Shown here: piece after piece, positions 1-64,000 of the stretch
Position numbering within the stretch: position 1 is the first letter of the stretch
Layout of the letters: each line of letters starts with the position of its first letter
Assembly (NCBI GenBank): GCA_947630835.1
Contig: CANRIZ010000014.1
Coordinates: forward strand, 1-64,000
Source of the DNA: an uncultured Clostridia bacterium
Lineage (GTDB): Bacteria; Bacillota; Clostridia; Oscillospirales; Acutalibacteraceae
DNA length: 64,000 nt
Reading direction: 5' to 3'
Program-made: the position numbers and the translations under genes
Notes under the pieces: model-generated
The model's input: only the letters and a program-made list of their open reading frames with translations
Database searches by the model: none
Told to the model about the DNA's origin: nothing

Positions 1-162
1 AAAATCGAGCTATATCCACAAAAACGGAAAGACGGTTGCTGGATCAAGAGCATTAGTTTCAATTTCCCTGTTCCGCTGAACGGTCAGGAAGTGACCGAAT
101 TTCCCTTGGAAAATGAGACAACTATTGAGACGGTGGTATTGATGTCACGTCGAAGCTCTTAA
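1..162 (+). CDS. C-terminal end of an ORF truncated by the window edge; possibly a serine recombinase tail
   Basis: Open from base 1: KIELYPQKRKDGCWIKSISFNFPVPLNGQEVTEFPLENETTIETVVLMSRRSS*. Ends with an 'ETVVLMSR' motif like that at RlmD/RumA C-termini and at ends of some element-encoded recombinases; assignment tentative. Confidence 0.35.
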   Translation, partial: KIELYPQKRKDGCWIKSISFNFPVPLNGQEVTEFPLENETTIETVVLMSRRSS

Positions 163-299
163 AAAGACAGGATTTTTTTGGATATATCTAAATAGAAAAA
201 TCAATTCAAAAAGTGTTTAATCTTAAAAGGAAACATATCAATAGCAACTATGTAAAACAGGTTGAGTTATAGATGACAGGGGCAACAAGGAGGAAACTT

Positions 300-2123
300 A
301 TGAAAAAGATTGAAGGCTCTCCTAAGAGTTTGAAACAGCTGCTGCAAAACACGAAGTATTCTATTCATTACTATCAGCGTGAATACATGTGGCAGAGAAA
401 GCATATCGAAGAACTGATCGATGACCTGACGTCGGAGTTTTTGGATTACTATGTTCCCGGTGACAGCCGTCAGAAGGTTCAGGATTACGGCGCATATTTC
501 ATGGGCTCTATCGTTCTTGCCGGAAGAGAGAACGCTATCATCGACGGGCAGCAGAGGTTTTCTTCGCTTACCCTACTGCTGATGTATCTTAATAATCGGC
601 TGCGCACGCTCGGACAGAGCTACAGCATGATCGAGCAGATGATTTTCTCCGAGGCTTATGGTACGAAATCTTTTAATATCAATGTCGAAGACCGGTCTGA
701 TTGCATGGATGCCATCTTTTATGACCGGCAATTCGATACAACCGATGTTGGCGAATCGGTGAAAAATCTCTATGGCAGATATAACGATATCATTGACGTA
801 TTTCCTGCCGACGATATTACGGACGATATGCTTCTGCATTTTTGCGATTGGTTGGCTGAAAAGGTTTTCTTTATTGAGATTGTGGCGACCACAGAGCAGG
901 ACGCGCACAAGGTTTTTGTCACAATGAATGACCGTGGCCTTAGCCTTACATCGACTGAGATGTTGAAGGGCTATCTTTTATCCGAAATTAAAGATGATAC
1001 AAAGCGTGAAAGGCTCAATGATATATGGAAGGATAAAGTCCTTGCTCTTAAAAAAGATGATGATAAGGGCGATGAGACATTTATAAAGGCTTGGCTGAGA
1101 GCACAATACGCCGAGACTATTCGTGAAACGAAAGCCGGTGCTGTTAATCAGGACTTTGATATCATCGGTGGCTCTTTCCATAAATGGGTGCGCGATGAGC
1201 GTGATAAACTGGGCCTTTCTTCCACGGATGACTTTGAGCTGTTTATCATGAAGTTCTCGAAGTTTGCCGATGTGTATAAAAAAATCCGCGAAGCAGAGTA
1301 CACCTTCGCGGAAGATACAAAATACATCTATTACAATGCACAGATCAATTTTACGCTTCAGCCGCAGCTTTTGTTAGCACCTATCTGCTATGATGATACT
1401 TGGCCGGTTATAATTGAAAAAATGAATCTGGTTGCTCGGTTTATTGACCTGCTTATTACTGCCAGAGTAACAAACTATAAATCTGTCGACTACAGCACGA
1501 TCAAGAACTATGTATTCAACGTGACGAAGAATATCCGTCGCTGTTCCGTAGAGGATTTGAAAGTTCGTCTGAAAGCTCAATATGAGAACCTTGCTTATGA
1601 TCCGGCTGCGGCGCTTCCTGAATTGCGTTTGAACAGCTTTACCAAAAAGTACATCAAGAATATGCTTGCCCGTATCACCGGTTATATTGAGGAGCAGACG
1701 GGAGTGGTTTCAAACTACTGCAATTACATGAATACGCAGACAAAGAATCCATTTGAAATCGAGCATATCATCACGGATCATTACGAGTGGTTTACCGGTG
1801 AATACGCTGATCAGGAGGAATTTAGGCGCTGGAGAAATAGCTTCGGAGCGCTGCTGCTCCTGCATAAGAGCATCAACGCCAGCCTGAATGACTCCAAATA
1901 TGATTACAAACTCTCGAAGTATTGCTCCAACGAGGGAAACATTTATACAGAGTCACTGGGAGATCAGGCATACCAGAATAATCCGAAGTTCAAGAAGTTC
2001 ATAGCGGACAACGGGCTGGGCTTCAAGCCTTATGCGCAGTTTGGGAAAACGGAAATAACAGAGCGGATTCAACTTCTTGTGCAGCTGGTTAATCTGGTTT
2101 GGAATACGGAGATGTTTGTATGA
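300..2123 (+). CDS. DUF262/DUF1524 (GmrSD-type) restriction-like protein
   Basis: N-terminal DUF262 motifs 'YQREYMWQRKHIEELIDDL' and 'IIDGQQRFSSLTLLL'; C-terminal HNH-like DUF1524 motif 'FEIEHIITDHYEW...NSFGALLLLHKSINASLNDSKY'. ATG at 300 is preceded by AGGAGG. Confidence 0.85.
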   Translation: MKKIEGSPKSLKQLLQNTKYSIHYYQREYMWQRKHIEELIDDLTSEFLDYYVPGDSRQKVQDYGAYFMGSIVLAGRENAIIDGQQRFSSLTLLLMYLNNRLRTLGQSYSMIEQMIFSEAYGTKSFNINVEDRSDCMDAIFYDRQFDTTDVGESVKNLYGRYNDIIDVFPADDITDDMLLHFCDWLAEKVFFIEIVATTEQDAHKVFVTMNDRGLSLTSTEMLKGYLLSEIKDDTKRERLNDIWKDKVLALKKDDDKGDETFIKAWLRAQYAETIRETKAGAVNQDFDIIGGSFHKWVRDERDKLGLSSTDDFELFIMKFSKFADVYKKIREAEYTFAEDTKYIYYNAQINFTLQPQLLLAPICYDDTWPVIIEKMNLVARFIDLLITARVTNYKSVDYSTIKNYVFNVTKNIRRCSVEDLKVRLKAQYENLAYDPAAALPELRLNSFTKKYIKNMLARITGYIEEQTGVVSNYCNYMNTQTKNPFEIEHIITDHYEWFTGEYADQEEFRRWRNSFGALLLLHKSINASLNDSKYDYKLSKYCSNEGNIYTESLGDQAYQNNPKFKKFIADNGLGFKPYAQFGKTEITERIQLLVQLVNLVWNTEMFV

Positions 2124-2161
2124 TGGAGCTTTTAGAAGATGTTTTTATCCGCTGTGATTCG

Positions 2162-2268
2162 ATGCGGAAAATCTCACGAAAAACGGTTACAGGGTAAGAA
2201 AAATTCAGCCCGTCGATATGTTCCCGCATACAGAGCATGTGGAGACGGTTGTTAAGCTTTCCAAATAA
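2162..2268 (+). pseudogene. 3'-terminal remnant of an RlmD/RumA-type 23S rRNA (uracil-C5) methyltransferase
   Basis: In-frame 'FDAENLTKNGYRVRKIQPVDMFPHTEHVETVVKLSK*', matching the conserved C-terminal end of the TrmA/RumA family (DMFPHTxHVExVxxL); the rest of the gene is absent upstream. Confidence 0.7.
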
Positions 2269-2278
2269 ACTCCTTTTC

Positions 2279-3067
2279 CTACCGCTTTCTGAAAACATCT
2301 AACATATGCGACGAGGCGCCGACCATATCTTTCCGCTCGCAAATGCAAAGATGATATTTCATATACATCTCAAACGCCTTATCGTCCATGCCGTCGACCG
2401 CATCGGCGATAAACCGTGTCAGCATATCGGTGCCGACATAATGCAGTCTTTCGGTATCAAAACGGCTCATTAGGGCGTCTATATCTTCACGGCGGTAAAG
2501 GGCAAATATCTCCTTAGGGGTAGAGGAGAGCTTAAAGGTATTAAAATCAATCAGGGTGTCATATGCGCCGTCGTTAAATCCGCCTCGCAGAAAACCGAAG
2601 TGATACACGGTCATATCATTGTTGCAGTACGCCGCAAATATTATACCGCCCGTTTTGGTTACACGGATTGCTTCGCCGAGTGCGGCAAGCTTATCTTCTT
2701 CGCTGTAAAGATGGTACATAGGCCCCAAAAGCAGAGTGATGTCATATTGTCCGCAGGCAATATTTTTAAGATTTACGGCGTCGCCCCGACAAACGGTGAT
2801 TTTTTCCGTAGGCTTGGTGTTCGCCCTGAAGACCTCAATATTACATTCCATAAGCTCCACGGCGTCCACGGCGTAGCCGTTTTGTGCGAAATAGTGCGAA
2901 TATCTGCCGGTACCTGCTCCGATTTCCAAAATGCGCATACCCGGTTTCAGATATTTCTCCACATAATGAACCGTAGTCAGGAACTCAACCGTTCCGTGCC
3001 TTGAGGTCAAACGGGCGTCCTCGTTGTGCGTGGTGTAATAGTTTTTAAGAACTTCCGTTCTTTCCAT
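2279..3067 (-). CDS. class I SAM-dependent methyltransferase
   Basis: ORF with 'YLKPGMRILEIGAGTGRYSHYFAQNGYAVDAVELME'; start trimmed to MERTEVLKNYY. Confidence 0.8.
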   Translation of the reverse strand: MERTEVLKNYYTTHNEDARLTSRHGTVEFLTTVHYVEKYLKPGMRILEIGAGTGRYSHYFAQNGYAVDAVELMECNIEVFRANTKPTEKITVCRGDAVNLKNIACGQYDITLLLGPMYHLYSEEDKLAALGEAIRVTKTGGIIFAAYCNNDMTVYHFGFLRGGFNDGAYDTLIDFNTFKLSSTPKEIFALYRREDIDALMSRFDTERLHYVGTDMLTRFIADAVDGMDDKAFEMYMKYHLCICERKDMVGASSHMLDVFRKR

Positions 3068-3436
3068 GCTTCTGCCTCCAAATAATAAAAAATCGGCGCA
3101 AATCGAAAAATTTTCGACCTGCACCGCCGTTATCCAATATTTATAACCCGACAACAGATTATACGGAATTTTGGGTACGACAATACAAGCCCGACAAATC
3201 CCAATAACGGGGATCTTCATCGCGCATAACAGCCGGTAATATAAAGCTGAAGCTTTTGACCGCCATTGCCGTACTCCTTTCGTGAATTTTAGTGCATTAT
3301 AGCACAGGCACGAAATTATGTCAACATTCAAACGGGCAAATTTGCGCTCTGTTTTGCAGAGCAATTTTTTATATATACATTTTGTTAAAAATATGTTATC
3401 ATTTATTGGTAAAATATTTAGTTTTCTTTAGGGGTA

Positions 3437-3610
3437 ATGAAAATGAACGAAAAAAAGGGAACGGTGTTCAATAAGGCGATAAAATTTATTGCCGTGATTG
3501 CGGTTGTGGCCGTTTTGTCCTCGTGTTCGGCAAGCAAAAGCGTAATGAAGCAGGAGCAGAGCACAAAAGCAAACTCTGCCACAAGTGAAAGCTCCGTGGA
3601 AAGCAAATAA
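3437..3610 (+). CDS. small lipoprotein (57 aa)
   Basis: MKMNEKKGTVFNKAIKFIAVIAVVAVLSSCSASKSVMKQEQSTKANSATSESSVESK*; lipobox VLSSC; RBS-like AGGGGT upstream. Below the size cut-off of the ORF track. Confidence 0.6.
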   Translation: MKMNEKKGTVFNKAIKFIAVIAVVAVLSSCSASKSVMKQEQSTKANSATSESSVESK

Positions 3611-3733
3611 TGATTATTGCATAAGGGAAAATATTATTGCAAAATCATACATTTTTCAAGCGACGTTTGAAACAAAAAGTGCTTTAGATAATTACTGACT
3701 AAGGGAAGAAAATAAAAACATAGGGGTAAATTA

Positions 3734-5128
3734 ATGGAAAAAAGCAACAGAAATTCTTTTTCGGGGTCAATAGGCTTCGTGCTTGCGGCGGCGGGCAGCG
3801 CCGTGGGACTCGGCAACATATGGAGGTTTCCGTACCTTGCCGCCAAGGACGGGGGCGGAATGTTCCTGTTCGTTTACATAATCCTCGCCCTGACCTTCGG
3901 CTTTACGCTGTTGATTACCGAGGTGTCAATAGGCAGAAAAACAAAGCAAAGCCCGCTTACCGCTTACGGCGTTCTTAATAAAAAATGGGGCTTTCTCGGC
4001 ATTATCGCCTGTATCGTTCCCGCAATTATTTTACCGTATTACTGCGCGATAGGCGGTTGGGTGACAAAATATTTGTGGGTGTACTTGTCCGGCAACGGCC
4101 CTGCCGCAGCCTCGGACGGATACTTTACCGATTTTATCTCCGCAAGGGCTCAGCCCGTTACAGCGATGATTATTTTCCTTGCGGCGGTCGCCTTTATTGT
4201 ATTCAGGGGAGTAAACAAGGGTATAGAAACGCTTTCAAAGGTGCTTATGCCTCTGTTGCTTTTGTTTGTGGTTGCGATTTCCGTTTTTTCGCTTACCATA
4301 AGCCACACGGACGAAAACGGAGTAACGAGAACCGGACTCGAGGGCTTGAGCGTTTATGTGATACCGAATTTTGAGGGAATAACCGTACACGGCTTTTTGA
4401 ACGTGCTTATTGACGCTATGGGCCAGTTATTCTTCAGCCTGAGCGTTGCTATGGGCATTATGATAACCTACGGTTCTTATGTTTCGGACAAGGCCGACTT
4501 GAAAAAATCCATAAATCAGATTGAAATTTTCGATACTGCCGTAGCTTTCCTTGCGGGAGTTATGATAATACCCGCCGTTTTTACCTTTGCCGGCAGCGAG
4601 GGTATGGCGGCGTCCGGCCCCGGGCTTATGTTCGTAACGCTTCCCAAGGTATTTAGCAAAATGGGCGTTTTGGGCAATATTATGGGCGGTCTTTTCTTCG
4701 CTATGGTGCTTTTTGCGGCGCTTACAAGCGCGGTTTCGATTATGGAAGCGGTAGTTTCAAGCTTTATTGATAAATTCAGACTTTCGAGGAATAAGGCTAC
4801 TTTGGCGGTAACGCTTATCGCGCTTGCGGTTGGGCTTGTTGTGTGCTTCGGCTACAATATGCTGTATTTCGAGCTTCCCCTGCCAAACGGCGCAACGGCG
4901 CAAATTCTCGACATTCTCGACTATGTAAGCAACAACCTCCTTATGCCCTTGACGGCGATAGGAACCTGCGTTCTCATAGGCTGGGTAATAAAGCCGCAAA
5001 CGATTATAGACGAGGTGGAAAAGACGGGCGTAAAAATGGGCAGGAAGCGACTTTATATCGTTATGATAAAATTTATCGCCCCGATTTTGCTTGCGGTGCT
5101 GTTTGTTAAATCCCTCGGAGTTTTTTAA
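3734..5128 (+). CDS. sodium-dependent NSS/SNF family transporter
   Basis: 'FSGSIGFVLAAAGSAVGLGNIWRFPYLAAKDGGGMFLFVYII' signature; multiple TM segments. Confidence 0.93.
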   Translation: MEKSNRNSFSGSIGFVLAAAGSAVGLGNIWRFPYLAAKDGGGMFLFVYIILALTFGFTLLITEVSIGRKTKQSPLTAYGVLNKKWGFLGIIACIVPAIILPYYCAIGGWVTKYLWVYLSGNGPAAASDGYFTDFISARAQPVTAMIIFLAAVAFIVFRGVNKGIETLSKVLMPLLLLFVVAISVFSLTISHTDENGVTRTGLEGLSVYVIPNFEGITVHGFLNVLIDAMGQLFFSLSVAMGIMITYGSYVSDKADLKKSINQIEIFDTAVAFLAGVMIIPAVFTFAGSEGMAASGPGLMFVTLPKVFSKMGVLGNIMGGLFFAMVLFAALTSAVSIMEAVVSSFIDKFRLSRNKATLAVTLIALAVGLVVCFGYNMLYFELPLPNGATAQILDILDYVSNNLLMPLTAIGTCVLIGWVIKPQTIIDEVEKTGVKMGRKRLYIVMIKFIAPILLAVLFVKSLGVF

Positions 5129-5201
5129 TTGATTTAATGTATTGTCGGCTATTCCGGCTTACGCGGCTTTAAGGTAAAAGGCAAATTAAAAGTCAAAGGA
5201 T

Positions 5202-5900
5202 TTGCAAACTGTGAAAAAGGGACTTACAAACAATCAGCTTAAAATAATCGCCCTTATAGCAATGACCGTAGACCATATAGGCGTTGTACTGTTTCCGGAT
5301 AATGCGGCTTTCCGAATTATCGGCAGGCTTGCTTTCCCGATTTTTGCCTATATGATTGCGGAGGGCTGCAAGTATACCAAAAACAGAAAAAAATATCTAA
5401 CCGTAATAGCGTGCGAGGCTTTGGCGTGCCAGCTTGTGTACCTTGCGGCGGAAGGCTCGCTTTACTTAAGCATTTTCGTTACGTTCACATTGAGCATATC
5501 GCTTATTTATGCGCTTGATTGGGCGAAAAAGGAAAAAAGCTTCGGCAGGATTTCTGCCGCCGCGGCGTCGGTAGTGGCTGTGTTCTTTATTTGCGTAATA
5601 ATGCCCGAATTGCTTAGCGGCACGGATTTCGGCGTCGATTACGGCTTTTTCGGAGCGCTTACCCCCGTTGTGATTTATTTTACAAAAGATGATAAACGTA
5701 AAAAGCTTATGTCCCTGTTTATTATGTGCGTTTTATTGAGCTTTGCATATGGGGATATACAATATTTCTGCGTGTTCTCGGTTCTGCTTTTGGCGTTCTA
5801 CAACGGCGAAAGGGGAAAGCGCAATATAAAATATTTTTTCTACATTTATTATCCGCTTCACCTTGCGGCGATATATTTGATTTCGCTGATATTACGGTAG
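5202..5900 (+). CDS. TraX family protein
   Basis: 'LKIIALIAMTVDHIGVVLFP...FRIIGRLAFPIFAYMIAEGCKYTKN' typical of TraX-like membrane proteins; non-ATG start (TTG 5202 or GTG 5211). Confidence 0.85.
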   Translation: MQTVKKGLTNNQLKIIALIAMTVDHIGVVLFPDNAAFRIIGRLAFPIFAYMIAEGCKYTKNRKKYLTVIACEALACQLVYLAAEGSLYLSIFVTFTLSISLIYALDWAKKEKSFGRISAAAASVVAVFFICVIMPELLSGTDFGVDYGFFGALTPVVIYFTKDDKRKKLMSLFIMCVLLSFAYGDIQYFCVFSVLLLAFYNGERGKRNIKYFFYIYYPLHLAAIYLISLILR

Positions 5901-5992
5901 AAAACAAATACGGCGAAAAAACGGCGTTTGAACGCTCGACGAAACGCTTTAACCGAAAAATAAGCAAGAACTTTGGGAAAATCAAATTAAAA

Positions 5993-6026
5993 AGGCGGAA
6001 GCGCAAAATCGCTCCCGCCTTTTTTC
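5993..6026 (+). terminator. intrinsic terminator
   Basis: AGGCGGAAGCG-CAAAAT-CGCTCCCGCCTTTTTT hairpin plus T tract. Confidence 0.7.
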
Positions 6027-6315
6027 ATTGCACAAGTTCAGTAAGCTGTGTATTTGTATAGCTGTCATAAAAATAATTTATTTTGGTTTTATCTTTATAA
6101 CCCCTACAATAGGTGTAATTATTTTGTTGGTTTACACCGCCTGTTATCGACATGCTTTTTGCTCTTTTGCCGCAGTACCGTTTTTTTTGACTTAATTGCC
6201 GTCTTCCGCATATTTTAGCTAAGCATCACATTAATATAGAATTTGATTATGTCCCGTAATATATTTTTTCATAAATACTATTATTTTAATTTCTGCTTTT
6301 GTGTCGGCCCATTGC

Positions 6316-6606
6316 TTACCACTCAACCCACTCCATATCTGCCTCAGCTTCCCAAAATGTTTTGCCTTCAAAAATAGGCTCATTTTGGGCAAGCTCTAAG
6401 CATTTTTCTAAAGTGGAAGCTGTTTTGTTAAACACGGTTTTAGAATAGTTCCCGTTTTTGTCCCAAGTGTCAATCACATAAGAGTATTCATTCTTTTCTT
6501 TATCAAATATAAGACCGTGAAAAAAGTATTTCACGTCTTTATATATCACAGCACATTCCTCAAATGTGGTTTGGTCAATAAATTTGTATACATTTCCGCC
6601 TTTCAT
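6316..6606 (-). CDS. small 'FWEVE'-type partner protein, island 1
   Basis: C-terminus 'IFEGKTFWEAEADMEWVEW' matches paralogues at 41961, 42652 and 43337; 4-bp overlap with the upstream MGGRGTF gene. Confidence 0.75.
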   Translation of the reverse strand: MKGGNVYKFIDQTTFEECAVIYKDVKYFFHGLIFDKEKNEYSYVIDTWDKNGNYSKTVFNKTASTLEKCLELAQNEPIFEGKTFWEAEADMEWVEW

Positions 6607-6980
6607 AAATTCAGCCCCTTAAAATATTTTTTGTATTTTTTATATTCGTTCTTTGTCAATAGTCGCGGTGTTCTATCAGCAAATTTGTCTCGCTTATATT
6701 CGTGAATATGCAATACCGGATTATGATTTCCCGTCAAATTAGGTTCCGGATGATATGCAATTTCTCTTACAAGATAATGGTCTTTATCATATTCTCTGTA
6801 CATCTTAAATTTCCCGTCAGGATGTAATTGTATATAAGCACCACTTGAATGTGCTTCTGCCGGTAATCCTTTTGAATTGCCGTCTTTGCCTTGCAATACT
6901 TTCACACCGTCAATTTTTCCAACAGTTTCATATGTATATGCAATATTATTACCTGCCGCAAATGTACCTCTGCCGCCCAT
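6603..6980 (-). CDS. 'MGGRGTF' family small protein, island 1
   Basis: MGGRGTFAAGNNIAYTYETVGKIDGVKVL...LPAEAHSSGAYIQL...EIAYHPEP...PVLHIHEY...LTKNEYKKYKKYFKG; closely similar to the copies at 42935 and 43612. Confidence 0.8.
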   Translation of the reverse strand: MGGRGTFAAGNNIAYTYETVGKIDGVKVLQGKDGNSKGLPAEAHSSGAYIQLHPDGKFKMYREYDKDHYLVREIAYHPEPNLTGNHNPVLHIHEYKRDKFADRTPRLLTKNEYKKYKKYFKGLNL

Positions 6981-6981
6981 A

Positions 6982-7605
6982 TCAGCGCACCACCTTTCTT
7001 GAAGATTGGTAGTCCACCGACACGATGTTTCCTTCCATTTCGGGAAACGGAGTACCGAGCACGATGATTTTATCGGGTTGCAAACGCTCTAACATTTCGT
7101 TGTAACCACGCATAAAGCCTATACGGGAACTTTTACACCCGATCATACCAACGGCAACCGTGCCGCCTTGCTCTACGCCGTCAAAACAAAATTCAAAGCT
7201 ACGGGCATCACTCCAACTGATAGTCGGGATAACTGTTTTGCCCTTACTTTGCCAATATGCACCCACCCAACGATTTTTTGCAACGCTTTCAAGCTGCCGC
7301 CATAAATCCATATCGGCGTAGGTTGAAAAATCGGGAGTAAGCAGAAACGCATATTGAGAATAGCGTTTCAATGAACGATCGGGGTTATCATATGTTCCCG
7401 AAAAACGATAATCGTCAACAAAGAAATGCACGCCTTTTTTCTTGTTTACATCGTTATCGTTCATCTTTGTGTCAGAGCAGGCTATCAACATAATATCATC
7501 GGTAGATAGCGATTGTTTCTTGACAAGGGGTACACCCCACTTGCCAACGGGCGTAAAAGAATTTCGCATAAAAAGAGGGTTGCCCCTCATAACTTTACTT
7601 GTCAT
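6982..7605 (-). CDS. DUF4417-like protein, island 1
   Basis: Strongly similar to the island-2 protein at 43997-44620 (RxxPLFMRNS..., KKGVHFFVDDYRFSGxYDxPxRSLxRYSQYAFLLTPDFSTYxDMDLWRQ). DUF4417 name assigned from recalled family features. Confidence 0.7.
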   Translation of the reverse strand: MTSKVMRGNPLFMRNSFTPVGKWGVPLVKKQSLSTDDIMLIACSDTKMNDNDVNKKKGVHFFVDDYRFSGTYDNPDRSLKRYSQYAFLLTPDFSTYADMDLWRQLESVAKNRWVGAYWQSKGKTVIPTISWSDARSFEFCFDGVEQGGTVAVGMIGCKSSRIGFMRGYNEMLERLQPDKIIVLGTPFPEMEGNIVSVDYQSSRKVVR

Positions 7606-7685
7606 ATTATGACACCTCCGGAATTATATATGTTTTTTGAATGACTTTTTCACAGCAGAAAATCGAACATTTTGTACGATTACTG

Positions 7686-7797
7686 TTGCATTTTTCTCCG
7701 GAATGTGCTAATATATATTTACCAAAATACGAATGGGCACATTCGGAGATTAACACTGTATTGATTGCGCAACAATCTGTACAGTGTTTTCTTTTTT
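7686..7797 (+). ncRNA. putative small RNA / structured element between immA-like and DUF4417 genes, island 1
   Basis: Plus-strand TTGCAT-17 nt-TAATAT (7686-7714), then CGAAT-GGGCAC-ATTCG hairpin and terminator-like hairpin CACTGTA...TACAGTG (7754-7786) with TTTTCTTTTTT. Also a dyad 7695-7708/7737-7749. Same architecture at 44700-44807. Confidence 0.5.
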
Positions 7798-7845
7798 GCT
7801 TTTCAACAATCAATTCACAACACCGTCCTTTCCATTAATTTTATA

Positions 7846-8394
7846 TTACACAGCCACTTTGAAAAGCTGAAGCAATCGTATTTCGTAATTGGTATAATCC
7901 TTATTGCCGTAAGTCAACCATTTGCGATAGTAAGAGAAGACGTAGTTTGCTGCTTCAAGACTGATGTCAAAATGCTTGTAAACCTCGTGAGCATCCTTTA
8001 ATTCCAACTTATGTATGAGTACGGGCGGAGCAAGAGCGTATTTTGCAAAGAATTTCGCTTCAGCTTCAGCCAATTCGCTTTCTTCGGTGTGATCCAAGAC
8101 AATATGCCCACATTCGTGACTTATGGTGTTGTTAATACGCCTGTAGCTTTTTGCATCGTTATAAAAAATGTACCACACGCCGTCTTTTCTGACAGAGAAT
8201 CCGTCTTCGCTTTCTTGCATCATAAGTTGACATGCTTCTTCGGATTTTGAGGAATAAGGGACTACAATTGCGCCAAGTTTTGTTGCCATTTCAAAACCGC
8301 TTATAGGAATGCAGCGAATATTAAGTTCTTCAAAAGTGTTGACAACAATCTCTTTGATTTCCTCACAGCGCTTATCGGATAATTTAAATGCCAA
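7846..8394 (-). CDS. ImmA/IrrE family metallo-endopeptidase, island 1
   Basis: HExxH motif 'NNTISHECGHIVLDHTEESELAEAEAKFFAKYALAPP'. Confidence 0.9.
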   Translation of the reverse strand: MAFKLSDKRCEEIKEIVVNTFEELNIRCIPISGFEMATKLGAIVVPYSSKSEEACQLMMQESEDGFSVRKDGVWYIFYNDAKSYRRINNTISHECGHIVLDHTEESELAEAEAKFFAKYALAPPVLIHKLELKDAHEVYKHFDISLEAANYVFSYYRKWLTYGNKDYTNYEIRLLQLFKVAV

Positions 8395-8396
8395 TA

Positions 8397-8708
8397 TTAA
8401 TCCTCCCCGAACAGAGCAGAAATCAGCGCCCGTTTTTGCTTTTCCGTCATTGTTGCGGAGTTCCTTGCCAATAAACGCTCTACCTTTGGGAAATTGAAAT
8501 TATCGGGCTCTATACCAAGCAGATAATCCGATGTTGTATGCAAAGCGGTGGCAATATTCGCAAGCATATCCGCTTTTGGCTCCCTGTCACCGGAAACATA
8601 ACGAGAGAGCGTCGCTTCGGTTGTGTTAATTCTGTCGGCAAGCTCTTTTTGCGTTATACCTTGTTTTTGCAATAGGCTTGATAACCTTTGTCCAAATGCT
8701 TTACTCAT
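8397..8708 (-). CDS. XRE-family HTH regulator, island 1
   Basis: 'LSSLLQKQGITQKELADRINTTEATLSRYVSGDREPKADMLANIATAL'. Confidence 0.92.
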   Translation of the reverse strand: MSKAFGQRLSSLLQKQGITQKELADRINTTEATLSRYVSGDREPKADMLANIATALHTTSDYLLGIEPDNFNFPKVERLLARNSATMTEKQKRALISALFGED

Positions 8709-8748
8709 AGTATAATTCTCCTTATTTTCGGGTGACTTTTAATTTGAC

Positions 8749-8790
8749 TTACCAAAAGTATAATCTATATTACCAAAAAAGTCAAGAACT
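8749..8790 (-). promoter_or_regulatory. promoter and putative operator of island-1 XRE gene
   Basis: Minus strand TTGACT-17 nt-TATACT; two direct TTACCAAAA (plus-strand sense) at 8749-8757 and 8770-8778, 21 bp apart; third copy at 7719-7727. Confidence 0.6.
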
Positions 8791-8854
8791 TTTTTACAAT
8801 AATCACAATATTTTGTTATAAATTTAAGAACTAACACTATATAAGGATATAAGG

Positions 8855-8893
8855 AAAAATCACGGTGGAGAAATTACTTTCCCCGCCGTGATT
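8855..8893 (-). terminator. intrinsic terminator for the 8976-9287 gene
   Basis: Minus strand ATCACGGCGGGG...CCACCGTGATTTTT. Confidence 0.65.
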
Positions 8894-8975
8894 CTCGCTA
8901 ACGGCAATATGCTTTCGCAACAGTTGCCCTGTGAGCGCCGAGCCAAACAGCCCGGCTTTTAGTTTTAATCGGCTT

Positions 8976-9287
8976 TTATCTTGCGGCGTCCGAAACGGCG
9001 TCGCCTGCGCCTGTAACTATGTCGTTTACAGCGTCGCCTGCGCCCGTAACCGCGTCGCCCACACCGTCGCCGATGTCTTCCGCCGCTTCGCCTATGCCGT
9101 CGCCTACCTCGTTTGCGGCGTTATCCCCGTTGTTCATAGCCGAATCGGAGGTCGAGCTTGCGCTCGTGCTTGTGTTTGTACTTGAGCTTGTGTCGCCGAG
9201 CGTGTCTTTATTCTTGTTGCCGCACGCTACAAAAATCAAAGCGCAAAGTACAAGCAATACAGAAAGAATAATTACTCCTTTTTTCAT
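8976..9287 (-). CDS. low-complexity lipoprotein
   Basis: MKKGVIILSVLLVLCALIFVACGNKNKD: lipobox FVAC; C-terminal degenerate GDxVxDAVTGAGDAV repeats. Confidence 0.7.
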   Translation of the reverse strand: MKKGVIILSVLLVLCALIFVACGNKNKDTLGDTSSSTNTSTSASSTSDSAMNNGDNAANEVGDGIGEAAEDIGDGVGDAVTGAGDAVNDIVTGAGDAVSDAAR

Positions 9288-9341
9288 AACAAATTATCTC
9301 CTTAATTTTTTATTTGCTTGCGTATTAGTTATTATTGACGG

Positions 9342-10676
9342 TTATTTCGTTAATATACCGTTATCGGAATAAAGTAAAATTAAAATGTCGCTTTCCTGCC
9401 CGGTTGCGGCGTCCACATATACCAAAAATTCCTGATTTTCGGAATTTTTGCAATGAAATTCATAGCAGAGATTTTCCGTCGCATATTCCGTGGGTATGAC
9501 CGCAAGGCGGGAGGAAATTACGGAAAGCAAGGGGTTTAAGCTGCTTTTGGCTTTTTCGCTCGAAAGGGCGGGCTCTTTTAAATCCCTTTGCGTGTGATTC
9601 ATAATATAACCCCGCGCGTCAAAGGAAATTATATTTCCGTTTTCAAGGTTTACGCTCAGCTTTATCAAATCGGCATAGCAGATAATTTCGCCCCTGCAAT
9701 AAGCAAAGTTTACCGTACATATACCGTCGTTGGTATAATAATAGCTGTCCTTCATATTGCTGTAGCCTTTTGAAGCGAGGAAGCGGGAGGCGCGTTCAAC
9801 CGCCTCTTTTTCGCTGACGGAGGCCTCTCCCGCAAAATCCGAGCCGAGCATATATACAACGAATCCTCCGTTTTTTGTTACCGCAACGGTAGTGTTGCCG
9901 CTTGTAAACACATAGGCGGGAATATCTCCCTCCTGTTCGGCGGAATATTCAACCGTATTTTCCTTTACCGACAAAAACTCGGCGGCTTTTTTCTTAGCTT
10001 CTTCTTTCGTCACGGAAGCCTTGCCCTCCAAAAGCTTCGGCTTTTGCTGTAAAATATGGTCCGAGAACGGCCCGTCGTAAATAAGCGTCGGATAGTCGCC
10101 CGCGGCCTGACCGATATCGTCCATGGCGGTCGAAAGCGGCTTTATCTCCCTGTCGCCCTTTTCAAGAGTGTATTCGGAGTCCGAAAACGAAAGCTCCCCG
10201 CTTTCTATATTCTCGTTGATTTTTACCAATTCGTCCGAAAGCTTTTTTGAATATTCAATCAGCGTTTGCATTTGCTTTCGCTCTTTTAAGGAAATACCGT
10301 CGCCCGAGGAAAGCTTTTTGTTGAGCGACGAAACAAAAGAACCCACTTGCGAAAGGAAGCGGCTTGTGTTGTCGATTCTTGTGTCCGATAAGGGCAGGGC
10401 GGTAATCGCGGTTTTGGCTCCCGAAGCATCTCTTATGAGATCGGAGGAAATATCGCCCAAAAGCGAGGAGGTACCGGCATATAAGCCTTTTGTAAGACTT
10501 GTGTTTATCGACGAAATATATTCTTCAAGCTCAACGAGCGAGCGCTGGCTCGAAGCCGTAACCTGTTTTGAAAGCCTGTCCGCCTTTACGGCAGAAATTA
10601 CAAGGCCCGTAAACAGCGCAAGAAAAATGAAAAAAATATACAAAAAAATTCTGATTTTGCCTCTGGTTAGCTTCAT
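9342..10676 (-). CDS. ypeB: YpeB-like germination protein
   Basis: 'MKLTRGKIRIFLYIFFIFLALFTGLVISAVKADRLSKQVTASSQRSLVELEEYISSINTSLTKGLYAGTSSLLGDISSDLIRDASGAKTAI' resembles the YpeB N-terminal region; C-terminal PepSY-like segments. Confidence 0.75.
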   Translation of the reverse strand: MKLTRGKIRIFLYIFFIFLALFTGLVISAVKADRLSKQVTASSQRSLVELEEYISSINTSLTKGLYAGTSSLLGDISSDLIRDASGAKTAITALPLSDTRIDNTSRFLSQVGSFVSSLNKKLSSGDGISLKERKQMQTLIEYSKKLSDELVKINENIESGELSFSDSEYTLEKGDREIKPLSTAMDDIGQAAGDYPTLIYDGPFSDHILQQKPKLLEGKASVTKEEAKKKAAEFLSVKENTVEYSAEQEGDIPAYVFTSGNTTVAVTKNGGFVVYMLGSDFAGEASVSEKEAVERASRFLASKGYSNMKDSYYYTNDGICTVNFAYCRGEIICYADLIKLSVNLENGNIISFDARGYIMNHTQRDLKEPALSSEKAKSSLNPLLSVISSRLAVIPTEYATENLCYEFHCKNSENQEFLVYVDAATGQESDILILLYSDNGILTK

Positions 10677-10821
10677 CTTTTCCAATATTTTCACCTCAAA
10701 AATATATTTTGTAAATTTTTTATAAATATACATTAAATTTATGCTTTATTTGTTTGCCAAAAGTAATGTTTTGGTGTATAATATTATTTCAATACAGTAT
10801 TAAATTGGGGGCAAATGCTTA

Positions 10822-11952
10822 ATGCAGGTTTATTTCGATAACAGCGCAACCACAAAACCCTGCGAAGCCGCCGTAAAAAGCGCGCTTGAAGTTATGACCG
10901 AGGAGTACGGTAATCCTTCCTCTTTACATATAAAGGGCTTCAGCGCTTCAAAAATACTCGAAAGCTCCCGCGGCGTTATTGCCAAAAGTCTTTTTTGCGA
11001 GCCCGACTGTATTTATTTCACCCCTTGCGGCACGGTTTCCAACAACACGGCTGTCTTTGGCGCGGCAAACCTTATGAAACGCAGGGGCAAAAAAATAGTT
11101 ACAACCGCTATCGAGCATCCGAGCGTGTCCGCCTGTATGGATAAGCTTTCGTCGGAGGGCTTTGAGGTTGTAAGAGTTTCTCCCGACAAAAACGGCGAAA
11201 TCGCTTTGGAAAAGTTTGAAGACGAAATCGACGGCGATACGATTCTCGTAAGCCTTATGGCGGTTAACAACGAGACAGGCGCCGTTCTGCCGTTTGATAA
11301 AATAAAAAAAATAATCACAAAAAAGAAATCGCCGGCTCTTTTGCACGTTGACGCCGTACAGGGATATATGAAAATCAATATTAAACCCGAAAGGTGCGGC
11401 GTTGATTTAATGAGCGTCAGCGCGCACAAGGTTCACGCTCTGAAGGGCGCAGGCGCTCTTTATATAGCAAAGGGCGTTAAAATAAAGCCGCATATTCTGG
11501 GCGGCGGGCAGGAGGGCAACATTTGCTCCGGTACGCAGGCTATGCCCAATATAGCCGCCTTTTCCGCGGCGGTTAAGGAACTCGGAAACGATGAACGACG
11601 GGCGGAAAAAGTAAGAGAATTGAACGAATATATAAGGCGTGAGCTTATGAAAATCGAAGGCGTCTGTATTAATTCCCCGAAAAGCGCTTGCGATTATATA
11701 TTGAACATTTCCTTAAAGGGTATTCCCTCGCAGGTTTCGGTAAATTACTTTTCGCAAAAAGGTATTTATGTTTCGGCGGGTTCGGCATGCTCAAAGGGAC
11801 ACAGGAGCGACGCGCTTGTTTCAATGGGGCTGCCGAGCGAACGTATCGACAGCGCCGTAAGGATAAGCTTCTGCCCGCAAAATACAAAGGACGAAGCGGA
11901 TTATTTTATAAACTCGGTAAAAACGGCTTTTTCGGAGCTTTCAAAAAAATAG
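10822..11952 (+). CDS. cysteine desulfurase (NifS/IscS-like)
   Basis: MQVYFDNSATTKPCEAA; 'HVDAVQGYMKINI', 'SVSAHKVHALKGAGALYI', 'SAGSACSKG'. Confidence 0.93.
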   Translation: MQVYFDNSATTKPCEAAVKSALEVMTEEYGNPSSLHIKGFSASKILESSRGVIAKSLFCEPDCIYFTPCGTVSNNTAVFGAANLMKRRGKKIVTTAIEHPSVSACMDKLSSEGFEVVRVSPDKNGEIALEKFEDEIDGDTILVSLMAVNNETGAVLPFDKIKKIITKKKSPALLHVDAVQGYMKINIKPERCGVDLMSVSAHKVHALKGAGALYIAKGVKIKPHILGGGQEGNICSGTQAMPNIAAFSAAVKELGNDERRAEKVRELNEYIRRELMKIEGVCINSPKSACDYILNISLKGIPSQVSVNYFSQKGIYVSAGSACSKGHRSDALVSMGLPSERIDSAVRISFCPQNTKDEADYFINSVKTAFSELSKK

Positions 11953-11962
11953 GGAAAACATT

Positions 11963-13132
11963 ATGAAGGAACTTATACTTATAAAAAACGGCGAGCTTGC
12001 CTTAAAAGGGCTTAATCGCTCATCTTTTGAATCGACTCTTGCAAAAAATATCAGGCACAGGTTTCGCAGTCTCGGCAAGGTCGAAATAAACTGTATGCAG
12101 TCCACCATGACCATAGAGCCCAAGGGCGAAAATTTTGATATGGACGAGGCTATAGATATACTTAAAAGGGTGTTCGGCATCGCCGCATTTCAGCGCGCGG
12201 CGGCAGTTGAAAAGGATATGGACATTATCCTCAAGACCGCTCCCGAATACCTCGAAGAACAGCTTGAACAGGCGGAAAGCTTTAAGGTTGAGGCTAAGAG
12301 AAGCGACAAAAAATTCCCCCTGACTTCGCCCGAGATAAGCAGAAACGTCGGGGAAGCGATTTTGAAAAAATTTCATCATTTAAAAGTTGACGTTCATAAC
12401 CCCGATTTGACCGTAACCGTTGAGATAAGGGACCGCAACGCGTTTATCAGGGGAAACCAGATAAAGGGCGCGGGCGGTATGCCCGTAGGCACGGGCGGCA
12501 AGGCTTTGGTTTTAATATCGGGCGGAATCGACAGTCCCGTGGCGTCTTGGATGATGGCGAAAAGGGGCGTTGTGCTTGACGCGGTGCATTTCGCTTCGCC
12601 TCCGTACACCTCGCCGCAGTCCGAGCAAAAGGTTCACGACCTGTTAAGGCAGGTTTCAAAATACAGCGGCGATATTGCTCTGCACACCGTGGGCTTTACA
12701 AAAATTCAGGAGCTAATCGGGGATAACTGCGAGGAAGAGTATTTCACCCTTGTTATGCGTAGGTTTATGATGAGAATAGCCAATAAAATCGCAGAAAAAT
12801 CCGATTGCTCCGCCCTCGTTACCGGGGAGAGCCTCGGTCAGGTCGCAAGCCAGACTATGCCTGCTCTCGCCTGTACGGACGCGGTTTCCGATATGCCTGT
12901 TTTAAGGCCGCTTGTCGCTATGGACAAGGAGGAAATTATCGCAATTTCAAGGAAAATCGAAACCTTTGACATATCTATAAGACCGTTTGAGGATTGCTGT
13001 ACCGTGTTTACTCCGAGGCATCCGAGAACAAGGCCGAAAAAGGAACAGCTTGACGAGGCGGAAAAGGCGCTCGATATTGAAGCGCTTGTTGACGAAGCCG
13101 TTGAGAATACAAAATTTGAACTGATAAGATGA
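11963..13132 (+). CDS. thiI: tRNA 4-thiouridine synthase ThiI
   Basis: THUMP-like N-terminus and 'GKALVLISGGIDSPVASWMMAKRG'; follows the cysteine desulfurase. Confidence 0.93.
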   Translation: MKELILIKNGELALKGLNRSSFESTLAKNIRHRFRSLGKVEINCMQSTMTIEPKGENFDMDEAIDILKRVFGIAAFQRAAAVEKDMDIILKTAPEYLEEQLEQAESFKVEAKRSDKKFPLTSPEISRNVGEAILKKFHHLKVDVHNPDLTVTVEIRDRNAFIRGNQIKGAGGMPVGTGGKALVLISGGIDSPVASWMMAKRGVVLDAVHFASPPYTSPQSEQKVHDLLRQVSKYSGDIALHTVGFTKIQELIGDNCEEEYFTLVMRRFMMRIANKIAEKSDCSALVTGESLGQVASQTMPALACTDAVSDMPVLRPLVAMDKEEIIAISRKIETFDISIRPFEDCCTVFTPRHPRTRPKKEQLDEAEKALDIEALVDEAVENTKFELIR

Positions 13133-13136
13133 TGGT

Positions 13137-13613
13137 ATGAAGGACGAAGAAAAAGTCGTAAAGCTTTTAAAAGAAAAGGGTCTGATACTTGCAACCGCCG
13201 AATCCTGTACGGGCGGACTTATCGCAAAAAGAATAACGGACGTTCCCGGCTCGTCCGAGGCGTTCGAGTGCGGAATTGTAAGCTATTCAAACAGGATAAA
13301 AAAAGAGATACTCGGCGTAAGCGAAAAAACGCTCGAAAAGCACGGAGCGGTAAGCGCAGAATGTGCCGGGGAAATGGTAAAGGGCGTTCTTAAATTGAGC
13401 GGCGCCGACATAGCCGTTGCGGTTACGGGCATTGCCGGACCGACTTCGGATAACAGCGATAAGCCCGTGGGGCTTGTATATATTGCATTTTCCGATAAGA
13501 AAAATACTTTGGTCAGGGAGTATAGGAACAGCTTTTCCTGCGACGTCAGGAACAGCAACAGAAATAAAACCGCCGACGAGGCGATAAAAATTATTTTGGA
13601 GTATTTGCTATGA
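13137..13613 (+). CDS. CinA C-terminal domain protein (PncC-like amidohydrolase)
   Basis: 'LILATAESCTGGLIAKRITDVPGSSEAFECGIVSYSNRIKKEILGV'. Confidence 0.9.
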   Translation: MKDEEKVVKLLKEKGLILATAESCTGGLIAKRITDVPGSSEAFECGIVSYSNRIKKEILGVSEKTLEKHGAVSAECAGEMVKGVLKLSGADIAVAVTGIAGPTSDNSDKPVGLVYIAFSDKKNTLVREYRNSFSCDVRNSNRNKTADEAIKIILEYLL

Positions 13614-14869
13614 GTGATGAATTCAAAAAATCGGACGACATCTTTTCCTCGGAGGATAATTTGAGCGAAGTCGAAAACCTCTATCAAAGCGTTAGGGAAA
13701 ACGAGGAGGAAAAAGCGCAGGCAAGCGCTGAAGACGGCGAGGAAGCAAAAGAAGCTCAGCCGAAAGAGAGCGAAAAGGAAAACGCTCCTTCACCGAAATA
13801 CGCTAAGGCGGCGGCTCCCGAAGAAAACGCGGAAAAGCCGAAATACGCAAGGGTTGCGGCTCCGTCGGGGCAGCAAAGCCCCAAGCCCGTTGCGGGCGCG
13901 GTTATCCGGAAAGATGCGGATGAAGCCGAAAATACGCAGGAAAAAAAGAAAAAAGGCGCAAGCGTAATAATAAGCAGAATAGTGCTTACGGTTTCCGTGC
14001 TGGTTTTTGTCGTTTCGGCGGCTGTGCTTTTGAAAAATTATATTGATTTGAGAAAGAACAGGCTCGAGGCGCAGAAGCTCGCTATGGAGGTTACTCAGGC
14101 TCAGCAGGAGCAGGACGCAGTCGGAGCGGACGGCATACTTGAAAAATACAGGGACGCTTACAACAAAAATAACGACCTTGTCGGTTGGATAAAAGTGCCC
14201 AATACGAAAATCGATCATCCTGTTGTTCAGGCAAAGGACAACGATTACTATTTAAGAAGAAATTTCTCCAAGAAATATGAGCGCCGAGGCTCGATTTTTA
14301 TGGATTATGAGTGCGATCCGAAAAATTATTGCACAAATACCATACTTTACGGGCATAATTATCTTGACTCCACTATGTTTTCCGATTTGGAAAAATATAA
14401 GGACCTTGATTTTTACAAGTCGGCTCCCGTAATAGAGTTTAATTCGATTTACCGCAACCAAAAATGGAAGGTGTTCGGCGTTTACCTTTCAAATGCCGAC
14501 GAAAAGGACGATAACGGCTATGCGCTTTATTACATTTATCCGTTTATGTCCGGCAAAAACTTTGACGATTATATCAAAACCGTAAGGGAAAGATCCATAA
14601 TCAATATGCCGGTCGACGTTAACAGCTCGGATAAAATACTTACTCTTTCCACCTGCACAAGGGATATGGACCTTAAAGGCCACGGGCAGACTAACGCAAG
14701 GTGCGTTATATCCGCAAGGCTTGTGCGCGAGGGCGAAAAAGAAAACGTAAACGTATCCGCCGCCACCTATAACGAAAATCCGAGATATCCGCAAATTTGG
14801 TATACGGCGCACAACAAAACCAATCCTTTTGTTGACGCAAGCAGGTGGTATCCCGAGGGAATTGGTTAA
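13610..14869 (+). CDS. class B sortase with long acidic N-terminal extension (1 of 3)
   Basis: 'LVGWIKVPNTKIDHPVVQAKDNDYYLRRNF', 'ILYGHNYLDSTMFSDL', 'LTLSTCTRD...ARCVISARLV'. Confidence 0.9.
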   Translation: MSDEFKKSDDIFSSEDNLSEVENLYQSVRENEEEKAQASAEDGEEAKEAQPKESEKENAPSPKYAKAAAPEENAEKPKYARVAAPSGQQSPKPVAGAVIRKDADEAENTQEKKKKGASVIISRIVLTVSVLVFVVSAAVLLKNYIDLRKNRLEAQKLAMEVTQAQQEQDAVGADGILEKYRDAYNKNNDLVGWIKVPNTKIDHPVVQAKDNDYYLRRNFSKKYERRGSIFMDYECDPKNYCTNTILYGHNYLDSTMFSDLEKYKDLDFYKSAPVIEFNSIYRNQKWKVFGVYLSNADEKDDNGYALYYIYPFMSGKNFDDYIKTVRERSIINMPVDVNSSDKILTLSTCTRDMDLKGHGQTNARCVISARLVREGEKENVNVSAATYNENPRYPQIWYTAHNKTNPFVDASRWYPEGIG

Positions 14870-14871
14870 TA

Positions 14872-15882
14872 ATGGACAAAAACAGTAAGTACAACAGAAT
14901 AGGCGCTCCCAAAGTAAACGAAAAGTACAAAAGAACCGTCGTTTCACATAGGGAGAGCGAAAAAAAGGCGGCGGCAGCTCCGAAAATTTTAACGGTTGCC
15001 GTTGCGCTTGCCGTTGTGCTTGTTTTGACCGTAATAATAAAAAACGGCATAGAAAAAAGCCAAAAGGAAAAAGAAAAGCTTGAACAGCTCGACGCGCTTA
15101 CCGCGTCCGAAAACATCACGGAGGCAACGGACGAAAACGGTATTCTTTTAAAGTATAAAGAGGCGTATGAGAAAAACAACGACCTTGTCGGGTGGATTAC
15201 CGTTCCCAATACCGCTATTGACTATCCCGTTGTTCAGGCAAAGGATAACGATTATTATTTGAGAAGAAGCTTTTATAAAATTTATGACCGCCGCGGCACG
15301 ATTTTTATGGATAATGAGTGCAACCCCAAAGAGCTTGTAAAAAACACCGTCCTTTACGGGCATAATTATCTCGATTCAACAATGTTTTCCGATTTGGAAA
15401 AATATAAAAGCCTTGATTTTTACAAAACCGCTCCGGTTATTGAATTTAATACGATATACAAAAGCTATAAATGGAAGGTATTTGCGGTTTATCTTACAAC
15501 CGTAGAACCCAAGGACGATAACGGCTATGCGCTTTATTATATATATCCTTTTATGACGGACGATAATTTTGAGGATTATTTGCAGGCGGTTAAGAAAAGG
15601 ACGATAATAAACACCGGCGTCGACGTAAGAAAAACGGATAAAATGCTCACCCTTTCCACCTGCACAAGGGATATGGATTTACCGGGCAGGGGCGAAACCA
15701 ACGCAAGGTGCGTGGTTTTGGCAAGGCTTGTACGCGACGGCGAAAGCCTTGACGTAGATACGAGCTCCGCACAGCTTAATAAAAATCCGAAATATCCCGA
15801 TATATGGTACAGGGCAAACAACAAAACCAACCCTTACGTCAACGATAAAGATAACTGGGAACCTATGGGAGTTGAACCGTAA
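14872..15882 (+). CDS. class B sortase (2 of 3)
   Basis: 'VGWITVPNTAIDYPVVQAKDNDYYLRRSF', 'VLYGHNYLDSTMFSDL', 'LTLSTCTRDMDLPGRGETNARCVVLARLV'. Confidence 0.9.
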   Translation: MDKNSKYNRIGAPKVNEKYKRTVVSHRESEKKAAAAPKILTVAVALAVVLVLTVIIKNGIEKSQKEKEKLEQLDALTASENITEATDENGILLKYKEAYEKNNDLVGWITVPNTAIDYPVVQAKDNDYYLRRSFYKIYDRRGTIFMDNECNPKELVKNTVLYGHNYLDSTMFSDLEKYKSLDFYKTAPVIEFNTIYKSYKWKVFAVYLTTVEPKDDNGYALYYIYPFMTDDNFEDYLQAVKKRTIINTGVDVRKTDKMLTLSTCTRDMDLPGRGETNARCVVLARLVRDGESLDVDTSSAQLNKNPKYPDIWYRANNKTNPYVNDKDNWEPMGVEP

Positions 15883-17561
15883 TGAGAAAAAAGAAAAGGA
15901 AATCCAAAATAACGGATGAAGTAATTGTGTTTTCAACTCAAACTCGGGGGGAAGATGAAGAGGAAAGCGTAACCGAGGCAGAAGCGGAAAAACCCGAAGA
16001 AGCCTTTGGGCAGGCGGATTTGCCGCACAGCGAAGATTTTGACGGGGATTTGCCGCAGGCAACGGACGGGGACGAAGCTTACGAAGAAGATTTTGCCGAA
16101 ACGCCGAAAGCGTCCGGGAAGGGCTTATTCGGCAGGTTGAAGAAAAAAAGAAGTACGGAAAAAGCCGAGAACACGGACGCTCCGCAGTATGAGGAGTCGG
16201 AGGGCGTTATCGTCGATATTGAGCCGGACGGCCATGACGATGGTTTAGACGAGGACGTTCGGGAAGAAGCGGAAACGGAAGAACCGCGCGAAGCCGATAC
16301 GGACTCCGAACCCGCAGGCGAAAAGGCTTTTGTCGAATATTCAAAAGCGGTTGACGATTTGCCCGTGGCGGAAAAATCGGACGACGTTTACGCTGATATA
16401 GTAAAGAATATCGAGGAAAACGTCCATGAGGAAAGAACCTCAAGACGCGCAAAATATGAAAGGGAGCAGAGCTTTGTAGACGTTCAAAACCCGTTCCAGA
16501 GGGACAGGGAAGCCCCGAAAGCGGGCGAGGAAAATCTTTCCTACGAGGACGTACAGCGCAAGGAGCTTAAAACCTTTGACGAAATTTTTGCTTCCGCAAA
16601 AGCCAAAATATTGCCGAAAAAGGGCGAAAAAAAGAGCGAAACGATAAGGAAAATCGTTGCAAACGCCGCGGTTGTTATTCTTATATGCTGCGGCATAGCT
16701 TTCGGAGTGCTTTTCGCCCAAAGCAAAAAGGCGGAAAAACAGCAGCTCGGGCTTTCAAGCCAAATTGTCGACGTGTCGGATACCGAGGAGGAAGAACAGC
16801 TTTGGGAGGAGTTTAAGGCAAAGTACCCCAATATAAAAACTCCCGAGGGAATGATGGCGAAATACGCTTATCTTTACGCCATAAACCAACAGCTTGTAGG
16901 CTGGATAAGCGTTCCGAATTCCGGAATCGACGTTCAGGTAGTGCAGTCGTCAAACAACAAGGATTATCTTAAAAAGGATTTTTACGGCAACTACAGCAGA
17001 TACGGCTGTCCGTTTATGGATTACAGGAACGACGCAAGGTATCTTAACCAGAACACCATAATTTACGGTCACCACATGAGCGACGGGCTTATATTTGCGG
17101 AGCTTAGCAAGTACAAGGAGCTTGACGGCTTCCTCGAATCGCCGATTATCCGTTTTGATACGCTCTATAAAACGCAGTATTTTAAAATCTACGCCGCGTT
17201 TATAACCAATACCCGAGAGGAGGACGATAACGGTTATATATTCAACTACACCGTAACGTCCTTTGCAAGCACCCGCAATTTTGACGATTATATAGCGGCT
17301 CTTGACGAAAGAAAGCTTTATACGACGGGCGTTGATATAAATTCGGGAGATAAGCTTCTAACGCTTTCTACCTGCACTTACGAGTTTAACGACGCAAGGC
17401 TGGTAATAGTTGCAAGGATGCTTCGCACCGGAGAAACCGTTGATATCGATACAACCTACGCCGCAAAGAACGGCAACCCGCATTATCCTCAGGTTTGGTA
17501 CGACAAAAACGGTAAGAGCAATCCCTTTGCGAACGCCGTAAAGTGGTATCCCGAAGGCTGA
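15882..17561 (+). CDS. class B sortase with long N-terminal cytosolic region (3 of 3)
   Basis: 'LVGWISVPNSGIDVQVVQSSNNKDYLKKDF', 'IIYGHHMSDGLIFAEL', 'LTLSTCTYEFNDARLVIVARML'; about 270 acidic residues before the TM segment. Confidence 0.9.
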   Translation: MRKKKRKSKITDEVIVFSTQTRGEDEEESVTEAEAEKPEEAFGQADLPHSEDFDGDLPQATDGDEAYEEDFAETPKASGKGLFGRLKKKRSTEKAENTDAPQYEESEGVIVDIEPDGHDDGLDEDVREEAETEEPREADTDSEPAGEKAFVEYSKAVDDLPVAEKSDDVYADIVKNIEENVHEERTSRRAKYEREQSFVDVQNPFQRDREAPKAGEENLSYEDVQRKELKTFDEIFASAKAKILPKKGEKKSETIRKIVANAAVVILICCGIAFGVLFAQSKKAEKQQLGLSSQIVDVSDTEEEEQLWEEFKAKYPNIKTPEGMMAKYAYLYAINQQLVGWISVPNSGIDVQVVQSSNNKDYLKKDFYGNYSRYGCPFMDYRNDARYLNQNTIIYGHHMSDGLIFAELSKYKELDGFLESPIIRFDTLYKTQYFKIYAAFITNTREEDDNGYIFNYTVTSFASTRNFDDYIAALDERKLYTTGVDINSGDKLLTLSTCTYEFNDARLVIVARMLRTGETVDIDTTYAAKNGNPHYPQVWYDKNGKSNPFANAVKWYPEG

Positions 17562-17598
17562 AGATATAAATAATTATTATATAAGGTGGTAAAGAAAC

Positions 17599-19956
17599 AT
17601 GGATATGAAGTTGTTTTCATTGACGCGCAGTAACGAGAGTGTGCCGGTAAAGCTTCAGATTAAGATTATCGGGAGCTTGAGCAGCTTTTCCGACGATGAC
17701 CTTACTTTTGAAGAATATAAATCCCTTAAAGAGATGTTCGGCGCTCTTGCAAAGGCCCTCAAGGAAAACGAATTTATCGTTATCTCCGTTGCGGGGAATA
17801 TTTATAACAGCGTTAAGCTTAAAATTATGAACGCTCTTTCGCTTAAAGCCGAGGAGGACTCCGATATTGCCGAAAAGCTCAAAAGTATGGGTATGGACGA
17901 CGAGCTTGCGGCAAAAAACGCCGCCATGCCTTCGGGCGCTACGGTTTTCCGTTCGGCGGATTGCATTTATTCGGGCTTTGCGGTTAAAAAGGGCAGTCAG
18001 ACCGTTGCAATGATTCCCCTTGACGAAAACAGAACGGACAGCGTCTTAAAAAGAGGGCTTATTCCGTATCTTACAAACGGCGGCAAGCTCAACCGCATTT
18101 ACGAAGAACCCGCCGAGGCCGCCGCGCCGCCCGTAAAAGAGAATAAAAAGGCTGTCGAAATAAACAGGAATATAGTAATTGAAACGCTTAACGTGCTTCG
18201 TGAAAACGACGTTAAAATTGCGGTAAACGGCAATACAAATTCCATCGTTTTAAAGGAATTCGGCGAGGGAATAGAGGGCTTCGACGAGTATTTTTCCTTC
18301 ACCCCGCATATCGAGGACAAGGGCGATTACAGCGTTACCGATTATGCCGCCCAGCTTGCAAAGGCGGCAAAGGAGATGTCGGAGTCGGATCTCGGCGCAT
18401 GCGTTTCGGATATATATACTTCGGATGAATGCGATTATATCTGCATAGCCGTCGCTACGGACAAATCCGCGCTTGTCAGAAAAATTTATAAAGACAACGA
18501 CGAAACCGACGAGATGTTTATGCACATAGCGGCGGAGGAGCTTTTTTCGCTGATAACCGAAAAGGCTGAGGGCAACAATGCCGTCGGCATAGAGATTGCC
18601 GAGGAAGAGGAGTTTGAGGAAAAGAAGCTTGATCCCAAGGCCAAGAAAATAATAATTTCCGTTGTAGCTGTTATACTTGTGCTTGCCATAGTTACGGGCG
18701 TTCTGTTCTTCGTAAAGAAGAAAAAGGACGAACGCGAGCTTGCCGCCGCCGCAACAACCACTACAACCACAACGACCACTACCACCACGCAGGCTCCGGT
18801 AACGGTTGAAACAAAACCGATGTCGCAAATAATGGCGGAAAGCTTTATTGAAAGCGCAAATAATCCGCAGGAAAATCAGGGCGCAAGCAAGAAGGCGGTA
18901 TCGGGTCCCGTTCCGCTTCAAATTACGGTAAACGGGGAACAGCTTGACGCAAAACAGGCTATATCAAGGATAGTTGAAGCCGAAATGGGCAAGGATTATA
19001 ACGCCGAGGCGTTAAAGGCTCAGGCGGTTATCGTATATTCTTATCTCAGATACATTCAGACCGGTTGGAAAATCGAGGGCGTCAAAATGGCGGATAATGC
19101 GAGCGACGAGGTATCCAAGGCGGTTAACGAGGTATTCGGTCAATACATAACGGTTGACGGAAACCTCGCGTTTACTCCGTATTTCCCGATGTCTGCGGGC
19201 AAGTCGGCGTCGAGCGAAACCGTATTTTCCTCGAAAACAAATTATCTTGTAAGCGCGGACTGCTCCTCGGATAAAACCGAAAGCGACTACAAGAGAACGG
19301 TCGAGGTAAAGGCGCAGGATTTAAGGGCGGCAATCAGCGCTTATAATTCGGAAATCAAGCTTGAAGAGGACGATACGAAGCTTATTGCCATAAAGGCGCA
19401 CGACAAATGCGTTGACGAAAACACCGGCTATGTTTCAAAAATCGCCGTAGGCGACAGGGAAATTTCCGGTTACGAGTTTATTTACAACGTGCTTAAAAAC
19501 AAAGACGTCAATTCCCTGTGCTTCGGCTTTGAGTACGATAAGGAAAGCGGAAGCTTCAAATTCACCCTTTACGGCGAGGGTATAGGCGTCGGAATGAGCC
19601 AAAAGGCCGCCAACTTCGACGCGGGCAAGGGCAAAAAATACGACGCTATACTCAAGACGTATTTTAAGGGCATAAAGATAGAAAAGGATACCGCAAACGG
19701 AACGCAGTCCGGCACGACTGCGGCGACAACCAAAAAAGCGACTAAATCATCGGGAACTTCCTCCAAAAAACGCGTGGTAACCACGACTAAAAAACGTGCG
19801 GCGACCACAGCTAAGAGTACAAGCACCCGGGCGGCGCAAACCGCCAAGCCCGCCGGCGCAACGGTAACGCAAAAGGCTACTCAGCCGGCAGCCGAAAATA
19901 CGCAGGCGCCGGCAGAGCCGGTAACGCAGGGCGAAACTCCCGTTCCCGAGGAATAA
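17599..19956 (+). CDS. SpoIID/LytB domain-containing membrane protein
   Basis: 'EAEMGKDYNAEALKAQAVIVYSYLRYIQTGW' and 'LYGEGIGVGMSQKAANF' SpoIID motifs; TM plus poly-Thr linker; Thr/Lys-rich C-terminus. Confidence 0.85.
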   Translation: MDMKLFSLTRSNESVPVKLQIKIIGSLSSFSDDDLTFEEYKSLKEMFGALAKALKENEFIVISVAGNIYNSVKLKIMNALSLKAEEDSDIAEKLKSMGMDDELAAKNAAMPSGATVFRSADCIYSGFAVKKGSQTVAMIPLDENRTDSVLKRGLIPYLTNGGKLNRIYEEPAEAAAPPVKENKKAVEINRNIVIETLNVLRENDVKIAVNGNTNSIVLKEFGEGIEGFDEYFSFTPHIEDKGDYSVTDYAAQLAKAAKEMSESDLGACVSDIYTSDECDYICIAVATDKSALVRKIYKDNDETDEMFMHIAAEELFSLITEKAEGNNAVGIEIAEEEEFEEKKLDPKAKKIIISVVAVILVLAIVTGVLFFVKKKKDERELAAAATTTTTTTTTTTTQAPVTVETKPMSQIMAESFIESANNPQENQGASKKAVSGPVPLQITVNGEQLDAKQAISRIVEAEMGKDYNAEALKAQAVIVYSYLRYIQTGWKIEGVKMADNASDEVSKAVNEVFGQYITVDGNLAFTPYFPMSAGKSASSETVFSSKTNYLVSADCSSDKTESDYKRTVEVKAQDLRAAISAYNSEIKLEEDDTKLIAIKAHDKCVDENTGYVSKIAVGDREISGYEFIYNVLKNKDVNSLCFGFEYDKESGSFKFTLYGEGIGVGMSQKAANFDAGKGKKYDAILKTYFKGIKIEKDTANGTQSGTTAATTKKATKSSGTSSKKRVVTTTKKRAATTAKSTSTRAAQTAKPAGATVTQKATQPAAENTQAPAEPVTQGETPVPEE

Positions 19957-19985
19957 GACAAAGACATAAAAAGGGGTAATTTCTT

Positions 19986-21005
19986 ATGACAATTCTTGTA
20001 ACCGGAGGCGCAGGCTTCATAGGTTCTCACACTTGCGTGGAGCTGCTTAACGCAGGCTATGACGTAGTGACGGTTGACAATTACTACAATTCAAACCCGA
20101 AGGCCCTCGACAGGGTAAAGGAGCTTACTGGCAAGGATTTTAAAGCATATGAATGTGATATACGGGATACCGAGGGTATGGATAAAATATTCAAAGAGAA
20201 TAAAATCGACGCCGTAATTCATTTTGCGGGACTTAAAGCCGTACCCGAATCCGTCAAAAAACCCATAGAGTATTACGACAACAACGTAGGCGGAACATTA
20301 AAGCTTTGCGACGTTATGAGAAATAACGGCTGTAAAAACATAGTTTTCAGCTCATCCGCAACCGTTTACGGTATGAATAACATATCGCCGCTTAAAGAAA
20401 GTATGAAAACCGGCGGAACTACCAATCCCTACGGAACAACAAAGTATATGATTGAGATTATACTTGAGGATATTTGTAAATCCGACCCGGAATGGAACGC
20501 CACGCTGTTAAGGTATTTCAATCCCATAGGCGCTCATAAGAGCGGCAGAATAGGCGAAAATCCCAACGGCATACCGAATAATCTTATGCCCTATATTACT
20601 CAGGTTGCAATAGGAAAAATTCCGTATTTGAACGTTTGCGGAAACGATTACGATACTCCCGACGGCACGGGCGTAAGGGATTATATCCATGTCGTTGACC
20701 TTGCCGACGGTCACGTTAAAGCGGTTAGGAACATACTTGAGGGCAAAAAAGGCGTTCAGGTGTTTAATCTGGGTACGGGCAAGGGCTACAGCGTGCTTGA
20801 CATCGTTAAGGCTTTCAGCAAGGCGTACGGTAAGGATTTGCCTTACAAAATCGCTCCCCGCCGTCCCGGCGATATAGACGTTTGCTATTCCGACCCTTCA
20901 AAGGCAAAAGAGGTTCTCGGCTGGGAAGCAAAAAGGGGCATAGAAGAAATGTGCGAGGATTCCTGGCGCTGGCAGTCGCAAAACCCGAACGGATACGACG
21001 ATTGA
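19986..21005 (+). CDS. galE: UDP-glucose 4-epimerase
   Basis: [28 protein letters not shown]...'[11 protein letters not shown]', '[28 protein letters not shown]'. Confidence 0.96.
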
Positions 21006-21086
21006 CAAGGCTTTATTAAAATGCGGTAAAAAGGCGAAATTTTGCGCCGCAATGTTTTTTGAAAAATACAGTTAAGGTGATTTAGT

Positions 21087-22274
21087 ATGAATTATAAGTT
21101 CTCGGACAGAATATCGTCGCTTCAGCCCTCGGCGATAAGGGAGATATTAAAAGCTACCTCCGACCCGTCGGTAATTCCTTTTGCGGCGGGCAACCCGGAC
21201 GTTGCGGCGTTCCCTATAGAAGACGTAAAAAAAATATCGAAAAGAATTTTTGACGAGATGCCCGTTACCGCTTTGCAGTACGGCATTACGGAGGGTTATG
21301 CGCCGTTGAGGGAAACGGTTAAAAATTATGTCAAAAAATCCAAAAACATAGGCAGGGATTTTGACAGCGTTATAATAACCTCGGGCGCAACGCAGATAAT
21401 GGACCTTACCACCAAGGTTTTCTGCAATTTCGGCGATACCGTTATATGCGAAACTCCCTCTTTTATCGGTTCGCTCAACTGCTTCCGTTCATACGGCTGC
21501 AAGCTTAAAGGCGTGCCGGTAGAAGCGGACGGTATGAACACCGATATACTTGAGGAAAAGCTTAAAACAAGCGAGAACGTAAGGTTTATTTACACTATAC
21601 CCAATTTCCAAAATCCCTCGGGCGCAACCATGAGCTATGAAAAGAGAAAAAAGCTTTACGAGCTTGCGAAAAAATACAACGTTATGATTTTGGAGGATAA
21701 TCCTTACGGCGATTTAAGAGTTGCCGGCAGCGATATACCGACGATTAAAAGCATGGACGAGGACGGAATAGTTATATACGCAGGTTCGTTTTCCAAGGTT
21801 TTGGCGCCGGGCATCCGTATAGGCTATATCGTAGCCCCGTCCGAGGTCGTTGCCAAAATGACCGTAGGCAAGCAGGCGGCGGATACACATTCAACAATGT
21901 TTTCCCAGATACTTGTAGACGAGTGGATGAAAACCACCGACTTTGAAGCGCATATTGAAAAAATCAGAGAAATATACAGAAGGAAGCTCAATCTTATGTG
22001 CAGCTTGATTGACGAAAAGCTCGGGGATTTCGTAAAGTACGTTCGTCCCGAGGGCGGTCTTTTCGTATGGTGCGAATTGCCCGAAAAAGTCGATATGCTT
22101 GAGTTTGTAAAAAGATGCGTCGACAACAAGCTTGCGGTTGTTCCGGGTACGGCGTTCACCGTCGAGGAGGGCGAAAAGACAAATTGCTTCAGAATGAATT
22201 TCTCAACGCCCACAGACGAAAAAATCAAAGAGGGTATGGATATACTCGAAAAGGTAAAGCGGAGCTATGTATGA
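21087..22274 (+). CDS. PLP-dependent class I/II aminotransferase
   Basis: 'IPFAAGNPDVAAFPIEDV', 'ILEDNPYGDLR', 'YAGSFSKVLAPGIRIGYIVAP'. Confidence 0.92.
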   Translation: MNYKFSDRISSLQPSAIREILKATSDPSVIPFAAGNPDVAAFPIEDVKKISKRIFDEMPVTALQYGITEGYAPLRETVKNYVKKSKNIGRDFDSVIITSGATQIMDLTTKVFCNFGDTVICETPSFIGSLNCFRSYGCKLKGVPVEADGMNTDILEEKLKTSENVRFIYTIPNFQNPSGATMSYEKRKKLYELAKKYNVMILEDNPYGDLRVAGSDIPTIKSMDEDGIVIYAGSFSKVLAPGIRIGYIVAPSEVVAKMTVGKQAADTHSTMFSQILVDEWMKTTDFEAHIEKIREIYRRKLNLMCSLIDEKLGDFVKYVRPEGGLFVWCELPEKVDMLEFVKRCVDNKLAVVPGTAFTVEEGEKTNCFRMNFSTPTDEKIKEGMDILEKVKRSYV

Positions 22275-23130
22275 GCTTTCCGACGCGGGCACAATTAAAA
22301 TGCTGCTCGAAAAGCACGGCTTTTCCTTTTCAAAATCGCTCGGGCAGAATTTCCTTATAAACCCCGCCGTCTGCCCCGCTATGGCGGAGGAAGCCGTTTT
22401 AAGCGATGAGGACGGCATAATCGAAATAGGCGCGGGAATAGGGGTTCTTACCTCCGAGCTTTGCAAAAGGGCAAAAAAGGTCGTTTCCGTGGAGCTTGAC
22501 AAAAGGCTTTTGCCCGTTTTAAGCGAAACGCTTTCGGAGTTTGATAATATCGAGATAGTAAACGGTGATATTTTAAAGGTCGATTTGCATAAGCTTACAG
22601 AGGAAAAGCTCGGCGGCTGTAAAAATATTTCCGTGTGCGCCAATCTGCCGTATTATATAACCTCGCCCGTCATTATGCGCCTGCTTGAGGAAAAACTCCC
22701 CATAAAGCAGATAATCGTAATGGTGCAGAGGGAGGCGGCGGACAGACTGGCGGCAGAGGTCGGCACAAGAAATTCCGGCGCAATAACGGTTGCGGTTAAT
22801 TACTATGCGAGGGTGCAGAAGCTTTTTAACGTTTCAAAGGGCTCGTTTATGCCGAGTCCAAAGGTCGATTCCGCGGTGATAAAGCTTGATTTATACGAAA
22901 AGCCGCCCGTCGAGGTCCGCGACGAAAAGCTTTTCTTCGATTTGGTAAGGGCGATATTTATGCAGAGGAGAAAAACCGCGCTCAATTCCGTTTCGGCGGG
23001 TATGGCGCTGCCGAAGCAAACGGTTTTGCGGGCGCTTGGGGACTGCGGCTTCGACCCTTCCGTAAGGGCGGAAAAGCTTAATCTCGGCGAGCTTTGCGCG
23101 CTTGCCGACAGAATTAAAGAGGTAATGTAA
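22267..23130 (+). CDS. rsmA: 16S rRNA (adenine1518/1519-N6) dimethyltransferase
   Basis: 'KHGFSFSKSLGQNFLINPAVC...IIEIGAGIGVLTSELCKRAKKVVSVELDKRL...CANLPYYITSPVIMRLLEE'. Confidence 0.95.
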   Translation: MYELSDAGTIKMLLEKHGFSFSKSLGQNFLINPAVCPAMAEEAVLSDEDGIIEIGAGIGVLTSELCKRAKKVVSVELDKRLLPVLSETLSEFDNIEIVNGDILKVDLHKLTEEKLGGCKNISVCANLPYYITSPVIMRLLEEKLPIKQIIVMVQREAADRLAAEVGTRNSGAITVAVNYYARVQKLFNVSKGSFMPSPKVDSAVIKLDLYEKPPVEVRDEKLFFDLVRAIFMQRRKTALNSVSAGMALPKQTVLRALGDCGFDPSVRAEKLNLGELCALADRIKEVM

Positions 23131-23131
23131 A

Positions 23132-23395
23132 ATGTATTCTTACAAAACGCAGGGAACCTGCTCAAAGCAAATTGACATAGAGCTTGACGGCGATATTATT
23201 AAGAGCGTGAAGTTTTACGGCGGCTGTAACGGAAACTTGCAGGGAATTTCGAGAATAGTCGTCGGCAAAACCGTGGACGAGGTTGAAAAGGCGTTCGCCG
23301 GGGTAAAATGCGGCTTTAAGCAGACCTCCTGCCCCGACCAGCTTGCAAGAGCTTTGCGCGAGGCGCTGAAAAACGCCGAAACAGAAGCTCATTGA
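23132..23395 (+). CDS. TSCPD domain protein (TIGR03905-like)
   Basis: 'MYSYKTQGTCSKQIDIELDGDIIKSVKFYGGCNGNLQGISRIVVG...CGFKQTSCPDQLARAL'. Confidence 0.85.
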   Translation: MYSYKTQGTCSKQIDIELDGDIIKSVKFYGGCNGNLQGISRIVVGKTVDEVEKAFAGVKCGFKQTSCPDQLARALREALKNAETEAH

Positions 23396-23410
23396 TATGG
23401 TTTCGGATAA

Positions 23411-23449
23411 AAACAGCAGGCTCAAAAGGAAAGAGCCTGCTGTTTTTTT
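23411..23449. terminator. bidirectional intrinsic terminator
   Basis: AACAGCAGGCTC-aaaaggaaa-GAGCCTGCTGTTTTTTT between convergent genes. Confidence 0.75.
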
Positions 23450-23482
23450 ATGGAGACGTGAGGTCGTCGCAGAGGTGAGAAA

Positions 23483-23956
23483 TTATCTGTTTTCCGGGTT
23501 GCCGCCTTTGTCCGCCTTTTTCATAGCCCACAGCTTGTTAAGCAAAAAATTACACGGCACGGTGACAAAAAGCGTGAGAAGCGGCGCAAGGTATTCGGAC
23601 ACTCCGAGCTTGTCCGCAAGAATATAAAGCAGTAAGGAGTTAAGTCCGAGTCCTGTAAACGCATAGGTACAATAGGACTTTATAAGCCCTCGGAAAATAT
23701 TGATTTTTGTGCGAAAAACAAAAAAGTGATTTAAAAAGAAAGCGCATGCCGTTGAGATTATGAACGCCATAGCGTTGGCAAGCAGTAATTTAAGCCCGAG
23801 GCGAAGGCACAGCACGGTTACCGCGTAGGAAACAAAGGTATTGATAAATCCGGCAAAGCAAAAGCGTATGATTTCCCGGGCAAGCTGTTTTATTCCGCCG
23901 TAGTTGCGAATAATTGCGCAAATTTGTATTTTTAAACGGGATAAATATTTTTTCAC
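23483..23956 (-). CDS. GtrA family membrane protein
   Basis: 'REIIRFCFAGFINTFVSYAVTVLCLRLGLKLLLANAMAFIISTACAFFLNHFFVFRTK'. Confidence 0.88.
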   Translation of the reverse strand: MKKYLSRLKIQICAIIRNYGGIKQLAREIIRFCFAGFINTFVSYAVTVLCLRLGLKLLLANAMAFIISTACAFFLNHFFVFRTKINIFRGLIKSYCTYAFTGLGLNSLLLYILADKLGVSEYLAPLLTLFVTVPCNFLLNKLWAMKKADKGGNPENR

Positions 23957-24915
23957 TGCTCTTTATCACCCTTATTTTCTTTTTGCTTGTCCTCCTTTGA
24001 CAGCAAATACCTGGGCTTTTTCTTTACCTCGTCAAAAATACGCCAAAGGTATTCTCCGAGTACGCCGAGGGAAAGCAGAATTAACCCCGAGAAGAAAGCG
24101 ATAAGAACGGCAAGGGTAGTCCAACCGGGGACGGTACGCGGCATAACGATACCCATAATAAGCAGGTAAAGACTGTATAAAAATGCCAATGCCGCGCTTA
24201 TGCAGCCGACGCAGGTCATAATTCTCAACGGAAGATAGGTATATGTAGTAAAAATATCAATAAACAGCTTTAATTTTTTTGAAAGAGTCCAGCCCGATTT
24301 ACCGACTTCACGTTTCCTTCTGGTGTAGCTGATAAACGAGGTCGGAACGCTCAGCCAAAGCAGAGAAATCTGAGGCTGGCAGTTTTTTTCGCTTACGGCG
24401 AGCAAATCGTCGCGAACACTTTTGTCCATAAGATAAAAATCAAAGCCGCCGCTCGGGTATTCGGGGTCTATAAATCTCTTGATAAGCTTGTGCGTTATGC
24501 GGGAAAAGAGTACCGATATACCGCGCTCGTCACGGGACTCTCGAACGGCGCATACCAATTGGCTGCCTTCCTCGTATTTTTTTAACATATCCGCAAACAA
24601 TTCCAAAGGATCTTGTAAATCGGCGCTTATAACGCCTATAACATCACCCTTGGCTATCGAAAGACCGTGATAAATTGCCGCCGTCTGACCGAAATTCTTT
24701 CTAAAAGAAGCTATATTTATAATTTCGGGATATTTCTGCTTGTACTCCTGCATTATTCTCCAGGAATCATCGGGCGAACCGTCGTTTACCATAACGATTT
24801 CCACTTGATAATCGGAAAAAAGAACGGGTATGGCGTCTATTACGGCGGGGATTGTCACAGGCAGATTTTGCTCGTTTTTATAAATCGGAATAACAATTGA
24901 AAAAATCTTGCTCAT
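23953..24915 (-). CDS. GtrB-like family 2 glycosyltransferase
   Basis: 'FSIVIPIYKNEQNLPVTIPAV...VMVNDGSPDDSW...SADLQDP' and two C-terminal TM segments. Confidence 0.92.
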   Translation of the reverse strand: MSKIFSIVIPIYKNEQNLPVTIPAVIDAIPVLFSDYQVEIVMVNDGSPDDSWRIMQEYKQKYPEIINIASFRKNFGQTAAIYHGLSIAKGDVIGVISADLQDPLELFADMLKKYEEGSQLVCAVRESRDERGISVLFSRITHKLIKRFIDPEYPSGGFDFYLMDKSVRDDLLAVSEKNCQPQISLLWLSVPTSFISYTRRKREVGKSGWTLSKKLKLFIDIFTTYTYLPLRIMTCVGCISAALAFLYSLYLLIMGIVMPRTVPGWTTLAVLIAFFSGLILLSLGVLGEYLWRIFDEVKKKPRYLLSKEDKQKENKGDKEQ

Positions 24916-27045
24916 TTAATTTGCCCCCTCTCCGTTTCGCACATAAGTGCGTATCAAATGCTCTTTATCATCGTTTGTAAGCGTGTAATGCTCGCTGATT
25001 TGTACGTCAAACGACGGACATTTTTCCCCCTGCAAATAACAAAGGTATATTAATTTGTATTTTGAAAAGAATTTTTCCGCTTCCGCCTTGTCGGTGGGAA
25101 TATCGGTTTTTGAAATGCAGTTTATTTCACTGCGCTTGCCCTGCATGGTTAAATAGTATTCGTTCCAGCCGTCTTTTACATAATCCTGACAAAGGATTAC
25201 CGCTGCGGTGCTTTCGCCGTAAATATCGGGCTTCGCATATATCGCGTCGGCGGTCGCTTTGAAATCCTGATTTTTTGAAGCGTTATATTCCGCCGAAATA
25301 ACGGGAATGTGATTTATAACGAGTATAAGAACCAGCACAGTGAACATTGCCTTTTTAAGCAACGGTAACGCTTTGGGGCAAAACATACGAAATGCCGCGC
25401 CGAAAAGCTTGCCCGCGTATGTAATTGCATACGCGCAAAGGCAAATTATACACGGCAGGATGTTAAGAAAATATCTGTTTGTCCACAGCGTAGCCTCGGG
25501 CCTTATAAAAGTTCCGTAAACGTATAGGCAGGCTATCATAATACACGGAATAAATATAACCGGTACGGCTTTATTGTACTTATTTTGCGTCTGCCAATTA
25601 CCCATGGCCGCCGCAACCATTCCTATTGCCAGCAAAAACAGCATTTCACGGCTGCCGGATAAATATAACAACAGCGAATATATTGCGTTAAGGCTCGGCT
25701 TTGTCATCCACGACGCCGCAAAACCGATTTGACCGAGGCTCAAAAAGCGTATAAGCCAGGGTATATAAGAAATAAAGGTGACGATATACGGCTTTATATA
25801 TGTAAGCGGAGATTTTTTCTCAAAAACAGAGCTCGCCGCGTCCAATAAGAAAAACGCTCCGCACAAAAAGACTCCGAAATAATGAGTATACGAAAGCAGT
25901 ATCATTGAAACGGTAAAGCCCGCCGAGCTTTCTGCGTTTTCTTGCTTTTTTATATACATATATAATCCTATTGCCGAAAGCAGCGCCAAAAGCGAATTCG
26001 AGCGAAACTCATCAACGCCGCTGTGCAAAAGCGCGGGCGAAACCGCCGCAAGCAGGCAGGAAACGCATCCCATATTTTTACCGCCGAGCTCATACCCGAG
26101 CAGTCCCGTTACAAACACAAAGCCTGCGCCGAATAAGGTCGGGAGCAACAGCAGATATTCCTCGCCGTAAGGCATAATATTGTACCAAATATTAGCTATA
26201 AGCCTGAAAAGAGGCGGCGTTGTTTCGGTAACCATTAAAGTCTGCAACAGACTTTTTCCGGTTCCGCTGAATCCTATTTGGAACATTTCATCGAGCCAAA
26301 ATTCCTGACGGGGAAGGTATATTACGTTCCAAAGGAAGAATGCCGCCGCAATAACGGCATATATGCACTTTTGCCGCCCTTTGCTGTCGGAATTGAGAAA
26401 AATTTTTAAGTATATAACGGCAACGTAAAGCGCCGAAGCGGCTGTAACGGCGGTGATAAGAAGTTGAAAGCAAAAATTTATTAAGGTTTTTATAAGACTG
26501 CTGTTTTCCAATTCGGTAAAGGAAACGTTGCGGGTATCGCTTACGGACGTTTTACCGCAGCAGAGTACGGAAATTTTGCCGCCGCTTTTTGACTTGGCAA
26601 ACATCAACGCCCTGTTGCGCCCCGAAGGCACCGAAAGGCTTATGGTATCTGTCAACCCGGACGGATGCGAATCGTCGGACTGCGGGGTGTAGGTGTATTT
26701 GTTTTCGTTTGTATAGCTCCATTTTCCCGAAACTGTTTTCGGAATACCGGTTTTATAATTTCCCCATTTAAAGCCGCTTACGGAAACTTCGTACTTATCG
26801 GGATCGATAACTTCGTTTTTAACCGCGGTAACGGTTACGATATCGTGGCAAATTGCCAATTTCGGTATAAACAAGTCCGAAAACAACAACACAACGGCAA
26901 TAAACAGAGCCAAGAACGGTACTGCCGACCGTCTGCTTTTAAATTGTGAGAATTTGACAAAAGTAAAAAGCAAAACCGCGCATATAAGAAGCTGCAAAAA
27001 TAAAAATATAATAAAAAACATTTTTAACCTCAAAAGCTTTGGCAC
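24916..27045 (-). CDS. GT39/PMT-like polytopic glycosyltransferase
   Basis: Many TM segments; 'PRQEFWLDEMFQIGFSGTGKSLLQTLMVTETTPPLFRLIANIWYNI'; overlaps gtrB-like gene. Start may be 27021. Confidence 0.75.
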   Translation of the reverse strand: MPKLLRLKMFFIIFLFLQLLICAVLLFTFVKFSQFKSRRSAVPFLALFIAVVLLFSDLFIPKLAICHDIVTVTAVKNEVIDPDKYEVSVSGFKWGNYKTGIPKTVSGKWSYTNENKYTYTPQSDDSHPSGLTDTISLSVPSGRNRALMFAKSKSGGKISVLCCGKTSVSDTRNVSFTELENSSLIKTLINFCFQLLITAVTAASALYVAVIYLKIFLNSDSKGRQKCIYAVIAAAFFLWNVIYLPRQEFWLDEMFQIGFSGTGKSLLQTLMVTETTPPLFRLIANIWYNIMPYGEEYLLLLPTLFGAGFVFVTGLLGYELGGKNMGCVSCLLAAVSPALLHSGVDEFRSNSLLALLSAIGLYMYIKKQENAESSAGFTVSMILLSYTHYFGVFLCGAFFLLDAASSVFEKKSPLTYIKPYIVTFISYIPWLIRFLSLGQIGFAASWMTKPSLNAIYSLLLYLSGSREMLFLLAIGMVAAAMGNWQTQNKYNKAVPVIFIPCIMIACLYVYGTFIRPEATLWTNRYFLNILPCIICLCAYAITYAGKLFGAAFRMFCPKALPLLKKAMFTVLVLILVINHIPVISAEYNASKNQDFKATADAIYAKPDIYGESTAAVILCQDYVKDGWNEYYLTMQGKRSEINCISKTDIPTDKAEAEKFFSKYKLIYLCYLQGEKCPSFDVQISEHYTLTNDDKEHLIRTYVRNGEGAN

Positions 27046-27098
27046 ATAATTTCGAAAGCATAACAGCCTAAGAATATACCGATTTGGGATATTTTAAT

Positions 27099-27115
27099 AA
27101 TACCATTTTGGTATT
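27099..27115. promoter_or_regulatory. perfect dyad upstream of HTH gene (putative operator)
   Basis: AATACCA-TTT-TGGTATT. Confidence 0.45.
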
Positions 27116-27135
27116 TTTATGTCAAGGGTGATTTT

Positions 27136-27339
27136 ATGAGGTTAAAGCAGCTGCGAAAAGAACACGGAATCTCTCAACTTAAACTCGCTATGGATTTATC
27201 AACAAACCAAAATACCATCAGCAGATATGAAACCGGAGAAAGAGAAGCGGATTATAAAACCCTGATAAAAATTGCGGACTACTTTGACGTTTCTATAGAT
27301 TATTTGCTTGAAAGGACGGACAATCCCAAAAGGTATTGA
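27136..27339 (+). CDS. XRE-family HTH regulator (67 aa)
   Basis: 'MRLKQLRKEHGISQLKLAMDLSTNQNTISRYETGEREADYKTLIKIADYFDVSIDYLLERT'. Confidence 0.92.
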   Translation: MRLKQLRKEHGISQLKLAMDLSTNQNTISRYETGEREADYKTLIKIADYFDVSIDYLLERTDNPKRY

Positions 27340-27432
27340 CAGGCGAAAACCAATATTTTGTAAACTCAAATAAAATATTGACAAATTTTAATTTGGGGAA
27401 TATAATCTATAAAAGCTTTACGAAAAATAAAT

Positions 27433-27526
27433 AACCGGGGGTGCTGGCGCTAAGCCGGCTGAGATTACGGATATTGCTTCGTTGACCCTTTAACCTGATA
27501 CGGATAATGCCGTCGTAGGAAGTATA
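27433..27526 (+). ncRNA. TPP riboswitch (THI element)
   Basis: Conserved 'GGGGGTGCTGGCG..GCCGGCTGAGATTACGG...GACCCTTTAACCTGATACGGATAATGCCGTCGTAGGAAGT'; upstream of ThiT. Confidence 0.93.
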
Positions 27527-27551
27527 AAGAAAAAGTTTTCTTGGCCTTACG

Positions 27552-27590
27552 GTATTTAGGTATCGTGAGGCTTCAATTTTTTTCAAGAAA
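27552..27590 (+). terminator. likely expression-platform terminator of the TPP riboswitch
   Basis: GCCTTACG-gtatttaggtat-CGTGAGGC followed by TTCAATTTTTTT. Confidence 0.6.
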
Positions 27591-27599
27591 GGTGATTTT

Positions 27600-28253
27600 A
27601 TGAAGAAATCAACAGTCAGACTTGTCGAAAGCGCGTTGCTTTTGGCTATTGCGGCAGTATTGGAGCTTATTTCAAAGCTTATCGGTCTGGAGCTTCCCTT
27701 CGGCGGAACGATTACTTTGGCGAGTATGTTCCCCGTAGTCCTTATAGCCTATAAATACGGCACAAAATGGGGACTTCTGTCGGGCTTTACCTATTCGATA
27801 ATTCAGATTTTGCTCGGCGTTAAGGTCGTATCGGCTATGTTCCTGCCCGGCGACGACCAGATGATACTTTGGCAGGCAATATGCGTATGTATTCTCGATT
27901 ACATAGTTGCATATACCGTGCTCGGCTTCGGCGGCATATTCAAGGGCAAGGTAAAGAGGGATAACGTCGCGCTTGCGCTGGGCGTGCTTGTAGCCCTTTG
28001 CGCGAGGTATCTTATCCATATTATATCGGGCGCAATTTTCTACGGCGCTTGGGCGGAGTGGTTCTTCACTCAGGAGGGCTTCTACGGCATAGGCGCAAAG
28101 ATTATGGAAACCTTCTCGGGAACGGGACTTTCGATAATCTATTCGATTTTCTACAACGGACTTTATATGATACCCGAAATTATCATTACCTTTGTGGTTG
28201 CGCTTATCCTCGGCAATATCCCGCAGATAGTAAAGCCCGCTAAAAATCAGTAA
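27600..28253 (+). CDS. thiT: energy-coupled thiamine transporter ThiT
   Basis: 'ALLLAIAAVLELISKLIGLELPFGGTITLASMFPVVLIAYKYGTKWGLLSGFTYSIIQILLG'; TPP riboswitch upstream. Confidence 0.93.
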   Translation: MKKSTVRLVESALLLAIAAVLELISKLIGLELPFGGTITLASMFPVVLIAYKYGTKWGLLSGFTYSIIQILLGVKVVSAMFLPGDDQMILWQAICVCILDYIVAYTVLGFGGIFKGKVKRDNVALALGVLVALCARYLIHIISGAIFYGAWAEWFFTQEGFYGIGAKIMETFSGTGLSIIYSIFYNGLYMIPEIIITFVVALILGNIPQIVKPAKNQ

Positions 28254-28263
28254 AAGCATATAA

Positions 28264-28292
28264 AAAAGCTCTGCTTCGGCAGGGCTTTTTTT
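28264..28292. terminator. intrinsic terminator
   Basis: AAAAAAGCTCTGC-TTCG-GCAGGGCTTTTTTT. Confidence 0.75.
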
Positions 28293-28314
28293 GTACTCAA
28301 ACGTTAATATGAAA

Positions 28315-29010
28315 TTATACCGTATGTTCTTCAATCAGGCTTTTAAGCAGCAGAGGGAAGCGGGTAGTTATGTTGTCGGGGGAAAGGCGCAAAAGCTTTT
28401 TCATCGTTTTTTCGCTGTTTGCCGTCCAAAAGGAAGTCAACAGACCTTTTTCCCTGAAAGCCTCGGTCATCTCCCTTGAAGCGTATGCGTAATTGCAGTT
28501 AATGCCTATCGCTCCGCTTTTATTCACAAAGTCCGCAAGCGACAGCATAAAGCTTTTGCTGTGCTTTTTTAAAACGGGGAAGGATTTGTTGATATAATAA
28601 GGGATTTTTATACCGCTTAATTTCAGCGTTTCCGCCTGCTCGGGCTTTACGCCGGTAAAAAAGCATCTGCTTTCAAGAGAATACTTTTTCGCTTCTTCGG
28701 CAACCGAATTTAAGTTTGAAAACGCCTTTAAATCAAGGTTGAAAAGCATGTTGTCCGTGTTTTCGCTCAAATATTTCAAAGCCTCGCAAAGCGGCAGTCC
28801 CTCGTCGTTTTCGGCGAGCTCCTTATGTAATATTACGGGCGTGCCGTCACGTCTGAAGGTTACGTCCATTTCCGCAACCTGAGCGTTAATTTCCACGCAC
28901 TTTTGCAAAAATTCCATAGAGTTGTCCGCCGTGCCCTCACAGCCCGAATGGGCGGTGACGGTAAAGCCCTGCGGCAGAGAGGGCGCATGCTTTTTTTTAT
29001 TTGAAAACAT
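28315..29010 (-). CDS. glycerophosphodiester phosphodiesterase family protein
   Basis: 'FTVTAHSGCEGTADNSMEFLQKCVEINAQVAEMDVTFRRDGTPVILHKEL'. Confidence 0.88.
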   Translation of the reverse strand: MFSNKKKHAPSLPQGFTVTAHSGCEGTADNSMEFLQKCVEINAQVAEMDVTFRRDGTPVILHKELAENDEGLPLCEALKYLSENTDNMLFNLDLKAFSNLNSVAEEAKKYSLESRCFFTGVKPEQAETLKLSGIKIPYYINKSFPVLKKHSKSFMLSLADFVNKSGAIGINCNYAYASREMTEAFREKGLLTSFWTANSEKTMKKLLRLSPDNITTRFPLLLKSLIEEHTV

Positions 29011-29011
29011 T

Positions 29012-30403
29012 TCAGACTTTCTTCCTTTCAATCACAAGCTCGTAGTCGTCGGGAGCTTCGTTGTAGAAGCTTCGCTTCAGCGCCTGCAAAAGCGAGGCTA
29101 TGTCCTTTGTCTTTTTGAAACGGGACAGCGGCTTTGAAATCCTGTCAAGTATTGCGCTTACGGCTATGTACAGCGGAGTGTCGGGATAATACGGTTCGTT
29201 GCCGTGAAAAGCGTTTTGTATAAGCTCCGTTATTATGTCCCTTGCGACAAGGTCTTTAACCGACGGGTCAATCTTTTTGGAAACGCCGAGAAGTCTGCCC
29301 GCAGAGCCGAGGGTCCATTTCCTCAAGCCCTTGCCGACAAAAGTTATGGGCTTTCTAAGCTTATACGACTGTTCGTGCCGCATACTGAAAGACTCCGCAA
29401 GGTCTGCAAAATATTCAAAATCGTCCGCCGCGGCGTCAAGTATTTGGTTTGTCATATAGGAAAAATGGCGCTTTGTGTATTCGTCCACGGTCAAGCCCTG
29501 CATATCCCAGTCGAAGCTGTCAACGCAGAGACTGTGTATCTCTATTTTTTCATCGTCTATCCTGACTTTTCTCATATTGGAGGGATAGCCGACGAGCGCA
29601 GAGGTGTTCACGTCATAATAGCGGTTGCCCTTTTCGGTGATTTTAAGCCCTATATTGTGCATATGGGCGTGGCCTGTAAACATAAGCTCGATTCCCGCGT
29701 CCGCAAGCAGGGTGGTAGTCGAGTCCCAATCGCCGAGCATATCGCCGTTTGAAATAATATGATAAAGCGGCATGGGAGGCAAGGTGGGGTGATGAGTCAT
29801 AGCGAAAATATAATCGCCCGCACGCTTTGCCTCGTCAATCTGACCGAGTATCCACCGCATTTGATCCTCGCTGTAGCCGCAAAAGCTTCTGTCACCGTCG
29901 TCGTTAAGGCAAAGCAGTCTGTATCCCTCCTGCAATTTAACGCAGTATGAGTGGCTCTCGCTGTGAAAGGCGATTGCCTCGTCGAGCCCGAATTCGTGAT
30001 ACAGTTCAATCAACTGTTCGCGCTCGGTGCGTTCGGCAGGGTATTCCCTATCGCCCTCAAGCCTTACCGGATTGCCTACGGCGTTACCCTCAACGTAGTA
30101 GTCGTGCGTTGCGGTTATGAGAAAAACCCTTTTGCCCGCGTTTGTAAATCTTCTGAGCTTGGGGATAAGCTCCCGATGGCTTTCCATAGCGCCGTTGTTT
30201 GAAACGTCGCCCGCCACAAGGACTATTTTCGTGTCCTCATCTTCCAGAATTTTGTCAATATAGGCGTCGATTATAGCTCCGGTTTCGGCAAGGCAAAGCT
30301 GTTCCCTTTTGTCCTTCTTTTCAAAAGCCTCGCCCGAAACGCCGAGGGAATGCGAGTAGTGATGTAAATCGGTTATCAAATAGAAATTAAGCGGTAAAAG
30401 CAA
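29012..30403 (-). CDS. metallophosphoesterase
   Basis: 'LITDLHHYSHSLG...VLVAGDVSNNGAMESH...MTHHPTLP...MFTGHAHMHNIG'. Confidence 0.9.
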   Translation of the reverse strand: MLLPLNFYLITDLHHYSHSLGVSGEAFEKKDKREQLCLAETGAIIDAYIDKILEDEDTKIVLVAGDVSNNGAMESHRELIPKLRRFTNAGKRVFLITATHDYYVEGNAVGNPVRLEGDREYPAERTEREQLIELYHEFGLDEAIAFHSESHSYCVKLQEGYRLLCLNDDGDRSFCGYSEDQMRWILGQIDEAKRAGDYIFAMTHHPTLPPMPLYHIISNGDMLGDWDSTTTLLADAGIELMFTGHAHMHNIGLKITEKGNRYYDVNTSALVGYPSNMRKVRIDDEKIEIHSLCVDSFDWDMQGLTVDEYTKRHFSYMTNQILDAAADDFEYFADLAESFSMRHEQSYKLRKPITFVGKGLRKWTLGSAGRLLGVSKKIDPSVKDLVARDIITELIQNAFHGNEPYYPDTPLYIAVSAILDRISKPLSRFKKTKDIASLLQALKRSFYNEAPDDYELVIERKKV

Positions 30404-30466
30404 TTAAAACACCCTTTCGTTCTTGATAACTATATTATGGAATAATTTAAGCCTGTTGTCAACGGC

Positions 30467-31138
30467 TTAAAAAAGAGAAGAATAAATTACGGAAAGACGG
30501 TCGAAGAGCAAATCTTCGGCTAAGGGCGCAAGGTATTCGGGCAGCTTTGAATCCGTGTTCTGAGGAATACATATAACCGCCTTGCCGCTTTCTTTGCCCC
30601 TTGAAAAAAGCACACGGCCGCCGAGGCTGTAGATATAGTCGCTTTCAAGACGGTTAAAAAACGGAGGCTCGCCCGATTTTTCGCTTTCCTCAAATTCAAT
30701 TTCGATAACGGCATTGCCGTTTAGCGGTCTGAGGGAAACAAAGTAATAAGCCGCGTTTTCACACTCTATTAAATTAAAAAGTATATTTAAAAAGGACAGG
30801 CTGATTTTTTCCGGCCCGGCGCATACGGTTATTTCATCTGTCTGCGGGGTAAAAAGTATTCTCTTGCCCTTTTGCGAGTATATTAAATCAAAGCAAAATA
30901 CGAGCGTGGATATCAAATCGGGGAAATCTATCCTTTTCGCCTGCTCGGGACTTCCCGAGTTCAGCTTTCTCAAAAGCGAAAACGCGCTGCTTATACCCTC
31001 CGCCGGCAGTTCTGCAAGCGAACGGTCGAAGAACTCCTGCAAAAGCTCTCTTGCTTCGGCTTCGTCCAAAAGCTCAAGCGGGCTTTCGTCGAGTTTTTCT
31101 ATCCTTTTATATAATTGTTCGGCGGTAATAGCTATCAT
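30467..31138 (-). CDS. uncharacterised protein, possibly degenerate histidine-kinase ATPase-like
   Basis: ORF starting MIAITAEQLYKRIEKLDE; 'ISLSFLNILFNLIECENAAYYFVSLRPLNGNAVIEIEFEE' loosely HATPase-like. Confidence 0.4.
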   Translation of the reverse strand: MIAITAEQLYKRIEKLDESPLELLDEAEARELLQEFFDRSLAELPAEGISSAFSLLRKLNSGSPEQAKRIDFPDLISTLVFCFDLIYSQKGKRILFTPQTDEITVCAGPEKISLSFLNILFNLIECENAAYYFVSLRPLNGNAVIEIEFEESEKSGEPPFFNRLESDYIYSLGGRVLFSRGKESGKAVICIPQNTDSKLPEYLAPLAEDLLFDRLSVIYSSLF

Positions 31139-31317
31139 CCTTTCGCCGAAAACGGCTTTTCTTTGTGAATAGTATGTCCTTTTTTGATTAAAAATCTGAG
31201 TTTTTAGGCAGTTTGACAAAATGTTCACAATTAAAATAAAACATCTTGCATATTTTAAAAAATCGGTATAAAATAATATCGCAATAAATTGAAATTTCAA
31301 TTTTGGAGGTAATATCA

Positions 31318-32352
31318 ATGTCAGTAAAAGTTGCTATTAATGGTTTCGGCAGAATCGGCCGTCTTGCGTTCAGACAGATGTTCGGCGCAGAGGGTTACGA
31401 CGTAGTCGCTATCAACGACCTTACAAAGCCCTCAATGCTTGCCAATCTTCTCAAGTACGATACGGCTCAGGGCGGTTACTGCGGCAAAATCGGCGAGAAT
31501 CTTCACACCGTTTCCGCAGATGACGAAGCGGGCACAATCACCGTTGACGGCAAAACGCTTAAAATTTATGCGGTTGCAAACGCTGCCGAGCTTCCTTGGG
31601 GAGAAATCGGCGTAGACGTAGTTCTCGAATGTACGGGCTTCTATTGCTCAAAGGATAAGGCTATGGCTCACGTTACCGCAGGCGCAAAGAAGGTTGTTAT
31701 TTCCGCTCCCGCAGGTAAGGACCTTAAAACTATCGTATATTCCGTAAACGAGAAAACTCTTACTGCGGACGATCAGATTATTTCCGCCGCGTCCTGCACA
31801 ACAAACTGCTTGGCTCCCATGGCTAAGGCTCTTAACGATTACGCTCCCATTCAGTCGGGCATTATGTCAACAATCCACGCTTATACGGGCGACCAGATGA
31901 TTCTTGACGGTCCTCACAGAAAGGGCGATATGAGAAGGGCAAGAGCCGGCGCCGCTAACATTGTTCCCAACTCAACGGGCGCAGCCAAGGCAATCGGTCT
32001 TGTTATTCCCGAGCTCAACGGCAAGCTTATCGGCTCTGCTCAGAGAGTTCCCGTTCCGACAGGCTCTACAACAATCCTTACCGCTGTCGTTAAGGGTACG
32101 GACGTAACCGCAGACGCAATTAACGCCGCTATGAAGGCCGCTTCTTCCGAGAGCTTCGGCTACAACGAAGATCCGATAGTTTCTTCCGACGTTATCGGTA
32201 TGAAGTACGGCTCGCTCTTTGACGCTACGCAGACTATGGTTTCAAAGATTGCCGACGACCTCTACGAGGTACAGGTTGTTTCTTGGTATGACAACGAAAA
32301 TTCATACACCTCACAGATGGTTAGAACAATCAAATATTTCGCAGAGCTTTAA
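31318..32352 (+). CDS. gap: glyceraldehyde-3-phosphate dehydrogenase, type I
   Basis: '[21 protein letters not shown]', '[19 protein letters not shown]'; RBS GGAGG. Confidence 0.97.
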
Positions 32353-32371
32353 TCCTTAAATCAACTGAATT

Positions 32372-32401
32372 TGTCCGCCGTCCGAAAAAAGACGGCGGGC
32401 T
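32372..32401 (+). terminator. intrinsic terminator (weak T tract)
   Basis: CCGCCGTC-cgaaaaaa-GACGGCGG. Confidence 0.5.
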
Positions 32402-32550
32402 TTGCTCACCAAATTTTTTCATTTTTTGAAAAAATAAAATTTTGGGTTTACAAACTCAAAATGTTATGATATAATATGTTTATCTGCATTGAGCATCATG
32501 CCAAAACTGCTCGCTGCGGAGAAAAAAATTAAAAGGGGAGAGTTCCTAAC

Positions 32551-33153
32551 ATGAAAAAATTGGCATGCCTCATGGTTGTAGCTGTCCTTCTTGCGGTTTC
32601 TATGATACCTGCTTTTGCAGCAAGCGGAATCAACAAAAATGAGCAAGAACTTCTTAACTACGTTAAAACAGCATACGTAGTTAACGGTACTACGATCACA
32701 GTTCCTCAGGAGTATATGACTGCTCTTGAAAACGTTTTTGCAAATGTTGATGTAACAGATGCTCAGTACAAAGAAATCAAGGCTATCCTTGACGAAGCTT
32801 TGGCTTTCTGTAAGTCAAAGAACCTTACCGAGATTGACGACATCACAAAGACCGGTTCAACTCAGACTCTTTTGGACTATGCAAGAAAGGCTCTTGCTGT
32901 TATAGGCTGTACATTGGCCACCAAAGGCAGTCTTAAGGACGCTGACCACGGTACTCTTATCATCTACGACGCAAACGGAAAAGTAATTGCCGAGCTTCAT
33001 CCCGCAATCATTAAGAGCGGTAAGTCAAGCGGCGTTGTTGACAAGACAGGCGCTGATTACACATCGGCAGCTATCTGCGGCGTTAGCGCAGTTGCAGTTC
33101 TTGCTGCGGCAAGCGTAGCCGTTAAGAAGTTCCGTAAAGAAAATGAGGACTAA
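32551..33153 (+). CDS. secreted protein with C-terminal sorting-signal-like tail
   Basis: Signal peptide MKKLACLMVVAVLLAVSMIPAFAA; C-terminus 'GVVDKTGADYTSAAICGVSAVAVLAAASVAVKKFRKENED' (TG-containing motif, hydrophobic stretch, basic tail). Confidence 0.7.
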   Translation: MKKLACLMVVAVLLAVSMIPAFAASGINKNEQELLNYVKTAYVVNGTTITVPQEYMTALENVFANVDVTDAQYKEIKAILDEALAFCKSKNLTEIDDITKTGSTQTLLDYARKALAVIGCTLATKGSLKDADHGTLIIYDANGKVIAELHPAIIKSGKSSGVVDKTGADYTSAAICGVSAVAVLAAASVAVKKFRKENED

Positions 33154-33835
33154 TTCCGAGAAAAATCGGAGTAAGAAAGGCTACCGGAAGTATTTTATAA
33201 TTCTTCCGGTAGTTTTTTTAATTTGCGGATACATACTGTTCTTCGTATGTCTTACTCCGATACTTAACCCCCTTATCTCCGTTTACAGCTTAGCGTTTTC
33301 AAACACTAACTCACGAACCGCTGCGGAGTCCGGGACGAACAGTATTTTTAACGGTTCAACAGGCATAAGAAACGGGATTGTAAACTACGATGAATTTGAC
33401 TACCCGGCTTACGGCGATATTTTCGGCAAAATCACCGTTGAGGGTACAAACATTGACTGCAACCTTATTTTCGGAAGCAATACGTCGCTGTTGAGGCAGG
33501 GCGCATGCGTTTCGATTTACGGCCACATCCCCGGCTGCGGAAGCGGGATACTTGTCGGCGCGCACAACAATACATATTTCCATTCGCTGCCCCGGGCTAA
33601 GGAGGGCGCAACCGTTAACGTGGAAACTAACTACGGCTCTTTCGTTTACAGGGTTAAGGAAACGAAAATAATCAAGGACACCGACAGGCAGGGATACGAA
33701 AAGCAATTAAACGGCGATGAAGAAACATTAATTCTTTACACCTGCTATCCCGTTGACACGCTTGCCTCCACGCCCGACAGATTTTTTGTCTTCTGCGAGC
33801 TGGTTTCGGGGCCCAAGGTTAATATGTTTGAATAG
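33143..33835 (+). CDS. sortase, class D-like
   Basis: 'GHIPGCGSGILVGAHNNTYFHSLPRAKEGATVNVETNYGSFVYRV' and catalytic 'LILYTCYPVDTLASTPDRFFVFCELV'. Confidence 0.88.
   Translation: MRTNSEKNRSKKGYRKYFIILPVVFLICGYILFFVCLTPILNPLISVYSLAFSNTNSRTAAESGTNSIFNGSTGIRNGIVNYDEFDYPAYGDIFGKITVEGTNIDCNLIFGSNTSLLRQGACVSIYGHIPGCGSGILVGAHNNTYFHSLPRAKEGATVNVETNYGSFVYRVKETKIIKDTDRQGYEKQLNGDEETLILYTCYPVDTLASTPDRFFVFCELVSGPKVNMFE
33181..33219 (+). terminator. intrinsic terminator-like hairpin inside the sortase coding region
   Basis: CTACCGGAAG-(12 nt)-CTTCCGGTAG, perfect 10-bp stem, followed by TTTTTTT. Confidence 0.75.
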
Positions 33836-33846
33836 GAGGCCACACA

Positions 33847-34728
33847 ATGAAAAGCAAAACAAAAACTCTTCGCTCGATTCTGTGCGGACTTCTTGCCTTT
33901 TTCATATCGCTCTCGCTGACGCTTATAAGCGTGTTGACGGTTGTAAAGCTTACCGTGCTTAATCCCGATTATATAGTTTCGGTTATGCACAAGTCGGAGT
34001 ATTCCTCGCATTTGCATCAGGAGCTTAAAAACGAGTTTATCTCATACGGCGCCGCCTGTAATATAGGCGAGGACTTTTTTGACAAAGCGTTTGAGGAAGC
34101 CGTTACCGTTGAGCAAATAGACAGCGACACGGAAAAAAGCCTGAGAGATTTTTATGAAAATCAGGTTGAAACCGAACCCGATTATACGCTTATAAAGGAC
34201 AAGCTTTTTCAACAGCTCAAATCATATGCGAGCGAAAAAGGATATGCGCTTGACAGCAATACAATCGGCAATCTCGACGTCATTTCCGGCGAGATGTCCG
34301 AGCTTTACGACACATATGTAGGCACTTTCACTTCGTCTTATTTCAAGACGGCGGCGGATTTGCTTTCGCGTTTTGCCCCCGTGTTTACCTATGCGCTGAT
34401 AGGGCTCGGCGTGTTTGCGTTATTGGCTGCGGTTGTGATATTCTTCTCGTTCGGAAAGCTTAAAAACAGGCTGAGGTATATAATTTACGCAACCTCCGGC
34501 GCAACGCTTATGCTTTTGGCAGGCCCTGCCGCGGCGCTCATAATGAAAGTGGGCAATAGGGTAAGCATAGCCAACGCGTCGCTTTACGGCTTGGTATCGG
34601 GCTTTATAAACAATTTCTTTGCGGCGTTGCTTATCGCCTGCGCGGTGATGGCCGTTATAACGGTTATTCTTCACATTATAAGAATAAAGGCGTCGGGAAA
34701 GAAAAAGATAAAAAATACCCGCCAATAA
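33847..34728 (+). CDS. membrane protein of unknown function in the sortase operon
   Basis: N-terminal TM, extracytoplasmic domain, several C-terminal TMs; follows the sortase by 11 bp. Confidence 0.6.
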   Translation: MKSKTKTLRSILCGLLAFFISLSLTLISVLTVVKLTVLNPDYIVSVMHKSEYSSHLHQELKNEFISYGAACNIGEDFFDKAFEEAVTVEQIDSDTEKSLRDFYENQVETEPDYTLIKDKLFQQLKSYASEKGYALDSNTIGNLDVISGEMSELYDTYVGTFTSSYFKTAADLLSRFAPVFTYALIGLGVFALLAAVVIFFSFGKLKNRLRYIIYATSGATLMLLAGPAAALIMKVGNRVSIANASLYGLVSGFINNFFAALLIACAVMAVITVILHIIRIKASGKKKIKNTRQ

Positions 34729-34734
34729 AAGTTA

Positions 34735-34768
34735 ACCCCCTGTAAGAAAAAACAGGGGGTTGTTTTAT
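34735..34768 (+). terminator. intrinsic terminator
   Basis: ACCCCCTG-taagaaaaaa-CAGGGGGTTGTTTT. Confidence 0.7.
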
Positions 34769-34827
34769 GAGAAAACTTTGTAAAACTCAAAACTCCTCGC
34801 CGCAAAGGCAAGGAGTTGATTTTTTTT

Positions 34828-36279
34828 TTAAAATTGCCCTCTCCTTTTCCAAGTACTCGGATACAGAAGTATGAGCATCGGGAAAAGCTCAAGCCTTCCC
34901 ATAAGCATACAAAGGGACAGGAGAAGCTTTGACCCAACGCTGAAAAAGCTGAAATTGCAGGTGGGGCCGACAAGCCCGAACCCGGGTCCTACGTTGGAAA
35001 TACAGGTGGTAACGCTTGTAAAGGTAGTGGTAAAGTCGTAGTTTTCAAGCGAAATGCAAACGCAGGAAAAGGCTATAACCAAAATGTAAATTAGGAAGTA
35101 AACAAGAGTACCTCTCAATATTTCCTTGGAAACGGGCTTTTTCTCCAACGTGACCGTATTGTACGAACGAGGGTGAAGCAAATGCTTTATTTCGGCGCTT
35201 GCCGTTTTGAAAAGTATAATTATCCTTGAAGCCTTTAAGCCGCCGGCGGTACTGCTGACGCAGCCGCCGAAAAACATAAGGCAAATTAATATTACCTTGC
35301 TGTATTCGGGCCACAAACCGAAATCGGTTGACGAAAATCCCGTAGTTGAAATAATCGAAGCGACCTGAAAGAGAGAATAGCGCAGAGCCTTGAAAAATCC
35401 TCCGTATATGGACTTGATGTTCAAAGCCACGGTTACAGTGGCAAAAAGTATAACGCCGAGATAACAGCGAAGCTCCTCGTTTTTGAGAACGGACTTGAAT
35501 TTTCCCAAAAGTAAGAAGAAAAACATATTGAAATTCATACCGAAAAGTATCATAAATATGCTTATTACCATTTCTATGGGCGCGCTGCCGTATGCGCCTA
35601 TGCTTGCGTTTTTAACGCTGAAGCCTCCCGTACCGGCAGTTCCGAAGGTGTGAACTATTGAGTCGTACAGCGGCATTTTACAAATAAGAAGCGCAATAAT
35701 CTCGGCAAAGGTAAGCCCTATATATATAAGGTAAAGTATAAGAGACGAGCGCTGAACCCTTGCGTTTAGCTTACCCGCGTCAAGCCCGGGGACTTCGGCG
35801 CGCATAATGTACATTGAATATTCCTCCGACATGGGAACTACCGCCATCATAAAAACAAGTATTCCCATACCGCCTATCCAATGGGTAAAGCTTCGCCAAA
35901 AAAGTATCCCCCTGCCAAGGGATTCTATATCGGAAAGTATGCTTGAACCGGTGGTAGTAAAGCCCGAAACGGTTTCAAAAAGAGCGTCGGCATAGTTGGG
36001 TATCTGCCCCGAAACGGTAAAGGGTAAAGCGCCTATAACGGAAATGGCAAGCCAGGAGAGAGCGACGCTTACGAAGCCCTCCTTTGAATAAAATTTGTTG
36101 TTGCAATTTCTGCTCAGGGCGGCTGAAACCGCAGTAACCGCAAGGGCGGGAACAATCGCCGCCAAAAAGCATTTGAAATCCTCGCCGTATATTATCGAAA
36201 CGGCGACGGGAAGCAGCATAAGTATCGCTTCAATCCCGACAACCCTTCCGACAATCTTTACAATCATACGGTAATTCAT
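34828..36279 (-). CDS. trkH: TrkH family potassium uptake protein
   Basis: 'LFETVSGFTTTGSSIL', 'SFTHWIGGMGILVF', 'FGGCVSSTAGGLKASRI'. Confidence 0.93.
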   Translation of the reverse strand: MNYRMIVKIVGRVVGIEAILMLLPVAVSIIYGEDFKCFLAAIVPALAVTAVSAALSRNCNNKFYSKEGFVSVALSWLAISVIGALPFTVSGQIPNYADALFETVSGFTTTGSSILSDIESLGRGILFWRSFTHWIGGMGILVFMMAVVPMSEEYSMYIMRAEVPGLDAGKLNARVQRSSLILYLIYIGLTFAEIIALLICKMPLYDSIVHTFGTAGTGGFSVKNASIGAYGSAPIEMVISIFMILFGMNFNMFFFLLLGKFKSVLKNEELRCYLGVILFATVTVALNIKSIYGGFFKALRYSLFQVASIISTTGFSSTDFGLWPEYSKVILICLMFFGGCVSSTAGGLKASRIIILFKTASAEIKHLLHPRSYNTVTLEKKPVSKEILRGTLVYFLIYILVIAFSCVCISLENYDFTTTFTSVTTCISNVGPGFGLVGPTCNFSFFSVGSKLLLSLCMLMGRLELFPMLILLYPSTWKRRGQF

Positions 36280-37646
36280 GCCTTGCCCTCCACAATATCC
36301 TCAAGCTTCAAAACTCCCTTCAAGCTTGTTGCGATAATAACGCTGTCGCCCGAATGGATTGAGTCGTCGCCGGAGGGTATAATACAGCTTCCGTTGTGTA
36401 TTATGGAGGCTACTATTGCGTCGCGCGAAATTCTGAGGGATTTAAGCGGTACTGAGTCATATTTAAAGCCTTCGCTGACCTTTAACTCAAGTATTTCTAT
36501 ATTTCGGTCAAATATATAGTAAAGCGATTCTACCGCACCGGAGCTTTTGTATGCGTTTTGCATGGAGCGAACATAGCTGACAATCCTCTGGGTTGCAATA
36601 CCGGACGGTTGAATAATGCTGTCAAGATTGTTGTTTGAAAGCAGTTTTATAATATGGCTTTCGTGAATTTGCGTAATTACCTTTTCACAGCCGGAGCTTA
36701 CGGCGAACATCGAGGTTATAACGTTGTCGTCATCGTCGTCGGTTATTGCGACAAAGGCGTTTGCGTCGGAAATGCCCTCCTCCTTTAAAAGCTCGGGATC
36801 GTTTCCGTTGCCGTAAACAACGCTTACCTTTGGGAAAGCCTCCTTTATTTTAGCGCAGGCTTCCTTTTCCTTTTCGACTATTTTAAGCTTTATACCCGTA
36901 TTGTGAACCTGATGCGCAAGGTAAAGGGCTACGTTGCCGCCGCCGACGGCGAGAACGTTTTTTGCCGTATGGCGGTTAATTCCCATATTTTTTGCAAGCA
37001 GATTTATTTGCTGATACGAGCCTATAATATTAAGCCTGTCGCCCGCCCTTATAACATAATCGCCTCTCGGTATAAACGCCTCGTTATCCCTTGAAACGGC
37101 GCAGACCAAGACGTTCGCGCCCGACCTTGAGCGCAAATCGCTTAAACTCATACCGTTAAGCCTGTTGCCCTGCGATATTTTTATCTCTACGGATTCCGCC
37201 CTGCTGTTTGCAAAGGATTCAACCTTTGAAGCGGAGGGAAAACGCAGAATCCTCGATATTTCGCTTGCCGTTTCTTCCTCGGGATTTATAATCATCGAAA
37301 GCCCGAATTCTTCCTTTAAAAAATTTGCCTGTTTAATGTAATCTCGGGTGCGAACCCTGGCAATGGTGTGCTTTGCCCCTATTTTGTTGGCGCAAAGACA
37401 GCATAAAAGATTGGTTTCGTCGTTTTTGGTTACGGCGATAAGCAAATCGGAATTTTTAACGCCCGCCTCTTTAAGCATTTCGTAGCTTGCGGCGTTGCCC
37501 TCGTAAACCATAACGTCAAGATTGTTCGCAACCTTTTGAACACGGTCGCCGTCACGGTCGATTAAGGTGATTTCGTGGTTTCCCTTTGAAAGCTCATGAG
37601 CAATTGAATACCCGACGCGCCCTGCGCCGGCAATTACTATCTTCAT
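36276..37646 (-). CDS. trkA: Trk system potassium transporter TrkA
   Basis: Two Rossmann RCK-N motifs 'MKIVIAGAGRVGYSIAHELSKGNHEITLIDRD' and 'VLAVGGGNVALYLAHQV'. Confidence 0.94.
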   Translation of the reverse strand: MKIVIAGAGRVGYSIAHELSKGNHEITLIDRDGDRVQKVANNLDVMVYEGNAASYEMLKEAGVKNSDLLIAVTKNDETNLLCCLCANKIGAKHTIARVRTRDYIKQANFLKEEFGLSMIINPEEETASEISRILRFPSASKVESFANSRAESVEIKISQGNRLNGMSLSDLRSRSGANVLVCAVSRDNEAFIPRGDYVIRAGDRLNIIGSYQQINLLAKNMGINRHTAKNVLAVGGGNVALYLAHQVHNTGIKLKIVEKEKEACAKIKEAFPKVSVVYGNGNDPELLKEEGISDANAFVAITDDDDDNVITSMFAVSSGCEKVITQIHESHIIKLLSNNNLDSIIQPSGIATQRIVSYVRSMQNAYKSSGAVESLYYIFDRNIEILELKVSEGFKYDSVPLKSLRISRDAIVASIIHNGSCIIPSGDDSIHSGDSVIIATSLKGVLKLEDIVEGKA

Positions 37647-37803
37647 AAATTAAACCCTCTCTTTAAGAAAACAGCATAAAATTCGATAAGTTTTGCGTTT
37701 CGTCAATCGGATAATATTATATCACGCATATTATTAAAGTCAACAAATGAAAATATATTCTTTTTTCCGTTTTGCCGAAATATAATTTTTAAGGGGCGAT
37801 TTT

Positions 37804-38571
37804 GTGAAATATTTTATTATAACCGAAAGAGGAATTTCGGTAATGTGCTTTATAACGATTATTGCCGTAAGCCTGTTTGCGTCCGCAAGCGATAAAAACG
37901 CCGCCGCGGCTTCGTCCTCGGGAACGCAGTCGCTGCCGATATATTGCGTCGATACCTCGGAAAAAAAGGTCGCCGTCACCTTTGACGCCGCCTGGGGCGC
38001 GGACGATATACCCTTGATTTTACAAACCCTTAAAAAGCATAACGCCAAGGCAAGCTTTTTTATTGTAGGCGAGTGGGCAAAGCTTTATCCCGAGCAGGTT
38101 AAAAATATTTTTGAGGCGGGACATGAGATAGGCGGACATTCCTACAGCCACAGCCTGTACGGAAAGCTTACAAAAGAGCAGATTGAGGAGGATACGGAAA
38201 AATGCAATAAAGAGCTTTCCGAAATTACCGGTATAACGCCGTCGGTTATGAGATTTCCCTCGGGCGATTACAGCGAGCTTGCGGTCAAAACGGTAAGGGA
38301 GGCGGGGCTTCAACCCATACAGTGGAGCGTTGATTCGCTTGACTGGCAGGGGATTTCCAAGCAGGAAATAATAAAAAGAGTTGTCACTAAAACCGAAAAC
38401 GGTTCCATTATACTTTTCCATAACGACGTCAAGAATACCGACGAGGCGCTTGACGAGGTTTTGACTTTGTTGGAAAACAAGGGATATTCGTTCGTGGGGG
38501 TTTCACAGCTTATATACAATGAGCCTTACAGAATAGACGCAAACGGAAAACAATATAAAGCCGACCGATAA
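37804..38571 (+). CDS. polysaccharide deacetylase (PdaB-like)
   Basis: 'KKVAVTFDAAWGADDIPLILQTLKKHNAKASFFIVGEWA...GHEIGGHSYSH'. Confidence 0.92.
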   Translation: MKYFIITERGISVMCFITIIAVSLFASASDKNAAAASSSGTQSLPIYCVDTSEKKVAVTFDAAWGADDIPLILQTLKKHNAKASFFIVGEWAKLYPEQVKNIFEAGHEIGGHSYSHSLYGKLTKEQIEEDTEKCNKELSEITGITPSVMRFPSGDYSELAVKTVREAGLQPIQWSVDSLDWQGISKQEIIKRVVTKTENGSIILFHNDVKNTDEALDEVLTLLENKGYSFVGVSQLIYNEPYRIDANGKQYKADR

Positions 38572-38588
38572 AAAAGGGCAGAAAAAAA

Positions 38589-38617
38589 CCCGATGCAAAC
38601 ATCGGGAATTTTTTTGG
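38589..38617 (+). terminator. intrinsic terminator
   Basis: CCCGATG-caaa-CATCGGGAATTTTTTT. Confidence 0.75.
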
Positions 38618-38867
38618 GAAAATAATAGGTAAAGATTAAAGTCCACCACAAACGTTAACCTTTGTGCAAGTATTATAATAACAGCAGAATATGGCAAAGC
38701 AAGCACAAAAATATGAACAAATTATTAACAATCAAGAAAATTACAGACTTTTTATGTTATTTTTTACAAAAATTGAAAGATAAATTAACATTTTAAAACT
38801 TTACTTGACATTAACGCTCAGCTATTGTATAATATCACAGAAACCACGATTAAAGGGAGGGAATATA

Positions 38868-39044
38868 ATGAGCCAGGTAAAGGTTAAGGACAACGAGTCT
38901 TTGGAAAGCGCTCTCAGACGCTTTAAAAGGCAGACCTCTCGTGACGGCGTAATTCAGGAAGTACGCAAAAGAGAACATTACGAAAAGCCTTCCGTTAAGA
39001 GAAAGAAAAAGTCGGAAGCAGCTCGAAAGAGAAAGTATAAGTAA
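38868..39044 (+). CDS. rpsU: 30S ribosomal protein S21
   Basis: [58 protein letters not shown]. Confidence 0.96.
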
Positions 39045-39046
39045 AC

Positions 39047-39077
39047 AAAAGCGGGCTTTTCAGTCCGCTTTTTTGTT
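39047..39077 (+). terminator. intrinsic terminator after rpsU
   Basis: AAAGCGG-gcttttcagt-CCGCTTTTTTG. Confidence 0.7.
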
Positions 39078-39094
39078 TTTAACGAGGTTGGCAA

Positions 39095-39625
39095 ATGAAT
39101 AAAAAGGATTTGTTAATGCCCAGATACAGGTTTAAATGCGTTACCGACATAAGCGCCGAGGATTTGCGTAAAATGGGCGCAAAGGCGGTGGGACTCGATA
39201 TTGACAATACCATTGCGCCGGACGGTAAATTCCGTTACATAGACGGCGTAAGGGAATGGGTTAGGGAGATAGAGAGCGCCGGCTTCCCGATAACGCTTAT
39301 TTCAAACGGCACTTTAATAAGGGTGCTGCCGGTTTCCCGTTACCTCGGCGGAATCGGATTTACTCATTTGTCGTTAAAGCCTTTTCCCCACGCTCTTAAA
39401 AGGGCGGCAAAGCGTATGAACGTCGATATATCGGAGCTTGCGATGCTCGGCGACCAGATTTTTTCCGACGTCAAGGCCGCCAATCTTTGCGGCGCTATAC
39501 CGGTAAGAATCGACCCGATACCGATTAAGAGCCTTTATCCTCATTATTATGAGTGGAAGAGCAGGCGGGAAGAGCCTTATATAAAAGCGTTTGAAGAAAA
39601 GCACGGGTATGGTGTTTATGATTGA
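39095..39625 (+). CDS. YqeG family HAD-type phosphatase
   Basis: 'MGAKAVGLDIDNTIAPDGKFRYIDGVREWVREIESAGFPITLISNG...MLGDQIFSDVKAANLCGA'. Confidence 0.9.
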   Translation: MNKKDLLMPRYRFKCVTDISAEDLRKMGAKAVGLDIDNTIAPDGKFRYIDGVREWVREIESAGFPITLISNGTLIRVLPVSRYLGGIGFTHLSLKPFPHALKRAAKRMNVDISELAMLGDQIFSDVKAANLCGAIPVRIDPIPIKSLYPHYYEWKSRREEPYIKAFEEKHGYGVYD

Positions 39626-40682
39626 GAAATTAAAAACTATAGTTAAAAATTCCGAATATGACGCGGCTGTTATTGTTTCGCCCGAAAACAGGTTTTATTT
39701 TACCGGTTTTGATTCCTCCGACGGCTACCTTATAGCAAGCGGGGAGGACGCCGTTTTTATTACCGACGGCAGGTATATCGAGGCGGCGCAGATGAAGGTG
39801 AAGGGCTGTAAGGTCGTTTTGCAGGAAAAAAGCGCCGACCAGATTAAGAATATACTTTCCTCGTTCGGCGCAAAAAGCGCTGCGGTGGAAGCCGACAGAA
39901 TGACTTTAAGCCAATATTCGCTTTTCGCTTCGGCGTTCGGAAACACGGAAATTATTGCGGACGGGAGCTTGGATAGGGAAATTAATGCGGTAAGAAGCGT
40001 TAAAACCCCCGAGGAAACGGAAAAAATCATAACGGCGCAGAGGATTGCGGAGCAGGCGTTCGAGCATATTTTGGGCTTTATCAAGCCGGGCGTAAGCGAA
40101 AAAGAGATTGCTTTGGAGCTTGACTTTTATATGCTCAAAAACGGGGCGCAGGGCGTTTCCTTTGAAACCATAGCCGTAAGCGGCGCAAAAAGCTCTATGC
40201 CGCACGGCGTGCCGGATGAAAAAATTATAGAAAACGGCGATTTTGTCACCATGGATTTCGGCGCAATCTATAAGGGCTACCACAGCGATATGACAAGGAC
40301 CGTTGCTGTCGGAAGCGCAAGCGGTGAAATGAAAGAGGTTTATTTAACCGTTTTAAAGGCGCAGGAGAACGCGCTGGGTTCGCTTAGGGCGGGACTCGGC
40401 TGCAAGGACGCGGATTTTGCCGCAAGGAGCGTTATACAAAATGCGGGATACGGCGAATACTTTACCCACTCCACAGGGCACGGCGTGGGCGTTGAAATTC
40501 ACGAGTACCCGAACCTTTCGCATATAAGCGACAAGAGCTTAAAAAAGGGCAACGTCGTAACCGTTGAACCGGGCATTTATATACCGGGGAAATTCGGAGT
40601 CAGGATTGAAGATATGGCGCTTGTGAGCGAAAACGGCTGTGAAAATCTTACAAAAGCTCCAAAAGAGCTTATAATACTGTAA
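39618..40682 (+). CDS. M24 family Xaa-Pro aminopeptidase
   Basis: 'FVTMDFGAIYKGYHSDMTRTVAVG', 'HSTGHGVGVEIHEYPNLS', 'VTVEPGIYIPGKFGVRIEDM'. Confidence 0.93.
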   Translation: MIEKLKTIVKNSEYDAAVIVSPENRFYFTGFDSSDGYLIASGEDAVFITDGRYIEAAQMKVKGCKVVLQEKSADQIKNILSSFGAKSAAVEADRMTLSQYSLFASAFGNTEIIADGSLDREINAVRSVKTPEETEKIITAQRIAEQAFEHILGFIKPGVSEKEIALELDFYMLKNGAQGVSFETIAVSGAKSSMPHGVPDEKIIENGDFVTMDFGAIYKGYHSDMTRTVAVGSASGEMKEVYLTVLKAQENALGSLRAGLGCKDADFAARSVIQNAGYGEYFTHSTGHGVGVEIHEYPNLSHISDKSLKKGNVVTVEPGIYIPGKFGVRIEDMALVSENGCENLTKAPKELIIL

Positions 40683-40769
40683 AAAGCACTTGAAATATCT
40701 TGTAAAATAGGTTAAAATACATTTGTGAATTACGGTTTGGTTTGACCGTTATGAATTGGAGGATAATTT

Positions 40770-41327
40770 ATGATATCAGCAGGCGATTTCAGAAACGGCG
40801 TTACATTCGAGGAGGACGGGCAGGTTCTTCAGGTAATCGAGTTTCAGCATGTTAAGCCCGGCAAGGGCGCTGCCTTTGTAAGAACAAAAACAAAAAATGT
40901 TATCACCGGCGCTGTTGTAGAAAAAAGCTACAACCCGACGGCGAAGTTCCCCACGGCGTTTATTGAGAGGAAGGATATGGAGTATTCCTATTCGGACGGC
41001 GATTTATATTATTTTATGGACCCCGAAACCTACGATATGTCGCCCATTTCCGCAAGCGACCTTCCCGAGAATTTCAAGTTTGTTAAGGAAAATATGATTT
41101 GCAAAATCCTTTCGTACAAGGGAAAGGTTTTCGGCCTTGAGCCGCCTACCTTTGTTACCTTGCAGGTTACCAAAACGGAACCCGGCTTTGCGGGTAACAC
41201 TGCAACAAACGCAACCAAGCCCGCAACGCTTGAAACCGGAGCGGAAATCAAAGTACCCCTTTTCATTAACGAGGGTGAAATGATTAACGTTGATACGAGA
41301 ACAGGCGAATATATGTCAAGGGCATAA
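40770..41327 (+). CDS. efp: elongation factor P
   Basis: '[60 protein letters not shown]'. Confidence 0.97.
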
Positions 41328-41343
41328 TTACGGAGGTGCTATT

Positions 41344-41754
41344 ATGACGGTTACTGAAAAAGCGGCTTATTTAAAGGGACTTGCTTCCGGGCTCAGCCTT
41401 GATGACTCTAAGCCCGAAACAAAAATAATCAATGCGATGCTCGACGTTATCGACGAGCTTGCGCTTTCCGTCAGCGATTTGGAAGACGAGCTCTCGCTCG
41501 TAACCGAGCAGCTTGACGCGGTTGACGAGGATCTTGACGCGTTGGAGGAATTTATTTACGATGACTGTGATTGCAGCCTTGACGACTTCAACGAAGATGA
41601 TTTGTACGAGGTTGAATGTCCGTCCTGCCATGAGTTGGTAGAGTTCGACGAGGATGCGATTATGGAAGGCAGCGCGGAATGTCCGGCTTGCGGCGAGCAT
41701 CTTGAATTTGACTTCGATTGCTGCGACTGCGACGAATGCGCGGACGAAGAATAA
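41344..41754 (+). CDS. CD1247-like acidic zinc-ribbon protein
   Basis: 'MTVTEKAAYLKGLASGLSLDDSKPETKIINAMLDVIDELA...VECPSCHELVEFDEDAIMEGSAECPACGEHLEFD'. Confidence 0.85.
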   Translation: MTVTEKAAYLKGLASGLSLDDSKPETKIINAMLDVIDELALSVSDLEDELSLVTEQLDAVDEDLDALEEFIYDDCDCSLDDFNEDDLYEVECPSCHELVEFDEDAIMEGSAECPACGEHLEFDFDCCDCDECADEE

Positions 41755-41788
41755 GCAGAAAAACAAGCTTGTTATCATAGAACCAAGC

Positions 41789-41820
41789 AAAATCCCCTGA
41801 ATTGATTTCAGGGGATTTTT
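41789..41820 (+). terminator. intrinsic terminator
   Basis: AATCCCCTGAA-TTGA-TTTCAGGGGATTTTT. Confidence 0.75.
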
Positions 41821-41960
41821 GATTGGTAATAGGGAAATTTTAATGCAATATAATTTTTTCGTTCATTTTTTAGCTTCTGTATAATCTCATAAAAAGTATT
41901 ATTACGGTCGCATGTAACAAATATTACTCCGTTATTATAAGTATCACTTTTTATCAGAAC

Positions 41961-42251
41961 TTAACCGAATAAGACTGTGATATCTTGTTCTGCCTCGTAA
42001 ATGGTTCTTCCGTCAAAAAGTTTGGCTTTCTCAAATTGCTTAACACATTCGGCATGATTTTTGCCGTGACAACGAAAAATGTAATTCTCATCTCCAAAGC
42101 ATTCGAATATTACAAATTCCACAAGCGTCGTATCATTCTCGTATACCTGGGATTCCATAAAATACCGTTTTCCGTTATACTCAAACTCTTTTTCCGGACC
42201 GCCCATTGTCAATAAATCGTTGATAAATTCAGCTAAAGTATTTCCTTTCAT
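41961..42251 (-). CDS. 'FWEVE'-type small partner protein, island 2 copy 3 (divergent)
   Basis: 'MKGNTLAEFINDLL...EKAKLFDGRTIYEAEQDITVLFG' aligns with the C-terminal motif of the other copies. Confidence 0.7.
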   Translation of the reverse strand: MKGNTLAEFINDLLTMGGPEKEFEYNGKRYFMESQVYENDTTLVEFVIFECFGDENYIFRCHGKNHAECVKQFEKAKLFDGRTIYEAEQDITVLFG

Positions 42252-42257
42252 CAATGG

Positions 42258-42637
42258 TTACCCCTTAAAAAATGATTTGTATCGTTTATATTCGGTGCGT
42301 GTTAATTTGCGCTTCACAGTAGTTGGGGAATTATGATAATCTATTCCCGGCTTTTGATGAATATGAATATGCAGCAATCCCCTTTGCCGAGACTCGGTTC
42401 ATGATGATACCCAATTTCCAAAGTAATTTCGTGATTTTCGTTATATTCTCGATATTGATGAAAAACGCCGTCTTTATCGAGAAGAATATAACTAAAACTC
42501 GAATGTGCCTCTTCGGGCAATTTATAGGATTTAGATTTATCAATAGGTTGCAAAACTTTAACACCATTGATTTCGTCAACAATTTCGAAAGTATAAGGAA
42601 CCGGATTTCCGCTTGCAAAAGTACCTCTTCCACCCAT
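42258..42637 (-). pseudogene. 'MGGRGTF' family gene, island 2 copy 3, frameshifted
   Basis: MGGRGTFASGNPVPYTFEIV...EIGYHHEPSLGKG, then frame lost; a third frame continues as LLHIHIHQKPGIDYHNSPTTVKRKLTRTEYKRYKSFFKG* (stop 42258-42260), matching the family C-terminus. Confidence 0.8.
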
Positions 42638-42651
42638 ATCAGCGCACCACC

Positions 42652-42942
42652 TTAACAATCTACCCACTGCATATCCTTTTCAACTTCCCAGAAGGTTTTT
42701 CCGTTCCAAATTTTTGCATTTTCAAAGTCGGTAATACAATCTGAAACAGACAACCGAGAAGTTGAGAAGATAGTAGAGCTACAGGTAAGATTATAGATTT
42801 CAAGCACTACCTTAATAATTTTTCCCTTTTCGTCCTTTGTAACTTGGCAGCCGTTGAAAAAGAATTTTTTGCCGTCATATATTACATAGTGGTCTTCATA
42901 AGATAATTTATCAATGAAATCTTTTGCATTTCCGTCAATCAT
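42652..42942 (-). CDS. 'FWEVE'-type small partner protein, island 2 copy 2
   Basis: 'MIDGNAKDFIDKLSYEDHYVIYDGKKFFFNG...FENAKIWNGKTFWEVEKDMQWVDC'. Confidence 0.75.
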   Translation of the reverse strand: MIDGNAKDFIDKLSYEDHYVIYDGKKFFFNGCQVTKDEKGKIIKVVLEIYNLTCSSTIFSTSRLSVSDCITDFENAKIWNGKTFWEVEKDMQWVDC

Positions 42943-43321
42943 ACCATTTTCGTCCTTTCATATATTTTTTGTATTTTTCAAAAGTTTGTCTGTCCAAATA
43001 TTGAGCAGGCCCGTGAGTAAAATCCTTATCGTAATAATGAATGTGAAGCACAGGATCATGATGCCCCGTTAGTCGAGGTTCGGGATGATAGGCAATTTCC
43101 ATTTTCAGCATATGATCTTCCTTGCCGTAAATTCTAAGCATACCCATTGTTCCGTCTTTGTGGAGCTTTAAGTACATTTCGCTTGAATGTGCTTCGGCGG
43201 GGAGATCATGTAAACCGGTTCCCGGTATTCCTATGAGGACTTTTACGCCATCATATTTATCGACAGTCTGATATGTATAAGGAACCGGATTTCCTGCCGC
43301 AAAAGTACCTCTTCCGCCCAT
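42935..43321 (-). CDS. 'MGGRGTF' family small protein, island 2 copy 2
   Basis: MGGRGTFAAGNPVPYTYQTVDKYDGVKVL...LPAEAHSSEMYLKL...EIAYHPEPRLTGHHDPVLHIHYY. Confidence 0.8.
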   Translation of the reverse strand: MGGRGTFAAGNPVPYTYQTVDKYDGVKVLIGIPGTGLHDLPAEAHSSEMYLKLHKDGTMGMLRIYGKEDHMLKMEIAYHPEPRLTGHHDPVLHIHYYDKDFTHGPAQYLDRQTFEKYKKYMKGRKWYD

Positions 43322-43336
43322 ATCAGCACACCACCC

Positions 43337-43615
43337 TTAACAGTCTACCCACTGCATATCCTTTTCAACTTCCCAAAAGGATTTCCCACCGAAGATTTTT
43401 GCGCTGACAAACTCTGAAACGGGATAGTTTTTATCTTTTGAATAGGCACGCCATTCAAAACGGCTGTCAGAAGGTTCCAAAACATAAAGCTCCAGCGTCG
43501 GTGTTTTGTTTTCCAAATAGCCTTGTATAAAATATTTATTCCCGTTGTAGAGAAAAAAACGCTCATCGCCATAATACAGACCATCGATAAACTCTTGTGC
43601 ATTTCCGTTTATCAA
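43337..43615 (-). CDS. 'FWEVE'-type small partner protein, island 2 copy 1
   Basis: 'MINGNAQEFIDGLYYGDERFFLYNGNKYFIQG...SAKIFGGKSFWEVEKDMQWVDC'; C-terminus same as copy 2. Confidence 0.75.
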   Translation of the reverse strand: MINGNAQEFIDGLYYGDERFFLYNGNKYFIQGYLENKTPTLELYVLEPSDSRFEWRAYSKDKNYPVSEFVSAKIFGGKSFWEVEKDMQWVDC

Positions 43616-43995
43616 GATAATTTCACTCCCTTCAAATATTTTTTATACCTTTTAATTTCTTCCGATGTCATCAAACGTGGCGTTCGGTCTTGAAAATTGT
43701 CTCTGCTATATTCATGAATATGTAGAACATTCTCCGATCTATTTCCATTGTTCAATTTCGGCTCCGGGTGATATGCAATCTCTCGAATGAGATAGTGGTC
43801 TTTGTCATAAAAACGCATTTCATGGAATGTGCCGTCTGGTTTTAGTTTGATATAAGCGCTGCTAGAATGTGCTTCGTCGGGCAGACTGTGCTTCCCGTTT
43901 ATCCCTTCTAAAACCTTTACATCCTCAATATAGCCGACGGTTTTGTATGTATAATCCACTGGATTTCCTACCGCGAAAGTACCTCTTCCTCCCAT
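43612..43995 (-). CDS. 'MGGRGTF' family small protein, island 2 copy 1
   Basis: MGGRGTFAVGNPVDYTYKTVGYIEDVKVLEG...LPDEAHSSSAYIKLKPDGTFHEMRFYDKDHYLIREIAYHPEP...VLHIHEYSRDNFQDRTPRLMT. Confidence 0.8.
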   Translation of the reverse strand: MGGRGTFAVGNPVDYTYKTVGYIEDVKVLEGINGKHSLPDEAHSSSAYIKLKPDGTFHEMRFYDKDHYLIREIAYHPEPKLNNGNRSENVLHIHEYSRDNFQDRTPRLMTSEEIKRYKKYLKGVKLS

Positions 43996-43996
43996 G

Positions 43997-44620
43997 TCAC
44001 CGCACCACCTTTCTTGAAGACAGATAGTCTACCGGTACAATATTGCCCTTCATCTCGGGAAACGGCGTACCGAAAACGATGATTTTTTCGGGCTGTAACC
44101 GCTCGAGCATTTCGTTATAACCGCGCAAAAAGCCAAGGCGGGAACGCTTGCACCCGATCATACCCACAGCGACTGTTCCGCTTTGCTCGACGCCGTCAAA
44201 GCAGAATTCAAAACTGCGGCTGTCGCTCCAGCTGATGGTTGGAACCACCCTCAATCCTTTGCTTTGCCAATACGCACCTACCCAGCGATTTTTCCCAACA
44301 CTTTCGATCTGCCGCCACAAATCCATATCGGAGTATGTCGAGAAATCCGGTGTAAGCAAAAATGCATATTGAGAGTATCTCCTTAGCGAGCGTTCGGGAT
44401 GATCATATATTCCGCTGAACCGATAATCGTCAACAAAAAAGTGAACGCCTTTTTTCTTGTTTCCTTCGCTATCATTTGACCTTGTGTCGGAACATGCCAC
44501 TAAGTTGATTTTGTCAAAAGGAAGATTTTGCCTTTTAACAATGGGGATACCCCATTTTCCTGCGGTTTCATAAGAGTTCCGCATAAAAAGCGGATCTTCA
44601 CGCATCTGTTTACTTTTCAT
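43997..44620 (-). CDS. DUF4417-like protein, island 2
   Basis: Strong similarity to 6982-7605 along its whole length; start trimmed to MKSKQMREDPLFMRNS by comparison. Confidence 0.7.
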   Translation of the reverse strand: MKSKQMREDPLFMRNSYETAGKWGIPIVKRQNLPFDKINLVACSDTRSNDSEGNKKKGVHFFVDDYRFSGIYDHPERSLRRYSQYAFLLTPDFSTYSDMDLWRQIESVGKNRWVGAYWQSKGLRVVPTISWSDSRSFEFCFDGVEQSGTVAVGMIGCKRSRLGFLRGYNEMLERLQPEKIIVFGTPFPEMKGNIVPVDYLSSRKVVR

Positions 44621-44699
44621 AATGAGTATAATCCTTTCCGGGATCATTACGGAAACGGCATTGGATCCCGTGCTTTTGTTGAAAATTTACCGCTTCCAC

Positions 44700-44807
44700 T
44701 TGATTTTTGCCCCGAAATATGTTATACTCAAAAAGCCAAGACGAATATAACAGTATTCGGGGAATTGCATCGTTATAACTGCTCGAACAGCTATAACGGT
44801 GCTTTTT
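44700..44807 (+). ncRNA. putative small RNA / structured element, island 2 (counterpart of 7686-7797)
   Basis: Plus-strand TTGATT-17 nt-TATACT (44700-44728), CGAAT-ATAACAGT-ATTCG hairpin, terminator-like hairpin 44767-44802 (GCATCGTTATA...TATAACGGTGC) plus TTTTT. Also dyad CCCCGAAATATGTTATA (44710-44726) / TATAACAGTATTCGGGG (44746-44762). Confidence 0.5.
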
Positions 44808-44862
44808 CTGTATATAAGTTAATCATAAAGATATTCCTCCTTTCCGTTCATTCACAGCGCAC

Positions 44863-45387
44863 TTAATAAGTCAACCGTTTCTTTGCGGCGGACTCCGATA
44901 CGCCGTAGACCTGCATTATTTCTTCTTTTGTCATTCCTTTTGTGCTCTCATAAGGCATCATGACTTCTCCTGCAAGGGCCATAACGATCCATTCTAAACG
45001 CTTATATGCAGGAGTTTCCTTTGTTAATTGGCGTGAAAAAATGGGCTTGAATCCGAGTTTGTCGGCAAACGGGTGCATAATTTCGTGAATGATGTGCATT
45101 CTGTGTCCGCCGATTTTCTTCTCATATGCACCTTTATATACGGAATCTTTTATTTGTATGAGATAACCGTCTTCGGTTTTTACGCATTGTGCCGGAACAT
45201 TACCAGGAAGTTCGTCGTTATATACTATCGTGTACCTGACATCTTCAAAGCCCTCAAAATCGGGGAGCCTGTCAAGAAGTTTCACTGGGTCAATCGATTC
45301 ATCTTGCGTTAAGCCGCATATTGAGCGAAAGAGTTTTGCATATAAGCGAAGTTCGTGTCGGTTAGTCGGTTTCGTCTCGTAATCCAC
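44863..45387 (-). CDS. ImmA/IrrE family metallo-endopeptidase, island 2
   Basis: 'GHRMHIIHEIMHPFADKLGFKPIFSRQLTKETPAYKRLEWIVMALAGEVMMP'; little obvious identity to the island-1 protein. Confidence 0.8.
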   Translation of the reverse strand: MDYETKPTNRHELRLYAKLFRSICGLTQDESIDPVKLLDRLPDFEGFEDVRYTIVYNDELPGNVPAQCVKTEDGYLIQIKDSVYKGAYEKKIGGHRMHIIHEIMHPFADKLGFKPIFSRQLTKETPAYKRLEWIVMALAGEVMMPYESTKGMTKEEIMQVYGVSESAAKKRLTY

Positions 45388-45755
45388 TACTCATCCTCCT
45401 TGTTCAGGAGTTTCATAATGGCTTCAGCGGTATCTTCGTCAAGATTCTCAAAGGATCTCTGAAATTGAACAGCGAGCTGCCTCTGGGTGTTAGACGCGGA
45501 GGTAAGATTTATTTTCATTTGCGTCTTAGACGACTCAATGGCATCAAGCAATTCCGCTTTTTTCTCCGAATCCAGCTTATAATGCTCTACGATTTTCGGA
45601 ATCCACTCTTCCGGAACATTCCTTTTTCCGCTTTCGACGGTGGAAACAAAAGGGATCTTTACTTCCAGCATCTTTGCGGTGTCGCCCATAACCTCATGTG
45701 CTTTTACCCTAAGTACACGCATAAATTCTCCGTATTTTGTATATGCCATTTTCAA
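45387..45755 (-). CDS. HTH (XRE-like) regulator, island 2
   Basis: 'YGEFMRVLRVKAHEVMGDTAKMLEVKIPFVSTVESGKRNVPEEWIPKIVEHYKL'; 1-bp overlap with immA-like gene. Confidence 0.8.
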   Translation of the reverse strand: MKMAYTKYGEFMRVLRVKAHEVMGDTAKMLEVKIPFVSTVESGKRNVPEEWIPKIVEHYKLDSEKKAELLDAIESSKTQMKINLTSASNTQRQLAVQFQRSFENLDEDTAEAIMKLLNKEDE

Positions 45756-45769
45756 TTCCTCCCTTTCCG

Positions 45770-45805
45770 GTTGATTATATCATGGGTTAACTTGCTTGTC
45801 AAGAA
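45770..45805 (-). promoter_or_regulatory. promoter of island-2 regulator operon
   Basis: Minus strand TTGACA-AGCAAGTTAACCCATGA (17)-TATAAT. Confidence 0.65.
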
Positions 45806-45945
45806 AAATTTAACAAGCTTTTGATTAAATTATTTAACTAATAAAATTTGCAAATTTTTTTTCATTATCACTTATTGCGGTGGGTTCCTATATTAGGGCT
45901 ATCCGTAGACTTTTTACTTTTTGACAGAAATATATTTCTACACAA

Positions 45946-45978
45946 AAAATCCCCTGAAGCTGTGGCTTCGGGGGATTA
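45946..45978 (-). terminator. intrinsic terminator for the 46015-46788 gene
   Basis: Minus strand AATCCCCCGAAGC-cac-AGCTTCAGGGGATTTTTTG. Confidence 0.65.
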
Positions 45979-46014
45979 ATACTATATGAAGTTATAAATT
46001 ATATACAGTTAAAA

Positions 46015-46788
46015 TTATGCCTGCTGTTCTATTTCGCTCAATTCTTTTTCAATTGCCTGTTCGAGCGTGGGCTGATTTTCAAGCTGCTTTTTAAAGCCTT
46101 TGCTTGTGATTATATTGATTATAACATTTACAAAGAAAAGCGCAATTCCTATAGCATAGCCCCACCATACGACCGAGCCCGAAAAGATATTAAGACTGTT
46201 TGCCTGCGAAGCGGTGGCGAACATTGAAAGAAGCGCCGCCGAAGCCGCCCAAAAAGCGGTGGCAAAGAAATTGAGCACAACGTTAACGCCTGCTTTAAGA
46301 TTGATTGCGGCTATGATTGTAATAAAGAAATTCAGCACGCCCGCAACAACCGCAAGGAAAGCCATAACTATGGCGAGCATAAGGAATTTAACGCTCCCGC
46401 CCAGCGCGGTTGCCGACATAAGCTTAAACCCGCCCATAAAATCGAGCTTTGTAAGGTAATTTAAAATCATGGTAAGGAATGAAACCGATTCCGACTTCTC
46501 AAAGAACGGGAAAACCAAATTCATTTTAAGAAGCGGAACTACGAGAGCAACAAGGGGAAGGAGCGAAAAAACGAGCCTGACTATCCTGAAAGGACTGCCC
46601 ACGGTGCCCGACTTGAAATTGTTGAGCCTGTAGTGCAGCTTTGCAAAAGCAACGTCCGCCTCGTGGGAATCCTCCTCAAGTCTTTTCTCCCAGTTGTGAT
46701 TGGGAATGTTTGCGCCGCAGTGTTTACATTCGGCACGGAAATCGTACCAATGAAGCGTCTCACCGCAGTTGGGACATTTTGCTGCCAT
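46015..46788 (-). CDS. zinc-ribbon membrane protein
   Basis: 'MAAKCPNCGETLHWYDFRAECKHCGANIP' followed by several TM segments. Confidence 0.75.
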   Translation of the reverse strand: MAAKCPNCGETLHWYDFRAECKHCGANIPNHNWEKRLEEDSHEADVAFAKLHYRLNNFKSGTVGSPFRIVRLVFSLLPLVALVVPLLKMNLVFPFFEKSESVSFLTMILNYLTKLDFMGGFKLMSATALGGSVKFLMLAIVMAFLAVVAGVLNFFITIIAAINLKAGVNVVLNFFATAFWAASAALLSMFATASQANSLNIFSGSVVWWGYAIGIALFFVNVIINIITSKGFKKQLENQPTLEQAIEKELSEIEQQA

Positions 46789-46800
46789 AATATCAATCTC

Positions 46801-48453
<1,653 letters not shown>

Positions 48454-48531
48454 TTATAATATGGTACAATCAAAATCGGAAAGGCAGCCCTTATAAAGGG
48501 GTGGTTACATTTCTTACGGAGGTAAAAGAGA

Positions 48532-49146
48532 ATGAATGATTTTGAGGCGGTTATCCGTCATTATGATGCCCTTGTCGACGAGGGCAACGATCCGGTTCTT
48601 GACCCGCCGGTATTACAGGAATACATGGATAAGTGGGACGGGCAGAGTTTTATAGACGCAATGGAATTAAATAAAAACAAGTCCGTGCTTGAAATCGGCG
48701 TGGGAACAGGGCGGCTGGCGGTTCGGACAGCGCCCTTGTGCGGCAGATTCTGCGGGATTGATCTGTCCCCCAAAACCGTGGAACGGGCGAAAGAAAACCT
48801 TGCGGGAATCTCGAACGTGCGCCTTGTCTGCGGGGATTTTATGGCTTATCCGTTTTGCGAAATCTTCGACGTCATTTATTCCTCGCTTACTTTTATGCAC
48901 ATAAGGGATAAGCAAGCCGCGCTTAACAGGACTGCCGCATTGCTAAACGGCGGCGGGCGGCTTGTGCTGTCCATTGACAAAAATCAAAGCGATACCATTG
49001 ATATGGGCAACCGAAAAGTTGAAATTTACCCCGATAAGCCGAAAAATATCGAAAGCGGAATACGTGCCGCCGGTCTGCAAATCACAGCGCGGCGGGAAAC
49101 GGAATTTGCCGTCGTGTATGTTGCGGTAAAAACGGACGATACATAA
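48532..49146 (+). CDS. class I SAM-dependent methyltransferase
   Basis: 'NKSVLEIGVGTGRLAVRTAPLCGRFCGIDLSPKTVERAKENL'. Confidence 0.85.
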   Translation: MNDFEAVIRHYDALVDEGNDPVLDPPVLQEYMDKWDGQSFIDAMELNKNKSVLEIGVGTGRLAVRTAPLCGRFCGIDLSPKTVERAKENLAGISNVRLVCGDFMAYPFCEIFDVIYSSLTFMHIRDKQAALNRTAALLNGGGRLVLSIDKNQSDTIDMGNRKVEIYPDKPKNIESGIRAAGLQITARRETEFAVVYVAVKTDDT

Positions 49147-49191
49147 GGTCAAACCATAAATATGTAAGACGGCATCTATTGAAGGAATAAT

Positions 49192-49345
49192 ACAAAATGG
49201 GATTACGAGATTGCGCACAGCAGAGCCGATCGAGGAAATTGGATAGCTTGGAAGAAACAGAACCTTGAAAACTGCAAGCTCGGTCTGATTATCCCGTATT
49301 ACGGAATATTGAACGGCAAGCCGTACTCCGCAACCGTCGGTTGAC
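49192..49345 (+). pseudogene. fragment, probably of a GNAT-type acetyltransferase
   Basis: Frame reads 'WDYEIAHSRADRGNWIAWKKQNLENCKLGLIIPYYGILNGKPYSATVG*' with no upstream start. Confidence 0.4.
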
Positions 49346-49447
49346 ATATTTCCAACCGCCGTTTGGTGGAATGTAACCGCAAAAAGGGCTATGATTTTCT
49401 TGACGGTCCGAATAATGCCGTCGAAAAAGTCATTCGGAGGAAAGAAA

Positions 49448-50431
49448 ATGATTTTAGCTGACAAAATAACGAATTTAAGAAAAAAGAACGGCTGGTCGCA
49501 GGAGGAGCTTGCGGAGAAAATGCGGGTGTCGAGGCAGGCGGTTTCCAAATGGGAGGGTGCGCAGACCGTGCCGGATTTGGAGAAAATTTTGGCGCTCAGC
49601 CGTCTGTTCGGCGTTACGACGGATTATCTGTTAAAGGACGAGCTTGAGGACGAAGAATTTACGGACGAAACGGACCGCACGCCTGTAAAACGGGTTTCTC
49701 TTGCCCTTGCAAACGAATTTTTGGAGTGGAGAAAAAAAGCGGCAAAACGCATTGCCGCCGCTTCGTTTTTATGTATTGCCGCCGTGATTCCGTTGCTCCT
49801 TTTGGCGGCGGCGTCGACAGTACCGGGATATTCTGTTTCCGAATACTTCGCCGTAGGCGTGGGATATGCAGTTTTGTTTTTGTTTGTCGCCGCAGCCGTT
49901 GCGATTTTCGTTTCCTGCGGGTTCAAAAACGCTCCCTATGCGTTTATCGGCAAAGAGCCGTTTGAAACGGAGTACGGCGTGGACGGTATGGTAAAGGAAA
50001 GGCAGAAAGCGTACCGACCGACTTATGTAAAAATCAATATCATAGCCGCCTGCCTGTGCGTTCTTTCGCCTGTTCCGCTTTTTGTAGGCGTAGTCACTCA
50101 AAAAGAGTTTTTCGTGGTGGTTATGTTGACCGTTACCCTGCTCTTGGCCGGGCTTGGAGCCTCCCTTTTTGTCCTTTCAGGTGTTCGCCGTGCAAGTATG
50201 CAGAAGCTCTTGAAAGAGGGCGAATATGCCCTGCGGGACCGGGGAAAAATCCTTATTAAGAAAACCGTTTCCACGGTATATTGGCTGAGCGTTACCGCCG
50301 TTTATCTCGGTTGGAGCTTTTTGACGGACGATTGGAAAATCACTTGGGTAGTTTGGCCAGTGGCGGGCGTTTTGTTCAGCGCAGTTATGTGCCTTTGCAA
50401 TCTGTTCATAAACCGTGATACCGATCGGTAA
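49448..50431 (+). CDS. XRE-family HTH regulator with C-terminal TM domain
   Basis: 'MILADKITNLRKKNGWSQEELAEKMRVSRQAVSKWEGAQTVPDLEKILALSRLFGVTTDYLLKDE'; RBS GGAGG. Confidence 0.92.
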   Translation: MILADKITNLRKKNGWSQEELAEKMRVSRQAVSKWEGAQTVPDLEKILALSRLFGVTTDYLLKDELEDEEFTDETDRTPVKRVSLALANEFLEWRKKAAKRIAAASFLCIAAVIPLLLLAAASTVPGYSVSEYFAVGVGYAVLFLFVAAAVAIFVSCGFKNAPYAFIGKEPFETEYGVDGMVKERQKAYRPTYVKINIIAACLCVLSPVPLFVGVVTQKEFFVVVMLTVTLLLAGLGASLFVLSGVRRASMQKLLKEGEYALRDRGKILIKKTVSTVYWLSVTAVYLGWSFLTDDWKITWVVWPVAGVLFSAVMCLCNLFINRDTDR

Positions 50432-50495
50432 AATCAACGATTTAGCCGAAAGCACGCATTTAAACTTCTGTACGGGAGACTAATCAAGCAAAATT

Positions 50496-50774
50496 GCTTC
50501 AGGCGTTGAAGTGCCGTTTGATTATGAAAAACCTCTGCCCGACGGATACCGGGTTGCAGAGCTTCAGGAATGTATCATGATTTACTTTCAAAGCGAGCCG
50601 TATGAAAATCCCGATGATTTCGGAATATTTATCGGACAGGTTCAAAAAGCGGCCGAAAATTACGATTTTGAACGCTACGGTTACAGATTAGCCCGTCATA
50701 TTGCCCCGACATTAAATTTGGGAGCAGAAACAAAAATCGGGGCAAGGGTTGCAATTCCCGTAATCAAAAAATAA
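50496..50774 (+). pseudogene. fragment of AraC/GyrI-type effector-binding domain
   Basis: 'GVEVPFDYEKPLPDGYRVAELQECIMIYFQSEPYENPDDFGIFIGQVQKAAENYDFERYGYRLARHIAPTLNLG...' without the N-terminal DNA-binding part. Confidence 0.6.
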
Positions 50775-51017
50775 TCCAAGGCGTTTTTCACAGACGGTAG
50801 AAAACATCTCCAAAGTGTCGGACGCATATACCGAAGTCTATACAGGCGAGCAATTATAACTCGCATAAAAAAATCCACACCTTTTGGGGAATGAAAAAAG
50901 CGAAAATCGAAAATTAAGCCTATCAACCTGCGGTAGAAATGCCGAAAATCAACCGTCGGTTCGTGTTTTTTCGCTCTCGTTTCCGGTATACCGGAGCTAT
51001 GAAAGGAGGAGCTCGAT

Positions 51018-51632
51018 ATGGATCAAATCAAAATCGGAAAATTCATAGCTTCATGCAGAAAAGAACAGGGTATGACTCAAGCCGCCCTTGCCGAGAAGCT
51101 CGGCATAAGCGATCGGGCGGTATCAAAATGGGAAACGGGAAAATCCATGCCCGATTCGGGAATTATGCTTGAGCTGTGCGATTTTCTGAAAATCAACGTC
51201 AACGAACTCCTGTCGGGCGAAAGAATTATGGCAGAATCTTATGACAAGCGGGCGGAGGAAAATCTTTTGGCAATGAGGCGCGAGCTCGAAAAAAAGAATC
51301 GGCAGATGCTGAGAACGGAATACCTGATTACCGTTCCGACGGTTGCCGCCGGGCTTGTTTTGGTGTTTGCGGCTTCCTTTGTCGCAATGCCTGTATGGCT
51401 TCGAATCGTACTGCTCGCATTTGCTTTTGTGATGATTTTCGCGGTAGCTTTTATCGCCGTCGGCATTGAGCAGAAAGCCGGATACTATGAGTGCCAAAGC
51501 TGCGGTCACAGATATGTGCCTACCTATTGGCAGGTAAATCTCGCGCTTCACACCGGCAGAACGAGATATATGAAATGCCCGAAATGCGGCAAGCGAACTT
51601 GGCAGAAAAAAGTATTGACAAAGGAAGAGTAG
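51018..51632 (+). CDS. XRE-family HTH regulator with TM segments and C-terminal zinc ribbon
   Basis: 'MDQIKIGKFIASCRKEQGMTQAALAEKLGISDRAVSKWETGKSMPDSGIM'; 'YECQSCGHRYVP...YMKCPKCGKRTW'. Confidence 0.9.
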   Translation: MDQIKIGKFIASCRKEQGMTQAALAEKLGISDRAVSKWETGKSMPDSGIMLELCDFLKINVNELLSGERIMAESYDKRAEENLLAMRRELEKKNRQMLRTEYLITVPTVAAGLVLVFAASFVAMPVWLRIVLLAFAFVMIFAVAFIAVGIEQKAGYYECQSCGHRYVPTYWQVNLALHTGRTRYMKCPKCGKRTWQKKVLTKEE

Positions 51633-51671
51633 TTGCGTTTGCCGCCGAGCCGCAAAACAGAATATTCGCCA

Positions 51672-51708
51672 CAGCGCCCAAGCGTAAAACTGGGCGCTGT
51701 TTTTTTAG
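51672..51708 (+). terminator. intrinsic terminator
   Basis: CAGCGCCCA-agcgtaaaac-TGGGCGCTGTTTTTTT. Confidence 0.8.
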
Positions 51709-51839
51709 TATAACAAAACGCAAAAAAACGAATATGGTACGGCAGTCCGCCGTATTTCAATATATTTTTAAACCGAATGGCTTTTGAGTTTGCCGATATT
51801 ATTGAAATCGGAACCGCCCGTACGGGTTGACGTTTAATT

Positions 51840-52124
51840 TTATTGCAATTTTTTTAATTCTTCATATATGTGAGTTAAGCTTTTTTGCATAGCTTGAACT
51901 TCCTTTATAAGGGAGTTTACGGACGCTGTTTTGGAATTATCTCTGCACAAAATATAATCTGTTGAAACATCGAAAAAGTCCGCTAATTTTATTAAAGCAT
52001 AACTGTCCGGCAATGTTTTCTCGGTTTCATAATTTGAAAGAGTACGTTGGTCAATGCCCGTTGCATTGGAAACGTCAAGCTGTCTTAAATCTTTGTCTTC
52101 ACGAAGTTCACGAATTCTGTTCAA
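51840..52124 (-). CDS. XRE-family HTH regulator
   Basis: 'MNRIRELREDKDLRQLDVSNATGIDQRTLSNYETEKTLPDSYALIKLADFFDVSTDYILCRD'. Confidence 0.9.
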   Translation of the reverse strand: MNRIRELREDKDLRQLDVSNATGIDQRTLSNYETEKTLPDSYALIKLADFFDVSTDYILCRDNSKTASVNSLIKEVQAMQKSLTHIYEELKKLQ

Positions 52125-52335
52125 AATAATTCCCCCTTATGTAGAATATACTAAAAAATTAGTAAACTTGCTTGACATACCAATAAATAGGCGTTATAAT
52201 TAATTCTATAGAAAAATATTAGTACAAGATTGACAAAATATTCAGCATTTCTTATGCAAAAAAATTCATTATTGAATATTTTGCATCGGTTCTTACTTTT
52301 GTTTTTATAAAAAACAATTGAAAACCAAGTCTTTT

Positions 52336-52397
52336 ACCCTGATTTTTCGGCTTTTCACCCTGATGTTATTGAATTCGGGAAAAATAAGTTGTAAAAT
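52336..52397 (+). promoter_or_regulatory. shared cohesin/dockerin promoter, copy 1
   Basis: ACCCTGAT at 52336 and 52357 (21 bp start-to-start), 4 bp, TTGAAT (52369), 17 nt, TAAAAT (52392). Confidence 0.7.
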
Positions 52398-52501
52398 AAA
52401 ACAATATAAGCAGTTTACAAAATCGGCGCGCCGGAGATATAAATCAACAAAAATTTTGCAGAAAAAGCAAATTAACTTTTCAAGGCAGAAAGGAAAATAT
52501 T

Positions 52502-53728
52502 ATGTTAAAAGCAGTCAAATCACATCAAAAAATTTTATCGGCGTTATTGTTGTTTGCAATAATAATAACAATCTTATCAACAGCGGGTTTTACCGCCTTT
52601 GCAAAAACGAACGGCGACATTGACAACAACGGCAAAGCGTCAACCGTAGACGCAAAGTGGATTTTACAGAATATCGCGGGGTCAAGAGAATTTACTCCGG
52701 AGCAAATAAAGGCGGCCGACCTCAACGGCGACGGCAAAATTACTACGGTCGACGTTAAATGGGTGCTTCAGATAGTTGCCCAAATGAGGGATCCCGAAAC
52801 ATTGGAGCTTATAGTAAACGAAGTGAAAATGACCGATTTTATCGGTATGCCTTTCAGCGAAGTGGTAAAATTATACGGTCAAAATTACAATTCGGATTAT
52901 ACCGAGTCGTCAACCAACCAAATGATTGTTTATTACTCGGATGAAAACATACCGTTTTCTTTCGTGTTGGATGTTGCCGATGACGCCTCGTCAAACGAAA
53001 ATCAAAAGCTTTCCGAAAGTAAGGTTTCGGCGGTAAAATACAGCGGAAATTATGAAAATATTGACGTTGATGTGGATGGAAGCGTGTCGTCCGATATAAC
53101 CTATTCGGAATTGAAAAATTCTAAAAAAGGTATTTTGTGGGAGGACGCTCCTATGATAGCATACACCTACAAGGCAGGCGATATATCGATTGATTTTGAA
53201 TACTACGATTTGCCGAGCGACGATTCCGTTGCGGACTTAATTTGCGTATCTAAAAGAAATTGGGAGCCGACGGAACAGGATTCGCTGTATTTAAACGATT
53301 ATATAATTTATCAATCGGTAATTGACGAATATAGGGACGAATGCAATAAAAACCATGGGGACAATTCTTGTCGATGTTCTTGGGCGCTATGCGATATAGA
53401 CGGTAATTCGCCGGAGGAATTAATAGTTCAAGAGGGCGAAAGCGAACAATCCAGAGTACAGCACATTTATACTGTAAAAGACGGAAAAGCCGTTGAATTG
53501 GGAGAGTATAACGCATGGCATTTATCCCTTTACGACGACGTTAAGGGAGACGGGAAGCTGGTTGGCGTTGACGGTATGTCGATGTCGGGAAACATTTACA
53601 GCATAAGCGTAAATATAAGCGATAATTCGCTGACGCGGGAAGTGGTAAAAAGCTTTTCGGATGTATCTGCCTGGCCGACATATCAAAATCCGATTGAATT
53701 TACAGAAATAAACGTTTCGATTTTTTAA
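52502..53728 (+). CDS. secreted protein with N-terminal type I dockerin
   Basis: Signal peptide then 'GDIDNNGKASTVDAKWILQNIAGSREFTPEQIKAADLNGDGKITTVDVKWVLQIVAQMRD' (two Ca-binding dockerin repeats). Confidence 0.85.
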   Translation: MLKAVKSHQKILSALLLFAIIITILSTAGFTAFAKTNGDIDNNGKASTVDAKWILQNIAGSREFTPEQIKAADLNGDGKITTVDVKWVLQIVAQMRDPETLELIVNEVKMTDFIGMPFSEVVKLYGQNYNSDYTESSTNQMIVYYSDENIPFSFVLDVADDASSNENQKLSESKVSAVKYSGNYENIDVDVDGSVSSDITYSELKNSKKGILWEDAPMIAYTYKAGDISIDFEYYDLPSDDSVADLICVSKRNWEPTEQDSLYLNDYIIYQSVIDEYRDECNKNHGDNSCRCSWALCDIDGNSPEELIVQEGESEQSRVQHIYTVKDGKAVELGEYNAWHLSLYDDVKGDGKLVGVDGMSMSGNIYSISVNISDNSLTREVVKSFSDVSAWPTYQNPIEFTEINVSIF

Positions 53729-53742
53729 AGCGCTTAAAAAAG

Positions 53743-53786
53743 AAAAAGCGGCAAGAGATTTAAGTTTATCTGCTTGCTGCTTTTTT
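53743..53786 (+). terminator. intrinsic terminator
   Basis: AAGCGGCAAG...GCTTGCTGCTTTTTT. Confidence 0.6.
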
Positions 53787-53803
53787 ATTTTATTTTCGCT
53801 AAA

Positions 53804-55621
53804 TCAGGTATAATATTTTGCCTGGGCGTTCCACAATTCGCTGTATTTTCCCTGTCTGTCCAAAAGCTGTCGGTGGGTTCCCGTTTCAACGAGTCGGGCT
53901 TTATCGAAAACCGCTATTGAGTCGCAGAAAATACAGCTTGACAGTCTGTGCGAAATGTAAATTGCCGTTTTCCCGTCAACGAAGCTGTTGAAGCGGTTAT
54001 ATATCTCATTTTCGGCTATCGGGTCGAGCGCCGCCGTGGGTTCGTCGAGTATAACTACGGGGCTGTCCTTATACAGCGCTCTTGACAGCGCAAGCTTTTG
54101 GGCTTCGCCTCCCGAAATTTCAACGCCGTTTTTGTCAATATCCTTATACATATATGTGTTCTCGCCGTTCGGCATACGCTGTACCCTGTCGAGGATATTC
54201 GCCTGCTCAAGACAGCGGTAAAGCCTTTCTTTTTCAACCTGCGAGCCTGCGCAAACATTGTCCTTCAGCGGAATTGAAAACATTTTAAAATCCTGAAATA
54301 CGACGGAGTAAAGCTTTGTTATGCTGTCCTTTGCGTACTCCTTTATGTTGAAGCCGTTTAGCAGAATTTCCCCGCTTGTTGCGTCGTAGAGCCTGCACAT
54401 CAGCTTTATAAAGGTGGTTTTGCCGCTTCCGTTCCTGCCGACCACCGCCAAGCGTTCGTTTGGCTTTATTTTAATGCTTATGTTTTCAAGCGCGAAGCTG
54501 TCCGAGCCCGGGTACTTAAAGGAAACGTTTTTAAACTCAATTTCGATTTTATCCGAGTTAAGCTCTCTGCTTCCGTATTCCCTGTCCGACTGTGCCTCGA
54601 TTATTTCAAAATAAATCTCCGCAAGCGGTAAAATTTCCGCAAGCTTTCCGAGCGTGTTGGCGATTTGCATTATGCCGTTTATTATCTGCATAAACGCTCC
54701 GCAGTACATTACCAAAGCGCCTATGTCGAACAGCCCGAAATTTGCCTTAACGCCGATAAACACATAAACGCCGAAAGCTACGGCGGCGCCCATTACTGCG
54801 ACTACGGAGCTCGTTTTTGCGGTCCGCAGCGAAATTTTACGCAAGGTTTCCTCGCCGTCGGTAAGTATTTTTTCGGACGCCGTGCGGTTAATTAAATCCT
54901 GTTCCTTGTAAAGCCTTATCTCCTTGCCCGTTTTGTAGTCGGAAAAAATATCTATAAAGCGGTAGAACAGCCTGTCAAGCGTGGCGTACGCCTCGTTCGC
55001 CGCAAGATACGATTTGTTCATTCTTATCGCTATGAGAAGCATCGCAACCGCCATAGCGGCTATAATTGCAATCAGCGAAATCAGGAACACGGGCTTTTCA
55101 AAGAACGATTCGCCGGTTTCGGTAAAGCCGATTTTTAAAAGCGGAAATATCATAATTACCGAAACCGCAACGGTGTATATGCCGCTTATGAATACCTGAG
55201 TTGTCCACATAAAATACGGGAATCTCGCCCAGCGGCTCGAGCCTGCCTCCTCATGCTTATGAATAAGCTCCCTGTAATGCTCGTCCTGCAATTTATCGTA
55301 TTCCGTGTTAAAAAGCTTTTCCGCCGTTTTAAAGTTTTCCCTGTCAAACAGCAGGTTCCTGAGGCGTTCGGAGCGGTCGTCGAGAAATTCCCCTGCGAAA
55401 ATCAGGATAAAGTTAAGCAAAACGGCGGCTGTGATGTAGATAATTATATCCTTATATTCTGCGCCGAGCGTTAGCAGGGAAACGATTTTTGCGCTGAAAT
55501 ATATGTTTATAAACGGCTTCGACGAGGAAATCAGGGCGCACAAAACCGTCACGGGCTCAATTCTTTTATCAAGCCTTGCTATCTCGCCGTACATTTTAAA
55601 AACCATTTTAAAATTATTCAC
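53804..55621 (-). CDS. ABC transporter, TM + ATP-binding (half-transporter 1)
   Basis: Walker A 'VVGRNGSGKTTFIKL', signature 'ISGGEAQKLALSRAL', Walker B 'VVILDEPTAALD'. Confidence 0.93.
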   Translation of the reverse strand: MNNFKMVFKMYGEIARLDKRIEPVTVLCALISSSKPFINIYFSAKIVSLLTLGAEYKDIIIYITAAVLLNFILIFAGEFLDDRSERLRNLLFDRENFKTAEKLFNTEYDKLQDEHYRELIHKHEEAGSSRWARFPYFMWTTQVFISGIYTVAVSVIMIFPLLKIGFTETGESFFEKPVFLISLIAIIAAMAVAMLLIAIRMNKSYLAANEAYATLDRLFYRFIDIFSDYKTGKEIRLYKEQDLINRTASEKILTDGEETLRKISLRTAKTSSVVAVMGAAVAFGVYVFIGVKANFGLFDIGALVMYCGAFMQIINGIMQIANTLGKLAEILPLAEIYFEIIEAQSDREYGSRELNSDKIEIEFKNVSFKYPGSDSFALENISIKIKPNERLAVVGRNGSGKTTFIKLMCRLYDATSGEILLNGFNIKEYAKDSITKLYSVVFQDFKMFSIPLKDNVCAGSQVEKERLYRCLEQANILDRVQRMPNGENTYMYKDIDKNGVEISGGEAQKLALSRALYKDSPVVILDEPTAALDPIAENEIYNRFNSFVDGKTAIYISHRLSSCIFCDSIAVFDKARLVETGTHRQLLDRQGKYSELWNAQAKYYT

Positions 55622-57392
55622 TTACAGCCACCCCCTGTTCCTTGTAATAGTAGCTTTGCATATTGTACATTCTGTAATACGCGCCCTTGGCTTCCATCAA
55701 CTCCCTGTGCGTGCCCTCTTCGGTTATCCTGCCGTCGGACATAAACAAAATTCTGTCGCAAAACCTTGTGGAGGAGAGCCTGTGAGAGATAAAAAACGAG
55801 AGCTTGCCGCAAGTAAGCTCGTTATATTTAAGGTAAAGCTCGTTTTCCGCTATGGGGTCGAGCGCCGCCGTGGGTTCGTCGAGTATCAGCACCGGAGCGT
55901 CCTTGTAAATTGCCTTTGCAAGCAAAAGCTTCTGCTTTTCTCCGCCGGAAAAATCAACGGCATTATTGTATACTCGGCTGTCCATAAGGCTGTTTTCCCT
56001 TTCGGGCAGGGAGTTGATTTTTTCCGATATTCCCGCTTTTTCAAAGGCGAGATTCAGCTTTTCGGCGTCATATTCCGCCGTGGCGCATATGTTTTGAGCA
56101 ACCGTCATAGGCAAAAAGTAGTAATCCTGAAAAATGGGAGCGAACAAGTCGAAACAGCTTTCCTTGGAAATGCCGCTTACGTTCTCGCCGTTTATCAAAA
56201 TTTCCCCGTCGGAAGCGGCGTAAAGCCCGCAAAGCAGCTTGATAAGCGTGGTTTTGCCCGCTCCGTTTTCGCCGACTATTGCAATTTTTTCTCCCTGCTT
56301 AAATGTGACGTTGATATTTTTTACGGCTTCCTCATGAGCCGAGGGGTATTTGTAAGAAACGTTTTTAAACTCTATGCGGTTTACCTCTTTTGAACGGAGC
56401 TTCTCGCCCTTTTCCACGGTATCCTCGCCGTCTATATAGGCAATAAAGGCTTCGCACTCCTTGCAGCTTTTCCCGATGTTGATAACGGAAAGTATAAGCC
56501 CCCGAACCCAATTTGAAAAACCGGTGACGACGCCGAAATAGAAAACGAAATCCGAAACCCCTATACGTCCTTGCGTTACAAGATAAACGAGATAGAAATA
56601 GGCTATGGCTTCACGCACGCAATTGAGCAAAGCCAGCAGGAAATCAGCCGCCGCGTCCTGATGGGAAAGCTTTGAATAAACCTTTTCCGTTTCGTACATG
56701 GCGCAAGCAAGTGCCTTTATAAAGTAATCGCTGAGACTGTACAGCTTTATATCCTTTGCCGCAGAGCCGTCCTTGCAAAGTCTGTAAAAATAATTAAACC
56801 TGTTTAAATGCTTAGAAGCCTCGCCGTATGTTTCGTCCTCTTTTAAAAACAAATCTTTAAGTATGAAAAATTCCACGGCGCATGAGGCTACTATGAGCAA
56901 AACTATAAAAAAGTTTATTTTTATTATCAAAGCGCCCGAAGCTATTACGCCCACTGCGGCAACGCAAAACTGATTGCACCTGTCGATAAAGCTTTCTCCG
57001 CCCGACCAGCGGCCGCTGTAAAACTTTTCGGCGCGCTTTTGTATTTCACGCTTTTCAAGGTTTTCGATATTAACGTAATCCGTCTTTAAATTTTTTTCAA
57101 AAGCCATAACCGCATAGCGCATACGCACTATCCTTGCGCCGCCCCTGACAAGCTCCTGCATAAACGGGTCCATCCAAATGGTTAAGGTTAAAAGCAAGCT
57201 TAAAAGGCCGACAATCAATATCAGCCTTTGAGTTGTAACGCCCTGTGTAACGGCGTCTATTATTGCTTTTGGTATATAAGCGGTTACTATGGGCTGAAAA
57301 ACAAGCGCGGGAATACGGACGAAAAAGCAAACGAGGCTTTTTTTATCCCAGCTTATCCAATTCTTCAGCATATATTCAATATACTTTTTCAT
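55614..57392 (-). CDS. ABC transporter, TM + ATP-binding (half-transporter 2)
   Basis: Walker A 'IVGENGAGKTTLIKL', 'FSGGEKQKLLLAKAI', 'VLILDEPTAALD'; overlaps partner gene. Confidence 0.93.
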   Translation of the reverse strand: MKKYIEYMLKNWISWDKKSLVCFFVRIPALVFQPIVTAYIPKAIIDAVTQGVTTQRLILIVGLLSLLLTLTIWMDPFMQELVRGGARIVRMRYAVMAFEKNLKTDYVNIENLEKREIQKRAEKFYSGRWSGGESFIDRCNQFCVAAVGVIASGALIIKINFFIVLLIVASCAVEFFILKDLFLKEDETYGEASKHLNRFNYFYRLCKDGSAAKDIKLYSLSDYFIKALACAMYETEKVYSKLSHQDAAADFLLALLNCVREAIAYFYLVYLVTQGRIGVSDFVFYFGVVTGFSNWVRGLILSVINIGKSCKECEAFIAYIDGEDTVEKGEKLRSKEVNRIEFKNVSYKYPSAHEEAVKNINVTFKQGEKIAIVGENGAGKTTLIKLLCGLYAASDGEILINGENVSGISKESCFDLFAPIFQDYYFLPMTVAQNICATAEYDAEKLNLAFEKAGISEKINSLPERENSLMDSRVYNNAVDFSGGEKQKLLLAKAIYKDAPVLILDEPTAALDPIAENELYLKYNELTCGKLSFFISHRLSSTRFCDRILFMSDGRITEEGTHRELMEAKGAYYRMYNMQSYYYKEQGVAVSE

Positions 57393-57454
57393 TTTATTCT
57401 CCTCAAAGCAAAATAAAACCAATATATTGCGTACGCCTTTACTTATTCGCTTAT

Positions 57455-58849
57455 TTACTTATTTTTTTCGTCAAGCTCCTCAATTTCCGCCTTTTCAAAG
57501 ACAAAGTTTTTAAGTATTTCCCTGTTTTCCTCAAGGTCTATAAGCAAAACGTCCTGTCCTCTTCTCCTGCCGCTTCTCCAAGTGTCGGGCGCCGGAATTT
57601 GCTGCTGCGCCAGGTCGTAGAAAATATATTTTATACTGCTTGTCCCAAGCTTCATTAAATTGTCGGAGTCGAGGTCGGTTTCAAGCATGGGCATAATGTT
57701 GTTAAGCATTTTGACAAGGTCCGCGGGATTGGCGGATTTAAACTTTGAAAGCGCGGCGGAAATTACCTTCCTTTGGCGCTGCGTCCTCATAAAATCGCTG
57801 TCGAGATAGCGTATTCTTGAATACCAAAGCGCCTGTTCGCCGTTAAAATGATTTACTCCGCCGCTTATCTTGTCGGGGAAAGCGTTTTTCTCCCTGCTTG
57901 TCATATGGTCCCTGCTGTTTATGTATTTCGCCTCTTTTTCGCTTACCTCTACGTCTACGCCGCCGAGAGCGTCGATAACGGTTGTGAACATATCGAAGTT
58001 TACAAGCACATAGTTGTCAATATCAATTTTAAAATTGTATTCGAGCGTATCGACAAGCAACTGAGTTCCGCCATAGCTTTGCGAGGCGTTCAGCTTTGCG
58101 GTTTTGTAACCGGGAATATCAATGTATGTATCTCTCAGGAAAGACGTAAGCTTTAACTGCTTGTTGTTGTCGTCGATGCTTAAAAGCATCATAGTGTCGG
58201 AACGGGTTGCGGAATTTGATTCGCCCTCCCTTGCGTCGACGCCGACGAGCAGTATATTCTTCACCCCGTCTTTGGTTAAAAGCTCCGCCGAGGAGATATA
58301 TTCGTTTGCTTTAAGCTCCGAATAGTTTACCTTTTCGGTAAGGGATTTTGCAAATAAAAATCCCAGGACAACCGCCACAACGAGTACAATTAAAATTATT
58401 ATAAGCACGGCTTTAAAAATCCCTTTTGCGGCGGATTTCGATTTATTGCCCTTCGCCCTTTGGCGACCCGAGGAAATATCCTCGCTTATATCGTCGTCGA
58501 AGCGCTTTTGCGAAACTCTTTGCGCCTTCCTTTGAGCGTTCCTGTCGTAATTATAGGAATAGGGGTTGCGCCTTACGTTGGAGCTTTCCCTGCGCCTGTC
58601 GGCGGAGGGAGGAGTCATAACCTCGCTGTTGTTTTTAAAATATTCATCGGCAAAAAGGTCGTAATCGTCCTTGCCGGAGTCGTTTTTTGTTTTGCCGCTG
58701 AAAATATCCTCAAATTTTTCGGCAAAATCGTCCTCCGGCAGAGATTCTCCGCCGCCGTTTGAATATATATCCTCAAATCCGTTCTTTTCGGACGAAGAAA
58801 AAACATCGTCAAAAGCATTGTCGTCAAATTTAAAATCCTTGGGATCCAA
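57455..58849 (-). CDS. LytR-CpsA-Psr (LCP) family protein
   Basis: 'NILLVGVDAREGESNSATRSDTMMLLSIDDNNKQLKLTSFLRDTYIDIPG...YDLVNFDMFTTVIDALGGVDV'-type motifs; long acidic cytosolic N-terminus then TM. Confidence 0.92.
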   Translation of the reverse strand: MDPKDFKFDDNAFDDVFSSSEKNGFEDIYSNGGGESLPEDDFAEKFEDIFSGKTKNDSGKDDYDLFADEYFKNNSEVMTPPSADRRRESSNVRRNPYSYNYDRNAQRKAQRVSQKRFDDDISEDISSGRQRAKGNKSKSAAKGIFKAVLIIILIVLVVAVVLGFLFAKSLTEKVNYSELKANEYISSAELLTKDGVKNILLVGVDAREGESNSATRSDTMMLLSIDDNNKQLKLTSFLRDTYIDIPGYKTAKLNASQSYGGTQLLVDTLEYNFKIDIDNYVLVNFDMFTTVIDALGGVDVEVSEKEAKYINSRDHMTSREKNAFPDKISGGVNHFNGEQALWYSRIRYLDSDFMRTQRQRKVISAALSKFKSANPADLVKMLNNIMPMLETDLDSDNLMKLGTSSIKYIFYDLAQQQIPAPDTWRSGRRRGQDVLLIDLEENREILKNFVFEKAEIEELDEKNK

Positions 58850-59028
58850 ACAAAACGCCCCTTCCTTTTTATCTTAGGTATATATTTTACATTAAATAAG
58901 AGATTTTCTCAACATATTTTTATAAAAAAGCATAGATTTACGGCGAACGGCGGGTAATTGTAAAAAATAGCTTGAAACATTCGCCGAAAAACTGTATAAT
59001 AATTGCAGTTTTTTTAAAGGAGTATTTT

Positions 59029-59760
59029 ATGCTTGGTAAATATGTCAGAGTAAGGGTTACCAAACCCATGGGTGCTTTTGACAGTAAAACGGGTAAAATT
59101 TACCGGCTGAATTACGGAATTATCGAGAGCGGACTTGATCCGAGGACTCCCGTTAGGGGAGCGTATATTATGGGCGTTACGCATGCCGTTCACGGTTTTG
59201 AGGGCAGGGTCGTAGCCGTAATCAGGCTGCCGGAAAGGCAGGGAATTTTTCTTGTAGTCGCACCCAAAAGCAAAAGGCTTATTATTAACGATATTAAGCA
59301 GGAAATCGAATACATGTATAAAAACACCGCTTATTCAATAGAATGTTTATATGAAAAATCTTGCGGCGCAATAGTTTTTCGCGTTATCGGCGGCGAAAAA
59401 AGATTTTTACTTATCAAGAATAAGCGCAGTAACCACTGGGGCTTCCCGAAGGGGCATATAGAGCAGGGCGAAACCGAGGAGGAAACCGCCAAGAGGGAAG
59501 TGCTTGAGGAATCGGGCATACACATAAGGATTTTTCCCGGGTTTAAGGACAAATCGGAATATACAATCAGGGGCAAAATCGAAAAAAGCGTTTCCATTTT
59601 CCTTGCCACAACGGACGACGAAAATACCGTCATCCAGCCCGAGGAAATCGAGGATTACGTTTGGCTTGATTATGAATCGGCTATGAAAACGCTTAATCAT
59701 TTGAATGACAGAAATATTTTGCAGTACGCCAAAAAATATATCGACGAAAACGGTATTTGA
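59029..59760 (+). CDS. NUDIX hydrolase with N-terminal pyrophosphatase-like domain
   Basis: NUDIX box 'GFPKGHIEQGETEEETAKREVLEESGI'; N-terminus 'GKYVRVRVTKPMGAFDSKTGKIYRLNYGIIE' resembles small Firmicute inorganic-pyrophosphatase-like proteins. Confidence 0.85.
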   Translation: MLGKYVRVRVTKPMGAFDSKTGKIYRLNYGIIESGLDPRTPVRGAYIMGVTHAVHGFEGRVVAVIRLPERQGIFLVVAPKSKRLIINDIKQEIEYMYKNTAYSIECLYEKSCGAIVFRVIGGEKRFLLIKNKRSNHWGFPKGHIEQGETEEETAKREVLEESGIHIRIFPGFKDKSEYTIRGKIEKSVSIFLATTDDENTVIQPEEIEDYVWLDYESAMKTLNHLNDRNILQYAKKYIDENGI

Positions 59761-59775
59761 TTTAAGGAGCGACAT

Positions 59776-60264
59776 ATGGCTGAAACCTTAGCGACATTTT
59801 TTGTTGAACTTTTTAAGGATAAAATCCCGCCGGAGCTTACGGTTTTTGTAATTTCCCTTTTCCCCATACTTGAGTTAAGAGGCTCTATGATTGCGGCAAG
59901 GCTTTTGGAAATGGATTTTTTAAAGGCTTTTATTATCTCGTATATAGGCAATATGATTCCAATTCCGTTTATATTGCTGTTTATTCAAAAAATCTTTGAG
60001 TTTTTGAGAAGATATAAATTCTTTGAGAAAATTATAACAAAGTTAGAGGCTAAAACCGAGCGCAACAAGGAAAAGGTTTTGCGCTATAAATCCTGGGGCT
60101 TGCTTATTTTTGTGGCGGTACCTCTGCCGGGAACCGGCGGCTGGACGGGCGCTCTTATGGCGGCGCTGTTGGGAGTCGATTTTAAACGCTCCCTCGGAAT
60201 TATTGCGCTGGGAGTACTGATTGCGGGGATAATAATGTCGCTTATCACTTACGGAATTTTTTAA
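59776..60264 (+). CDS. COG2426-like small multidrug export family protein
   Basis: 'PPELTVFVISLFPILELRGSMIAARLLEMDFLKAFIISYIGNMIPIPFILLF...FVAVPLPGTGGWTGALMAALLG'. Confidence 0.88.
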   Translation: MAETLATFFVELFKDKIPPELTVFVISLFPILELRGSMIAARLLEMDFLKAFIISYIGNMIPIPFILLFIQKIFEFLRRYKFFEKIITKLEAKTERNKEKVLRYKSWGLLIFVAVPLPGTGGWTGALMAALLGVDFKRSLGIIALGVLIAGIIMSLITYGIF

Positions 60265-60493
60265 ACTTTAATCGCGTTTCTCTCTAAAAAGAAAAAGTAA
60301 TAATGTAAAATTAAAGCGGTTGTGCCGAGGCAAATTTCGGTATAGCCGCTTTGGTTTGTTAGCTTGTATTAATTTGATTAAGAAAAAATTGCTTTTACAA
60401 AGCAATAGGAAACCCCCGGCGAGGGTTTCCCACGATAAAACAGTCCACCGGACTGTTTTATCTCCCTTCCTGCGCTTTTTGAAGTAAAAGTAT

Positions 60494-60812
60494 TTCGCAG
60501 TCTGCGGACTGCGACGAGGGCTTTGCCCCTCGACCCCACCGACTTTTGTAAAAGTCGGGGAAAACATTGATTGTCGCCCGCCGCAAATTTAAGCGAAGCT
60601 TTGACTTCTGTCCGCCGAAAGCTTAAACAGGCATTTACAAAAAGTTCAAGTCAAAAAGTTAAGTTAAAAATCAAGCGGTTATGACGAGGCAAAATTCGGT
60701 ATAACCGCTTTGATTTTCATCTGTAAAAGGCAAAATCCAAGTTTTATACCCTGATCTCTCGGTCATTCACCCTGATTGTATTGAAATTCAAATTTTTAAG
60801 TTGTAAAATCAA
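60494..60812. repeat. intergenic repeat unit, copy A (stacked hairpins ending in a promoter)
   Basis: Near-identical over long stretches to 63005-63327: CGCAGTCTGCGGACTGCG, CGAGGG-CTTTG-CCCCTCG, CCGACTTTT-GT-AAAAGTCGG, AAGCGGTTAT...ATAACCGCTT, then the ACCCTGAT promoter. Confidence 0.85.
60748..60809 (+). promoter_or_regulatory. shared cohesin/dockerin promoter, copy 2
   Basis: ACCCTGAT at 60748 and 60769 (21 bp), 4 bp, TTGAAA (60781), 17 nt, TAAAAT (60804). Confidence 0.7.
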
Positions 60813-60914
60813 AAGTGTCAGAAAAAATTTGCAAAATCGGCGTATGGCAGAATAGAAGTTCAACAAATAATCCGCCGAAAATCACAATATATTTTATCTC
60901 GGAAAGGAAAAATT

Positions 60915-62891
60915 ATGAAAACAAAAAGGTTTATTTCTCTTTTATTATCGCTCATTCTGATATTGACCGCCCTCCCTCTTGTCGGGGTCGCTTCGTTTGC
61001 CGAGACAAGCGGGGATTTCGAATATGAAATTATCGGGGACGGCACGGCGGAAATTACATATTATAGCGGCGACGCACAAACGCTTTACATTCCCTCGACA
61101 ATCGACGGATATCCCGTTACCGGCATAGGCAAGTTGGCGTTTTACACCAACGACAGCCTTTCAAGCGTAATAATCCCGAACGGCGTAACTTATATAGGAG
61201 AGGAAGCGTTTTCGGATTGTAACGGCTTAACGGATATTGTAATACCCGAAAGCGTTAAAATTATAGATGACTACGCTTTTTGGTACTGCAGCAACTTAAC
61301 GGGTCTGACGATACCCAACGGCGTTGAAACCATAGGCGAAGAAGCTTTTTGTATGTGCCGCGGTTCGACAAGCTTGAATATTCCCGAAAGCGTTGTATTT
61401 ATCGGCAACGGCGCATTTTCCGCGTGGGAAGATTTGACCGAAATAACCGTTGACGAAAGCAATGCAAACTTTTCCTCTCGGGACGGAGTATTGTTTAACA
61501 AGGACAAAACCGAGATTATACTGTATCCTATTGGCAAAACCGAGACATCATATATAATCCCGGACGGCGTTACAAGCATAGGTGAAAGCGCATTTGCCGG
61601 TTCATGTTTATCAAGCATAATAATCCCCGACAGCGTTACAAATATGGGCGATTATGCGTTTTCGGATTGTGCCGGCTTGGCAAGTATAACAATCCCCGAA
61701 AAAGTTACAAGCATAGGCAAATCCGTATTTTATGACTGCAGCAGTTTAACAAGCGTAACCATTCCCGACAGCGTAACGTCCATAGGCGACTACGCGTTTA
61801 ACAAATGCGGCAGTTTAACCTATGCGGCGATACCCGACGGCTTAACGTCCATAGGCGAAGAGTCGTTTGCATACTGCTGCAGCTTGTACGGCATATCAAT
61901 ACCCGAAAGCGTTACAAGCATAGGCGCTTGGGCGTTCTATGATACGGGATATTACCAAAATTATTCAAACTGGGAAAACGGCGTTCTTTACATAGACAAC
62001 TGTTTAATAGCGGCAAACAGCGATGAAATTTCCGAAAATTATGAAATTAAAGAGGGAACAAGGCTGATTGCGGACACGGCTGTTGCCGATTGTTACGGTT
62101 TAACAAGCGCGGCAATACCCGACAGCGTAGTTAATATAGGTCGGGGACCGTTTATAGGCTGTACCGCATTAACGGAAATAACGGTTGACGGGAACAATGA
62201 AAACTATTGCTCATATGACGGCATATTGTTCAATACAGATAAAACAGCGCTCATACAATATCCTGTAGGTAAAGAAACAACGTCTTACGCCATACCCGAC
62301 AGCGTTGAAAGCGTAGGCTACGGCGCGTTTGCATATTGCGCCGGCTTAACTGACATAACCATTCCCAACAGCGTTACAAGCATAGGCGAAAAAGCGGTTA
62401 TGTGCTGTGACGGCTTAACAAGCATAACCTTACCCGAAAGCGTTGCGTTTATAGGCAATTTTGCATTTGCGGATTGCAGAGGACTAACCGATATATACAT
62501 ATTAAACAGAGAATGTGAAATAATTAATAATTATCAAGGCACAGATACCGCGACCATCTTGCCCTATACAACAATCCACGCTTACGCAGGTTCGACTGCG
62601 GAGGAATATGCAAATAAATACGGTAACAGGTTCGCAGTAATTGAAGGCGAACCGACAAATCCCGATACCCCCAAACCGACAGGCGAAGTAAGCGGCGACG
62701 GCAAGCTTTCAACCGTAGACGCAAAATGGATTTTGCAGAACATAGCGAAGTCAAGGGAATTCAGCGATGAGCAATTCAAGGCTGCCGACCTCAACGGCGA
62801 CGGAAAATTGTCCGTAGTTGACGTTAAGTGGGTACTCCAGATTATTGCAGGTATGCGTGACGCCGAGACTTTGGAGTTAATAACCAAATAA
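60915..62891 (+). CDS. BspA-type leucine-rich-repeat protein with C-terminal dockerin
   Basis: Signal peptide; repeats 'IPDSVTSIGDYAFxxCxxLTxITIPxSV'; C-terminal 'GDGKLSTVDAKWILQNIAKSREFSDEQFKAADLNGDGKLSVVDVKWVLQIIAGMRD'. Confidence 0.93.
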   Translation: MKTKRFISLLLSLILILTALPLVGVASFAETSGDFEYEIIGDGTAEITYYSGDAQTLYIPSTIDGYPVTGIGKLAFYTNDSLSSVIIPNGVTYIGEEAFSDCNGLTDIVIPESVKIIDDYAFWYCSNLTGLTIPNGVETIGEEAFCMCRGSTSLNIPESVVFIGNGAFSAWEDLTEITVDESNANFSSRDGVLFNKDKTEIILYPIGKTETSYIIPDGVTSIGESAFAGSCLSSIIIPDSVTNMGDYAFSDCAGLASITIPEKVTSIGKSVFYDCSSLTSVTIPDSVTSIGDYAFNKCGSLTYAAIPDGLTSIGEESFAYCCSLYGISIPESVTSIGAWAFYDTGYYQNYSNWENGVLYIDNCLIAANSDEISENYEIKEGTRLIADTAVADCYGLTSAAIPDSVVNIGRGPFIGCTALTEITVDGNNENYCSYDGILFNTDKTALIQYPVGKETTSYAIPDSVESVGYGAFAYCAGLTDITIPNSVTSIGEKAVMCCDGLTSITLPESVAFIGNFAFADCRGLTDIYILNRECEIINNYQGTDTATILPYTTIHAYAGSTAEEYANKYGNRFAVIEGEPTNPDTPKPTGEVSGDGKLSTVDAKWILQNIAKSREFSDEQFKAADLNGDGKLSVVDVKWVLQIIAGMRDAETLELITK

Positions 62892-63004
62892 TTAAAAGTA
62901 AAAGCATTTACAAAAAGTTCAAGTTCAAAAGTTGAGTTAAAAATTAAGCGGTTGTGCTGAGGTAAAATTCGGTATAACCGCTTTTGTAATATAATTAAAA
63001 GGGA

Positions 63005-63327
63005 TTTCGCAGTCTGCGGACTGCGACGAGGGCTTTGCCCCTCGACCCCCCCCCCGACTTTTGTAAAAGTCGGGGAAAACATTGACTGTCGCTCCCCGCA
63101 AATTTAAGCAAAGCTTTGACCTCTGTCCGCCGAAAGCTTAAACAGGCATTTACAAAAAGTTCAAGTCAAAAAGTTAAGTTAAAAATCAAGCGGTTATGAC
63201 GAGGCAAAATTCGGTATAACCGCTTTGATTTTCATCTGTAAAAGGCAAAATCCAAGTTTTATACCCTGATCTCTCGGTCATTCACCCTGATTGTATTGAA
63301 ATTTATTTTTTTAAGTTGTAAAATCAA
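63005..63327. repeat. intergenic repeat unit, copy B
   Basis: Same unit as 60494-60812; contains a run of 10 C (63046-63055) where copy A has CCCCACC. Confidence 0.85.
63263..63324 (+). promoter_or_regulatory. shared cohesin/dockerin promoter, copy 3
   Basis: ACCCTGAT at 63263 and 63284 (21 bp), 4 bp, TTGAAA (63296), 17 nt, TAAAAT (63319). Confidence 0.7.
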
Positions 63328-63433
63328 AAATGCAATAAATATTTTGCTAAGTCGGCGGAACCAAAAAAACAAAATCAAATTAAAAAAAACAAAAATTCCG
63401 CCGAAAAATTTTTATGGCAGAAAGGAAAGAAAG

Positions 63434-64000
63434 ATGAAAACAAAAAAACTCATATCATTGCTTTTGTCTCTCGCAATGATACTGACCGCCTTACCTTTGG
63501 CAGGAGTTACCGCGTTTGCGGAAAATGAAGCGGTAAATTTAAGAGCGGACAAATATTCCGCAAAAATCGGGGACATAATTACGGTTTATTTGGATGTCGA
63601 AAATCTTACGGGCATTGCGGCAAAAATTAGTTTTGACCCGGAGTCGTTTGAATTTGTAAGCGAAACGAGGAGCGATGTTATGTTTTCGGCAATTGACACA
63701 AACTCGGCCGATAACGGTTATATTAAGATATCGGCCGCACAGACTTATTTGGTCACCGATACTATTGCCGAATTTGAATTCGTATATCTCGGGGGTTATG
63801 GCGAAATAACTGCCGATATAGAAGACGCGGCTGACGCTAACGATATCAGCGTTGCTTTGGACCCCGTAAGCATTACTGTCACCGAATCGGAAGAAGCGGT
63901 AACTTTATACTCGGACGCGCCCGAAGGAGATGACGGTACATATTATGCAAAGCCCGGCGATGCAATTTCGCTTTATTTGAACGTTGAAGATCTTTCGGCT
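63434..64000 (+). CDS. secreted cohesin-domain-like protein (truncated by window end)
   Basis: Signal peptide MKTKKLISLLLSLAMILTALPLAGVTAFA, then 'NLRADKYSAKIGDIITVYLDVENLTGIAAKISFDPESFEFVSET...' and start of a second similar repeat ('YYAKPGDAISLYLNVEDLSA'). No stop in window, so missing from the ORF track. Confidence 0.75.
   Translation, partial: MKTKKLISLLLSLAMILTALPLAGVTAFAENEAVNLRADKYSAKIGDIITVYLDVENLTGIAAKISFDPESFEFVSETRSDVMFSAIDTNSADNGYIKISAAQTYLVTDTIAEFEFVYLGGYGEITADIEDAADANDISVALDPVSITVTESEEAVTLYSDAPEGDDGTYYAKPGDAISLYLNVEDLSA

What the first reader, a model, noticed from the sequence alone, without database searches (positions are those of the whole stretch)
6316..8790. Island 1 of a two-locus module: XRE + ImmA/IrrE, structured intergenic element, DUF4417-like, MGGRGTF protein, FWEVE partner
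Five co-directional, tightly packed or overlapping genes of mostly unknown function under an XRE/ImmA-type regulator pair (a pairing known from ICEBs1 ImmR/ImmA-like switches), inserted between a TraX-like gene and a lipoprotein gene with no integrase. The DUF4417-like, MGGRGTF and FWEVE products and the intergenic element recur about 36 kb away behind unrelated regulators, so the part after the regulators looks like the functional core. The conserved EAHSS and H-rich 'YHPEP...VLHIHEY' motifs could be catalytic or metal-binding. A toxin/immunity, defence or element-maintenance role is only a hypothesis.
Basis: partly seen in the sequence, partly recalled or inferred. Interest (0 to 1): 0.75.

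Follow-up and report, generated by a model that had tools for sequence, protein, structure and literature searches.

The report
Gut-bacterial toxin cassette with RNA leader
A compact set of genes in a gut bacterium looks like a stress-triggered launcher that carries interchangeable toxin genes, each paired with its own antidote gene, behind a previously undescribed folded RNA; the same launcher recurs in many gut bacteria with different toxins loaded into it.

Summary
The order XRE - ImmA - (gap) - DUF4417 - MGGRGTF - FWEVE recurs in about 80 fetched genome loci, nearly all gut or rumen bacteria (120 MGGRGTF relatives were found). The part after the regulators is a swappable cassette. In this same genome a third XRE-ImmA-DUF4417 operon carries an EndoU nuclease toxin plus a small partner gene. 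In other Clostridia the slot holds Ntox50, Ntox37 and other toxin-like proteins with known immunity-type partners (DUF2247/Imm38, YezG-like). MGGRGTF and FWEVE co-vary strongly as cognate pairs (partial Mantel r 0.72 given DUF4417), occur in tandem arrays with orphan FWEVE copies, and in island 2 one MGGRGTF frame is broken while its FWEVE is intact. So MGGRGTF is most likely a toxin and FWEVE its immunity protein. The intergenic element is a real structured RNA: two hairpins, 22 of 24 pairs with compensatory changes, no Rfam match. Toxins in the slot share a short Gly-rich leader, and most start at or across the DUF4417 stop codon. I call it a new variant of polymorphic toxin-immunity systems under ImmR/ImmA- or CapH/CapP-like control. 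Delivery, target and the role of DUF4417 are unproven.

The parts
8757..8785 (-). sigma-70-like promoter (TTGACT-17-TATACT) in front of the XRE gene of island 1; the sequence around it contains TTTTGGTAA repeats (possible operator)
   Evidence: consensus match only
8397..8708 (-). island 1 XRE (HTH_3) repressor gene
   Evidence: Pfam HTH_3 E 8.9e-14
7846..8394 (-). island 1 ImmA/IrrE-type metalloprotease (M78, HECGH)
   Evidence: Pfam PF06114 E 2.2e-7
7695..7795 (-). conserved structured RNA leader (two hairpins) between ImmA and DUF4417, island 1
   Evidence: covariance model hit E 8.7e-5; covariation; no Rfam match
6982..7605 (-). DUF4417 protein, island 1
   Evidence: PF14386 E 6.2e-48; AF2 model pLDDT 90 of no clear known fold
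6603..6980 (-). MGGRGTF protein: predicted small toxin with MGGRG leader and all-beta core
6316..6606 (-). FWEVE protein: predicted cognate immunity protein (4-nt overlap with MGGRGTF)
45387..45755 (-). island 2 XRE-type regulator
   Evidence: HTH_31 E 1.9e-4; consensus-like promoter upstream
44863..45387 (-). island 2 ImmA/M78 protein (HEIMH)
   Evidence: PF06114 E 3.8e-5
44708..44810 (-). structured RNA leader, island 2
   Evidence: covariance model hit E 0.01
43997..44629 (-). DUF4417 protein, island 2
   Evidence: PF14386 E 1.3e-49
43612..43995 (-). MGGRGTF toxin-like copy 1 of island 2
43337..43615 (-). FWEVE partner of copy 1
42935..43321 (-). MGGRGTF toxin-like copy 2 of island 2
42652..42942 (-). 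FWEVE partner of copy 2
42255..42637 (-). MGGRGTF copy 3, broken: the reading frame shifts near 42385, so the C-terminal third lies in another frame
   Evidence: two separate profile matches 42383-42568 and 42255-42389; ORF ends early
41961..42254 (-). FWEVE partner of the broken copy 3, intact

Best explanation
This is a stress-derepressed toxin-immunity module. An XRE repressor and an ImmA-type metalloprotease (a pair that works like ImmR/ImmA or CapH/CapP) control a promoter; DNA damage or phage attack would activate ImmA, which cleaves XRE. The transcript runs through a conserved two-hairpin RNA leader into DUF4417 and then into an exchangeable cassette: a small toxin with a Gly-rich N-terminal leader (here MGGRGTF) translationally coupled to DUF4417, and its cognate immunity protein (here FWEVE). 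The cassette can be duplicated, swapped for other toxins (EndoU, Ntox50, Ntox37 and others) or left with immunity only. Shown: the conserved operon, the RNA structure, the cargo exchange, the co-variation. Inferred: toxicity of MGGRGTF, neutralisation by FWEVE, the trigger, and whether toxins act inside the cell (abortive response) or on neighbours after release. I lean slightly to use against neighbours because of the orphan immunity genes.
For: (1) XRE-ImmA-DUF4417-MGGRGTF-FWEVE is the standard order in about 80 loci; regulators checked. (2) The same chassis carries EndoU, E 2.3e-14, in this very genome, Ntox50 1.2e-27 and Ntox37 2.9e-6 elsewhere, and immunity-type partners DUF2247 2.9e-33 and YezG-like 0.001; DUF2247 is Imm38 in PMC3482391. 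(3) MGGRGTF and FWEVE distances correlate at 0.77, partial 0.72 given DUF4417, 0/2000 permutations; in multi-cassette loci the nearest MGGRGTF points to the right FWEVE in 17 of 21 cases; 16 FWEVE without MGGRGTF in 11 loci. (4) A broken toxin frame with intact immunity in the window. (5) The MGGRGTF model matches parts of phage proteins in BFVD, including a 406-aa minor capsid protein (E 5.4e-5) and a 367-aa phage protein (2.0e-5); MuF polymorphic toxins sit on such proteins (PMC5576092). (6) RNA leader: covariation 0.553 against 0.183 shuffled and at most 0.126 slid, present with many cargos. (7) ImmR/ImmA, CapH/CapP and DdrO/IrrE respond to DNA damage by repressor cleavage (PMC10233336).
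Against: MGGRGTF and FWEVE match no toxin or immunity family in Pfam, NCBIfam or PADLOC, and no solved structure. No export or trafficking domain was found. Phage relatives of MGGRGTF lie next to DUF4417 and terminase without an obvious immunity gene, so the ancestral role may not be toxicity. No toxicity data exist. In some loci other proteins stand in place of XRE-ImmA.
Confidence: 0.7

Rival explanations
1. Intracellular abortive-infection or addiction module: the toxin never leaves the cell; ImmA senses phage or DNA damage, the toxin overwhelms its antidote and the infected cell stops growing.
For: XRE + ImmA pairs of the CapH/CapP type control suicidal CBASS; the ImmA matches capP and RmrA models in PADLOC; no secretion domain; patchy distribution, island 1 missing from the closest sampled relative.
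Against: Orphan immunity genes and multi-immunity arrays are hard to explain if toxins act only inside their own cell. Toxin and immunity share one operon, so derepression would raise both. The non-regulator genes match no PADLOC family.
Confidence: 0.35
2. The DUF4417-MGGRG pair is a phage accessory or packaging-associated function that bacteria have kept; MGGRGTF is not a toxin and FWEVE is a regulator or partner.
For: DUF4417 next to an MGGRG...PHTHxGY protein just upstream of terminase in Streptococcus, Dorea and Roseburia phages; profile match of MGGRGTF to that family, prob 95, E 3.4e-8.
Against: The same slot in the bacterial operons carries recognised nuclease toxins with recognised immunity families; FWEVE was not seen beside the phage copies examined and co-varies with MGGRGTF; an IMG/VR scan found no relative.
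Confidence: 0.15
3. A conventional type II toxin-antitoxin system in which FWEVE (or MGGRGTF) is the antitoxin and XRE an extra regulator.
For: Small two-gene pair with overlapping frames and strict pairing.
Against: Regulation, RNA leader and DUF4417 are shared by unrelated cargo pairs; several cargos are polymorphic-toxin families; extra immunity-only genes occur.
Confidence: 0.12

Closest known systems
Polymorphic toxin systems (Zhang 2012, PMC3482391)
   Same: exchangeable toxin domains including EndoU, Ntox50 and Ntox37, immunity gene just downstream, orphan immunity genes, cassette exchange
   Different: no N-terminal trafficking domain; toxins are small single proteins with a short Gly-rich leader; a fixed upstream chassis of XRE-ImmA, structured RNA and DUF4417
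MuF polymorphic toxins of temperate phages (Jamet 2017, PMC5576092)
   Same: the MGGRGTF fold matches parts of phage proteins including a minor capsid protein; phage relatives of the DUF4417/MGGRG pair lie beside terminase
   Different: no MuF domain, not in a prophage, toxin is a separate gene
ImmR/ImmA, CapH/CapP and DdrO/IrrE regulator pairs
   Same: XRE repressor gene followed by an M78 metalloprotease gene with HExxH
   Different: controls a toxin-immunity cassette instead of an ICE, CBASS or DNA repair regulon; cleavage not tested
DUF4417 (PF14386) including ParB-DUF4417 fusions in phages (PMC12704722)
   Same: clear sequence membership
   Different: stand-alone DUF4417 in a chromosomal operon with a toxin cassette; only three held papers mention DUF4417, and the two read do not link it to toxins

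Membership tests
Polymorphic toxin system | constant upstream part with variable toxin part | tested here: met
   constant DUF4417 plus Gly-rich leader; cargo EndoU, Ntox50, Ntox37, MGGRGTF and others
Polymorphic toxin system | immunity gene directly downstream, cognate to the toxin | tested here: met
   FWEVE follows MGGRGTF; partial Mantel 0.72, 17/21 cognate matches; physical binding not tested
Polymorphic toxin system | N-terminal trafficking or secretion domain on the toxin | tested here: not met
   125-aa protein with only a short leader; no Pfam domain. Therefore not filed as a canonical member
MuF toxins | toxin fused to a MuF minor capsid domain inside a prophage | tested here: not met
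   stand-alone gene between chromosomal genes; only a fold match to phage proteins
ImmR/ImmA-type switch | XRE repressor gene adjacent to M78 protease gene with HExxH | tested here: met
   HECGH and HEIMH
ImmR/ImmA-type switch | protease cleaves repressor on DNA damage | not testable with these tools
   needs an experiment
DUF4417 (PF14386) | profile match over the curated cut-off | tested here: met
   163 and 168 bits against 28.9
Known Rfam family | match above gathering score for the intergenic RNA | tested here: not met
   none
Known anti-phage defence system | match to PADLOC models outside the regulator | tested here: not met
   no hit for DUF4417, MGGRGTF or FWEVE

The most novel reading that the evidence does not exclude
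DUF4417 is a dedicated partner of the short N-terminal MGxG leader (adaptor, chaperone or modifier) that prepares many unrelated small toxins for delivery, possibly with phage-like particles, and the two-hairpin RNA is a new regulatory RNA class dedicated to these operons. That would be a delivery logic for polymorphic toxins not described before.
Probability: 0.2. Interest if true: 0.85.

Novelty: new variant of a known kind. Interest (0 to 1): 0.7.

Why it matters
It gives a testable function to DUF4417, a widespread family of unknown function in phages and gut bacteria. It names two new protein families as a probable toxin and its antidote, and it adds a structured RNA class absent from Rfam. 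It also joins two themes, damage-sensing ImmA switches and swappable toxin-immunity cassettes, in one compact module spread across gut Clostridia and, by MAG labels, other phyla.

Tried and rejected
Pfam, PHROGs, NCBIfam and PADLOC searches of MGGRGTF and FWEVE gave only chance-level hits. PDB sequence and fold searches gave nothing significant; DUF4417 gives weak TIM-barrel-like fold hits, best E 0.04 and TM below 0.46, not usable. An apparent giant MGGRGTF fusion in L079/L081 is an assembly gap of N, not a fusion. A one-sequence hhalign to the L142 toxin was not significant, so similarity of its H-rich motif stays an impression. RNAalifold on MAFFT alignments failed on misalignment; a hand-given structure on a close subset plus a covariance model solved it. 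Four viral-contig scans with DUF4417 or the MGGRGTF core failed on the server. A clean empty site could not be shown: the closest sampled relative has another small gene there.

Full report
OBSERVATION. Pfam confirms XRE (HTH_3, 8.9e-14), ImmA (M78, 2.2e-7, HECGH) and DUF4417 (6.2e-48); MGGRGTF and FWEVE match nothing. Island 2 has the same plan (41961-45755) with three MGGRGTF-FWEVE pairs. Its regulators are not unrelated: they are again an XRE-type and an M78 protein. A third DUF4417 lies on another contig of the genome.

CONSERVATION. A profile of MGGRGTF found 120 encoding stretches in GTDB genomes, 80 kept. With iterated profiles for the five families, XRE-ImmA-DUF4417-MGGRGTF-FWEVE is the usual order; counts over the loci, which include seven short pieces of this genome, were MGGRGTF 87, DUF4417 84, FWEVE 82, ImmA 63, XRE 60. 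Most gaps lie at contig ends or N runs. Of 80 DUF4417-MGGRGTF operons, 74 had enough upstream sequence; 56 have a separate ImmA and one has a 360-aa protein carrying both an XRE-like start and HEVGH. Sources are gut Clostridia and Erysipelotrichaceae, and by MAG label Fibrobacter, Gastranaerophilales, Opitutales and Riflebacteria (binning errors possible). An IMG/VR scan found no relative, plasmids none, and phages one unannotated record, which carries a chromosomal-type PSP1-like gene beside the operon and looks like bacterial DNA.

CARGO EXCHANGE. The third operon of this genome (L003) is XRE, ImmA (M78 4.8e-16), DUF4417 (2.1e-38), then an EndoU nuclease toxin (PF14436, 2.3e-14) and a 109-aa partner gene. 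To avoid choosing loci by MGGRGTF, I searched DUF4417 in 292 Clostridia genomes (30 positive) and read the regions. DUF4417 is usually followed by a toxin-like gene and a second small gene. Cargos include Ntox50 (1.2e-27), Ntox37 (2.9e-6) and a weak REase-like hit (0.006); partners include DUF2247 (2.9e-33) and YezG-like immunity (0.001). DUF2247 is Imm38 in Zhang 2012 (PMC3482391). Most cargos begin with a Gly-rich leader such as MGAGAGGDFGNTKGS, MGTGAGGNFGNTNGS or MGGRG, and in many loci the start codon overlaps or abuts the DUF4417 stop.

COGNATE PAIRS. For 87 adjacent pairs, MGGRGTF and FWEVE distances correlate at 0.772 (0 of 2000 permutations as high). For 60 first cassettes the correlation given DUF4417 distance is 0.722 (0 of 2000). 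In multi-cassette loci, the closest MGGRGTF in another locus points to the right FWEVE 17 times of 21. Sixteen FWEVE in 11 loci are not preceded by MGGRGTF. The two intact island-2 cassettes are each closest to a different genome (94% to L017, 89% to L055), as expected for cassette exchange. The third island-2 MGGRGTF has a broken frame near 42385 (two profile matches in different frames) while its FWEVE is intact.

RNA ELEMENT. The ImmA-DUF4417 gap holds two hairpins: a 7-bp outer plus 4-bp inner stem, and a 13-bp stem. A model from nine loci found it in the expected place in most operons over 1.38 Mb, and in the window at 7695-7795 (E 8.7e-5) and 44708-44810 (E 0.01); a few matches are antisense copies of the same palindromes. 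On 43 matches (42 distinct) 91% of cells pair, 22 of 24 pairs have changes on both sides, and covariation is 0.553 against 0.183 (sd 0.011) shuffled and at most 0.126 slid. That alignment was fitted to the model, so the numbers lean towards it, but the nine-sequence MAFFT seed alone gives 0.271 against 0.142. Conserved unpaired bases (an A-rich 5' flank and a loop G) favour RNA over a DNA palindrome. It occurs with different cargos and not in the phage-type DUF4417 loci searched (L131 and L143; L144 to L147 were not searched). No Rfam match. Function is inferred: a leader controlling the operon.

STRUCTURE AND PHAGE LINK. The MGGRGTF model (pLDDT 84) is all-beta with a C-terminal helix. PDB has no significant match, but BFVD does: phage proteins A0A8S5TVS2 (9.8e-6), A0A8S5UYN8 (2.0e-5) and the minor capsid protein A0A8S5M376 (5.4e-5). 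Where in those proteins the match lies was not shown. A profile comparison links MGGRGTF to MGGRG...PHTHxGY proteins (prob 95, E 3.4e-8) that sit beside DUF4417 and close to terminase in Streptococcus, Dorea and Roseburia phages (PMC8066415). MuF toxins (PMC5576092) are the nearest described analogue. The pair may have come from phages.

MECHANISM. XRE + ImmA pairs of this type sense DNA damage: ICEBs1 ImmR/ImmA, CapH/CapP on CBASS, DdrO/IrrE (PMC10233336). A promoter-like site lies in front of XRE. The most economical reading is a damage-derepressed toxin-immunity cassette. Whether it serves suicide or antagonism is open; orphan immunity arrays favour antagonism, lack of an export domain favours suicide or lysis-linked release. 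Island 1 is absent from the closest sampled same-genus genome at the syntenic place between the TraX-like and lipoprotein genes, so it is a variable island.

VERDICT. Real, widespread, and a new variant of a known kind. Not a canonical polymorphic toxin system because no trafficking domain is present.

Noticed in passing
L003 (G000 contig C7, 66273-66827 and neighbours): Third XRE-ImmA-DUF4417 operon of this genome, carrying an EndoU nuclease toxin and a 109-aa partner gene.
   Followed up: yes
window 27427-27538 (+): TPP riboswitch, the only Rfam match in the window.
   Followed up: no
window 61170-62457: 69-nt tandem coding repeats (leucine-rich, BspA-like pattern).
   Followed up: no
window 60486-60833 and 62998-63348; also L163 near 14200: A dispersed near-identical repeat rich in GCAGTCCGCAGACTGCG / TCGAGGGGCAAAGCCCC palindromes, also present in a same-genus relative.
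   Followed up: no
L017, L036, L049, L063, L066 upstream of DUF4417: XRE-ImmA is replaced by a 357-376-aa protein that by eye resembles Fic-family proteins, while DUF4417 and cassette are kept; not scanned.
   Followed up: partly
L199 (G041), around 4290-4880: A solitary MGGRGTF-FWEVE cassette in a genome without any DUF4417 match.
   Followed up: partly
L088 (MT835546.1): A record labelled 'Bacteriophage sp.' carries the whole bacterial-type operon next to a PSP1-like chromosomal gene; probably a bacterial contig.
   Followed up: partly
L145-L147: In one small-genome genus DUF4417 is followed by an HNH-like protein and, in L145, a small protein with PHDHYW, with zinc-ribbon proteins further down; a similar zinc-ribbon protein in L200 matches the FWEVE profile.
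   Followed up: partly
L009, L010, L012, L024, L014, L030, L088 intergenic regions: An outer helix (ACATAAAAGA/TCTTTTATGT or TGACAAAG/CTTTGTCA) closes over the two hairpins and may compete with a later hairpin before the DUF4417 ribosome site: a possible RNA switch.
   Followed up: no

What the first reader, a model, noticed from the sequence alone, without database searches (positions are those of the whole stretch)
41961..45805. Island 2: same core with three tandem MGGRGTF/FWEVE pairs
After the DUF4417-like gene come three alternating MGGRGTF and FWEVE genes with short overlaps. Within pairs the FWEVE N-terminal halves vary while the C-terminal 'FWEVEKDMQWVDC' is kept, and MGGRGTF proteins keep their N-terminal and EAHSS motifs. 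Expansion of a two-gene unit with a variable part resembles toxin/immunity or effector/inhibitor cassette arrays, though function is unproven.
Basis: partly seen in the sequence, partly recalled or inferred. Interest (0 to 1): 0.72.

Follow-up and report, generated by a model that had tools for sequence, protein, structure and literature searches.

The report
DUF4417-linked toxin–immunity pair array
A gut Clostridia bacterium carries a small, recently acquired operon that stacks three matched gene pairs, very probably small toxins each with its own antidote, behind a gene of unknown function (DUF4417) that turns out to be a common partner of bacterial and phage toxins.

Summary
In detail: on the minus strand, 45802→41789, one operon runs consensus promoter – XRE regulator – M78/ImmA-like peptidase – DUF4417 – three M(MGGRGTF)/F(FWEVE) pairs – terminator. 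Corrections: M3 is frameshifted; F3 lacks the FWEVE motif; the variable part of F is its middle third, that of M its C-terminal third.

The toxin–immunity reading is supported computationally. M and F covary as cognate pairs (r=0.77; 0.75 after controlling for DUF4417), most strongly between M's C-terminus and F. F genes outnumber M; broken M3 keeps an intact F3. In L045 a truncated F joins a DUF4417 3' end just before the second M, a cassette-recombination scar. Both islands are absent from the closest relative.

Wider finding: DUF4417 genes in Clostridia and phages are followed by, or fused to, known toxin domains (EndoU, Ntox50, barnase-type RNase with barstar, AHH with Imm11, ADP-ribosyltransferase in cluster A mycobacteriophages), commonly through a glycine-rich joint resembling 'MGGRG'. 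I found no paper linking DUF4417 to toxins.

Best reading: a DUF4417-partnered polymorphic toxin system with a new toxin family (M) and immunity family (F). Toxicity, target and delivery are untested. Streptococcal-phage relatives of M sit before terminase genes without visible immunity.

The parts
45774..45802 (-). Promoter TTGACA-17-TATAAT with TG before the -10
   Evidence: 12 of 12 consensus matches, the best in the region; the same TTGACA/TATAAT layout precedes XRE in other loci
45810..45828 (-). Candidate operator, TTAATC-N8-GTTAA, just upstream of -35
   Evidence: Degenerate form of the inverted repeat TTAACC-N6/7-GGTTAA seen at the same place in loci L007, L012, L017, L023, L050; function inferred
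45387..45755 (-). XRE-type HTH regulator
   Evidence: HTH_31 1.9e-4, below the Pfam cut-off; clear relatives in the same position in 18 of 53 loci
44863..45387 (-). M78/ImmA-IrrE-like metallopeptidase
   Evidence: PF06114 3.8e-5, above cut-off; relatives in 26 of 53 loci
43997..44647 (-). DUF4417 protein, proposed toxin partner/carrier
   Evidence: PF14386 1.4e-49; phrog_940 'nuclease' matched only at profile positions 154-337 of 388
43612..43995 (-). M1, proposed toxin (MGGRGTF family)
   Evidence: ATG directly behind the DUF4417 stop codon
43337..43615 (-). F1, proposed immunity protein
   Evidence: overlaps M1 by 4 nt
42935..43321 (-). M2, proposed toxin
42652..42942 (-). F2, proposed immunity protein
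   Evidence: overlaps M2 by 8 nt
42341..42637 (-). M3, frameshifted toxin gene, C-terminus lost
   Evidence: The family's C-terminal sequence continues in another frame
41961..42254 (-). F3, intact immunity protein of a different type (GRTIYEAE)
   Evidence: closest to the F beside M3-like proteins in L014, L016 and L045
41789..41819 (-). Terminator closing the operon and left edge of the island
   Evidence: synteny with relative G001 ends here
41819..45934 (.). Island 2 as an insertion between two convergent genes
   Evidence: Flanks are joined without the island in G001 (247 bp of other sequence between them) and G036 (109 bp between the genes)
6316..6606 (-). F0, immunity protein of island 1
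6603..6980 (-). M0, toxin of island 1
6982..7605 (-). DUF4417 of island 1
   Evidence: 80% identical to the island 2 copy
7846..8394 (-). ImmA/M78-like peptidase of island 1
   Evidence: HECGH motif read directly; not family-searched
8397..8708 (-). XRE-type regulator of island 1
   Evidence: by sequence reading; not family-searched

Best explanation
Each MGGRGTF/FWEVE pair is a toxin (M) with its own cytoplasmic immunity protein (F). The pairs are exchangeable cassettes placed behind DUF4417, a conserved partner protein that works with many unrelated toxin domains. Shown by sequence: one operon with promoter, operator-like repeat and terminator; cognate M-F covariation; surplus and orphan F genes; a cassette recombination scar; insertion into an otherwise empty site; DUF4417 beside or fused to known toxins with known immunity proteins. 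Inferred: M is an intracellularly acting, probably metal-independent nuclease (near-invariant R61, Y63, E72, Y75, H76, H92, H94, Y96); the glycine-rich MGGRG leader is the part that engages or follows DUF4417; the XRE/M78 pair keeps the operon off until a signal triggers it, as ImmR/ImmA does in ICEs and prophages (established knowledge of that pair); DUF4417 escorts the toxin, by virion packaging in phages, by an unknown route here. Extra pairs widen the weapon set, or keep immunity against relatives' toxins.
For: Covariation: M-F r=0.77, M-DUF4417 0.55, F-DUF4417 0.31, partial M-F 0.75. M residues 77-127 track F best (0.74) and M1-33 worst (0.50); F diverges more than M in 99% of comparisons. 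F>M in 7 loci; every M>F case has a local reason (contig end, broken M, diverged F or F-like neighbour) except viral contig L125. M3 broken with F3 kept. L045: truncated F start joined to a DUF4417 3' end before the second M. DUF4417-linked known toxins: Ntox50 1.4e-27; DUF4417-RNase fusion with barstar next door; AHH fusion with Imm11; EndoU in 4 of 38, including this genome's third DUF4417; ADP-ribosyltransferase in mycobacteriophages. Upstream-gene control: no toxin family among those listed except one Fic. Glycine-rich start in 22 of 29 separate next genes against 7.8% of ORFs. Mixed arrays: M/F beside Ntox50 or EndoU genes in L012, L020, L038.
Against: M matches no known toxin family in Pfam, NCBIfam or PADLOC, and its predicted fold has no clear PDB match. 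Streptococcal-phage MGGRGSSSG proteins, remote relatives of M (hhalign probability 80%, E 1.3e-5), lie between DUF4417 and terminase with no obvious immunity gene. No secretion or phage structural genes were identified near the islands. No experiment supports toxicity.
Confidence: 0.78

Rival explanations
1. A self-acting defence or addiction module: the toxin kills or arrests its own cell when the XRE/M78 switch senses phage or DNA damage, with F as antitoxin. No delivery to other cells.
For: XRE+M78 or Fic upstream in many loci; a single promoter with a conserved operator-like repeat; chromosomal, patchy islands without delivery genes.
Against: No PADLOC match for any toxin-side gene. Diversifying cognate pairs, orphan immunity and toxin swapping are typical of inter-cell polymorphic toxins. 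Mycobacteriophages pair DUF4417 with a toxin gene just before minor tail genes, which suggests delivery.
Confidence: 0.3
2. A phage packaging or virion accessory module taken over by the host: DUF4417 and MGGRG proteins act at the terminase/head and M is not toxic; F is a regulator or inhibitor of M.
For: DUF4417-MGGRG genes immediately precede the terminase in streptococcal, Dorea and Roseburia phages, with no immunity gene seen.
Against: The same slot carries EndoU, barnase-type RNase with barstar, AHH with Imm11 and ADP-ribosyltransferase. M-F cognate covariation and F surplus. The one full-length phage-collection hit for M lies on a bacterial contig.
Confidence: 0.12
3. The roles are reversed: F is the toxin and M its inhibitor.
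For: The two genes are nearly always adjacent and both diverge; nothing biochemical fixes the direction.
Against: F occurs without M or in excess in 7 loci, and M3 is broken while F3 is intact. M occupies the slot of known toxins after DUF4417; the genes that follow those toxins include barstar and Imm11.
Confidence: 0.05

Closest known systems
MuF polymorphic toxins of temperate phages (Jamet et al. 2017, PMC5576092)
   Same: A phage-linked N-terminal domain joined to varied C-terminal toxins, with a small presumed immunity ORF next; shared toxin kinds such as Ntox50 and EndoU.
   Different: The carrier is DUF4417, not MuF; the toxin is often a separate polypeptide that starts with a glycine-rich leader; the loci here are chromosomal and have no recognised head genes nearby.
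Polymorphic toxin systems with cassette replacement (CDI/Rhs/MafB; Zhang et al. 2012, PMC3482391)
   Same: Toxin-then-immunity order, variable C-terminus, tandem cassettes, orphan immunity genes, recombination at a conserved 5' part.
   Different: No large secreted N-terminal protein; DUF4417 is not mentioned in the held text of that survey; each downstream cassette keeps its own start codon.
ParB-DUF4417 fusion proteins of phages (PNAS 2025, PMC12704722; phrog_940 'nuclease')
   Same: Share the DUF4417 domain and a prophage association.
   Different: The passages read treat DUF4417 as unknown and do not connect it to toxins; the proteins here lack ParB, so the label 'nuclease' should not be carried over.
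Barnase-barstar
   Same: DUF4417 is fused to a barnase-type RNase with barstar as the next gene in one relative (L092): the same gene logic.
   Different: M and F show no sequence match to either family.

Membership tests
Polymorphic toxin systems | Variable C-terminal toxin region behind a conserved part | tested here: met
   M77-127 44% identity against 62-63% in M1-76; DUF4417 slot with several toxin kinds
Polymorphic toxin systems | Cognate immunity gene immediately downstream | tested here: met
   By sequence covariation only: partial M-F correlation 0.75; 263/316 within-locus agreement. Binding and protection not tested
Polymorphic toxin systems | Cassette exchange by recombination, orphan immunity genes | tested here: met
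   L045 scar; surplus F; M3 broken with F3 intact
Polymorphic toxin systems | Recognised toxin domain in the protein itself | tested here: inconclusive
   M has no Pfam/NCBIfam/PADLOC hit; other DUF4417-linked proteins do
Polymorphic toxin systems | Known trafficking/secretion domain or apparatus | tested here: inconclusive
   None recognised; DUF4417 is a candidate; the flanking-gene tally shows 25 of 123 families only, without secretion or phage structural genes
Polymorphic toxin systems | Demonstrated toxicity neutralised by the immunity protein | not testable with these tools
   Needs expression in a laboratory strain
MuF phage toxins | MuF head domain fused to the toxin | tested here: not met
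   No MuF match in the operon's proteins
Known anti-phage defence systems (PADLOC) | Match to PADLOC signature proteins | tested here: not met
   No relevant hit for any of the nine proteins; only a weak generic HTH and a chance-level Csm2 hit for the XRE gene
Type II toxin-antitoxin | Stable toxin and labile antitoxin acting in the same cell | not testable with these tools
   Needs expression and stability assays
ParB-type nuclease (phrog_940 label) | N-terminal ParB domain | tested here: not met
   216-aa protein matches only profile positions 154-337 of 388; Pfam finds DUF4417 alone

The most novel reading that the evidence does not exclude
DUF4417 defines an unrecognised toxin-delivery class: a carrier protein that recognises a glycine-rich leader (MGGRG, MGxGxSGxFxGTxGS, GMGSAYGG) and loads interchangeable toxins into phage particles. 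Chromosomal islands such as these would hitch a ride on resident phages, or act as a store of cassettes, under an ImmA-type damage switch.
Probability: 0.22. Interest if true: 0.85.

Novelty: new variant of a known kind. Interest (0 to 1): 0.64.

Why it matters
A domain of unknown function found in 479 phage records of one collection, 369 of them mycobacteriophages, gains a testable role as a toxin partner. The M and F families add a toxin/immunity pair that known-family searches miss, and the array gives ready-made cognate and non-cognate pairs for specificity tests. The mycobacteriophage cases can be tested in a standard laboratory host.

Tried and rejected
Fold searches of the M and F models gave no hit above background; PT7, a polymorphic toxin complex, appeared for M at Z 3.3 (rmsd 4.2, 55 residues), which is noise level. 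The profile of M against PDB sequences found only a weak HxHxY match to an unrelated protein. F against the immunity family of the fused DUF4417 proteins: suggestive (P 0.003, probability 11%) but not accepted; M against their toxin domain: nothing. PHROG 'tail assembly chaperone' for F (E 0.02) rejected as chance. The phage record MT835546 with an M gene was rejected as a phage: its genes are bacterial housekeeping genes. Viral contigs gave one M locus, L060; the scan with F could not be built. The idea that DUF4417 is a nuclease was not accepted, since the PHROG label comes from a profile that is matched only in its second half. No plasmid hit for M. DUF4417 against PDB sequences: only a weak partial match to trigger factor, E 0.02, not accepted.
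Full report
What is there. On the minus strand a single operon runs from a perfect TTGACA-17-TATAAT promoter (45802-45774) through an XRE regulator, an M78 (ImmA/IrrE-like) peptidase, a DUF4417 protein and three MGGRGTF/FWEVE pairs (M1/F1, M2/F2, M3/F3) to an intrinsic terminator at 41819-41789. M1 starts directly behind the DUF4417 stop codon. A second island at 6316-8708 has the same order with one pair. The genome holds four M copies, all in this window, and three DUF4417 genes.

Overlaps occur within pairs only. The 13-residue FWEVE tail is identical in F1 and F2 only. F is most variable in its middle third (18% mean identity), M in its C-terminal third (44%, against 62-63% before it). M3 is frameshifted near codon 86, and the family's C-terminal sequence continues in another frame; its F3 is intact. 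A sequencing error is possible.

Conservation. One scan of public genome contigs gave 53 loci with M, mostly DUF4417-M-F in order; M78-like genes are found in 26 and XRE in 18 of them (many contigs are cut). Six of 93 sampled flanking proteins are Fic-family, and in L005 the Fic gene stands directly upstream of DUF4417. Upstream of XRE an inverted repeat TTAACC-N6/7-GGTTAA next to TTGACA recurs between loci, which fits autoregulation.

Mobility. In the genus 3 of 39 genomes have M and 9 of 39 have DUF4417. In the closest relative, G001, the genes that flank island 2 are 415 bp apart, and in G036 109 bp; DNA synteny ends at 41818 and resumes at 45935. Island 1 is also missing in G001. No integrase is evident between the edges.

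Cognate pairing. Over 49 pairs, M and F distance matrices correlate at r=0.75 (permutation p 5e-4). In the 43 pairs with DUF4417: M-F 0.77, M-DUF4417 0.55, F-DUF4417 0.31, partial M-F 0.75. The window's pairs have different nearest relatives, and M and F agree on them: pair 1 with L005 (94/90%), pair 2 with L050 (89/81%), pair 3 with L014 (60/65%); pair 0 is closest to L013 in F and near it in M. In loci with several pairs, M and F agree in 263 of 316 comparisons (these are not independent). The M C-terminus tracks F best (0.74). F is less conserved than M in 99% of comparisons. These are the expected marks of a toxin and a faster-evolving specific inhibitor.

Asymmetry. Of 60 loci, 47 have equal numbers, 7 have more F and 6 more M by profile count. 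The six: a contig end (L034), a broken M split in pieces (L047), a diverged F (L059; F profile E 6.5e-4 on the longer locus), two remote MGGRG proteins followed by F-like genes (L112, L115; judged by eye), and viral contig L125 without one. In L045 the start of an F gene runs directly into the last codons of DUF4417, immediately before the second M. This is direct evidence that DUF4417-3'end/M/F pieces move as cassettes.

DUF4417 as toxin partner. In 46 non-redundant DUF4417 loci without M, 29 have a separate next gene and 12 a C-terminal extension of 100 residues or more. Of the 29, 22 start with at least three glycines in 14 residues (all ORFs: 7.8%). A Pfam tally of 38 such next genes or fusions (three doubtful neighbours left out, the correct frame of Trixie gp2 put in) gave EndoU 4, Ntox50 2, ADP-ribosyltransferase 1, AHH 1, glutamine deamidase toxin 1, barnase-type ribonuclease 1. 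Upstream genes of the same loci gave housekeeping genes, HTH, M78 and one Fic among the 25 families shown. The barnase-type fusion is followed by barstar and the AHH fusion by Imm11. This genome's third DUF4417 is followed by an EndoU protein. M/F pairs share loci with Ntox50 (L012, L020) and EndoU (L038) genes. In cluster A mycobacteriophages Trixie, Bugsy and First, DUF4417 precedes an ADP-ribosyltransferase toxin gene; in SWU1 the next gene is unannotated. The set is not a random sample, and some members are close relatives.

What M and F might be. The M model (pLDDT 87) is a small mostly-beta domain after a disordered 12-residue leader; the F model (pLDDT 96) is alpha-beta4-alpha-alpha. 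Neither has a clear relative in the PDB. Near-invariant R, Y, E, H and paired HxH residues in M would fit a nuclease, but this is inference.

Counter-evidence. Streptococcal and related phages carry DUF4417 and remote relatives of M (hhalign probability 80%, E 1.3e-5) just before the terminase, with no visible immunity gene. Either these are virion effectors that need no immunity in a lysing cell, or this branch is not toxic. M has no known toxin domain, and no delivery genes were recognised near the islands.

Literature. Only three papers in the held library name DUF4417, two of which were read at the passage and neither in connection with toxins; the 2012 polymorphic toxin survey and the polyvalent protein survey do not mention it in the held text. 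Subscription literature could not be searched.

Verdict. A new toxin/immunity family array within a broader DUF4417-linked polymorphic toxin class. The pairing is well supported; toxicity, target and delivery are open.

Noticed in passing
L068-L072, L075, L076, L080, L087, L089: DUF4417, a toxin-like domain (ERHYTDHxxPxAHTNPHDHxIxW) and an immunity-like domain lie in one continuous reading frame (about 440-490 aa); in L074 DUF4417 is a separate gene. A toxin fused to its own presumed immunity protein is unusual.
   Followed up: partly
L129, L161, L164 (mycobacteriophages Trixie, Bugsy, First): DUF4417 (annotated 'nuclease') is followed by an ADP-ribosyltransferase toxin gene and a small ORF at the left genome end, before an HNH gene and minor tail genes. 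The small ORF (gp3, called VIP2 in Trixie) may be the immunity gene.
   Followed up: partly
L005:3089-4165 and similar ORFs in other M loci: A Fic/DOC-family gene lies directly upstream of DUF4417 in L005, where XRE-M78 is missing; six of 93 sampled flanking proteins are Fic-family. Possibly an alternative control module.
   Followed up: partly
G000:C7:66273-66827 (L091): Third DUF4417 of this genome, with an M78-like gene upstream, an EndoU nuclease after it and a small acidic, immunity-like ORF.
   Followed up: yes
window 41789-41819 and 45945-45977: Island 2 sits between two similar terminator hairpins of convergent genes; in G001 the same two hairpins flank 247 bp of unrelated sequence, so the site may be an insertion hot spot.
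   Followed up: partly
MT835546.1 (L128): Deposited as a phage sequence, but ten large ORFs tested are bacterial housekeeping or metabolic genes; it is probably a bacterial chromosome fragment.
   Followed up: yes
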